From a virus, in IMG/VR virus record IMGVR_UViG_3300047562_003403, positions 1 through 23,932 of that record: 23,932 bases of DNA. The stretch is one strand, 5' to 3'. This document shows positions 1-23,932 of this stretch, one piece after another. Positions within the stretch are counted from its first letter, which is position 1. Each line of letters opens with the position of its first letter. The position numbers and the translations under genes are program-made. The notes beneath the pieces were generated by a model. The model saw only the letters and a program-made list of their open reading frames with translations. It was not told where the DNA came from and ran no database searches.

Positions 1-262
1 TAAACTTATCATCTAAATTTTTAAGTTCAGTGTTTAATACTCTATTCTGATCTTCTAATTCTTTATTGGCAACAAGAATAGCCTTAAAATCTTTTGCTTG
101 TTGCTCAATTACTGCTTTTTGTTCTGCAACACTATCTTGTAGTTTAGCATTATTGGCCTCAGATGTTGCTAAGTCAGATTGTAATGTTTTTACATAAACA
201 AAACCGCCACCTGCACCTGCTAATAAAATTAATACCATTGCAATTTTGATTGAACTAAACAT
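1..262 (-). CDS. i-spanin-like (Rz-type) membrane protein, partial
   Basis: Incomplete: the reading frame runs off the left edge, leaving 87 codons from an ATG at 262. Residues about 6-25 form one hydrophobic segment rich in Leu, Val, Ala and Gly, preceded by a lysine. The rest is polar, Gln/Glu/Lys/Asn-rich and heptad-like, as expected for a long coiled coil. An N-terminal anchor plus periplasmic coiled coil directly after an endolysin gene is the classic arrangement of an inner-membrane spanin, which helps fuse inner and outer membranes at lysis of Gram-negative hosts. It starts 7 bp after the endolysin stop, so it is in the same operon. No o-spanin (lipoprotein) or holin is visible here; they could lie beyond the edge. 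The call rests on topology and position, not on a family motif; a different membrane-anchored coiled-coil protein is possible. Confidence 0.6.
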   Translation of the reverse strand, partial: MFSSIKIAMVLILLAGAGGGFVYVKTLQSDLATSEANNAKLQDSVAEQKAVIEQQAKDFKAILVANKELEDQNRVLNTELKNLDDKF

Positions 263-269
263 ATTAAAT

Positions 270-1127
270 TTATCCTAGTAATTTGCCCAACGTTGCAGGA
301 CCAGCAATACCGTCAGCAGTTAAACCATTAGCCGATTGCCACGCTTTTAATTTTGCTTCAGTGCCTGGGCCGAATATACCGTCCGCTCCAATGCCTAGAG
401 CTTCTTGCATAGCCTTTACTCCATCGCCGCGCATACCCTTTTTTAGTACACCATAGTTTTCTGCATCTGCGTGATCGCCATCGTCTACTTTTGTATCGTG
501 ACTACCAGCATCTTCACCTAGTGCTTCCATTGCTTGTTCGTAATGATGAATACGATCTTCTAATCCGATATATCCACCGTTGATACGTTTGGTCATTGTT
601 TTAATATCACCGTCGTCGGCATATTTGTTAAGACCATTTTTATTCCAAAACCAAATAGCACTCATTAGTGCTACAGTTTTATCTTCTGCAACTAGATCTG
701 GATTGTTAATTACATCAACACCCATATCTCCTGCAAATGATTTGTAGTTTGCTTTACCAGTTAATTGAATAGGTCCTCGTCCACGGTAACGCCAACCATC
801 CCCAGACCCAGAATCGCCATTGTCCATACGATTTGCATAAACAACGTTTGCAATTTTTTCAGGTTGTCTTGCGTATTCTTCTGCATTACGTCCTGCCCTC
901 ACAAAGTATTTGCCAAACACTGCGTCGAGTGCTTTAGCACTGTAGTTTAGGTTTTCAGAGAAGGTTCTCCAACCACCTGATTCGTGTCCACACTGCGCAA
1001 TAAATGCTGCAATTCTACGTGGAGTGTTAATTTCATATTTTGGAAAAACTTCATTCATAGCATCAACCCAACCATCGGGATCTTTGCAATTTGGAAATAG
1101 TTTACTGAATTGATTTGCTGATAGCAT
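270..1127 (-). CDS. Endolysin: GH19 chitinase-like muramidase with C-terminal peptidoglycan-binding domain
   Basis: A 285-residue cell-wall hydrolase expected to cleave the glycan strands of peptidoglycan at lysis. Residues about 1-205 are a glycoside hydrolase family 19 domain: the HES motif gives the likely general acid Glu49, FSENLNY gives a second acidic residue Glu58, and GRGPIQLTG (116-124) and RINGG (181-185) are typical family blocks. An acidic Asp/His-rich linker (about 206-223) follows. Residues about 226-285 are a PG_binding_1 domain (VLKKGMRGDGV, GADGIFGP, GLTADGIAGP). There is no signal peptide or anchor, so a holin should be needed for export. The start is 1 bp after the previous stop, and its Shine-Dalgarno (AAAGGA) lies inside the last codons of that gene. 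The spanin-like gene follows. The family call is secure; the exact bond cut is inferred. Confidence 0.93.
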   Translation of the reverse strand: MLSANQFSKLFPNCKDPDGWVDAMNEVFPKYEINTPRRIAAFIAQCGHESGGWRTFSENLNYSAKALDAVFGKYFVRAGRNAEEYARQPEKIANVVYANRMDNGDSGSGDGWRYRGRGPIQLTGKANYKSFAGDMGVDVINNPDLVAEDKTVALMSAIWFWNKNGLNKYADDGDIKTMTKRINGGYIGLEDRIHHYEQAMEALGEDAGSHDTKVDDGDHADAENYGVLKKGMRGDGVKAMQEALGIGADGIFGPGTEAKLKAWQSANGLTADGIAGPATLGKLLG

Positions 1128-1128
1128 A

Positions 1129-1872
1129 TTATATCCTTTGTAATACTAATGACTTGTCGCCATTATTAAAAACAAACTTGTCGCCAAATTTGTTAATGCC
1201 ATAGTCGCCCATTACTTTAGTAAGCCAGAAAATTTCAGCAGTTGAATTTTCATCTAACGCAGGAGCCTCTTGCATACCTTCAAGTATCTTATTATCGCCC
1301 TCTTGGATTAGTTTTAATTGTACTTTAACATCAAACGGTTTGTGAAAAGTAATAACATCACCGTCAATTGTTAGATCATCCATTAGTGTTTTACTAAAGA
1401 AACTTTTCATTTCTTCTACTTTAAAACGTCTTAGTGTAACTTCATAAACATTTCTAGATGTAGGAATAACTTTTAAATTTTCTGTTGTTGCTTCTTTTTT
1501 ATTTTTGTCTTTGTAATAACTAAATTTCCATTCATCAATTCCAGTTAATCTAGAAAGTCCATATAACATTTCTTTAATTTGTTCTGGAAGTCTTGAACTT
1601 CTTTCTACTTCAACAAATATAGAATATTCACCATCTTCATTTTCACCTGAACTTACATCTGCATCTAAAACAAAAGGATATCCTTTTTCAATAAATTCCA
1701 TAAAGTCTTTAGCAGGATATCTGTCTTTCGCCTGAAAGGTTAAAACACAAACGTCTTGATCTTCGCCCATCTTTGATCTAAATGTATCAACTTCAAAGAC
1801 CGGATGAATTGTATCTTCTAGGTCGCCTGTTCTTAAACCTTCTTCTAAAATTTCTGTATTATGCTGTTTCAT
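1129..1872 (-). CDS. Unknown phage protein, possible internal domain duplication
   Basis: 247 residues, soluble, acidic, with no signal peptide, membrane segment or motif I recognise. Two stretches look alike in pattern: near residues 40-90 (beta strand CVLTFQAKD, helix AKDFMEFIEKG, then LDADV and a second strand IFVEVER) and near 143-190 (strand VYEVTLRRF, helix VEEMKSFFSKTL, then IDGDV and strand VKVQLKL). This suggests a tandem alpha/beta duplication, judged by eye only. It overlaps the upstream gene by 14 bp and is followed after 1 bp by the endolysin, so the three genes are translated from one message. The position before lysis genes and downstream of a late-type promoter suggests a late virion or assembly protein; that is inference. 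Confidence 0.75.
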   Translation of the reverse strand: MKQHNTEILEEGLRTGDLEDTIHPVFEVDTFRSKMGEDQDVCVLTFQAKDRYPAKDFMEFIEKGYPFVLDADVSSGENEDGEYSIFVEVERSSRLPEQIKEMLYGLSRLTGIDEWKFSYYKDKNKKEATTENLKVIPTSRNVYEVTLRRFKVEEMKSFFSKTLMDDLTIDGDVITFHKPFDVKVQLKLIQEGDNKILEGMQEAPALDENSTAEIFWLTKVMGDYGINKFGDKFVFNNGDKSLVLQRI

Positions 1873-2377
1873 CTGCTGTTCCTTGTGCCGCTATATCAGC
1901 AGGCTCTATTGGTGCTGATGGTAATTGTGATAAACTATCTTGTACTTTATTTCTATCTAAATTAGTATAACCGCGGTCGATATTTTTCATCAATCTCTTA
2001 GGCATCTTAATTTTAACCATCCAAATAGGATCGTGATCAATTTTACCTTTTCTTGTTCCAGGACGAATATCGTCTGGTGATTCTATCTTACGAACATTTG
2101 CTAAAATGCTTTCAGCGTAACCTACTTTACAACCATACTCTAATAATCTTTGTCCACCTGCAGGTTCTGGCATTTTATCTCGTGGCCACATAAATGTGCA
2201 TTCTACAAAATAGCGATCTTCTTTTGGTCCTTCCATAAGTTCGCCATCCATCCAGTTCTCAAAAACGTATAGATCAAGCTCGTCGATCACACGCTCAAAA
2301 TCCTTCAATATGTTCAAACTGTTGTTTGATCCATAGATATTTTCTATGTTTAATAAAACGTCTTTTATATTGGCCAT
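1859..2377 (-). CDS. Unknown phage protein, first gene of the lysis operon
   Basis: 172 residues, no membrane segment. The ATG at 2377 has a good ribosome-binding site (AGGAGAAC) 3 bp upstream and a late-type promoter octamer just before that. The N-terminal half is rich in Leu/Asp/Glu helices (about 1-45). A central segment FVECTFMWPRDKMPEPAGG (about 57-75) and EYGCKVGYAESI look like conserved beta-rich blocks, and the C-terminus is helical and ends in Ala/Pro/Ile-rich sequence. I do not recognise the family. It is coupled by a 14 bp overlap to the next gene, also unknown; the two probably act together. Late expression with lysis genes would fit a structural or assembly role, without direct evidence. 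Confidence 0.75.
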   Translation of the reverse strand: MANIKDVLLNIENIYGSNNSLNILKDFERVIDELDLYVFENWMDGELMEGPKEDRYFVECTFMWPRDKMPEPAGGQRLLEYGCKVGYAESILANVRKIESPDDIRPGTRKGKIDHDPIWMVKIKMPKRLMKNIDRGYTNLDRNKVQDSLSQLPSAPIEPADIAAQGTADETA

Positions 2378-2392
2378 AATGTTCTCCTAATG

Positions 2393-2400
2393 TATTTATG
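2393..2400 (-). promoter_or_regulatory. T4-late-type promoter octamer CATAAATA
   Basis: On the minus strand the sequence reads CATAAATAC, one base from the T4 late consensus TATAAATA. It sits about 15 bp before the ATG at 2377, with the Shine-Dalgarno AGGAGAAC between. Transcription starting about 6 bp downstream would give a very short leader beginning at the Shine-Dalgarno. The same ATAAATAC core recurs at 9558-9565 and 22537-22544, both directly upstream of virion genes, which raises confidence in all three. Confidence 0.5.
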
Positions 2401-2538
2401 CTCGTTTTTAATGTTACAGTATTATTTTCTCTGTATCTACTTAAATAATAGTATGTTCGGGTACGGACTTTTTACATTGTTGGTTCATTTTAAGGTGTCT
2501 GTGCCTGGACAAATCAAGCACGGAGGAAATTCCTTAAT
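2401..2538 (+). other. phoH leader region with two short hairpins
   Basis: Non-coding DNA between divergent genes. I see no convincing sigma70 or late promoter facing phoH. Two plus-strand hairpins can be drawn: GTTCG (2455-2459) with CGGAC (2464-2468), followed by five T, like a weak attenuator; and CTGTGC (2499-2504) with GCACGG (2518-2523), whose 3' arm contains the first two G of the GGAGG ribosome-binding site at 2522-2526. The second could partly mask the site. Each stem has one G-U pair and is short, so function is uncertain. Confidence 0.3.
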
Positions 2539-3246
2539 ATGAAAAGAAAACACAAGTCAAATGCAGCGTTCGCAAACGTAGTAAATATCAATTCACACAA
2601 ATCTAAGCGTATTCAAATACTTCCGAAAAACAAATCACAGCAATTATATATGGACAAATTAAACGATGAACAAAAACATATAATTTTTGCAATCGGTCCA
2701 GCAGGTACGGGTAAAACTTTACTTGCAGTACAATATGCTATCGACGAGTTTAAGGACGGTTTATGTGACAAAATCGTGATTACTAGACCTGCAGTTTCGG
2801 TGGATGAACAGCACGGTTTCCTACCTGGAGATATCAATCAAAAGATGGAACCTTGGACTAAACCGATTTTTGATGTATTCTCTGACAATTTTTGTAAGAG
2901 AGAAATAGAAAGACAGCAAAGGGAGGAATTATTAGAAATAGCACCACTTGCATATATGCGAGGAAGAACTTTTAAAAACTCTGTGATTATTGCAGATGAA
3001 ATGCAAAACGCAACTCCTAGTCAGATGAAGATGTTACTCACTAGATTAGGACAAGGATCTAAGATGATTATAACTGGTGATTTACAACAGGCTGACCGCC
3101 CGAGTAACAACGGTTTACTAGAATTCCTTGGGCTGTATAACGGCTTTGAAAATCATCGATATGTTGACATCGTACACTTCACTAAAGAGGACATAGAACG
3201 CCACGAAGCGGTAAAAGAAATTTTAGACATTTACGGAGAGAAATAA
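2539..3246 (+). CDS. phoH: PhoH-like P-loop ATPase
   Basis: 235 residues, member of the PhoH family of predicted ATPases related to RNA helicases. Walker A is GPAGTGKT (53-60), preceded by hydrophobic strand HIIFAI. ITRPAVSVDE, GFLPGD and KMEPWTKPI (about 81-109) are hallmark PhoH blocks. Walker B is VIIADEMQNA (149-158), and ITGDLQQ (178-184) is the sensor-like motif. About 35 basic residues precede the core. It is cytoplasmic. phoH is common in marine phages; its role is not settled despite the host homologue's link to phosphate starvation. Here it is a single gene on the plus strand between two minus-strand operons. GGAGG lies 12 bp before the ATG, and its own terminator follows the stop by 5 bp. 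I see no clear Pho box upstream. Confidence 0.95.
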   Translation: MKRKHKSNAAFANVVNINSHKSKRIQILPKNKSQQLYMDKLNDEQKHIIFAIGPAGTGKTLLAVQYAIDEFKDGLCDKIVITRPAVSVDEQHGFLPGDINQKMEPWTKPIFDVFSDNFCKREIERQQREELLEIAPLAYMRGRTFKNSVIIADEMQNATPSQMKMLLTRLGQGSKMIITGDLQQADRPSNNGLLEFLGLYNGFENHRYVDIVHFTKEDIERHEAVKEILDIYGEK

Positions 3247-3251
3247 CAAAG

Positions 3252-3280
3252 TAGAGGGGATAACTACCCCTCTATTTTTT
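3252..3280 (+). terminator. Rho-independent terminator of phoH
   Basis: Perfect 8 bp stem TAGAGGGG (3252-3259) and CCCCTCTA (3267-3274), a 7-base loop, then six T (3275-3280). It begins 5 bp after the phoH stop. The dCMP deaminase gene on the other strand ends inside it: its stop codon is at 3264-3266 and its last two codons (Glu-Gly) form part of the stem. On the minus strand the hairpin lacks a T tract, so termination there would be weaker. Confidence 0.92.
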
Positions 3281-3701
3281 CTACATTAACTCCGCTGGCT
3301 TTTAAAAAGTCAATGCCTGCTGTGTCACGATAATTATTTTTATAGTATACAGTATAAATTCCAGTCTGGTAAATTAATTTTGCACATTCTATGCAAGGTG
3401 CGTGTGTACAAAACATAATTCCATTTTTACCACTCTCAGTTGATTTAGCAAGTTTAGTAATAGCATTTGACTCTGCGTGTAATACCTGAGGTTTAGTTTT
3501 AAGAATAGGACTACCAACATCATCTATACTTACACAATCTTCACACTCATTATCCCAGCCACTAGGCATACCGTTGTATCCAATACTAATAATACGATCA
3601 TCTTTTACAACAATTGCACCAACTTTTAATCTAACTGCGTAGGATAATTGGGCAAATCTTTCAGCCACATCCATATATGCTTTTGCGAATTTATGCTTCA
3701 T
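3264..3701 (-). CDS. Deoxycytidylate (dCMP) deaminase
   Basis: Zinc enzyme converting dCMP to dUMP, supplying precursor for dTMP in phage DNA synthesis. Taking the ATG at 3701 it has 145 residues; the frame is open upstream to 3755 but that would overlap the ferredoxin gene by 65 bp, and alignment with the family starts at [15 protein letters not shown]. The catalytic motif HAESNA is at 75-80 (His75 zinc ligand, Glu77 proton shuttle) and APCIECAK at 101-108 supplies the two zinc cysteines, Cys103 and Cys106. GYNGMPSGW (41-49) is the usual substrate-loop block. A further Cys pair (ECEDC, about 52-55) could belong to the second zinc site seen in T4-type enzymes. It overlaps the ferredoxin gene by 11 bp and is the last gene of the operon. 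Its ribosome-binding site is weak (AGAGC), suggesting coupling. Confidence 0.93.
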
Positions 3702-4020
3702 TTTTTGCTCTAAATAGTTTTGTTTTATCTTCTGCGCTATTAGAATACTTTTCATATTCAGGCATTGGATCTTGCATTTGAGTAATGTTAGGCCATTTCA
3801 CAGAAAAATATTCATTATGTTTGTACCAAGGATCTTCTTTATTATCAGTTTGATAAATCGCATCCTCCGGACATTCGGGTACACATACTCCACAATCAAT
3901 ACACTCATCAGGATTAATAACAAGCATATTTGGTCCTTCATAGAAACAATCAACCGGGCAAACTTCTACACAGGTTGTGTGTTTACAATTAATACATTTA
4001 TCATTTACTAAGTGTGCCAT
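3691..4020 (-). CDS. fdxA: Seven-iron ferredoxin (FdxA type, [3Fe-4S][4Fe-4S])
   Basis: 109-residue electron-transfer protein. The N-terminal half matches the bacterial 7Fe ferredoxin pattern: Cys9, Cys12, Cys17, Cys21 and Cys25 in [17 protein letters not shown], then [12 protein letters not shown] and [12 protein letters not shown] with Cys40, 43, 46 and 50. By comparison with Azotobacter ferredoxin I (one residue shorter at the start), Cys9, 17 and 50 would bind the 3Fe cluster and Cys21, 40, 43 and 46 the 4Fe cluster. The C-terminal ~50 residues (KWPNITQM and a charged tail) are also typical of FdxA. The ATG is 1 bp after the upstream stop and the gene overlaps dCMP deaminase by 11 bp. It probably works in the infected cell with host reductases; its partner is unknown. 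All expected cysteines are present, so it looks functional. Confidence 0.93.
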
Positions 4021-4021
4021 T

Positions 4022-4270
4022 CTATTGTCCTATCCAGTTATATACGCCTCGAATCGCTAATAGCAAATAGAATAGTTCCATTAACGCTCTTGGCACATCT
4101 TTATCTTTTATACCCATCCATATCCATATGCTACAACTCATAGATGCTATTCCCCATCCCATCCATTGTAGTTTTGGATCACCACCACTTAATAAGAAAG
4201 CGCCGACCATAGCCAGAACAAATCCCAACCATCGCCATCCGTCGATCTTATTGTAATATCTTATTTTCAT
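4022..4270 (-). CDS. Small three-helix inner-membrane protein
   Basis: 82 residues with three hydrophobic stretches: about 12-29 ([18 protein letters not shown]), 34-54 ([20 protein letters not shown]) and 62-80 ([18 protein letters not shown]). Trp-rich and with short polar loops (GDPK, KDKDVPR). The last two helices remind me of the C-terminal end of PnuC-type nicotinamide riboside transporters (Trp-rich helix, short loop, then a helix ending in Gly-Tyr-x-Trp), but it is far too short for a full PnuC, so this is only a hint; a SemiSWEET-sized transporter is another thought, without its Pro-Gln motif. The start overlaps the gp44 stop as ATGA, so translation is coupled. Function not known. 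Confidence 0.8.
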
Positions 4271-5184
4271 TTTAACCTTGCAAGTTTAATCAAAACTGCT
4301 GCTAAGTTAATTTCAGGATCGGCAACTAGTGTGTGATCTACTAGTCCTTGTTTAATAATTAAAACTGCGGTATCTTGCTTTTCTTCTTCGCCAAAGATTT
4401 CTAAATTATCATACAACCAACGATAAACTTCTTCCATCTCTTCAGCACGAAGTTTTCCGCATAGTAGTTTACGTGCTTCGCTAATTTTTCCATCTTTGAA
4501 TAGTTCGACCATATCGAACTTCCAGTCTGCTTCTCCACCATCACTTTTGTTAGGTGTGTTTAATGTATTGTTGTTTACGTTTTGCTGTACTAGATTAATA
4601 CATTTACGAAGATCTGGATAAGCAACTTTAACATAATTGTCTAAAGTATCGAGATCAAAATCAACTTTTTCTTCAACTAAAATAGTTGCAACACGGGCAG
4701 TGAATTCTGTAATGTCTGTACGTTCAACGTGAAAGCCTTGACAACGACTGTGTATAGCAGGAATAATTCTGTTAGGATAATTGCAAGTTAAAATAAAACG
4801 TGCTGTGCTGTGATACTCTTCCATTACGCCACGCAGTGCCGCCTGTGCGTTTGGACTCAGGTAATCAGCCTCATCTAGTAACACAACCTTGAACGGACCA
4901 AATGGCATCATCTGTACAAAGTTGACAATCTTATCACGAACATCATCTACTGAGTTTGTTCGCGATGCGTTGATCTCTAACACATCATAATCTTCAATAC
5001 CAAGTTCGTTAATAAGAACTTTTGCCAAAGTTGTTTTACCAATACCTGCTACACCACTTAGTAAAAGATGCGGAATACTTTTGTCTTTTACCCAAGTATT
5101 AATTTGTTTCTTTTGATGTTCGTCTCGAAATACATATCCTTCGATAGTCTTAGGACGATACTTTTCTACCCATAGTTCTTTCAT
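4267..5184 (-). CDS. 44: Sliding clamp loader large subunit, T4 gp44-like AAA+ ATPase
   Basis: 305 residues. RFC/gp44 family: LWVEKYRPKTI at the N-terminus, Walker A GVAGIGKTT (44-52), Walker B VVLLDEAD (100-107), sensor-1 TCN (133-135) and the SRC motif (146-148) that supplies the arginine finger in clamp loaders. The C-terminal third (about 215-305) is helical, matching the collar domain. In T4, gp44 with gp62 loads the gp45 clamp for the replicative polymerase. The length fits the family (T4 gp44 is about 319 residues). It is coupled on both sides by 4 bp ATGA overlaps. Neither gp62 nor gp45 is adjacent, unlike T4, where 62, 44 and 45 are consecutive. Confidence 0.93.
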   Translation of the reverse strand: MKELWVEKYRPKTIEGYVFRDEHQKKQINTWVKDKSIPHLLLSGVAGIGKTTLAKVLINELGIEDYDVLEINASRTNSVDDVRDKIVNFVQMMPFGPFKVVLLDEADYLSPNAQAALRGVMEEYHSTARFILTCNYPNRIIPAIHSRCQGFHVERTDITEFTARVATILVEEKVDFDLDTLDNYVKVAYPDLRKCINLVQQNVNNNTLNTPNKSDGGEADWKFDMVELFKDGKISEARKLLCGKLRAEEMEEVYRWLYDNLEIFGEEEKQDTAVLIIKQGLVDHTLVADPEINLAAVLIKLARLK

Positions 5185-5591
5185 TTTGCCTCACTTATCC
5201 TTTTCCGCAAGCCGCTCGTGCTAAACGAATGTTGTCTTTTATTATAATATATTTCTATACCTTTGTCAATACATATTTGTTTGCCTGTAAAGTCCAAGTC
5301 TTTGTATTCTTCTCCAATAAATCGTGTGTCAATTTGGTATGTTAGCAGTACATCAATTAAATCTTTTTCTGTTTCATAAGGAATAATTTGATCGATATAT
5401 TTACAGCCTTCTAATTGTACATATCGTTCAAATACACTTTGGACGGGTTTGTTCTTTTCGGGTCTATCAATTGTGGGATCAGTTTGTAATCCTACAATCA
5501 TATAATCACAATTTGATCTTGCTTCTTTCAACATTGCCACGTGTCCGCTATGAAAAAGGTCAAACGATGAAAATGTTATTCCAATTTTCAC
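5181..5591 (-). CDS. Cytidylyltransferase, glycerol-3-phosphate cytidylyltransferase (TagD)-like
   Basis: 136 residues, the size of TagD. Nucleotidyltransferase signatures: GITFSSFDLFHSGHVAML with the HSGH motif at 14-17, VGLQTDPT (33-40), ERYVQLEGCKYID (about 55-67), and a C-terminal HSFSTSGLRKRI (121-132), which matches the STS/T-x3-R region closing over the nucleotide. It should transfer CMP or another nucleotide to a phosphorylated substrate; glycerol-3-phosphate is the best guess from length, but ethanolamine phosphate or a sugar phosphate cannot be excluded. The start is GTG at 5591, overlapping the previous stop as GTGA. It ends in an ATGA overlap with gp44. No other envelope or capsule biosynthesis gene is seen, so its pathway partner is either host-encoded or outside the window. 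Confidence 0.85.
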   Translation of the reverse strand: MKIGITFSSFDLFHSGHVAMLKEARSNCDYMIVGLQTDPTIDRPEKNKPVQSVFERYVQLEGCKYIDQIIPYETEKDLIDVLLTYQIDTRFIGEEYKDLDFTGKQICIDKGIEIYYNKRQHSFSTSGLRKRISEAK

Positions 5592-5764
5592 GAAACACCT
5601 CCGGGTGGCGTTAGATCAGGCGTAATGCAATGTAGTGCAACATATCCCGGATGGAAGTTATTTGCCGCGGCAATGCCTTGATCACAGTTTTCAAATTCAC
5701 CTACCACAATGGGATTGCCATTGTAGGCTACGATCATCCATACATATACTATAAATGATTTCAA
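5588..5764 (-). CDS. Small unknown protein, 58 residues, TTG start
   Basis: A frame lying exactly between the cupin and cytidylyltransferase genes. With TTG at 5762-5764 it encodes 58 residues and overlaps the cupin stop (TTGA); AAGGAG is correctly spaced upstream inside the cupin gene. It ends in TGA at 5588-5590, overlapping the GTG of the next gene as GTGA. This double overlap fits the tight packing of the whole operon. An internal ATG at residue 10 would give 49 residues. The N-terminus is hydrophobic (SFIVYVWMIVAY), then NGNPIVVGEFENCDQGIAAA, a single His-Pro-Gly-Tyr turn and a Pro-rich end. The centre has the look of a short strand-helix unit. I do not recognise a family. Confidence 0.7.
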   Translation of the reverse strand: MKSFIVYVWMIVAYNGNPIVVGEFENCDQGIAAANNFHPGYVALHCITPDLTPPGGVS

Positions 5765-6087
5765 AACTTTCTCCTTCCGTCAAACACACACACAAAGTAT
5801 AATTCTTCATTTCCTGCGTGTACACGATGAAACACACCGTCCTCTATTAAAACAGTATCGCCTGCTTCTACATTATAAGTTACATCATCAAGTTCCATAG
5901 TTCCAGAGCCTTCTAGAAACATATAAACTTCTTCCTGTCCTTCGTGCTTGTGGCCGCTTGTGCTTTTGCGTGGATTTAATCTTGTGCTACTAACAATAAG
6001 ATTTTTTAAAACAGTATTATCTTTAACAATATATCTATCGTCTTTTTTAACAACTGTTCCTTCTATATTAGAACTTTTAAATTTCAT
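5761..6087 (-). CDS. Single-domain cupin (cupin_2)
   Basis: 108 residues from the ATG at 6087, which overlaps the previous stop as ATGA; an in-frame TTG at 6099 would add four residues but is less likely. A conserved beta-barrel pattern is visible: metal-binding motif 1 is in SGHKHEGQEEVYMFLEGSG (two His, one Glu) and motif 2 in GDTVLIEDGVFHRVHAG (His of FHRV). Such proteins bind a divalent metal and act as sugar-nucleotide isomerases, dioxygenases or ligand sensors; the substrate cannot be read from the sequence. The neighbouring cytidylyltransferase makes a carbohydrate-related role thinkable, but this is speculation. Cytosolic, no signal peptide. Confidence 0.88.
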   Translation of the reverse strand: MKFKSSNIEGTVVKKDDRYIVKDNTVLKNLIVSSTRLNPRKSTSGHKHEGQEEVYMFLEGSGTMELDDVTYNVEAGDTVLIEDGVFHRVHAGNEELYFVCVFDGRRKF

Positions 6088-6464
6088 ATTCTTTCCCAAA
6101 CATTATCTGTTGTAAACCTGAAACTACCTTTGTGTTCCCAAGTAACACTTTTCGGTTCAATTATGCTCAAAAACAATTTTTCATCATATCCTACATACAA
6201 ATGATATACTTTACCCACAATTGGAACGAAAGCATACTTTGCATTATACACTAGTTTTGTATCTTCTGCAAGAGAAACTAATTTAAAATATTCCTTTTTT
6301 AATTCTTCAAAACGACTTTCTAAATGATGAGTAGCATTTACTCCACGTTGATTTTTGAAAGACAATATATCGGGTACTGTAAATGAAGGAGCACCTACAT
6401 TACTTGGATAAGGTAATGCATTTGGATGCAGTGCTACATTATCTGGCCGTTTTTTTGAGTTCAT
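6084..6464 (-). CDS. DUF2452-like protein
   Basis: 126 residues. The pattern fits the DUF2452 family: HPNALPYPSNVGAPSF near the start (12-28), a central helix of the type FEELKKEYFKLVSLAED, YNAKYAFVPIVGKVYHLY (about 72-89), then FLSIIEP and a C-terminal WE.kGSFRFTTDNVWE. The family occurs in bacteria and phages and has no established function; a beta-rich C-terminal half with an N-terminal coiled-coil helix is what can be seen. It overlaps the end of the endonuclease VII gene by 26 bp and is coupled to the cupin by ATGA. GGAGG lies only a few bases before the ATG. Confidence 0.8.
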   Translation of the reverse strand: MNSKKRPDNVALHPNALPYPSNVGAPSFTVPDILSFKNQRGVNATHHLESRFEELKKEYFKLVSLAEDTKLVYNAKYAFVPIVGKVYHLYVGYDEKLFLSIIEPKSVTWEHKGSFRFTTDNVWERI

Positions 6465-6849
6465 CTTCCTCCAATACTATGGTTTTTTCTAAATATTCTA
6501 TAGCTCTTTTTAAATTTTCAACATCATCTTGTAATTGGCCAATTGCTCTATTACAAGTATGGCAAAGCCAACCTCGAAACTGTTTTGTTTTATGATCGTG
6601 ATCTAAACACCAATGACCTGATTTTTGTCCTCCAGCGCCTTTTACTTGATCAGCATCTTTATTACAAATTGGACAAATATAATCTGCGGCTGGTGGAGGA
6701 GTAATACTTTTTAAATAACTTCTTACTTTGCCTAACTCTTTGTTACAATCTTTGCATTCATTTCTATAATAGTTTGCACCACTACTTTTGCCAAAGTTTT
6801 CGAGAGTTTTCTTAATACCGCACTTACTGCAAACTTTTAGATCTTCCAC
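6439..6849 (-). CDS. 49: Endonuclease VII-like Holliday-junction resolvase (T4 gp49 family) with extra N-terminal zinc finger
   Basis: 136 residues. The core aligns with T4 endonuclease VII: zinc ligands Cys59, Cys62 (CPIC) and Cys96, Cys99 (CHTC); catalytic LDHDH gives Asp83, His84 and His86, equivalent to T4 Asp40, His41 and His43; and CNRAIGQL gives Asn100, equivalent to T4 Asn62. It should resolve branched DNA before packaging. Two departures from T4: an added N-terminal CSKC...CKDC finger (Cys7, 10, 32, 35), and a C-terminus that stops after one helix, without the long dimerisation and junction-binding part of the 157-residue T4 enzyme. The start is GTG at 6849, immediately after the mazG TGA. 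All catalytic and zinc residues are present. Confidence 0.9.
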   Translation of the reverse strand: MEDLKVCSKCGIKKTLENFGKSSGANYYRNECKDCNKELGKVRSYLKSITPPPAADYICPICNKDADQVKGAGGQKSGHWCLDHDHKTKQFRGWLCHTCNRAIGQLQDDVENLKRAIEYLEKTIVLEEDELKKTAR

Positions 6850-7293
6850 TCATAGATCCCCTTCCTTACGGTTTTCGGAATAAAACACATCAAACTCACC
6901 ACCTGGATAACGTGCTTTAAGTTTTTCTACATTTTCTGCAACTACTTCGTTAGGATCTAAATCTAATGCACGACAACTGTTTACCCAATACCAAAGAATA
7001 TCTCCTAGTTCTCGTTTAAGATGAAAACGAACATCTTCGTTCCAAGGTTTACCTTGAAATAAAACTTTTTTAATAATTTCGTTAAACTCACCAGTTTCAG
7101 AACTTAATCCAATACCGCCTGTTAACAATAGTGCAATGTTTACTGGTGCTTCATTTTGTACTTTATCTTCAGCAACTTTATGAGCATATCCGCTGAGATA
7201 GCCCATACGACCGTATAAACGGTTATTGTCATTTGATTCTTCTGATGTTACTTTCTGTACAAAGTCTTTGTACTTGTTCAAATCTACTGCCAC
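6850..7293 (-). CDS. mazG: MazG-like nucleoside triphosphate pyrophosphohydrolase
   Basis: 147 residues; hydrolyses NTP or dNTP to the monophosphate and PPi. The metal-binding signature ExxE...ExxD is seen as Glu66 and Glu69 (SSETGEFNEI) and Glu95 and Asp98 (RELGDILWYW), followed by ENVEKLKARYPGGEFD, typical of phage MazG. An N-terminal ~50 residues precede the core. The start is GTG at 7293 with AAGGAG 6 bp upstream. It is the first gene of the ten-gene operon running to 3264 and lies about 20 bp downstream of the predicted start from the sigma70 promoter at 7322-7350, so early expression is likely. MazG is frequent in marine phages and is thought to recycle nucleotides or affect ppGpp; the substrate here is not known. 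Confidence 0.9.
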   Translation of the reverse strand: MAVDLNKYKDFVQKVTSEESNDNNRLYGRMGYLSGYAHKVAEDKVQNEAPVNIALLLTGGIGLSSETGEFNEIIKKVLFQGKPWNEDVRFHLKRELGDILWYWVNSCRALDLDPNEVVAENVEKLKARYPGGEFDVFYSENRKEGDL

Positions 7294-7321
7294 GGATGAC
7301 TCCTTTTCTAAGTTATATTAT

Positions 7322-7350
7322 ATTTTATACTAGTAGTTAATCGTTGTCAA
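7322..7350 (-). promoter_or_regulatory. Strong sigma70-type promoter for the mazG operon
   Basis: On the minus strand: -35 TTGACA (7350-7345, perfect), a 17 bp spacer, and -10 TAAAAT (7327-7322, five of six). Expected start near 7315, about 20 bp before the GTG of mazG with its AAGGAG. This is the best host-type promoter in the window and stands before the nucleotide-metabolism/replication operon, as expected for early genes. Confidence 0.8.
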
Positions 7351-7382
7351 TCGTTCTGGTAAATATTTTTATAACAATCGTT
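7339..7382 (+). repeat. Three copies of AATCGTT in a divergent promoter region
   Basis: AATCGTT occurs at 7339-7345, 7349-7355 and 7376-7382, all in the same orientation. The first two start 10 bp apart (one helical turn) and overlap or flank the -35 hexamer of the mazG promoter; the third starts 27 bp further on, just upstream of the ribosome-binding site of the plus-strand gene at 7405. The arrangement resembles an operator for a regulator of both directions. No other function is evident. Confidence 0.55.
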
Positions 7383-7404
7383 ATGTATCAAAAGGAGAAC
7401 TCCA

Positions 7405-7590
7405 ATGATTAAAAACATTTCACTAAACTTAGAACTAGGTCAAGAAATTATTGTAGGAAAGAATAATGATAAAGCCAGAATTACTAAAATTGAGTTTCAC
7501 GAAAAGACAGGGGAGGTCTCTATTAACACAACTAAAGGTCCTAGAAAAGTACTGACCTTTAGATTGTGTCCAGAAACTGTTTTGTGTTAA
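7405..7590 (+). CDS. Small unknown protein (61 residues)
   Basis: ATG at 7405 with AAGGAGAAC 5 bp upstream, so it is likely translated. The protein is beta-rich and lysine/threonine-rich: ISLNLELGQEIIVGKNNDKARITKIEFH, then TGEVSINTTKGPRKVLTF, ending in LCPETVLC with two cysteines. The alternation of strands and Gly/Asn turns suggests a small SH3- or OB-like barrel, but I do not recognise a family. It stands alone on the plus strand, divergent from mazG and convergent with the co-chaperonin gene (stops 3 bp apart). A weak late-type element GGTAAATA lies at 7358-7365. Its promoter region carries the AATCGTT repeats, so it may be controlled jointly with mazG. Confidence 0.65.
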   Translation: MIKNISLNLELGQEIIVGKNNDKARITKIEFHEKTGEVSINTTKGPRKVLTFRLCPETVLC

Positions 7591-7593
7591 TAA

Positions 7594-7992
7594 TTAGACT
7601 CTGTGATTGTCGATAAACATACCCGGATCAAATGATGCTGTTGATCCGTTAGAGTATTCTTGACCGAAATAGTTTAAATCAGGCTCTTCGTCTGACCAAG
7701 CAAGGATTGCTGTTAGTTCAACTTTTTGAACTTCAATCTCACCTAGGTTAGGATCTTTAATTTTTACTTTGCGAGTCCAACGGCCGTGTTCTACTAAAAT
7801 ATAATTGCCTACTTGATACTCGTCTTTATTTTCAGGACCTTTTGCATATACTTTTGCCCATCGAGGTTTAACTCCGTGTGCTTTTGCATCATCAGAACCG
7901 ATGATTAAACCACTTTTGGTTTTAATTTCACCAAAATACATACCGTGTACTAATACATCCGAATGGATAGGTCTTAAGGAACCTTCAATCAT
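7594..7992 (-). CDS. GroES/gp31-like co-chaperonin
   Basis: 132 residues. The order of motifs fits the Cpn10 fold: LRPIHSDVLV at the start, a mobile-loop region, then SGLIIG (compare the same SGLIIG of T4 gp31 and GGI(I/V)IP of GroES), WAKVYAKGPENKDEYQVGNYILVEHG (about 45-70; the 'V..vGP.....vGd.vl...' strand-turn-strand) and a C-terminal strand VELTAILAW. A Cpn10-like protein would cap host GroEL and fit it for folding the capsid protein, as gp31 does in T4. Divergence is high, and a C-terminal ~30-residue tail (Asn/Ser/Gly/Asp-rich) goes beyond the usual length. AGGTGA precedes the ATG. It ends this late gene group, convergent with the small plus-strand gene. Confidence 0.65.
   Translation of the reverse strand: MIEGSLRPIHSDVLVHGMYFGEIKTKSGLIIGSDDAKAHGVKPRWAKVYAKGPENKDEYQVGNYILVEHGRWTRKVKIKDPNLGEIEVQKVELTAILAWSDEEPDLNYFGQEYSNGSTASFDPGMFIDNHRV
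7624..7648. repeat. 8 bp perfect inverted repeat at the end of the co-chaperonin gene
   Basis: CGGATCAA (7624-7631) and TTGATCCG (7641-7648) with a 9-base loop, inside the last codons of the co-chaperonin gene and 34 bp after the stop of the convergent plus-strand gene. No T tract follows in either direction, so it is not a standard terminator; it could stabilise or end messages from the convergent pair. It may also be chance in coding sequence. Confidence 0.35.
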
Positions 7993-8005
7993 ATTTCACC
8001 TATTA

Positions 8006-8242
8006 TTAGTTTTTCTTATTATTGCCGCGATTAACAATTTCTTCTTTAACCGCTCTTGGGTTCTTTTTGTAATAGTCTGCTAGTACTTGTTCTCTAGTAC
8101 GAACAATCTTTCCGCCTGCTCCTAGTTCATCGCCACGAGCATTTACTTTAGCATTGCCTACCGCTGGTAGCAATTCATTGCGTAGGTTAAGTTTTTCCAT
8201 ATCAATTTCTTTACCACGCATACTTCTTACTGTTTTAGCCAT
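8006..8242 (-). CDS. Unknown small basic protein (78 residues)
   Basis: No membrane segment or signal. Begins AKTVRSMRGKEIDMEKLNLR, then LLPAVGNAKVNARGDELGAG and KIVRTREQVLADYYKKNP, ending in a Lys/Asn-rich tail. Basic, with a central Gly-rich turn and a C-terminal helix. Its shape is that of a small nucleic-acid or scaffold-binding protein, but I know no function. The ATG is 1 bp after the stop of the DnaE-like gene and its Shine-Dalgarno (AAAGGAG) is formed by the final Lys-Gly-Val codons of that gene, so the two are coupled. Confidence 0.75.
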   Translation of the reverse strand: MAKTVRSMRGKEIDMEKLNLRNELLPAVGNAKVNARGDELGAGGKIVRTREQVLADYYKKNPRAVKEEIVNRGNNKKN

Positions 8243-8243
8243 T

Positions 8244-8717
8244 TTATACTCCTTTAAAGAATTCGTTTAATGGTATATCGTATTTAACACTGTCGATCCG
8301 ATGGACCCCTAATAAATGGAGAACATAACTGGCTACACTAGATCCACGTCCTACACCCCAAACTATATTATTTTTTCTCAATGTATCTACAATGTATTTT
8401 ATTTGTTTTAACAGCATAAACATACCTTGTTTTTCAAAATGATGTAGTTCGGTCTGTACTCTGGCCATATACTTTTCATCATTAGGACATTGTTCCAAAA
8501 CATAGTTATAGATATCCATATCTCTATAACTGTCTGGCATAAACCAATTATTTGGATTTATTTCTGTTTTGGGTTTTGGATAATTTAAAAATTCTTGTTC
8601 TATACGTTTAATATAGTTGTCGAGGTTTTCAGAACAAACACAATGCTCAAGGATATCCGGACCGTGAGTTACAACACCTTCTACTAGTTGTTCTATTGTA
8701 TTTGTTTTAGTCGACAT
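8244..8717 (-). CDS. Stand-alone fragment of a C-family DNA polymerase (DnaE/PolC) palm
   Basis: 157 residues. From about residue 80 to the end it follows the start of the bacterial Pol III alpha palm: YMARVQTELHHFEKQGM matches the 'RL..EL..I...GF' helix, IKYIVDTLRKNNIVWGVGRG matches 'I.W....GI.VGPGRG', then SSVASYVLHLLGVHRID and VKYDIPLNEFF match 'SGAGSLVAYALGITDLDPL.Y.LLFERF'. GRGSS (123-127) is the hGS-type motif of the beta-nucleotidyltransferase fold. The protein ends right where full DnaE continues to its catalytic PDFDVDF, so the metal-binding aspartates are absent, as are the PHP domain, fingers and clamp-binding parts. It should be inactive as a polymerase. The N-terminal 80 residues have no recognisable relation. 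The start overlaps the previous gene by 11 bp, and no frameshifted continuation is found downstream. Confidence 0.75.
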   Translation of the reverse strand: MSTKTNTIEQLVEGVVTHGPDILEHCVCSENLDNYIKRIEQEFLNYPKPKTEINPNNWFMPDSYRDMDIYNYVLEQCPNDEKYMARVQTELHHFEKQGMFMLLKQIKYIVDTLRKNNIVWGVGRGSSVASYVLHLLGVHRIDSVKYDIPLNEFFKGV

Positions 8718-8943
8718 TAATTAGTTGATCCAAATCTTTATCATTTGCATTATTAAGTTTTGCTGTAAGAGCTCTTCTTCTTACCTCATCTCTATATATT
8801 GTAACAAATGTTGCGATTTGTGTCAACAGGTGACTTTTACCTAAACGTGCCGCAGAGTTATATTTTCTGCTCAATTCAGATATACGTGACTCTAATTCTG
8901 AATCTTTTAATTCTTGAACGTTTTCCTCGAAAGGGTGAAACAT
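8707..8943 (-). CDS. Unknown small helical protein (78 residues)
   Basis: The ATG at 8943 shares its A with the upstream stop (TAATG), so translation is coupled; the open frame extends to 8997 but lies inside the upstream gene there. It begins MFHPFEENVQELKDSELESR and continues with ISELSRKYNSAARLG, ATFVTIYRDEVRRRALTAKL, ending DKDLDQLINVD. Nearly all alpha-helical, charged, heptad-like in places, with no cysteines and no membrane segment. It looks like a small oligomeric assembly or regulatory protein; I do not recognise a family. It is followed by the DnaE-like gene with an 11 bp overlap. Confidence 0.75.
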   Translation of the reverse strand: MFHPFEENVQELKDSELESRISELSRKYNSAARLGKSHLLTQIATFVTIYRDEVRRRALTAKLNNANDKDLDQLINVD

Positions 8944-9530
8944 TATGCAAATTGTCCTAGATAGCGCATAAAGATTACTTCTGCACTGTGTCTCCATACT
9001 TCAACAAAGATTGGATTAACAGTTGAACTCAAAGTAAGTAGTGCAGGGAAATCTGGGTCTTTTTTAATAACCGTTCCGCCTGAAGTAACAAAATTTACAG
9101 TGTGACTTTCACTTCCTGAATTATAAAGTTCGAGAGTTATTTTACCCATACCGATTGGAGTAGTTTCTGTAGTAAAGACTGGGTCTCCAGGGAAGTTCAA
9201 GAAATCCATATTGATGTTTGCACTTACACGATAAATTTGATAACCACCGTTTTCGTAGTCAATCGTAGTAGGACTTGCTGAAACAGTTCCGCCGTCGAAT
9301 TTTTGTGTTCTGTTGTTTTGTAGTAATGCACGTTGAATTTTGTTTAATTCAAAGTCATTGTCAGCATTTAGTTTTGCAGTGTTATCTTGCAAGTCTGTGA
9401 TTTCGTCTTTAGCACTTCTTAGACTTGTTTTGATTGTATCAAAGTTATCTCTGAACACTTGAGTATCATTATCTCTTCCTGCTACAGGAAAGTTCTCATT
9501 AATACTCAAATAATTAATTGTACTTGCCAC
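8943..9530 (-). CDS. Virion structural protein with gp9/gp10-like N-terminal motif
   Basis: 195 residues. The start is GTG at 9530 with GGAG 7 bp upstream. The N-terminus INYLSINENFPVAGRDND, then TQVFRDNFDTIKTSL, has the same layout as the modules in the fibre genes upstream (a short strand, Gly-Asp turn, an amphipathic helix containing NF and ending near ELY/TIK). A heptad-like coiled coil follows (SAKDEITDLQDNTAKLN, about 39-55), then a beta-rich part with Gly/Thr/Ser turns (about 80-195) ending in VEVWRHSAEVIFMRYLGQ. The architecture of short anchor, coiled coil and beta head fits a small trimeric fibre or baseplate protein. It is first in a transcript from the late promoter at 9558-9565. 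The precise place in the particle is unknown. Confidence 0.75.
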   Translation of the reverse strand: MASTINYLSINENFPVAGRDNDTQVFRDNFDTIKTSLRSAKDEITDLQDNTAKLNADNDFELNKIQRALLQNNRTQKFDGGTVSASPTTIDYENGGYQIYRVSANINMDFLNFPGDPVFTTETTPIGMGKITLELYNSGSESHTVNFVTSGGTVIKKDPDFPALLTLSSTVNPIFVEVWRHSAEVIFMRYLGQFA

Positions 9531-9557
9531 TTTCTATCTCCAATTTATTTGTAGTAG

Positions 9558-9565
9558 TATTTATC
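9558..9565 (-). promoter_or_regulatory. T4-late-type promoter octamer GATAAATA
   Basis: Minus strand reads GTGATAAATACTACT. Seven of eight bases match TATAAATA. The expected start, about 6 bp downstream, gives a leader of about 20 bases before the GTG at 9530. It lies in the 48 bp gap after the 847-residue gene and so gives the downstream group its own late promoter. The flank TGATAAATACTA is identical to that at 22537-22544. Confidence 0.65.
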
Positions 9566-9578
9566 ACGGATCTAATAT

Positions 9579-12122
9579 CTAGAATCCACTTGCGGTTACT
9601 GTAAATCCAGGACTAGGATCATCGTCAATATCCTGTGACACGCTGGTACTATTTGCGTGATTTGTAATGTTTTGCTGCGGAAATTTAAGGTATTGATCTC
9701 GTATCTGTCCATCTATTATATCTATTATATAACGATCTGCTACAAAATCAATGGTTTTAAAGTCAAATCCGTTGGTTTTTATTCTAGCCATTACTGATGC
9801 TGATCGTCCGGGTTTAGTATAACACAGAACAAGTGCTTTTGTAAATCCCAATTCTGATTGTTCTTCATCTTGTATACTACGCATCCAAAGAGGCAAAAAC
9901 TCACGGTCTCGATCTCCAATTTCTCTAATTCTGCTTCTCATATTTTTTACCGAATTAGGAAATACTCTTTGTAAATCACTATCACTTACTAACGGAATAT
10001 CACTATTAACTTTAATACCAGCATAACTTACTAAAATTTTGCTGTTAATATCATCATCTAGTTCAACTGTTTTAGAAATACTTTTTCCATTCTTCTCTAG
10101 ATCATCTATAATTTCAACATAGATTGCTTCGTATATAGTTTCTTGTGTATCAGGATCTTTCGCTTTGGCACTTTTTAAATTACCAAAGGTAAATCTTTTA
10201 TTATAGTGATTTCTACTTAATGCTTGAATATATTTTACCGCTTCTACACTTTCGATACCTGCAAACATAATAAATTTTAATTCAGTTTGTATACCAAAAT
10301 TGTTATCACCATATCTATAGATATCGTTAGGTTGGAATATAGTAGCATCTGTAATAAAGTTAAACCAGTCTAAACGTTTTTGTTTCGACTGTAATGCTCT
10401 GGCATAGATGTTTGAAAAAGTTTTTTCTCTATCAGAAATGACTTTAATTACAAATTCTCTTTCACTTTCAGCGAAGTTGGCACCATCCTGTGCTTTAACT
10501 GTAAATCTAAATTCTTTATCAAATGTAGATGATGTAGCATCAAATGTGGTATTGAATGATCTAGATCCTGTGGAATCAATTAAACTTGAATCGTGATCGA
10601 AAAATCTTGTTAATCCATTACTATTGTCATCGGCAAACTGTTTTACTTTTCCTTCGATAATACCATTAGGTAAAAATCTTAGACCAGGAGGAAGTTCACC
10701 TGATGTAAGACTGTATGCTATTCTTCCGCCATATAATAAACTTTTTGCTTCTACAAATAATTTACTAGGCTGATTAGGTTTAATAGTTCCTCTATCGCTA
10801 GGAGTAATCCATTCAATAGAACTTTCAATTTCACCAATAATATCTATATTGAAAGTTTTTTCAGAAGTAGATACACCTATTTGCCAAGTGTCAGGATCAT
10901 CTGTAGGAATAACAAATCTATTTGGCTTTAAACAAATATAAATGAATCCGTTAAATCTTACTGCTTGGTTTACAAAATAAGCAGTAGTTGAATCCCAATC
11001 TCCAACTAGAGTATAATCGGCATACGCCAATGTTGCAGGAAAGTTTACAGCCTGCATTGTAAATTTGTAGTTTTTAGTTACAGCGGCTTGATAAGGAACT
11101 TTACCAGCAAGTTCTCCAGATGTAGAATCTAATTCTAATCCCGGAGGTATTCTACTGGTACTTCCATCCGGATTATTAGGTAATAAAAAATATGTAATAG
11201 TTCCTGCCAGCGAAGGAGGATCATATACATCTAAATATATTGTTAGATAGTTATTGGCTCTATGTTTTCCTAAATATGAATCTGTGATCCAAAGAGGTTG
11301 TCTATCTCTTGAACTGTCTGCTTGAAATAAATTTGTATCAACCTGTAGTAATGTATTATCTGCTTGTAAAAATTCTTCAGTTACAACATAGATTTTAAAC
11401 ACTCTACTAACAGCATTAACACCGTCTGTTACTGCAATACTAAACGTATAAATCCTACTTAACTTTTTAGGAGTTCTAGCATTTTGTGAGTAATCATAAG
11501 TCTGATTATCATAAAAATATGTATCAAAACCAGTTGAACTATTCTTAGCGATATCTAATGGAACGGTATCAAATGAATGTGTATCATATGCACCTGTTGG
11601 ATTAGAGTCGTAATCAATAGCACTTACAGGTAATGTAAATCCCGATATACGTCCTGTTTTGGAAAGTTTTAATCCTGGAGGTAGTTGTCCGCTGTTTGGT
11701 ACTAGATAGTATTCTAATACATCTCCAGCAATAACATCTTTGTCTGTTGCTTCTAGTTGAAAATCTACTTGCGAATCATCAAGAACAAAATATGCATCTC
11801 CGAAACCAACATTTAGATAACCTTCATCAGTAATCCATTCTGGAAAATCGGAACCATCAACGCTTAATTTAAATGTTCTATCTTTCTCATCATTATTGTC
11901 TTGAGCTCTGATAACAAATCTTGATTCTGTAAATTTTGTTACTTCTGCAGGAGTTCCTTTAATTACATTGTCTATTAAATGTAAACCAGAAGGCAAATTT
12001 CCTGCGATAACACTAAATGTTATGTCGCCAGAATTAGAACTTGCACTAAGCGGGATTTCAACAGTAATTCTTTCTTCTAGAATTCCGAGGTCACCTGCTG
12101 GCGTGTTCCAAGTTACTGCCAT
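9579..12122 (-). CDS. Large virion protein with four Ig-like (putative Ig/He_PIG) repeats and a carbohydrate-binding-like insertion
   Basis: 847 residues, ATG at 12122 with AGGAGG upstream. Four repeats are seen by their signature turn: LPSGLHLIDNVIKG (43-56), LPPGLKLSKTGRISG (147-161), IPPGLELDSTSGELAG (325-340) and LPPGLRFLPNGIIEG (477-491), each followed by a strand of the type 'f.i.a.D' (FVIRAQD, FSIAVTD, FTMQAVN, FTVKAQD). These are cadherin/Ig-like beta sandwiches common on bacterial and phage surfaces. In the third unit, about 372-418, the pattern GDWDSTTAYFVNQAV...GFIYIC...DPDTWQIG resembles a CBM5/12 chitin-binding module. The C-terminal ~280 residues (about 565-847) are a different, mixed domain with basic and acidic stretches (REFLPLWMRSIQDEE, YIIDIIDGQI). 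No N-terminal gp10-like module. Likely a tail or baseplate-associated adhesion protein. Confidence 0.85.
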   Translation of the reverse strand: MAVTWNTPAGDLGILEERITVEIPLSASSNSGDITFSVIAGNLPSGLHLIDNVIKGTPAEVTKFTESRFVIRAQDNNDEKDRTFKLSVDGSDFPEWITDEGYLNVGFGDAYFVLDDSQVDFQLEATDKDVIAGDVLEYYLVPNSGQLPPGLKLSKTGRISGFTLPVSAIDYDSNPTGAYDTHSFDTVPLDIAKNSSTGFDTYFYDNQTYDYSQNARTPKKLSRIYTFSIAVTDGVNAVSRVFKIYVVTEEFLQADNTLLQVDTNLFQADSSRDRQPLWITDSYLGKHRANNYLTIYLDVYDPPSLAGTITYFLLPNNPDGSTSRIPPGLELDSTSGELAGKVPYQAAVTKNYKFTMQAVNFPATLAYADYTLVGDWDSTTAYFVNQAVRFNGFIYICLKPNRFVIPTDDPDTWQIGVSTSEKTFNIDIIGEIESSIEWITPSDRGTIKPNQPSKLFVEAKSLLYGGRIAYSLTSGELPPGLRFLPNGIIEGKVKQFADDNSNGLTRFFDHDSSLIDSTGSRSFNTTFDATSSTFDKEFRFTVKAQDGANFAESEREFVIKVISDREKTFSNIYARALQSKQKRLDWFNFITDATIFQPNDIYRYGDNNFGIQTELKFIMFAGIESVEAVKYIQALSRNHYNKRFTFGNLKSAKAKDPDTQETIYEAIYVEIIDDLEKNGKSISKTVELDDDINSKILVSYAGIKVNSDIPLVSDSDLQRVFPNSVKNMRSRIREIGDRDREFLPLWMRSIQDEEQSELGFTKALVLCYTKPGRSASVMARIKTNGFDFKTIDFVADRYIIDIIDGQIRDQYLKFPQQNITNHANSTSVSQDIDDDPSPGFTVTASGF

Positions 12123-12134
12123 TGTTGAACCTCC

Positions 12135-12716
12135 TTAAGTAAGACCGCCACAGTCCAATTCTACATCTGAAGCGAGAGTGATAGTTCCAAAGTCGGAGTT
12201 TGATACATTGAATGCAAACTGCAATGCATTATCGAATGTGCTGTTAATATAACCGTAGTCATATGTTGTTAGATATTCTGTAACCGGAATAATAGTTTTA
12301 AAAAGTAATCCATTGGTTCCGTCAGTTGTAACTTCGATATCTTTTATTCCTGTTTCTGAATTAGGAGCCGAAGTACCTTGCATATAAATTTGTTGTTTAG
12401 TACTTGCCGATATTGTTCCTGCATCAGTATCATATCTTATAAATGCATCAGGTGCGCTGTTATTAACAGTAATAGAATCACTGCCTTCACTTAAAACCAT
12501 TTTACTGCCTGCAACTAGACTTTTAAATTGCAGTTCGGCACCTACTTTTTGTTTAAATAGACCTACACCAGTAGTTCCTGTATTAACAACAGTAACAGTT
12601 AATTCTGCATTAAGGTCAGCAAAGTTAGCATTGACCTTCTGGAACGCGGTTCTTAGATCATCACCAAGACCATCGTTTACCAAGTTTCCTACATTAATCG
12701 TTTGTATGTCTGCCAT
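12135..12716 (-). CDS. Short fibre-like virion protein with gp9/gp10-like N-terminal module
   Basis: 193 residues. ATG at 12716 with AGGAAAG upstream; its stop TAA adjoins the ribosome-binding site of the next gene. Residues 5-38 (TINVGNLVNDGLGDDLR, then AFQKVNANFADL) closely follow the N-terminus of T4 baseplate proteins gp10 and gp9. The remainder is beta-rich: GVGLFKQKVGAELQFKSL and KMVLSEGSDSITVNN (about 51-90), typical of phage fibre shaft segments, then IRYDTDAGTISASTKQQIY and a C-terminus ending in CGG. No enzymatic motif. It probably attaches to the baseplate or to a neighbouring fibre by the N-terminal module. Confidence 0.8.
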   Translation of the reverse strand: MADIQTINVGNLVNDGLGDDLRTAFQKVNANFADLNAELTVTVVNTGTTGVGLFKQKVGAELQFKSLVAGSKMVLSEGSDSITVNNSAPDAFIRYDTDAGTISASTKQQIYMQGTSAPNSETGIKDIEVTTDGTNGLLFKTIIPVTEYLTTYDYGYINSTFDNALQFAFNVSNSDFGTITLASDVELDCGGLT

Positions 12717-12743
12717 TTTGCTTTCCTATATACTATATTTACC

Positions 12744-13922
12744 TTACCATACTATTGCTGATATACTTCCTATTGGGTTTAAACTGTTTCCAATTCTGCC
12801 TCCAGCACCGCCATTATTATAAGCCCATAGTTCAATTGATGTTGCACTAGTTGTTCCAGGAATCCAGGTATGGGTGTATGTGATGTTGGTTCCATCGTAT
12901 GAGACATTCATTTCTGGAACCATAAATAATCTTCTACTGTTTGGAACATCTACTCCGTCCTGTTTTAAAACTAAATTTAATCCGAATTCTCCTGTGCCCA
13001 ATCGACCACTGGATTGTAAATTGATTGTCAAAAATACCGGTGATGTTACAGAACTAGGAGTTACAGTTGTTGTGAACGCTGTAACCGCTGCGCTGCCTGC
13101 ACCAAAGCCTGTTAAATCTTGTAGAGTATGAGTTATTTGATCATTCACTACTGTTGGTAGGCTGGCTCCACCTGCTATAACAATATCACCACTACCTAGT
13201 ATAGTGTTTCCGTTAATTGTTTTTAAAGCACTATTAACCCACCCGCCATCGGCTAGACTAAAAATAGCAACCTCGTTATCAGTAGTGTTTCCATATAGCG
13301 GAAACTTTAATGAAGTCCATCCACCGACTGATGAATCATATTGAGGTAATGCGCCTTCATACGGATTATCAATACCTACGTAATCTGTAATAGTTGCTGT
13401 TGCGCCATTATATGTTCCAGTTACTGCAATGGACGTTAAAAACCCACTGTCGTTTGTAAGGTCACTTGTTGCTGTTGGTATTGTAGGTTTGCCTGTTAAT
13501 GAACTATATGCACCATCAAACGATGATACACTTGCACCACCTACTGCTAGTGTGCCACCTGGAGTTACACTTAATGTTGTGTTACCAATGTAAATTGTGT
13601 TTGAACTTACGTATAGATCCTTGAATCTCTTTGTCGGTGATCCTAGATTGCTACCAAAGTCAGTGCTTGGAACAACATCACCACCCACTGTTAGATCACT
13701 TGAAACCGTTACAGCCTGATCGATTGTAATAGCACTTGAGTCAGTGGTAGTCATTACACTACCTGTGAATTCAAATGCGCCTAGATTTAAACTTGCATCA
13801 TCTAAGCCTAATGCGGTATACAATTCATCAAAGTTTGTGTTAATCTTGTTAAACGCCGTGCGTAGGTTATCACCCGTTCTGTCGTTTGCGCTTGTTCCGA
13901 TGTTTACTGTTAGTTTAGCCAT
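12744..13922 (-). CDS. Fibre protein with gp9/gp10-like N-terminal module
   Basis: 392 residues, ATG at 13922, GGGGG upstream. Residues 4-38 repeat the shared module (VNIGTSANDRTGDNLR, AFNKINTNFDELY), the copy closest to T4 gp10. A repeated fibre unit follows: NLGSPTKRFKDLYVSSNTIY (about 89-110), also present as LGTSAKQWKELHLD in the next gene upstream. Then a Gly/Ser/Thr-rich shaft (LTGKPTIPTATSDLTNDSGF, a motif frequent in tail fibres of many phages) and a beta-rich head (about 250-392) ending in Gly-rich GGAGGRIGNSLNPIGSI. Probably a trimeric tail or baseplate fibre; the C-terminal head would be the receptor- or partner-binding part. Separated by 4 bp from the upstream gene. Confidence 0.82.
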   Translation of the reverse strand: MAKLTVNIGTSANDRTGDNLRTAFNKINTNFDELYTALGLDDASLNLGAFEFTGSVMTTTDSSAITIDQAVTVSSDLTVGGDVVPSTDFGSNLGSPTKRFKDLYVSSNTIYIGNTTLSVTPGGTLAVGGASVSSFDGAYSSLTGKPTIPTATSDLTNDSGFLTSIAVTGTYNGATATITDYVGIDNPYEGALPQYDSSVGGWTSLKFPLYGNTTDNEVAIFSLADGGWVNSALKTINGNTILGSGDIVIAGGASLPTVVNDQITHTLQDLTGFGAGSAAVTAFTTTVTPSSVTSPVFLTINLQSSGRLGTGEFGLNLVLKQDGVDVPNSRRLFMVPEMNVSYDGTNITYTHTWIPGTTSATSIELWAYNNGGAGGRIGNSLNPIGSISAIVW

Positions 13923-13926
13923 CTAC

Positions 13927-15813
13927 TTACGCCCCCGTTCCAGAATCAAGTTTCAGTTTGGCTGCTATTCTGTTTATAGCCTCGCCAATAGTAGTCGGAG
14001 GAGTTCCATTCCAATCACTTGGTGTAGTGGCAGTATATGTAATTTCTCCCAGATCATTAATAATTACGCTTGAGTCTTCTGCAAAAACAGTACCTATAAA
14101 GTTTCCTCGAATATCATCAGAAACAATAGGACCAACAATTTTTCCATCAACAGCATCAACTAACAGTGTTGAATCTTGTGCAAACACACTTCCTGTTACA
14201 TCTCCTGTATGATATCCTTCAAGATTACCTGTTAGGTTTCCTGTTATAGTTCCTGTAACTATTAGGTCTACTGTTTCTATCTCGTTATTAGCAGTAAAAG
14301 TATCTGCCTCTATAGATACTGCATTAATAGTGCTTCCTGATATGTTAGTAGAAGTTACTGATGTAGTGTCTACTATACCTACAATCTTTCCTGCTACACC
14401 ATCTACCAACAATGTACTATCGTCTGCAAATACTGAACCTGATATATCGCCTGTATGATAACCTGTAGTGTCACCTACTAGGTTTCCTGTAACGTTACCT
14501 GTAACGTTACCTGTTAGATTACCATATACATCTGCATATACGTCTGCAACAATTCTTCCAAGAATTCCGTCAACTAATAGTGTCGAGTCATCAGCAAATA
14601 CTGAACCGTTAATATCAATATTTTGATCAACGGAGATTGTCATTGTATCAGCAACAGCATCGTTAACAATGTTAATACCGTAACCAGTTATAAATTCTAA
14701 TGTGTCAGAAGTGCTGTCCGGACTAATTGTTGGCTGTCCGAGTACAACAAAACTTTGGAAAGTTGGAACCGCAGGAGCACTGTTTGAAACGTTAACAATA
14801 CCTGTTGCTGGATCTGCTGAAACTGTAATACCAAAGCCTGCTTCAACTTTAATAACACCTGTATTGGTAAGTGAAATACCACCAGTACCTGCACTTGTGC
14901 TAATACCTAAACCAGCAGCTCTACCGGTAGCCTCTGTTGGTAAAGATGTGCTATTTGATACGCTAGTTACACCAGTATTAGTTAATGTAATATTTCCTGT
15001 TGGTGTGCTAACACCAATACCTGTACTTCCTGTTAACTGTGTAACACCATCATTAATAAATGTAATACTATCTGCGTCACTTCCTGCAACTAATTGAACA
15101 CCAGTACCTCCATAGAATGATAATGTGTCATTAGTATGATCTGCTTCTACAGTATCACCGTCATCTAGGTTAATATATCTAAAATATCTTTTCTCAGGAT
15201 CTATGATTAAATCACCATTGATTGTTGAATCGGCTGGAAGATTAATTACTCCTCCAGCACCTGTAATTTGTGCTGTACCAATCCATAAACCATTATCTTC
15301 ATATCCCGGTGTTGAACTAGTTTCATCTAGATGTAATTCTTTCCATTGTTTTGCAGATGTACCTAGTGTATATAAATTAGTCGCTGCTGGTACAATGCTA
15401 GAACCAAAATTTGAAAAATCTAAATTACTAAATCCTAATAGTCCTTGAGTTTGACCACCGGAAACATATGTTCCGTAACCTGTTCCATTTACTGATACTG
15501 TAAGTGCATCGTCGGTATACAGAGAAAATGTTGTAGTTGTTAATACATTGGCATAATAGGTATTACCATTTAGTTCGGTCATACCAACTATATCAGTAAT
15601 TGTTACTTGTTGTCCATCAGTTAAACCGTGTGCTGAAGTAGTTGTTACTACAACTGGATTAGCCTTAGTAGCAGAAGAAATATCTTTTTGTTCACCGCCT
15701 GTAAGAGTTGCACCAATCAGTGTGAAGTTTTCATTGATTTGATCAAATGAATCTTTGATATTCTGCCATAGTAGTGGTGGTTTGCCTGGAGTAATATTAT
15801 TGCTATATCCCAT
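13927..15813 (-). CDS. Tail-fibre-like protein with internal repeats
   Basis: 628 residues, ATG at 15813 sharing one base with the stop of the giant gene (TAATG), GGGGAGA upstream. The N-terminal module is degenerate: NITPGKPPLLWQNIKDSFD, then QINENFTLIGATL (about 6-37). Residues about 57-110 hold one 'AHGL...NGNTYY...TTFSLY' module also found several times in the giant protein. LGTSAKQWKELHLD (150-163) is the fibre unit shared with the 392-residue protein. A block of GSVFADDSTLLVDG is found at 403-416 and 459-472, with variants at 541-554 (GSVFAQDSTLLVDA) and 574-587 (GTVFAEDSSVIIND); TGNV/TGNL tetrapeptides lie between copies. It ends with DWNGTPPTTIGEAINRIAAKL. The organisation is that of a long trimeric beta-fibre. 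Confidence 0.85.
   Translation of the reverse strand: MGYSNNITPGKPPLLWQNIKDSFDQINENFTLIGATLTGGEQKDISSATKANPVVVTTTSAHGLTDGQQVTITDIVGMTELNGNTYYANVLTTTTFSLYTDDALTVSVNGTGYGTYVSGGQTQGLLGFSNLDFSNFGSSIVPAATNLYTLGTSAKQWKELHLDETSSTPGYEDNGLWIGTAQITGAGGVINLPADSTINGDLIIDPEKRYFRYINLDDGDTVEADHTNDTLSFYGGTGVQLVAGSDADSITFINDGVTQLTGSTGIGVSTPTGNITLTNTGVTSVSNSTSLPTEATGRAAGLGISTSAGTGGISLTNTGVIKVEAGFGITVSADPATGIVNVSNSAPAVPTFQSFVVLGQPTISPDSTSDTLEFITGYGINIVNDAVADTMTISVDQNIDINGSVFADDSTLLVDGILGRIVADVYADVYGNLTGNVTGNVTGNLVGDTTGYHTGDISGSVFADDSTLLVDGVAGKIVGIVDTTSVTSTNISGSTINAVSIEADTFTANNEIETVDLIVTGTITGNLTGNLEGYHTGDVTGSVFAQDSTLLVDAVDGKIVGPIVSDDIRGNFIGTVFAEDSSVIINDLGEITYTATTPSDWNGTPPTTIGEAINRIAAKLKLDSGTGA
14053..14607 (-). 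repeat. Four copies of a ~42 bp coding repeat (GSVFADDSTLLVDG)
   Basis: Copies lie at 14607-14566, 14439-14398, 14193-14152 and 14094-14053, the last most diverged. Protein identity is high between the first two (13-14 of 14 residues) while third-codon positions differ widely, so the repeats are old or held by selection at the protein level. Spacing between copies is 168, 246 and 99 bp, all multiples of three. Confidence 0.85.
14486..14521 (-). repeat. Tandem 12 bp repeat encoding Thr-Gly-Asn-Val units
   Basis: Two identical 12 bp copies (14486-14497, 14498-14509) followed by a diverged third (14510-14521), coding for successive TGNV/TGNV/TGNL tetrapeptides. A similar degenerate run (TGTITGNLTGN) lies near 14224-14260. 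The unit length is a multiple of three, so gain or loss would keep the frame. Confidence 0.8.
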
Positions 15814-18800
15814 TATGATCTCCCCACTGCCACTTGAATTGTTCCAATATGATCACTATCATAATCTTCGATCGCCTTACCAACTATTGTTCCTACTTTA
15901 GGATCTGTTGTTACTGTTGCTACACCGTGTATTCCTGCTGTAACAAGAACATCACCTTTCTTGATTTTTCCAACTACTTTACAAGGAACTCTACCAGTTA
16001 GTGCAACAAGATTTTTCAATCCTGGACACGCAGTATACATCACGTATGCCGCAGTATTTGAAACAACACCAGCAACTCTTGTGTCACTGTTTTTATTTGT
16101 AGTTGTGACTTCCTTGTCACCACCAAATACTAACACTGTTCCGACTTCGTATTCCTTGTCACCTTCGTAGTATTCTGCAACGTCAGCACTATAAGTTGCT
16201 TCTAAACGTGATTCGTTTGGTGAAGTTCCTGTAAGTGTCCAACGTCCTGTAATTGTACCTGATGTTGTATTACCACCAGTGGTTAATGAAAGAGTTTGTA
16301 CTTGTGATGCTGTAATTGGTGCATTGGCCAAACCATTTTGTGTTTTAAATATATGGCTGTCGTTCCAATACTCAGTACGTTTGTCTGCGGCAAGTGTGCC
16401 ATCATTTAGATAGATACCACCATTGGTACCGTATGTATGTAATCTAATGTAACCACTAGATCCACTCAATGAACCTGTATCAATTGCTTCTTTGCCGTCA
16501 ATGTTTAATTGTGAAAGATCAGCAACACGAGCACCGAAGTCACCATTGCTATCTCTGTTTATAAGTTTATTGTTATCAGCAGTACCACTGTATGAAGCAG
16601 AAGTTTCGATAACAGTGTAGTCTACATCATTAGCGTTACTACCAGAATTAATTCTTCTCAATAAGCCTGTTACATTGTATTGAGATTTCTTAATACCGCC
16701 ACCACTATCAACAACAGTTGACATACCGATGTCTGCTGCATCTGCACTAGAAAGTCCGTTGTTACCTAATACACTCTTGGCAGCGACCTGTGCAAGTTTA
16801 TTTTTAGCAACACCGTTATTTTTAATTGTAACCCAACCGTTGCTTATTGTAAATTGTGCATCATCAAAACTCGCAATACCACTTGCTGCTTGAAGTACTT
16901 CGGCAGCACCTGTTGGTGCAAGAGCAGAAGTAGTAGCCAATTGCATAGTAAGTTTACTTTGCTCAATACCAGCAGCACTGTTAACGTCAGCATTTATAAT
17001 TGTGTCTGGTTCGATTTGTGCATCGATGGTGTTTGCTGTTGAGTCAATATTAAATGTGATATCACCTTGAACAGTTGCGTTGATAGCGTCACGTTCATTA
17101 CCTGTAAATACTAAAATTTGATTTGCTTGTAGATCAGTGAATGAAAAGTCAGACAAGTTGTCAAATCTAATTGCTGCTAGGTTAGCAGCATCATTTGGAT
17201 TAACTGGATCAGCAACGTTGATAATTTTATTGTTGCCAAGGTCCATAGCATTCTTCATATTCAACGAACCATCTAATGGCATAAAGCCACCACTCAATGG
17301 CGGAATTAGTTGAGCTTGTTCAATCGGTGCTCCACTGTGTGAAGTACCTAAACGTCTTTCAATATAAAGTCTTGTTGCGTTTTCTGTTGGAACAGTATCA
17401 ACAGCGTTGTCAGTCATACCTGAGTCTGTTGAGAATTCAGCAATAGGAACACCACGTTTAAATCCAATACCGTCCAAGTTACTCAACGCAATCGCAGCAG
17501 AGAATGTAACTTGACCTGTACCTTGGTCAACGCTGAAGTAAGGACCAACTCTAAAGTTACCAAATTGGTCAGTGGTCACATAGAATACACGTCCTACATC
17601 ACGTTCATCTGTTTCAGTATCTTGGTTAAGAGCATTAACCGGCGGACCATAAATTTCGTTTGGATAGTTTGTATCCGCATATGATCCTGTACCAACTTCA
17701 AGTAAATCGTGTGATGTAACACGAGTTAATGAAATTCTGATTGTTAGATTACCTTCTGCTCCAGTTGTTCTAATAGGAACAGCACTTCTTATAGTATAGG
17801 TAGCACCGTATGCAATAACACTGTCTTCTAATGGGCGGTTAAGAGTAATTCTTGCCCAAGGTTCACTTAAATCATCTTCTGATTCATATGTGGAAATAAT
17901 ATATTCTTCACCGTTGAATATAATTTTACTTCCAGCAACTCTTGCACGTTCTTGCGGAGCAACTGGAACAACAGCAAAATTATCATCGCCTACTCTACCT
18001 GTTACCAAACCATATGTATGAATACCACTTTGTGATCCACTTGTTTCTAAAGGAATCGCAGCAGCAAGACTTGGATGTTCAACACTGATAGTAAATGTAT
18101 CAAGAGTTGGAGTAGTAAACACAAAGAAATGTGATTGATTGTTAAGTCCGGTTGGTAGTGTACCACTGGTATCAAATCTAATTACATCTCCAACATTTAA
18201 TCCGTGACCTACTGATGTAACAATACAAGGAGCAGCAACAGTTAGTGTACAAGTAGTGGGACTAGTTACATATTCACCTGGTTTATAGATTGTTAAATCT
18301 ATATAGTTATAGTTTTCTCTAAGTGTTGTTTTACCTAGTCCTTCAACAATTCCTGAAATAGTTCCGGTACCTGTTGTGGTAGTTGCGATACCACTTAGTG
18401 TGGGAGCAATATCAATTTTAAAATCGATATTAGTTAAACCTTCTTCTAGAACATAATATTTTTCTCCTTCTAGAATTCCGGTTGGTAAGTCTCCAGTTGA
18501 TTCAAAACTTAACAGGTAATTTCTTTGCTGTTTGTGAGGAATCTTTCCTTTAATATTTAAACTGGTACCATCAACAAACGATGTAAGTTTAGCACCGCCC
18601 GATGTTGCTGCTAATGTAAATTCATCATAGTTAGGTGTAGATTCAATATAATAAACAGTACCTGCTGTTAATCCGTTATCAGATGTCTTCGGAACAAAGA
18701 AATCTCCTGTTCTTAATCCGTGCGTTCTGTTAGTGGTAAACAATTCATTACTTGAAATGTCTGTTACTGTTATTAAGAAAGTGACCTTAGCAGGATCTGC

Positions 18801-21800
18801 TGCGGTAAATTCAACTTCTGATAAACCTCTCGAATCTACATAATCTTCAAATTGAAGAACACGATAAACGTCTGAGGATTCTTGTAGTCTTAAACCTGTG
18901 GAAGGTCTTGTAGCAACTTCAACAATATCACCTGTTAAAACAATCTGTGAGTTTGAACGCAATGACATCTTAGTGCCATTTGGAATAGCATCATATAAGC
19001 CTTCAAAGTTACCTGTTGTGTCACTGGTTAAGTTTAGACGTGCAACACCTGTTGGTAAATCTTGAGTTGTAACAGAAGTTACTGGATATCTATAAATTAG
19101 GTTACCGTGGTCAACTTCAAGTTCTGAGTTGTTTAGAGGAACATAGTCGTAATTTGTTACATAAACAAATAATCCGTTTGCTGTGTTAGCATATTGTGCA
19201 GTAGGGAAATAACAATCAACTCTTTGTGCTAGGTCATAATACATTGTTACTGGGGTCGGAACTTCTAATGGATCTGAACCCTCTGCAACAAGAGCATACA
19301 CACCGTGAGCACTAGAACCGCCAACTGAACGTATCTGTGCACCATTCAATGAATAGTAAGAAGTATAACAGTAGTATGTGAACATTGATACTGCTTCTGT
19401 CAAACCACCGTTGGTTGCAATTAGACCGTATCCCATATCAGCAACTTGTGTAAAGTCGTTTGATAGCATTGATCTGTTACCAGGCATCAACACTTCATAT
19501 GATCTTTGATATTTGATTGTTCCTGATCCTGAACTGGTAATTTCAACAGGCACAGCAGATGCTGTAAAGTCGGTTGAAATTCTAAATGTGTTTACTGTTA
19601 GGCCGCTCTCCATAACAAAATATTCACGACCTGCTTCAATTCCGCCCGGCAATGTTCCTGTTGATGTGAATTTAATAATTGAATCGGCCTGCAATCCGTG
19701 ATTGGCTTTATTAATAACGCCTATTGCTGCAACTGTTACGCTATCAATAGTAATAGCACCAGGAGTTTTAGTAAATGGTGTTGTTTCGTCAAGAACAAAT
19801 GTAGCCGTTGAACCAGCAGGATCATAAACATAATCTCTTACATAGTTGATTCTGTAAACAGTATCGTCAACAATAAAAGAAGCCGGAAGTTGTGGTATTC
19901 TATCAAGGCCGGCAACTTTAAGTCTTGTATTGCCTGTTCCTGCTATTGTTTCAGAGTGTAAGAACTGTAAGTTTCCTGCGAATCCATCAACAAACATACC
20001 TCCCGCAAATGTTTGACTATTAATTGATTTGGAGAATGAAGCACACTCCTGTGCGTATGGTGACTTAGCAAGAATTTGTCCAGTTGGGTCAAGTACTAAG
20101 GAGAAACCTCCGTGTCCTTGCATTGTGAGACCTTGCCAACGAACAGCATCGTTCGCCATAAACACGTCCATCTGATCGTTTTCTTTAGGATAGTTAACAC
20201 TTCCTGAACCGTCAATAACATCAACTAATGCTGCGACCAATGCAGTAACAATTGCTTCTGATCCTGATTCTTTAACATATGCATTGTCTTGTATCTGTGG
20301 GAATACATCTTGATAGGTATCACTAATTAAAATATTATTAATAATATTATTAACCAAGTATTCAACTCTTTGAATACCTAAAATTGTTTCAGACTTCTGT
20401 GTAGTAATTGCTAATCTACCGCTGGCATTTTGATAATATTTTAAACCTGCGGAAATAGTTCTATTGTATTCTCCCCACTTGATGTCAAACACCATAGCAT
20501 CAACAATAAGACCAACATCACGTTTACACAATGCTTCATTATAGGAAAACGTTGTTGTGAACGGAGAAATATTATTAACAATTTGATAATTGATCCAACC
20601 AATTACTTCGTTCTGAATAAAAACTTTGTTTAGTTTAATTAATTGTGCAGCGGATTTTCTACCACCGCCATTATTAATTTTAGGATAAACAGGTTCTGAT
20701 GTATCCTGTAGATAATGATAACCAAATAGTCTATCAGTAACCTGCATTCCGTCGATCACAGGATCACGTCTAAATTTAATAAATGCCCAAGGAGAACTTG
20801 AAGTTCCTGGTTTTGGTTTTACAATACAACGTCTAAATTCATCACCCACAACAGAAACGTTCTGTGGAACTTTTAGTGGAAGGTTTTCTTCGTAGATACC
20901 ACTTTCAACTAATACTGTAATTTGTGTTTGGTTAGTGATGTCACCGTATGAAATTGGTTCGCCAATTTGGAAGTTTCCATACTTAATGTCAACATCAAAA
21001 ATCTCGTTTCCTAAACTATCTAATGCACCTTCGTGTGCAAGAATTTGTGCAAGAGCACCTGACTCTTCACCACGTAAGTATAACCCTTCTCTAATATCTC
21101 TTGTTCTAAATGCTACAGGAGTATCAGTTAAAACGTCACCTGTAAAGTCTGTACGATAACCTTCTGTTTTTAGTAAGAACCTTGGAAGGTCACCAACTAC
21201 ATTAGGAACAGTTGTAAATCCTGTACCTTCGTCTGTAATTTCAACAGAAGTAATTACTCCGGCAACAACTGTTGCTACACCAAAGGCTCCTCTGGTTTCT
21301 CCACCACCTGTAATTCTAATTGATACTAGACTGTAACCACTACCACCACTACTAATACTAACACCGTTAACTTTGTATGTAATATTAAATGTTGCACCAT
21401 TACCAAACGCACTATCTGTTGTAGACGTTACTCCTGTGCTTCCAGGCAATGCTGTATAGTTACCTGAAGATAATTGTCTAAATGTTAAAATAGCACCTGG
21501 TGTAGTAAGTGTTGTTAAAACTTCGTATCTAGCAGCATCGCCTGTGCCGCCTGCAATTTCTATAATGTCTCCAGCTCTGTAGTTTGTACCACCATTTGCT
21601 AGACTGATAGTATCAACACTTAGTGTTGGTGTTCCAGAAAATCCAGCACCACTATCTGGAGATGTTTCAACAGCATTAAGGATAACAATCCCACTGCCGT
21701 TGTTATATGTTAATAATTTTTTGTAAGGACCAATGTCATCATTGGATTCTAAAAGAATTTCTTCAGCACGTTTTAGTGCTGCTTCAATGGATCTGTATGC

Positions 21801-22505
21801 GTATGCTAATGCACGACCTTGTAGATCATCTGATACACCAGGACGCTCATCTGAACCACTGGTAGCAACATATAAGTTAACACTAGAACCGAACGATGAA
21901 CTATCTACATATTGTTTTGTAGCAGCAATTAATCCGCCATACAATTCATCATCATCTGGTTCTGGAGATCTAGAAAGGATCAGTGGACCACTCATTCTAC
22001 CAAATGAAGAGTTAACTCCACCAGTCTCAGGATCGATAGCATTTACACCAGCACGAGAAATTTTAGTGTCTACATATTCTTTATTTGCTGCTTCATCGTC
22101 TGTAATGGGAGTTACTAGATCTTGAATTCTATATTGATTACCACCCGATCTTGCAGATAGATCTCCACCTAACTGCGGTGATTGGTCACCGGAAATTTCA
22201 CTAAACTCTGTTGAAACAATAATTTCGTTAGGGTTACTTGTGTCATCAATTGTAACACCAACACCACCAGTAATTTGTTTAAACTTAACGCCATCAGTGG
22301 TTTCATTGACTGTTAGTACTGCACCTTCTTGTCCTAAAAAGGTTTCTGGAGTATCATCTAGGCCAATAAATGTTAACCTTTCGCCCAGTCCTAATGAACT
22401 ATAGAGTTCTCTAAAGTTATCATTTACTTTAGTAAACGAAGCTCTAATACTATCGCCGGTTCCGTCGTTACCTACAGCACCTACATCAATTACTTTTCTC
22501 GCCAT
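15813..22505 (-). CDS. Giant fibre-like virion protein (2230 residues)
   Basis: Largest gene in the window; ATG at 22505 with AGGGGAT upstream. Domains by residue: 4-40 the shared gp10-like module (VIDVGAVGNDGTGD, SFTKVNDNFRELY); 208-225 and 525-560 parts of a right-handed beta-helix of pectate-lyase type (LYVATSGSDERPG; VLVESGIYEENLPLKVPQNV); 290-440 three Gly-Gly-x-x-Tyr units (SLANGGTNYRAGDIIEI, SISSGGSGYSLVSIRI, EITDEGTGFTTVP); four HGL/GTLPTG modules at about 934-975, 1259-1300, 1330-1365 and 1431-1475; 1735-1765 PLSGGFMPLDGSLNM with D-L-x-N-x-K-I-x-N-V-A-D-P, frequent in tail fibres; about 2105-2230 a C-terminal domain beginning SADVAEYYEGD and containing GRVPCKVVGKIKKGDVLVTA, found at the end of many bacterial and phage surface proteins, perhaps a trimerising or chaperone domain. 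No catalytic residues identified. Probably a baseplate-attached long fibre or tailspike. Confidence 0.88.
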   Translation of the reverse strand: MARKVIDVGAVGNDGTGDSIRASFTKVNDNFRELYSSLGLGERLTFIGLDDTPETFLGQEGAVLTVNETTDGVKFKQITGGVGVTIDDTSNPNEIIVSTEFSEISGDQSPQLGGDLSARSGGNQYRIQDLVTPITDDEAANKEYVDTKISRAGVNAIDPETGGVNSSFGRMSGPLILSRSPEPDDDELYGGLIAATKQYVDSSSFGSSVNLYVATSGSDERPGVSDDLQGRALAYAYRSIEAALKRAEEILLESNDDIGPYKKLLTYNNGSGIVILNAVETSPDSGAGFSGTPTLSVDTISLANGGTNYRAGDIIEIAGGTGDAARYEVLTTLTTPGAILTFRQLSSGNYTALPGSTGVTSTTDSAFGNGATFNITYKVNGVSISSGGSGYSLVSIRITGGGETRGAFGVATVVAGVITSVEITDEGTGFTTVPNVVGDLPRFLLKTEGYRTDFTGDVLTDTPVAFRTRDIREGLYLRGEESGALAQILAHEGALDSLGNEIFDVDIKYGNFQIGEPISYGDITNQTQITVLVESGIYEENLPLKVPQNVSVVGDEFRRCIVKPKPGTSSSPWAFIKFRRDPVIDGMQVTDRLFGYHYLQDTSEPVYPKINNGGGRKSAAQLIKLNKVFIQNEVIGWINYQIVNNISPFTTTFSYNEALCKRDVGLIVDAMVFDIKWGEYNRTISAGLKYYQNASGRLAITTQKSETILGIQRVEYLVNNIINNILISDTYQDVFPQIQDNAYVKESGSEAIVTALVAALVDVIDGSGSVNYPKENDQMDVFMANDAVRWQGLTMQGHGGFSLVLDPTGQILAKSPYAQECASFSKSINSQTFAGGMFVDGFAGNLQFLHSETIAGTGNTRLKVAGLDRIPQLPASFIVDDTVYRINYVRDYVYDPAGSTATFVLDETTPFTKTPGAITIDSVTVAAIGVINKANHGLQADSIIKFTSTGTLPGGIEAGREYFVMESGLTVNTFRISTDFTASAVPVEITSSGSGTIKYQRSYEVLMPGNRSMLSNDFTQVADMGYGLIATNGGLTEAVSMFTYYCYTSYYSLNGAQIRSVGGSSAHGVYALVAEGSDPLEVPTPVTMYYDLAQRVDCYFPTAQYANTANGLFVYVTNYDYVPLNNSELEVDHGNLIYRYPVTSVTTQDLPTGVARLNLTSDTTGNFEGLYDAIPNGTKMSLRSNSQIVLTGDIVEVATRPSTGLRLQESSDVYRVLQFEDYVDSRGLSEVEFTAADPAKVTFLITVTDISSNELFTTNRTHGLRTGDFFVPKTSDNGLTAGTVYYIESTPNYDEFTLAATSGGAKLTSFVDGTSLNIKGKIPHKQQRNYLLSFESTGDLPTGILEGEKYYVLEEGLTNIDFKIDIAPTLSGIATTTTGTGTISGIVEGLGKTTLRENYNYIDLTIYKPGEYVTSPTTCTLTVAAPCIVTSVGHGLNVGDVIRFDTSGTLPTGLNNQSHFFVFTTPTLDTFTISVEHPSLAAAIPLETSGSQSGIHTYGLVTGRVGDDNFAVVPVAPQERARVAGSKIIFNGEEYIISTYESEDDLSEPWARITLNRPLEDSVIAYGATYTIRSAVPIRTTGAEGNLTIRISLTRVTSHDLLEVGTGSYADTNYPNEIYGPPVNALNQDTETDERDVGRVFYVTTDQFGNFRVGPYFSVDQGTGQVTFSAAIALSNLDGIGFKRGVPIAEFSTDSGMTDNAVDTVPTENATRLYIERRLGTSHSGAPIEQAQLIPPLSGGFMPLDGSLNMKNAMDLGNNKIINVADPVNPNDAANLAAIRFDNLSDFSFTDLQANQILVFTGNERDAINATVQGDITFNIDSTANTIDAQIEPDTIINADVNSAAGIEQSKLTMQLATTSALAPTGAAEVLQAASGIASFDDAQFTISNGWVTIKNNGVAKNKLAQVAAKSVLGNNGLSSADAADIGMSTVVDSGGGIKKSQYNVTGLLRRINSGSNANDVDYTVIETSASYSGTADNNKLINRDSNGDFGARVADLSQLNIDGKEAIDTGSLSGSSGYIRLHTYGTNGGIYLNDGTLAADKRTEYWNDSHIFKTQNGLANAPITASQVQTLSLTTGGNTTSGTITGRWTLTGTSPNESRLEATYSADVAEYYEGDKEYEVGTVLVFGGDKEVTTTNKNSDTRVAGVVSNTAAYVMYTACPGLKNLVALTGRVPCKVVGKIKKGDVLVTAGIHGVATVTTDPKVGTIVGKAIEDYDSDHIGTIQVAVGRS

Positions 22506-22536
22506 TTTATCCCCTAAAGGTCTTTCTTTGTCCTAG

Positions 22537-22544
22537 TATTTATC
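22537..22544 (-). promoter_or_regulatory. T4-late-type promoter octamer GATAAATA
   Basis: Minus strand reads TTGATAAATACTAGG; seven of eight bases match TATAAATA. The expected start lies near 22531, giving a leader of about 25 bases before the ATG at 22505 of the giant fibre gene. It would drive the block 22505-9579, whose genes are separated by 27 bp or less. Confidence 0.65.
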
Positions 22545-22585
22545 AATTCATTCTATAAGCCTAATGTAAAAGTGTAAATACTTGT

Positions 22586-22849
22586 ATGTTTTTAGGTACA
22601 GAACAAAAGATAACTGAACACAAACGCAAGAGCAAACTTGGAAAAACTCACACCTACAATAGAGTAAAAACCATTGTAAGTTTACGTTGTGACAATTGTG
22701 ATACAGTATTTACCAGGGATCTCAAAAAGATCAATAGAGCCCGGCTGAGCAACAACTACTTTCACGTATGTTCTAACTGTGATGCAAAACGCTTTGCACA
22801 AAGATGGGATATGCCAGCAAGTGCTGATATCCCTATTTCTAAATATTAG
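22586..22849 (+). CDS. Small zinc-ribbon protein (87 residues)
   Basis: Two CxxC pairs, CDNC (about 35-38) and CSNC (about 61-64), about 22 residues apart, with basic residues between (RDLKKINRARLSNNYFHV), fit a zinc ribbon or HNH-like finger; the catalytic His residues of a nuclease are not evident. The N-terminus is strongly basic (EHKRKSKLGKTHTYNRVK), suggesting nucleic-acid binding. Plus strand, alone, divergent from the giant fibre gene and convergent with the IscA-like gene (stops 8 bp apart). No Shine-Dalgarno precedes the ATG; a late-like TGTAAATA ends 5 bp before it, so the message could be nearly leaderless. No other in-frame ATG is available before residue ~75. Function unknown; a transcription factor or nuclease accessory is thinkable. 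Confidence 0.75.
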   Translation: MFLGTEQKITEHKRKSKLGKTHTYNRVKTIVSLRCDNCDTVFTRDLKKINRARLSNNYFHVCSNCDAKRFAQRWDMPASADIPISKY

Positions 22850-22857
22850 CAGTTAAT

Positions 22858-23184
22858 TTATACAGCGAAACTTTCGCCGCAACCGCAACTAGATGTTACG
22901 TTAGGATTTCTAATTTGAAGATAGGAACCGAATGTTTCTTCTACAAAGTCAATTGTGGTTCCGATAACATAAAGCAGGCTGGCAGAATCTATTGCTAGAT
23001 CTCCGTTTCTTAATTGAATTATTTCATCGTCAAACTCTTTAGAATCTGACATTTCCCATAGGTAAGAAAAGCCGGCGCACCCGCCGCCTTTTACTTTCAG
23101 ACGTACGACGGGTTTGCCTTCTTTTTCTATTAGGCGTTCTAGATGCCTAATTGCTGATTCTGTAAGATCAACAGCCTGTGGCAT
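22858..23184 (-). CDS. A-type iron-sulfur carrier (IscA/ErpA/HesB family)
   Basis: 108 residues from the ATG at 23184; an in-frame upstream ATG at 23232 would overlap the membrane-protein gene by 47 bp and is unlikely. The family signature is complete: Cys36 in VKGGGCAGFSY, and Cys100 and Cys102 in the C-terminal SSCGCGESF, with 63 residues between the first two cysteines. LTESAIRHLERLI at the start and IGTTIDFVEE in the middle also fit. Such proteins receive and deliver [2Fe-2S] or [4Fe-4S] clusters. HesB/IscA-like genes are known in marine cyanophages. Candidate clients in this window include the seven-iron ferredoxin. It is third in the group with SOD and a membrane protein. Ribosome-binding site weak (AAAAG), so translation may depend on coupling with the gene before it, whose stop is 1 bp away. 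Confidence 0.93.
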   Translation of the reverse strand: MPQAVDLTESAIRHLERLIEKEGKPVVRLKVKGGGCAGFSYLWEMSDSKEFDDEIIQLRNGDLAIDSASLLYVIGTTIDFVEETFGSYLQIRNPNVTSSCGCGESFAV

Positions 23185-23185
23185 C

Positions 23186-23356
23186 TTACTTTTCTTTTTT
23201 CCACAAGGTCCAAGCACCATAAGCAATTGCACCGTATGCTACTAGTTTTGCTAATGGTCCTGCGATTAAAACTACTACACCTACACCAATTAGAACGGCT
23301 CCGTCCCAAGAGGTTCTTTCGTCAAGTCTTTCTTTAATCCAAGTAATAGGATTCAT
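23186..23356 (-). CDS. Small membrane protein (56 residues)
   Basis: Starting at the ATG at 23356 (AAGGAG 6 bp upstream, inside the last codons of the SOD gene); an ATG at 23389 in the same frame has no support. Residues 1-17 are polar (MNPITWIKERLDERTSW), then DGAVLIGVGVVVLIAGPLAKLVAYGAIAYGAWTLW forms one long or two short hydrophobic helices broken by Gly-Pro, ending KKEK. It looks like a tail-anchored or hairpin membrane protein. No family function is known to me. Lying between SOD and the Fe-S carrier, it is probably co-expressed with them. A holin-like role could be imagined from size, but nothing beyond topology supports it. Confidence 0.8.
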   Translation of the reverse strand: MNPITWIKERLDERTSWDGAVLIGVGVVVLIAGPLAKLVAYGAIAYGAWTLWKKEK

Positions 23357-23357
23357 A

Positions 23358-23924
23358 TTATTCTCCTTGTAATCTGTCGTTAACGACATTCCAATTTATT
23401 ATCTTCCAAATATTGTTTAGATATTTGGATTTATCGTGTTGGTAATCAAGTGCGAAAGCGTGTTCCCACATATCTACCAACAGGGCAATTTTCATACCCT
23501 TTGTATATTTGTGGTTACTAATAGTTTTGATATTTCCTTTAGTATCCATATATACCCAGCCCGACCCTTGAATGCTCATTGCTGATTTAATAAACTCATC
23601 TTTGAACTTTTCAAAGTTGCCGTGCTTGTTATTAATTAGTTGTTCGCTAGTTCCACTAGGTTTATTTCCGACTGTAGGTGGTTGCATTTGAGGGAAGAAA
23701 ATATTATGTAATGTGGCACCTCCGTAGTTGAATGAGTCATCACCCTCTTTGTCATTGTATCTGCGTACATAAGCGGCCGCTAATTTTCCAAAATGATAAT
23801 CTACGGTATCCTTGCTCATTACAGGATCTAAATCATCACGTTTGTAAGGAAGGTTTTCCTGCACCAATTTATCACGGGCAGTTTCTGCTTCAATAATAAA
23901 ATCTCTATATTTTTTTAGGTCCAT
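23358..23924 (-). CDS. Iron/manganese superoxide dismutase
   Basis: 188 residues, full length for the family; ATG at 23924 near the right edge. Metal ligands: His44 (DYHFGK), His73 (ATLHNIFF), Asp151 and His155 (DMWEHAF). Tyr52, the active-site tyrosine (E. coli Mn-SOD Tyr34), is present. SGWVYMD and YLNNIWKIINWNVV are typical C-terminal blocks. Aligned by eye to E. coli SodA/SodB: the gateway His30 is replaced by Leu48; the Fe-SOD Gln69 position is Gly69 as in Mn-SOD; and the Mn-SOD Gln146 region has a shortened loop with His138 there instead. It has no signal peptide, so acts in the host cytoplasm, disproportionating superoxide. It is first of a three-gene set with a small membrane protein and an IscA-type carrier; the upstream promoter is outside the window. 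Confidence 0.93.
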   Translation of the reverse strand: MDLKKYRDFIIEAETARDKLVQENLPYKRDDLDPVMSKDTVDYHFGKLAAAYVRRYNDKEGDDSFNYGGATLHNIFFPQMQPPTVGNKPSGTSEQLINNKHGNFEKFKDEFIKSAMSIQGSGWVYMDTKGNIKTISNHKYTKGMKIALLVDMWEHAFALDYQHDKSKYLNNIWKIINWNVVNDRLQGE

Positions 23925-23932
23925 ACTGTATT

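What the first reader, a model, noticed from the sequence alone, without database searches (positions are those of the whole stretch)
8244..8717. Stand-alone DnaE/PolC palm fragment that stops just before the catalytic aspartates
The last ~75 residues follow bacterial Pol III alpha up to the 'ERF' position, including the GRGS nucleotidyltransferase motif, then end exactly where PDFDVDF should come. No frameshifted continuation exists downstream, the gene is coupled to both neighbours, and the GRGS segment is intact, so it looks like a maintained small protein rather than debris. T4-like phages use a family B polymerase, so a C-family palm piece is unexpected. Possible roles: decoy or inhibitor of the host replisome, nucleotide sensor, or a structural scaffold that has lost chemistry.
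Basis: partly seen in the sequence, partly recalled or inferred. Interest (0 to 1): 0.8.

Follow-up and report, generated by a model that had tools for sequence, protein, structure and literature searches.

The report
Half of a split phage DNA polymerase
The small gene is one half of a stripped-down bacterial-type DNA polymerase that large phages encode as two separate proteins from distant genes; this was predicted in 2021, and I found no experimental test of it.

Summary
Observation confirmed. ORF 8244-8717(-), 157 aa, matches PF07733 (E 2.5e-11) and the stand-alone family phrog_11127 (E 2.8e-40), and stops before the PDFDVDF aspartates. It is neither debris nor an orphan: in relatives the aspartates lie in a second stand-alone gene (phrog_11778) that starts at that motif and carries the third catalytic Asp and the H760-type steric-gate His. 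Ten of 10 named jumbo-phage records examined hold one of each, unlinked, plus a family B polymerase. The two AlphaFold models align to adjacent stretches of E. coli DnaE, 277-395 and 399-784. PHP, HhH_6 and the rest of PF07733 were not detected in those genomes.

Best reading: the nucleotide-binding N-half of a split minimal Pol III alpha that assembles in trans. Iyer et al. 2021 (PMC7824862) already predicted this system; the window is a new member from an uncultured virus. The window record (23.9 kb) does not reach the partner gene, so the partner is shown only in relatives. Assembly, catalysis and role are untested.

The parts
8244..8717 (-). N-half of split minimal DNA polymerase III alpha (157 aa, phrog_11127)
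8340..8351 (-). GRGS nucleotide-binding motif (residues 123-126), invariant in the 49 sequences aligned
   Evidence: coordinates counted from the ORF start
8707..8997 (-). upstream overlapping small gene (phrog_15348, E 1.1e-4, unknown function); similar ORF in 67 of 90 loci
8006..8242 (-). downstream small gene (phrog_14844, unknown function); similar ORF in 88 of 90 loci
7594..7992 (-). GroES/Cpn10-like co-chaperonin; similar ORF in 87 of 90 loci
4267..5184 (-). T4 gp44-type clamp loader subunit; similar ORF in 60 of 90 loci (many loci are too short to reach it)

Best explanation
The protein is the N-terminal, nucleotide-binding half of a split and miniaturised C-family (DnaE-like) DNA polymerase. 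It supplies the first part of the palm, including the GRGS loop that holds the incoming nucleotide's phosphates. A second protein of about 190-200 aa from a distant gene supplies the DxD aspartates, the third aspartate with its lysine two residues before, the RP motif and the K-x-H motif of the fingers. The two associate non-covalently to rebuild one active site without PHP, thumb, HhH, OB or clamp-binding parts. It probably works beside the phage's family B replicase near primase, helicase and clamp loader, as an accessory primer-extension, lagging-strand or repair polymerase. Shown here: homology, the complementary split, co-occurrence in relatives, residue conservation, absence of other Pol III alpha domains, gene neighbourhoods. 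Inferred: the partner in the window's own genome, complex formation, catalysis, dNTP preference, biological role.
For: N-half: PF07733 and phrog_11127. C-half first seen through PF17657, then as phrog_11778, starting at the DxD motif. One of each in 10 of 10 named phage records chosen (9 'complete', Vibrio 2.275 'partial') and in IMG/VR records G001 and G004, about 14-224 kb apart. Two tblastn listings of phages, each capped at 60 rows (of 69 and 63 records), share 59 accessions; the odd ones are XacN1, which does have a C-half, and PP728206, a 109-kb record. All 10 named phages also carry PolB. Models: N-half pLDDT 87.9, residues 55-157 on E. coli DnaE 277-395 (5fkv Z 8.9; best 5lew Z 10.9, 2.5 A over 98); C-half pLDDT 91.0, residues 1-190 on DnaE 399-784 (2hnh Z 9.1, 3.5 A over 184). 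Residues aligned with D401, D403, K553, D555 and H760 are identical in 53 of 53 aligned IMG/VR C-halves and in the 12 C-halves of the named phages, G001 and G004. H760 is the presumed steric gate of Pol III alpha (PMC8485763, passages). A Toprim primase-like gene is present in 140 of 140 C-half loci with more than 2.5 kb of downstream room.
Against: No partner gene in the window; the record is only 23,932 bases. No complex was modelled and no activity is known. Three of 13 C-half IMG/VR records of 171-525 kb lack a detectable N-half: G008 280 kb, G011 199 kb, G024 201 kb. Four of 16 N-half records lack a C-half, all of 99-146 kb. No Foldseek hit of the N-half reaches E 0.001 (best 0.04; the five with probability above 0.5 are all Pol III alpha); the model is mostly helical, and the structure tool warns that Z under about 13 can be a common arrangement for helical models. 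Residues 1-53 of the N-half are not covered by the structural matches. Sequence profiles of the C-half reach bacterial DnaE only weakly. The position before the steric-gate His varies (S, A or P). A palm without a thumb may bind primer-template poorly.
Confidence: 0.82

Rival explanations
1. The pair assembles but is a non-polymerising nucleotidyltransferase (for example a terminal or protein/RNA nucleotidyltransferase) that kept the Pol-beta-type chemistry but, lacking a thumb, no longer copies a template.
For: PHP and HhH_6 not found in 11 of 11 genomes searched; PF07733 matches only within positions 12-99 of 260, once per genome, in 16 of 16; the fold belongs to the Pol-beta-like superfamily (recalled; also stated in PMC7824862, passage).
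Against: The C-half keeps finger-domain motifs (RP, K-x-H) and the steric-gate His in 53 of 53 and 12 of 12, and its loci hold primase and often helicase genes.
Confidence: 0.22
2. A catalytically silent structural subunit of the phage replisome.
For: Small size, no detected thumb, conserved place near GroES-like and clamp-loader genes.
Against: The three catalytic aspartates and GRGS are invariant in the sets aligned, which a silent scaffold would not need.
Confidence: 0.07
3. One reading: decoy or inhibitor of the host DnaE replisome.
For: Homology to DnaE.
Against: The matched DnaE stretch (277-395) does not include the clamp-, tau- or epsilon-binding regions (their positions are recalled); in 10 of 10 named phages it goes with a C-half that completes the active site.
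Confidence: 0.02
4. A decaying remnant of a full-length phage DnaE.
For: Truncated relative to bacterial DnaE (noted for phage CBB in PMC5259590, passages).
Against: Same end point in 68 of 68 ORFs examined, dN/dS about 0.2 for window against L001, conserved neighbours in 88 of 90 loci.
Confidence: 0.01

Closest known systems
Phage-specific split minimal DNA polymerase III alpha of group 2.2 jumbo phages (Iyer et al. 2021, PMC7824862; passages read)
   Same: Stand-alone N-terminal NTP-binding protein and stand-alone C-terminal Mg/DNA-template-binding protein from distantly located genes, with a family B polymerase and no other Pol III alpha domains; the paper itself suggests synthesis of one strand, or repair.
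   Different: The window is a fragment of an uncultured virus whose nearest relatives found (71% identity at best) are metagenomic contigs; its partner gene is not in the record.
Bacterial DnaE / DNA polymerase III alpha (C family)
   Same: GRGS, PDxDxDF, K-x-D, RP and K-S-H active-site motifs; palm and part of fingers fold.
   Different: No PHP, no thumb, reduced fingers, no HhH, and two polypeptides instead of one.
phrog_11127 and phrog_11778 (both labelled 'DNA polymerase')
   Same: The window protein scores E 2.8e-40 against phrog_11127; the partner in relatives scores down to E 2.8e-109 against phrog_11778.
   Different: The library descriptions shown do not say that the two are halves of one enzyme.
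PF07733 as a marker of marine jumbo phage cluster PGC_A (PMC9123017, passages)
   Same: That paper reports PF07733 in 51.9% of PGC_A phages and as distinctive of that cluster.
   Different: The passages seen do not mention a split enzyme or a partner gene.
Cyanobacterial DnaE split by a trans-splicing intein (recalled; mentioned in PMC3919608, passages)
   Same: DnaE encoded in two pieces.
   Different: No intein halves seen here, different split point (recalled), much smaller enzyme; joining must be non-covalent.

Membership tests
Split minimal phage Pol III alpha (PMC7824862) | Stand-alone N-terminal NTP-binding protein with GRGS | tested here: met
   Window ORF 8244-8717
Split minimal phage Pol III alpha (PMC7824862) | Stand-alone C-terminal protein with the Mg-binding aspartates, from a distant gene of the same genome | tested here: inconclusive
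   Window record is 23.9 kb and holds none. In relatives: 12 of 16 N-half records, among them G001, whose N-half is about 54-55% identical to the window's
Split minimal phage Pol III alpha (PMC7824862) | Accompanied by a family B polymerase | tested here: inconclusive
   The window's own record was not searched for it and is a fragment; in relatives PF00136 in 13 of 16 N-half records, among them all 10 named phages and G001
Split minimal phage Pol III alpha (PMC7824862) | No other Pol III alpha domains in the genome | tested here: inconclusive
   Met in relatives: PF02811 0 of 11, PF14579 0 of 11; one PF07733 match per record within positions 12-99 in 16 of 16. Not testable in the 24-kb window record
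C-family DNA polymerase (DnaE/PolC) | PHP, Palm, Thumb, Fingers in one polypeptide (definition from PMC3666897, passage) | tested here: not met
   157-aa ORF with a partial palm only; relatives:
C-family DNA polymerase (DnaE/PolC) | Three active-site aspartates (D401, D403, D555) and H760 | tested here: not met
   Absent from the window protein itself; present in the partner protein of relatives, 53 of 53 and 12 of 12
C-family DNA polymerase (DnaE/PolC) | Template-directed DNA synthesis | not testable with these tools
   Needs biochemistry
Intein-split DnaE | Intein halves at the split | tested here: not met
   N-halves end 0-4 residues after the matched region in 68 of 68; in the C-half ORFs a start codon lies at or within a few residues of the DxD motif

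The most novel reading that the evidence does not exclude
A two-subunit, thumb-less C-family DNA polymerase that keeps its steric gate and works with the phage's Toprim primase, extending or patching primers before hand-over to the family B replicase, much as Pol alpha does in eukaryotes. To my knowledge it would be the smallest C-family polymerase and the first built from two freely associating halves of one palm.
Probability: 0.2. Interest if true: 0.8.

Novelty: new member of a known kind. Interest (0 to 1): 0.5.

Why it matters
C-family polymerases are described as one large polypeptide with PHP, palm, thumb and fingers (PMC3666897, passage). A version of about 350 residues split through the palm, kept with its active-site residues across diverse large phages that already own a family B replicase, would set the minimum for this enzyme class and bears on whether such forms are ancestral (as PMC7824862 argues) or reduced. 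Both halves are small, so ordinary co-expression and primer-extension assays could settle it.

Tried and rejected
Frameshifted or downstream continuation in the window: none. Decay: rejected. Intein splitting: rejected. Rest of DnaE in the same genomes: PHP and HhH_6 not found in 11 of 11. Cellular gene: a scan of genome contigs with the N-half alignment gave 7 loci, all on contigs of metagenome-assembled or uncultured genomes with unrelated labels, most simply phage contigs binned into them (not followed up). Plain sequence search of PDB with the window protein gave only E 0.1 for DnaE chains and an unrelated chitin deacetylase; with the family profile two Thermus-type DnaE sequences at E 0.0066; the C-half profile reached two DnaE chains at E 0.048 and 0.13, and a GCN4 construct at 0.22. 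DnaE or PolC descent: the NCBIfam hits are DnaE-type, but I did not confirm that a PolC model is in the library, and structural Z for PolC and DnaE chains overlap for both halves, so ancestry is left open. A second tblastn with the N-half of L058 reached 92 phage records, the extra ones being weak matches to ordinary phage DnaE proteins and some short unannotated contigs.

Papers: searches (openly licensed PubMed Central only; one search listed none). Opened for passages: PMC7824862, PMC3919608, PMC6102473, PMC5259590, PMC8485763, PMC3666897, PMC8504454, PMC9123017; none read in full. Of these only PMC7824862 describes the split enzyme. No experimental test appeared among the titles listed, but other listed papers were not opened.

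Rows dropped: 16 of 80 N-half IMG/VR loci were not examined. One search took 52 N-half proteins and kept 49 under 92% identity; the C-half alignment takes 30 loci and 23, out of 160. One search (PHROG model, a partly overlapping set with many records of 102-148 kb) found the N-half in only 4 of 13 C-half records. One search printed 7 of 12 C-halves because my pattern was too narrow; one search then checked all 12.

Full report
Check of the observation. The ORF at 8244-8717 on the minus strand is 157 aa with an ATG start. [quoted passage not shown] It contains GRGS and ends where PDFDVDF would begin. A profile of the missing part found nothing in six frames of the window.

It is a conserved stand-alone gene. 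tblastn found matches in 69 phage records; of the 60 listed, 58 are records of 284-490 kb. In IMG/VR 183 stretches encode a relative, and 80 were fetched. In 68 ORFs examined (64 of the 80 IMG/VR loci and 4 phage loci) the protein ends 0-4 residues after the matched region. In the 49 sequences aligned, GVGRGSS is invariant. Nei-Gojobori dN and dS for the window against L001 are 0.201 and 0.992. Over the 134 of 1176 pairs with dS between 0.1 and 1.5 the median dN/dS is 0.28 (range 0.08-0.62); for the C-half, 71 of 1378 pairs, median 0.14 (range 0.07-0.28). These dS values are high, so the ratios are rough. Conserved neighbours, counted as a similar ORF (phmmer E<=1e-3) anywhere in the locus: downstream 78-aa gene in 88 of 90 loci, GroES-like gene in 87, upstream 96-aa gene in 67, gp44 clamp loader in 60, with many loci too short to reach it. 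In XacN1 (L089) only the clamp loader was detected this way.

The missing half. Searching 16 records with PF17657 (DnaE fingers) gave weak matches in three. The ORFs there are 188-196 aa and begin MPDIDIDF, MDIDIDI or MDIDIDL. They belong to phrog_11778, which is present in 12 of the 16 N-half records: 10 of 10 named phages (PA5oct, Phosso, GAP32, Atu_ph07, SCTP-2, RaK2, Vibrio 2.275, XacN1, RAS14, 121Q) and the IMG/VR records G001 and G004. The four misses are records of 99-146 kb. Each of the 12 has one match for each half, about 14-224 kb apart by the coordinates given. In the reverse direction the N-half profile was found in 10 of 13 C-half IMG/VR records of 171-525 kb; the misses are G008 (280 kb), G011 (199 kb) and G024 (201 kb). 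An earlier scan with the PHROG model over a partly overlapping set, many of them records of 102-148 kb, found it in 4 of 13. Two phage tblastn listings of 60 rows each, out of 69 and 63 records, share 59 accessions.

Active site. In 53 aligned IMG/VR C-halves the residues aligned with E. coli D401, D403, K553, D555 and H760 are identical in 53 of 53; the K758 position is K in 48, R in 4, Q in 1; the S759 position is S in 30 and A in 23. In the 12 C-halves of the ten named phages, G001 and G004, both DxD aspartates, K-x-D, RP and the His are again present in 12 of 12, while the position before the His is S, A or P (P in 121Q, GAP32 and RaK2) and the K758 position is K or R. The correspondence is by motif, supported by the structural ranges below. 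H760 is the presumed steric gate against ribonucleotides in E. coli Pol III alpha (PMC8485763, passages). Its conservation suggests, but does not show, a preference for dNTPs.

Structure. AlphaFold2 models: window N-half, mean pLDDT 87.9 and pTM 0.69; G001 C-half, mean pLDDT 91.0 and pTM 0.78. Foldseek's best PDB hits are Pol III alpha for both: the N-half's best E is 0.04 and none reaches 0.001; the C-half's best is 6.4e-4. By VIA-align the N-half aligns to E. coli DnaE 277-395 (5fkv Z 8.9, 2.6 A, 97 residues), 5lew 304-415 (Z 10.9, 2.5 A, 98 residues; M. tuberculosis DnaE1, identity recalled) and Geobacillus PolC 825-967 (3f2c Z 7.0); the ten rows shown are all DNA polymerases, with the caution that the N-half is mostly helical and that Foldseek chose the candidates. 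The C-half aligns to E. coli DnaE 399-784 (2hnh Z 9.1, 3.5 A, 184 residues), 5lew 419-811 (Z 9.4) and 3f2c 971-1358 (Z 9.4); the first 13 rows are DNA polymerases and the next, unrelated, row has Z 2.9. The two ranges meet without overlap in E. coli DnaE, 5lew and 3f2c. The C-half's 184 aligned residues span 386 residues of DnaE, so about half of that stretch is missing; from the position of the sequence gap this includes the thumb (thumb position recalled). No complex was modelled.

What else is absent. PF02811 (PHP) and PF14579 (HhH_6) were found in 0 of 11 of these genomes, while the controls rang in 14 and 11 of 14. PF07733 has a single match per record, within positions 12-99 of 260, in 16 of 16. 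PF00136 (PolB) was found in 13 of 16, among them all 10 named phages.

Neighbourhood of the C-half. In 165 C-half loci an ORF like the 124-aa convergent gene of G001 is found in 163 and one like its Toprim primase-like gene in 148; both are present in 140 of 140 loci with more than 2.5 kb of downstream room, and in the 11 loci whose positions were printed the primase-like gene lies 1.5-3.6 kb downstream. Of five annotated phages looked at, a helicase follows in 121Q, Phosso and Vibrio 2.275, and Atu_ph07 has a gene labelled primase/helicase; in PA5oct the next gene is labelled hypothetical. So one half lies near the clamp loader and the other near primase and helicase. This supports a replication role but does not prove it.

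Known or new. Iyer et al. 2021 (PMC7824862; [quoted passage not shown] Other phage papers opened noted a truncated alpha subunit (PMC5259590), an alpha subunit (PMC6102473), or PF07733 as a mark of one marine jumbo-phage cluster (PMC9123017) (all passages). The finding is therefore a new member of that kind. Searches listed no title reporting an experimental test; they cover only openly licensed PubMed Central papers, and most listed papers were not opened.

Limits. The window record is 23,932 bases, so its own C-half and PolB are inferred from relatives such as G001. Assembly, catalysis, substrate and role are inferred.

Noticed in passing
window 3691-4020 (-): Phage-encoded 4Fe-4S dicluster-type ferredoxin with a DUF3470 tail (Pfam Fer4 E 3.1e-11, DUF3470 E 4.4e-8; phrog_8732).
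   Followed up: partly
window 22858-23232 (-) and 23358-23924 (-): An A-type Fe-S cluster biosynthesis protein (PF01521, E 2.4e-16) close to an Fe/Mn superoxide dismutase (PF02777, E 1e-24); with the ferredoxin this gives three iron/redox genes in 24 kb of phage DNA.
   Followed up: partly
window 15813-22505 (-): A 2230-aa tail-fibre-like protein (phrog_9851 E 3.5e-50).
   Followed up: no
PHROG families 13169 (463 positions) and 7513 (461 positions): Other phage families in which the stretch matching this protein lies near the C-terminal end (324-408 and 361-436); they may be further N-terminal pieces of split or interrupted polymerases.
   Followed up: no
IMG/VR record G008 (280 kb, locus L122): Carries the C-half but no N-half was detected by PHROG model or family profile; either an incomplete record or a diverged or lost N-half.
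   Followed up: partly
C-halves of 121Q, GAP32 and RaK2 (L176, L175, L177): The residue before the steric-gate His is Pro, where E. coli DnaE has S759 and the other C-halves have Ser or Ala; E. coli S759 variants change base and sugar selectivity (PMC8485763, passages).
   Followed up: no
L283-L289: Seven contigs labelled as uncultured bacteria or an archaeon carry the N-half; probably binned phage DNA.
   Followed up: no

Follow-up and report, generated by a model that had tools for sequence, protein, structure and literature searches.

The hydrogen-bond network formed by His30, Tyr34 and Gln143 has been described as conserved throughout the Mn and Fe superoxide dismutases (SODs), where it acts as a proton relay (PMC5836015), and in Caenorhabditis elegans MnSOD the hydrogen-bond partner of His30 on the second subunit is Tyr162 (PMC8190026; compare Escherichia coli SodA Tyr174). 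Among the described Fe/Mn superoxide dismutases (SodFM), the SodFM4 enzymes of CPR, archaea and some bacteria resemble the phage SODs reported here in a C-terminal outer-sphere His, in the loss of one or more histidines of the HXXXHH motif and in a Phe at the Trp85 site; in SodFM4 a His of HXXXHH is lost and a C-terminal His is usual, this water-coordinating residue being typical of SodFM3 and SodFM4 and present in ~75% of SodFM4 members (Sendra et al., 2023; PMC10172142). The top PDB sequence matches to the phage protein, at 33-37% identity, are the SodFM2 enzymes of Bacteroides fragilis (8avl) and Porphyromonas gingivalis (1qnn), both cambialistic and also among its good structure matches, but unlike it they keep His30 and Tyr174, a long hairpin and an N-terminal Gln of the SodFM2 type. 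For viruses, an Fe/Mn SOD is also listed among the AMGs of Microcystis viruses (PMC12542629). We found no literature on the structure or residues of viral SODs, and neither loss of the gateway nor a compact hairpin in phage SODs is described in any of the papers found.

The DNA analysed is a 23.9-kb IMG/VR virus fragment (IMGVR_UViG_3300047562_003403, positions 1 to 23,932), and this whole stretch is referred to below as the window. It carries T4-like phage genes for a clamp loader, dCMP deaminase, PhoH, endonuclease VII, MazG and baseplate and tail fibre proteins, and no Rfam match or tRNA was found within it. Near its end lies the gene that is the subject of this analysis:

23358..23924, minus strand: phage SodFM gene, 188 aa (Pfam domains, AlphaFold, structure matches, dN/dS)

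The preliminary description of this DNA, made from the letters alone, had proposed a phage superoxide dismutase here, and the ORF is indeed an Fe/Mn SOD. Both Pfam domains exceed their cut-offs (Sod_Fe_N, 39 bits against 27; Sod_Fe_C, 87 bits against 20.9), the AlphaFold model built with 22 sequences has a pLDDT of 92.3 and a pTM of 0.85, and solved SODs of all classes match that model with Z ~25 and an rmsd of 1.7-2.1 over 166-173 residues (Foldseek, VIA-align). The gene is under purifying selection, as dN/dS against relatives is 0.03-0.08, and below 0.1 in both measurable comparisons with the window, with dS saturated; the sole pair without dS saturation (L003/L006) gives 0.026. PHROGs holds no family for the window SOD. 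Host contamination was considered and is ruled out, because dozens of viral records have this SOD beside genes for tail fibres and baseplates. Two other genes of the window deserve mention in their own right. A 157-aa protein (8244-8717, minus strand) has as its sole match a Pol III alpha NTPase domain over 77 residues and has homologues in two related loci (L330 and L070); here a T4-like phage carries part of a replicative polymerase as a separate protein. In a 2230-aa baseplate/fibre protein (15813-22505, minus strand) Pfam recognises only the N-terminus, of the T4 gp9/10 type.

Residue equivalences are given relative to E. coli SodA and SodB, which served as numbering anchors in the wide alignment. 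The positions of interest, all on the minus strand, are:

23793..23795, minus strand: His44, metal ligand (SodA His26), invariant
23781..23783, minus strand: Leu48 at the gateway position (SodA His30), Leu in 112/113 viral SODs
23769..23771, minus strand: Tyr52 (SodA Tyr34), invariant in the viral set
23709..23768, minus strand: shortened N-terminal helical hairpin, residues 53-72 (ligand spacing, predicted helices)
23706..23708, minus strand: His73, metal ligand (SodA His81), from alignments
23511..23513, minus strand: His138 at the outer-sphere Gln146 position, His in 104 and Gln in 2 of 106 motif-matched viral SODs
23478..23480, minus strand: Leu149, the XD-2 metal-preference residue, Leu in 108/112 viral SODs
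23472..23474, minus strand: Asp151, metal ligand (SodA Asp167), from alignments
23460..23465, minus strand: Glu154-His155, equivalent to the SodA dimer-bridging Glu170 and ligand His171, invariant
23451..23453, minus strand: Ala158 at SodA Tyr174, the cross-dimer hydrogen-bond partner of His30, Ala in 101/113 viral SODs

Within the SodFM fold, His44, His73, Asp151 and His155 supply the three His and one Asp that bind the metal, and with Tyr52 they bear out the earlier observation that the four ligands and the active-site Tyr are kept. The spacing His44-x3-Leu48-x3-Tyr52 is identical, without a gap, to E. coli His26-x3-His30-x3-Tyr34, and H-x3-L-x3-Y recurs in 112/112 members of the viral clade; therefore, no shift of the alignment could bring a His to the gateway, and this explanation of the Leu is ruled out. 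A His at the gateway together with a Gln in the outer sphere, the arrangement expected had the earlier alignment been shifted, was looked for and not found.

The proposal that His138 takes the place of the outer-sphere Gln also stands. This residue lies in a T-I-x-N-[H/Q] stretch that aligns with STANQ of SodA and STSNA of SodB, and two relatives (L002 and L033) have a Gln exactly at its position. The short loop after the C-terminal outer-sphere site makes the wide MAFFT alignment slip there by one or two columns, so the assignment of His138 is based on the motif and on these natural Gln variants rather than on model coordinates. The exchange of His and Gln at this position is the switch known for the outer-sphere site.

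A first scan of IMG/VR gave 135 relatives of the window SOD and a profile scan at least 552; residue counts are from 113 distinct viral SODs, of which 112 form the viral clade and one (L107), the single exception to Leu at position 30, is an ordinary His-type SOD very near a bacterial one. The window SOD shares its loss of the gateway His with hundreds of relatives in aquatic phages. Several features that the preliminary description had not mentioned accompany it, namely the replacement of Tyr174 by Ala158, a deletion in the hairpin, the XD-2 Leu, and the occurrence of the same gateway Leu in cellular SodFM4-like enzymes. Tyr is found at position 174 in only 1 of the 113 viral SODs and in 111/111 cellular SODs with His30. 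The distance between the first two ligands (His26 to His81) is 28-29 residues in 112/112 members of the viral clade versus 45-56 in 149 cellular SODs, a deletion of ~20 residues in the N-terminal helical hairpin, and the model of the window SOD has two short helices there (38-57 and 63-79). The XD-2 Leu was not found in the commonest cellular classes, and this residue and the hairpin deletion are specific to the phage clade. While the ligands, Tyr34, Trp128, Trp169, Glu170 and His171 are invariant in the viral clade, the gateway pair, the hairpin and XD-2 are altered together.

Among cultured phages, the clade takes in Vibrio phage 2.275.O and the Pseudomonas jumbo phages of the PA5oct/MIJ3 group; their SODs, like that of an uncultured Caudovirales (BFVD A0A6J5L7W0, 51% identical to the window SOD), are annotated by name only. 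In IMG/VR the MIJ3 SOD has one close relative (L249) and none was confirmed for that of Vibrio phage 2.275.O. Several GenBank SODs labelled as 'phage' (Staphylococcus, Salmonella and Listeria entries) were set aside, since they match at only 26-29% and resemble host SODs in mislabelled or host-containing records. A scan of genome contigs found a SOD like the viral ones only in L082, from a Methylophilaceae MAG, where it lies on a phage contig with its 5' part frame-broken.

Comparison with cellular enzymes bears on the origin of the gateway Leu. A Leu at position 30 also occurs in 39 of the 151 cellular SODs sampled, all SodFM4-like and found by searching Patescibacteria, Actinomycetota, Pseudomonadota and single genomes of Verrucomicrobiota and Chlamydiota. 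This Leu is therefore not confined to phages, and the earlier claim of a near-invariant gateway His fails even though its replacement by Leu48 in the window SOD, with its exact spacing, holds. In these cellular SODs position 31 is mostly Tyr and position 174 mostly Met or Phe, in agreement with the published description of SodFM4 (PMC10172142). When the window SOD is compared with the residues that define the SodFM subfamilies, it has those of SodFM4, a C-terminal His (His138) and no C-terminal His in the HXXXHH motif, which reads HFGKLA; it lacks the C-terminal Gln and intact HXXXHH of SodFM1 and SodFM5 (it has His138 and Leu48/Ala49) and the N-terminal Gln of SodFM2 (the column of SodB Gln69 is Gly in 112/113 viral SODs, including this one).

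A full-column tree in which the viral clade is sister to the SodFM4-like sequences (SH-aLRT 89) and the Phe that both have at the Trp85 site suggest that the phage SODs may be a viral branch of SodFM4, in which the Leu gateway and C-terminal His were inherited and the hairpin tip was lost later. L-Y at positions 30-31 in the deepest phage branches (Pseudomonas phage MIJ3 and Vibrio phage 2.275.O) and in L249, and a Met at 174 in MIJ3, the commonest residue there in SodFM4-like sequences, point the same way. We put this origin at slightly less than even odds. Other comparisons speak against it. Once the gateway, outer-sphere and hairpin columns are removed, the viral clade itself is recovered at 100/100 but its placement test gives a p-AU of 0.51, and in hhalign the viral profile is nearer to His30-type SODs (E 2.7e-41, score 266) than to SodFM4-like ones (2.9e-29, score 190). 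Unlike the phage SODs, the SodFM4-like sequences sampled have a full-length hairpin, mostly RGW or IGW in place of GSGW (109/112 viral versus 0/39), F/YEH in place of WEH (D-x-WEH in 112 viral versus 6 SodFM4-like sequences), and mostly one residue fewer between the ligand His and the Leu.

The conserved LPY, GSGW and D-x-WEH motifs and the stronger profile match to His30-type SODs are what would be expected if the Leu gateway and C-terminal His had instead arisen independently in phages, convergently with SodFM4, from an ancestor of SodFM1, SodFM2 or SodFM3 type, and the tree without the trait columns nests the clade, weakly (89/21), among His30-type rows. We put this second origin at somewhat below even odds. 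Against it, the stem of the clade is so long (1.2-1.3 changes per column) that its placement cannot be relied on, and L-Y and Met174 in the deep phage branches look SodFM4-like. Since the residues are those of SodFM4 while the motifs and the profile differ from it and the p-AU is 0.51, the phage SODs are here named a phage-specific SodFM lineage that may have either ancestry.

Staphylococcus aureus SodM is a SodFM1 enzyme that, unlike the phage SOD, has an HXXXHH motif, a C-terminal Gln and a full hairpin. At XD-2, a known determinant of metal preference (PMC10172142), it has Leu as do the phage SODs, and it is cambialistic (CR 1.2; PMC13008324). In addition, C. elegans MnSOD became cambialistic through the Q142H substitution, and Fe uptake was higher with H30N (PMC8190026; PMC9208312). 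Both the XD-2 Leu and the outer-sphere His of the phage SODs speak against a strict Mn preference, and cambialism of the phage SOD, as the preliminary description had suggested, is plausible. The enzyme is most likely active with Fe, and to a certain extent also with Mn; by judgement rather than computation, our estimate is ~65% for an Fe-using or cambialistic enzyme, ~25% for a Mn-preferring one and ~10% for an inactive one. Metal preference is not reliably readable from the XD-2, outer-sphere and gateway residues, because of the epistasis reported in the papers cited and because an active SodFM4 of CPR bacteria prefers Mn (PMC13370989). The suggestion that the phage SOD is adapted to a low-iron cell is not supported, as its gene sits among genes of Fe-S cluster assembly.

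With its gateway lost the phage SOD could be slow, because H30V human MnSOD is nearly without catalysis (k1 of ~0.005 versus 1.5 per nM per s, ~300-fold lower; PMC9208312). Natural SodFM4 SODs that have been expressed are active (PMC10172142; PMC13370989), and with the same gateway loss in the SodFM4-like enzymes of our sample it follows that this loss need not abolish activity. Human H30N/Y166F is little worse than the single mutants (PMC9208312), a result consistent with joint loss of the gateway pair. Loss of the gateway proton relay and the nearly dead H30V enzyme could also mean that the protein has ceased to work as a fast SOD and serves as a structural or regulatory metal-binding protein, or as a store of Mn or Fe. 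This we consider improbable, given the invariance of all ligands, Tyr34, Trp128, Trp169 and Glu170 in the clade, the His/Gln exchange in two members, which is a tuning change known from active enzymes, and the activity of a SodFM4 enzyme (PMC13370989).

Viral AMGs for Fe-S cluster assembly are known, for example sufE and nifU (PMC8940887), and the phages considered here likewise carry genes of Fe-S cluster biogenesis; a link to a neighbouring SOD or a near-complete SUF set was not reported in the papers found on viral Fe-S AMGs. The relevant features in the window and in related records are:

23186..23356, minus strand: small conserved hydrophobic ORF, 56 aa, likely start 23356 (homologues beside the SOD in 13 loci)
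22858..23184, minus strand: IscA/ErpA-like A-type Fe-S carrier, likely start 23184 (Pfam Fe-S_biosyn, 60 bits; TIGR00049)
3691..4020, minus strand: FdxA-like ferredoxin of the window phage (Pfam Fer4; NCBIfam FdxA 132.9 bits, just below the cut-off of 135)
L003:3102-4385, minus strand, and G366:C1:30857-32059: full-length IscS cysteine desulfurase beside the SOD in near relatives of the window phage, over the curated equivalog cut-off
G402:C1:2300-4400 and G400:C1:130600-134400: phage SUF genes
L330 2465-8800, minus strand: SOD followed by SufB, SufC, a SufD remnant, SufS, SufE, SufT and SufA

The SOD, the small ORF and the IscA-like gene form a tight operon: the ATG of the small ORF is one base past the SOD stop, with its ribosome-binding site inside the end of the SOD gene, and the ATG of the IscA-like gene is one base past the stop of the small ORF. 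The IscA-like protein scores 104.2 bits with TIGR00049 (cut-off 58.8) and falls below every equivalog cut-off of IscA, SufA and ErpA. In 30 of 48 unique viral loci, and not in the other 18, the 2 kb downstream of the SOD include an IscA-like gene on the same strand, and whole records contain one in 32 of 50 SOD-bearing cases; none was found in some large SOD-bearing records (G009, G396 and G405). The link between SOD and Fe-S genes is thus common and not obligatory. In the close relatives L003 and L009 the SOD has a full-length IscS beside it (684-685 bits, equivalog cut-off 643), SufB/D genes occur in the G400 and G402 records, and in G402 the SOD adjoins a SufC-like gene whose product, at 188 bits, stays below the cut-off of 213. 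The L330 contig is binned with a Methylophilaceae MAG yet carries terminase, tail sheath and T4-type replication genes; at ~8400-8900 in L330/L082 the 5' part of the SOD is frame-broken, and SufS is among the SUF frames that are also broken, through assembly errors or decay. The economical reading of these neighbours is that, during infection, the SOD would guard either the assembly of Fe-S clusters or the enzymes that contain them. A further gene next to the operon, orf87 (22586-22849, plus strand), encodes an 87-aa Cys-rich (CxxC...CxxC) protein between the fibre and IscA genes; it has homologues in 35 of 84 SOD loci and no Pfam match.

The T4 late-promoter element is TATAAATA. In the window, elements of this kind are found at two sites:

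22550-22585: TAAATA (T4-late-like) element site
23925..23932, minus strand: AATACAGT directly 5' of the SOD ATG, what the record end leaves of a TAAATA late-promoter-like element 4 nt ahead of the start (from near relatives)

Of the second element only AATACAGT is visible, as the record ends there; the near relatives L003, L005, L006, L008 and L009 have TATAAATACAGT-ATG, and AATACAGT is the same as their bases. In 73 of 110 unique phage SODs, which come from related and not independent loci, TAAATA ends 4-8 nt before the candidate start (4-5 nt in 69), compared with 1.4% of background ATGs that have TAAATA anywhere within 25 nt. Over all long ORFs of these phages TAAATA peaks at 4-5 nt, where 68 of the 133 starts belong to SODs, with a second, lower peak at ~18-24 nt. 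An element 4-5 nt before the ATG would place the start of transcription at or next to that ATG, so we infer a leaderless late mRNA for the SOD. The same spacing is seen for the orf87 CxxC gene, a PAAR-like gene and others (viral loci L002-L081 and L249-L329). These positions suggest that leaderless late mRNAs may be a feature of this phage group.

As a joint explanation, to which we assign a probability of about 0.6, the phage gene would encode a competent, compact SodFM of a phage lineage, with a hydrophobic gateway, working as a dimer with Fe and some Mn, made late and acting with IscA to keep up the supply of Fe-S clusters. The family, the fold, the residue equivalences, the clade-wide conservation, the operon and the Fe-S linkage are shown by the data above; that the enzyme is active, which metal it uses, how many subunits it has, when it is made and what it does for the phage are our inferences. 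Superoxide would pass Tyr52 and a remodelled hydrophobic gateway, formed by Leu48 with Ala158 of the second subunit and its neighbour in place of the hydrogen-bonded His30-Tyr174' pair, to reach Fe or Mn bound by three His and one Asp, and His138 rather than Gln would hold the metal-bound solvent. The shortening of the hairpin, by ~20 residues relative to every one of the 151 cellular SODs, argues against a homotetramer of the SodFM4 type, built on the N-terminal hairpin, and most likely abolishes the tetramer interface, leaving a dimer joined through the Glu154/His155 bridge. Probably produced late in infection, the SOD and its IscA-like operon partner (IscS or SUF elsewhere) would sustain the supply of Fe-S clusters as superoxide rises.

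A broader proposal, which is speculative and in our view rather unlikely as it stands, is that aquatic phages hold a sixth SodFM subfamily, compact, dimeric, gateway-less, late and leaderless, that serves as the oxidative-stress arm of a phage Fe-S assembly programme, with near-complete SUF in some. If true, superoxide would be dismutated there in the absence of the His30 relay, which is regarded as general among Fe/Mn SODs. A large natural family that lacks both His30 and its cross-subunit partner and is much smaller than other SODs offers a direct test of the role of the gateway and of the minimal size of a SodFM, and the recurrence of IscA, IscS or SUF neighbours suggests that phages may protect or rebuild Fe-S clusters during infection.
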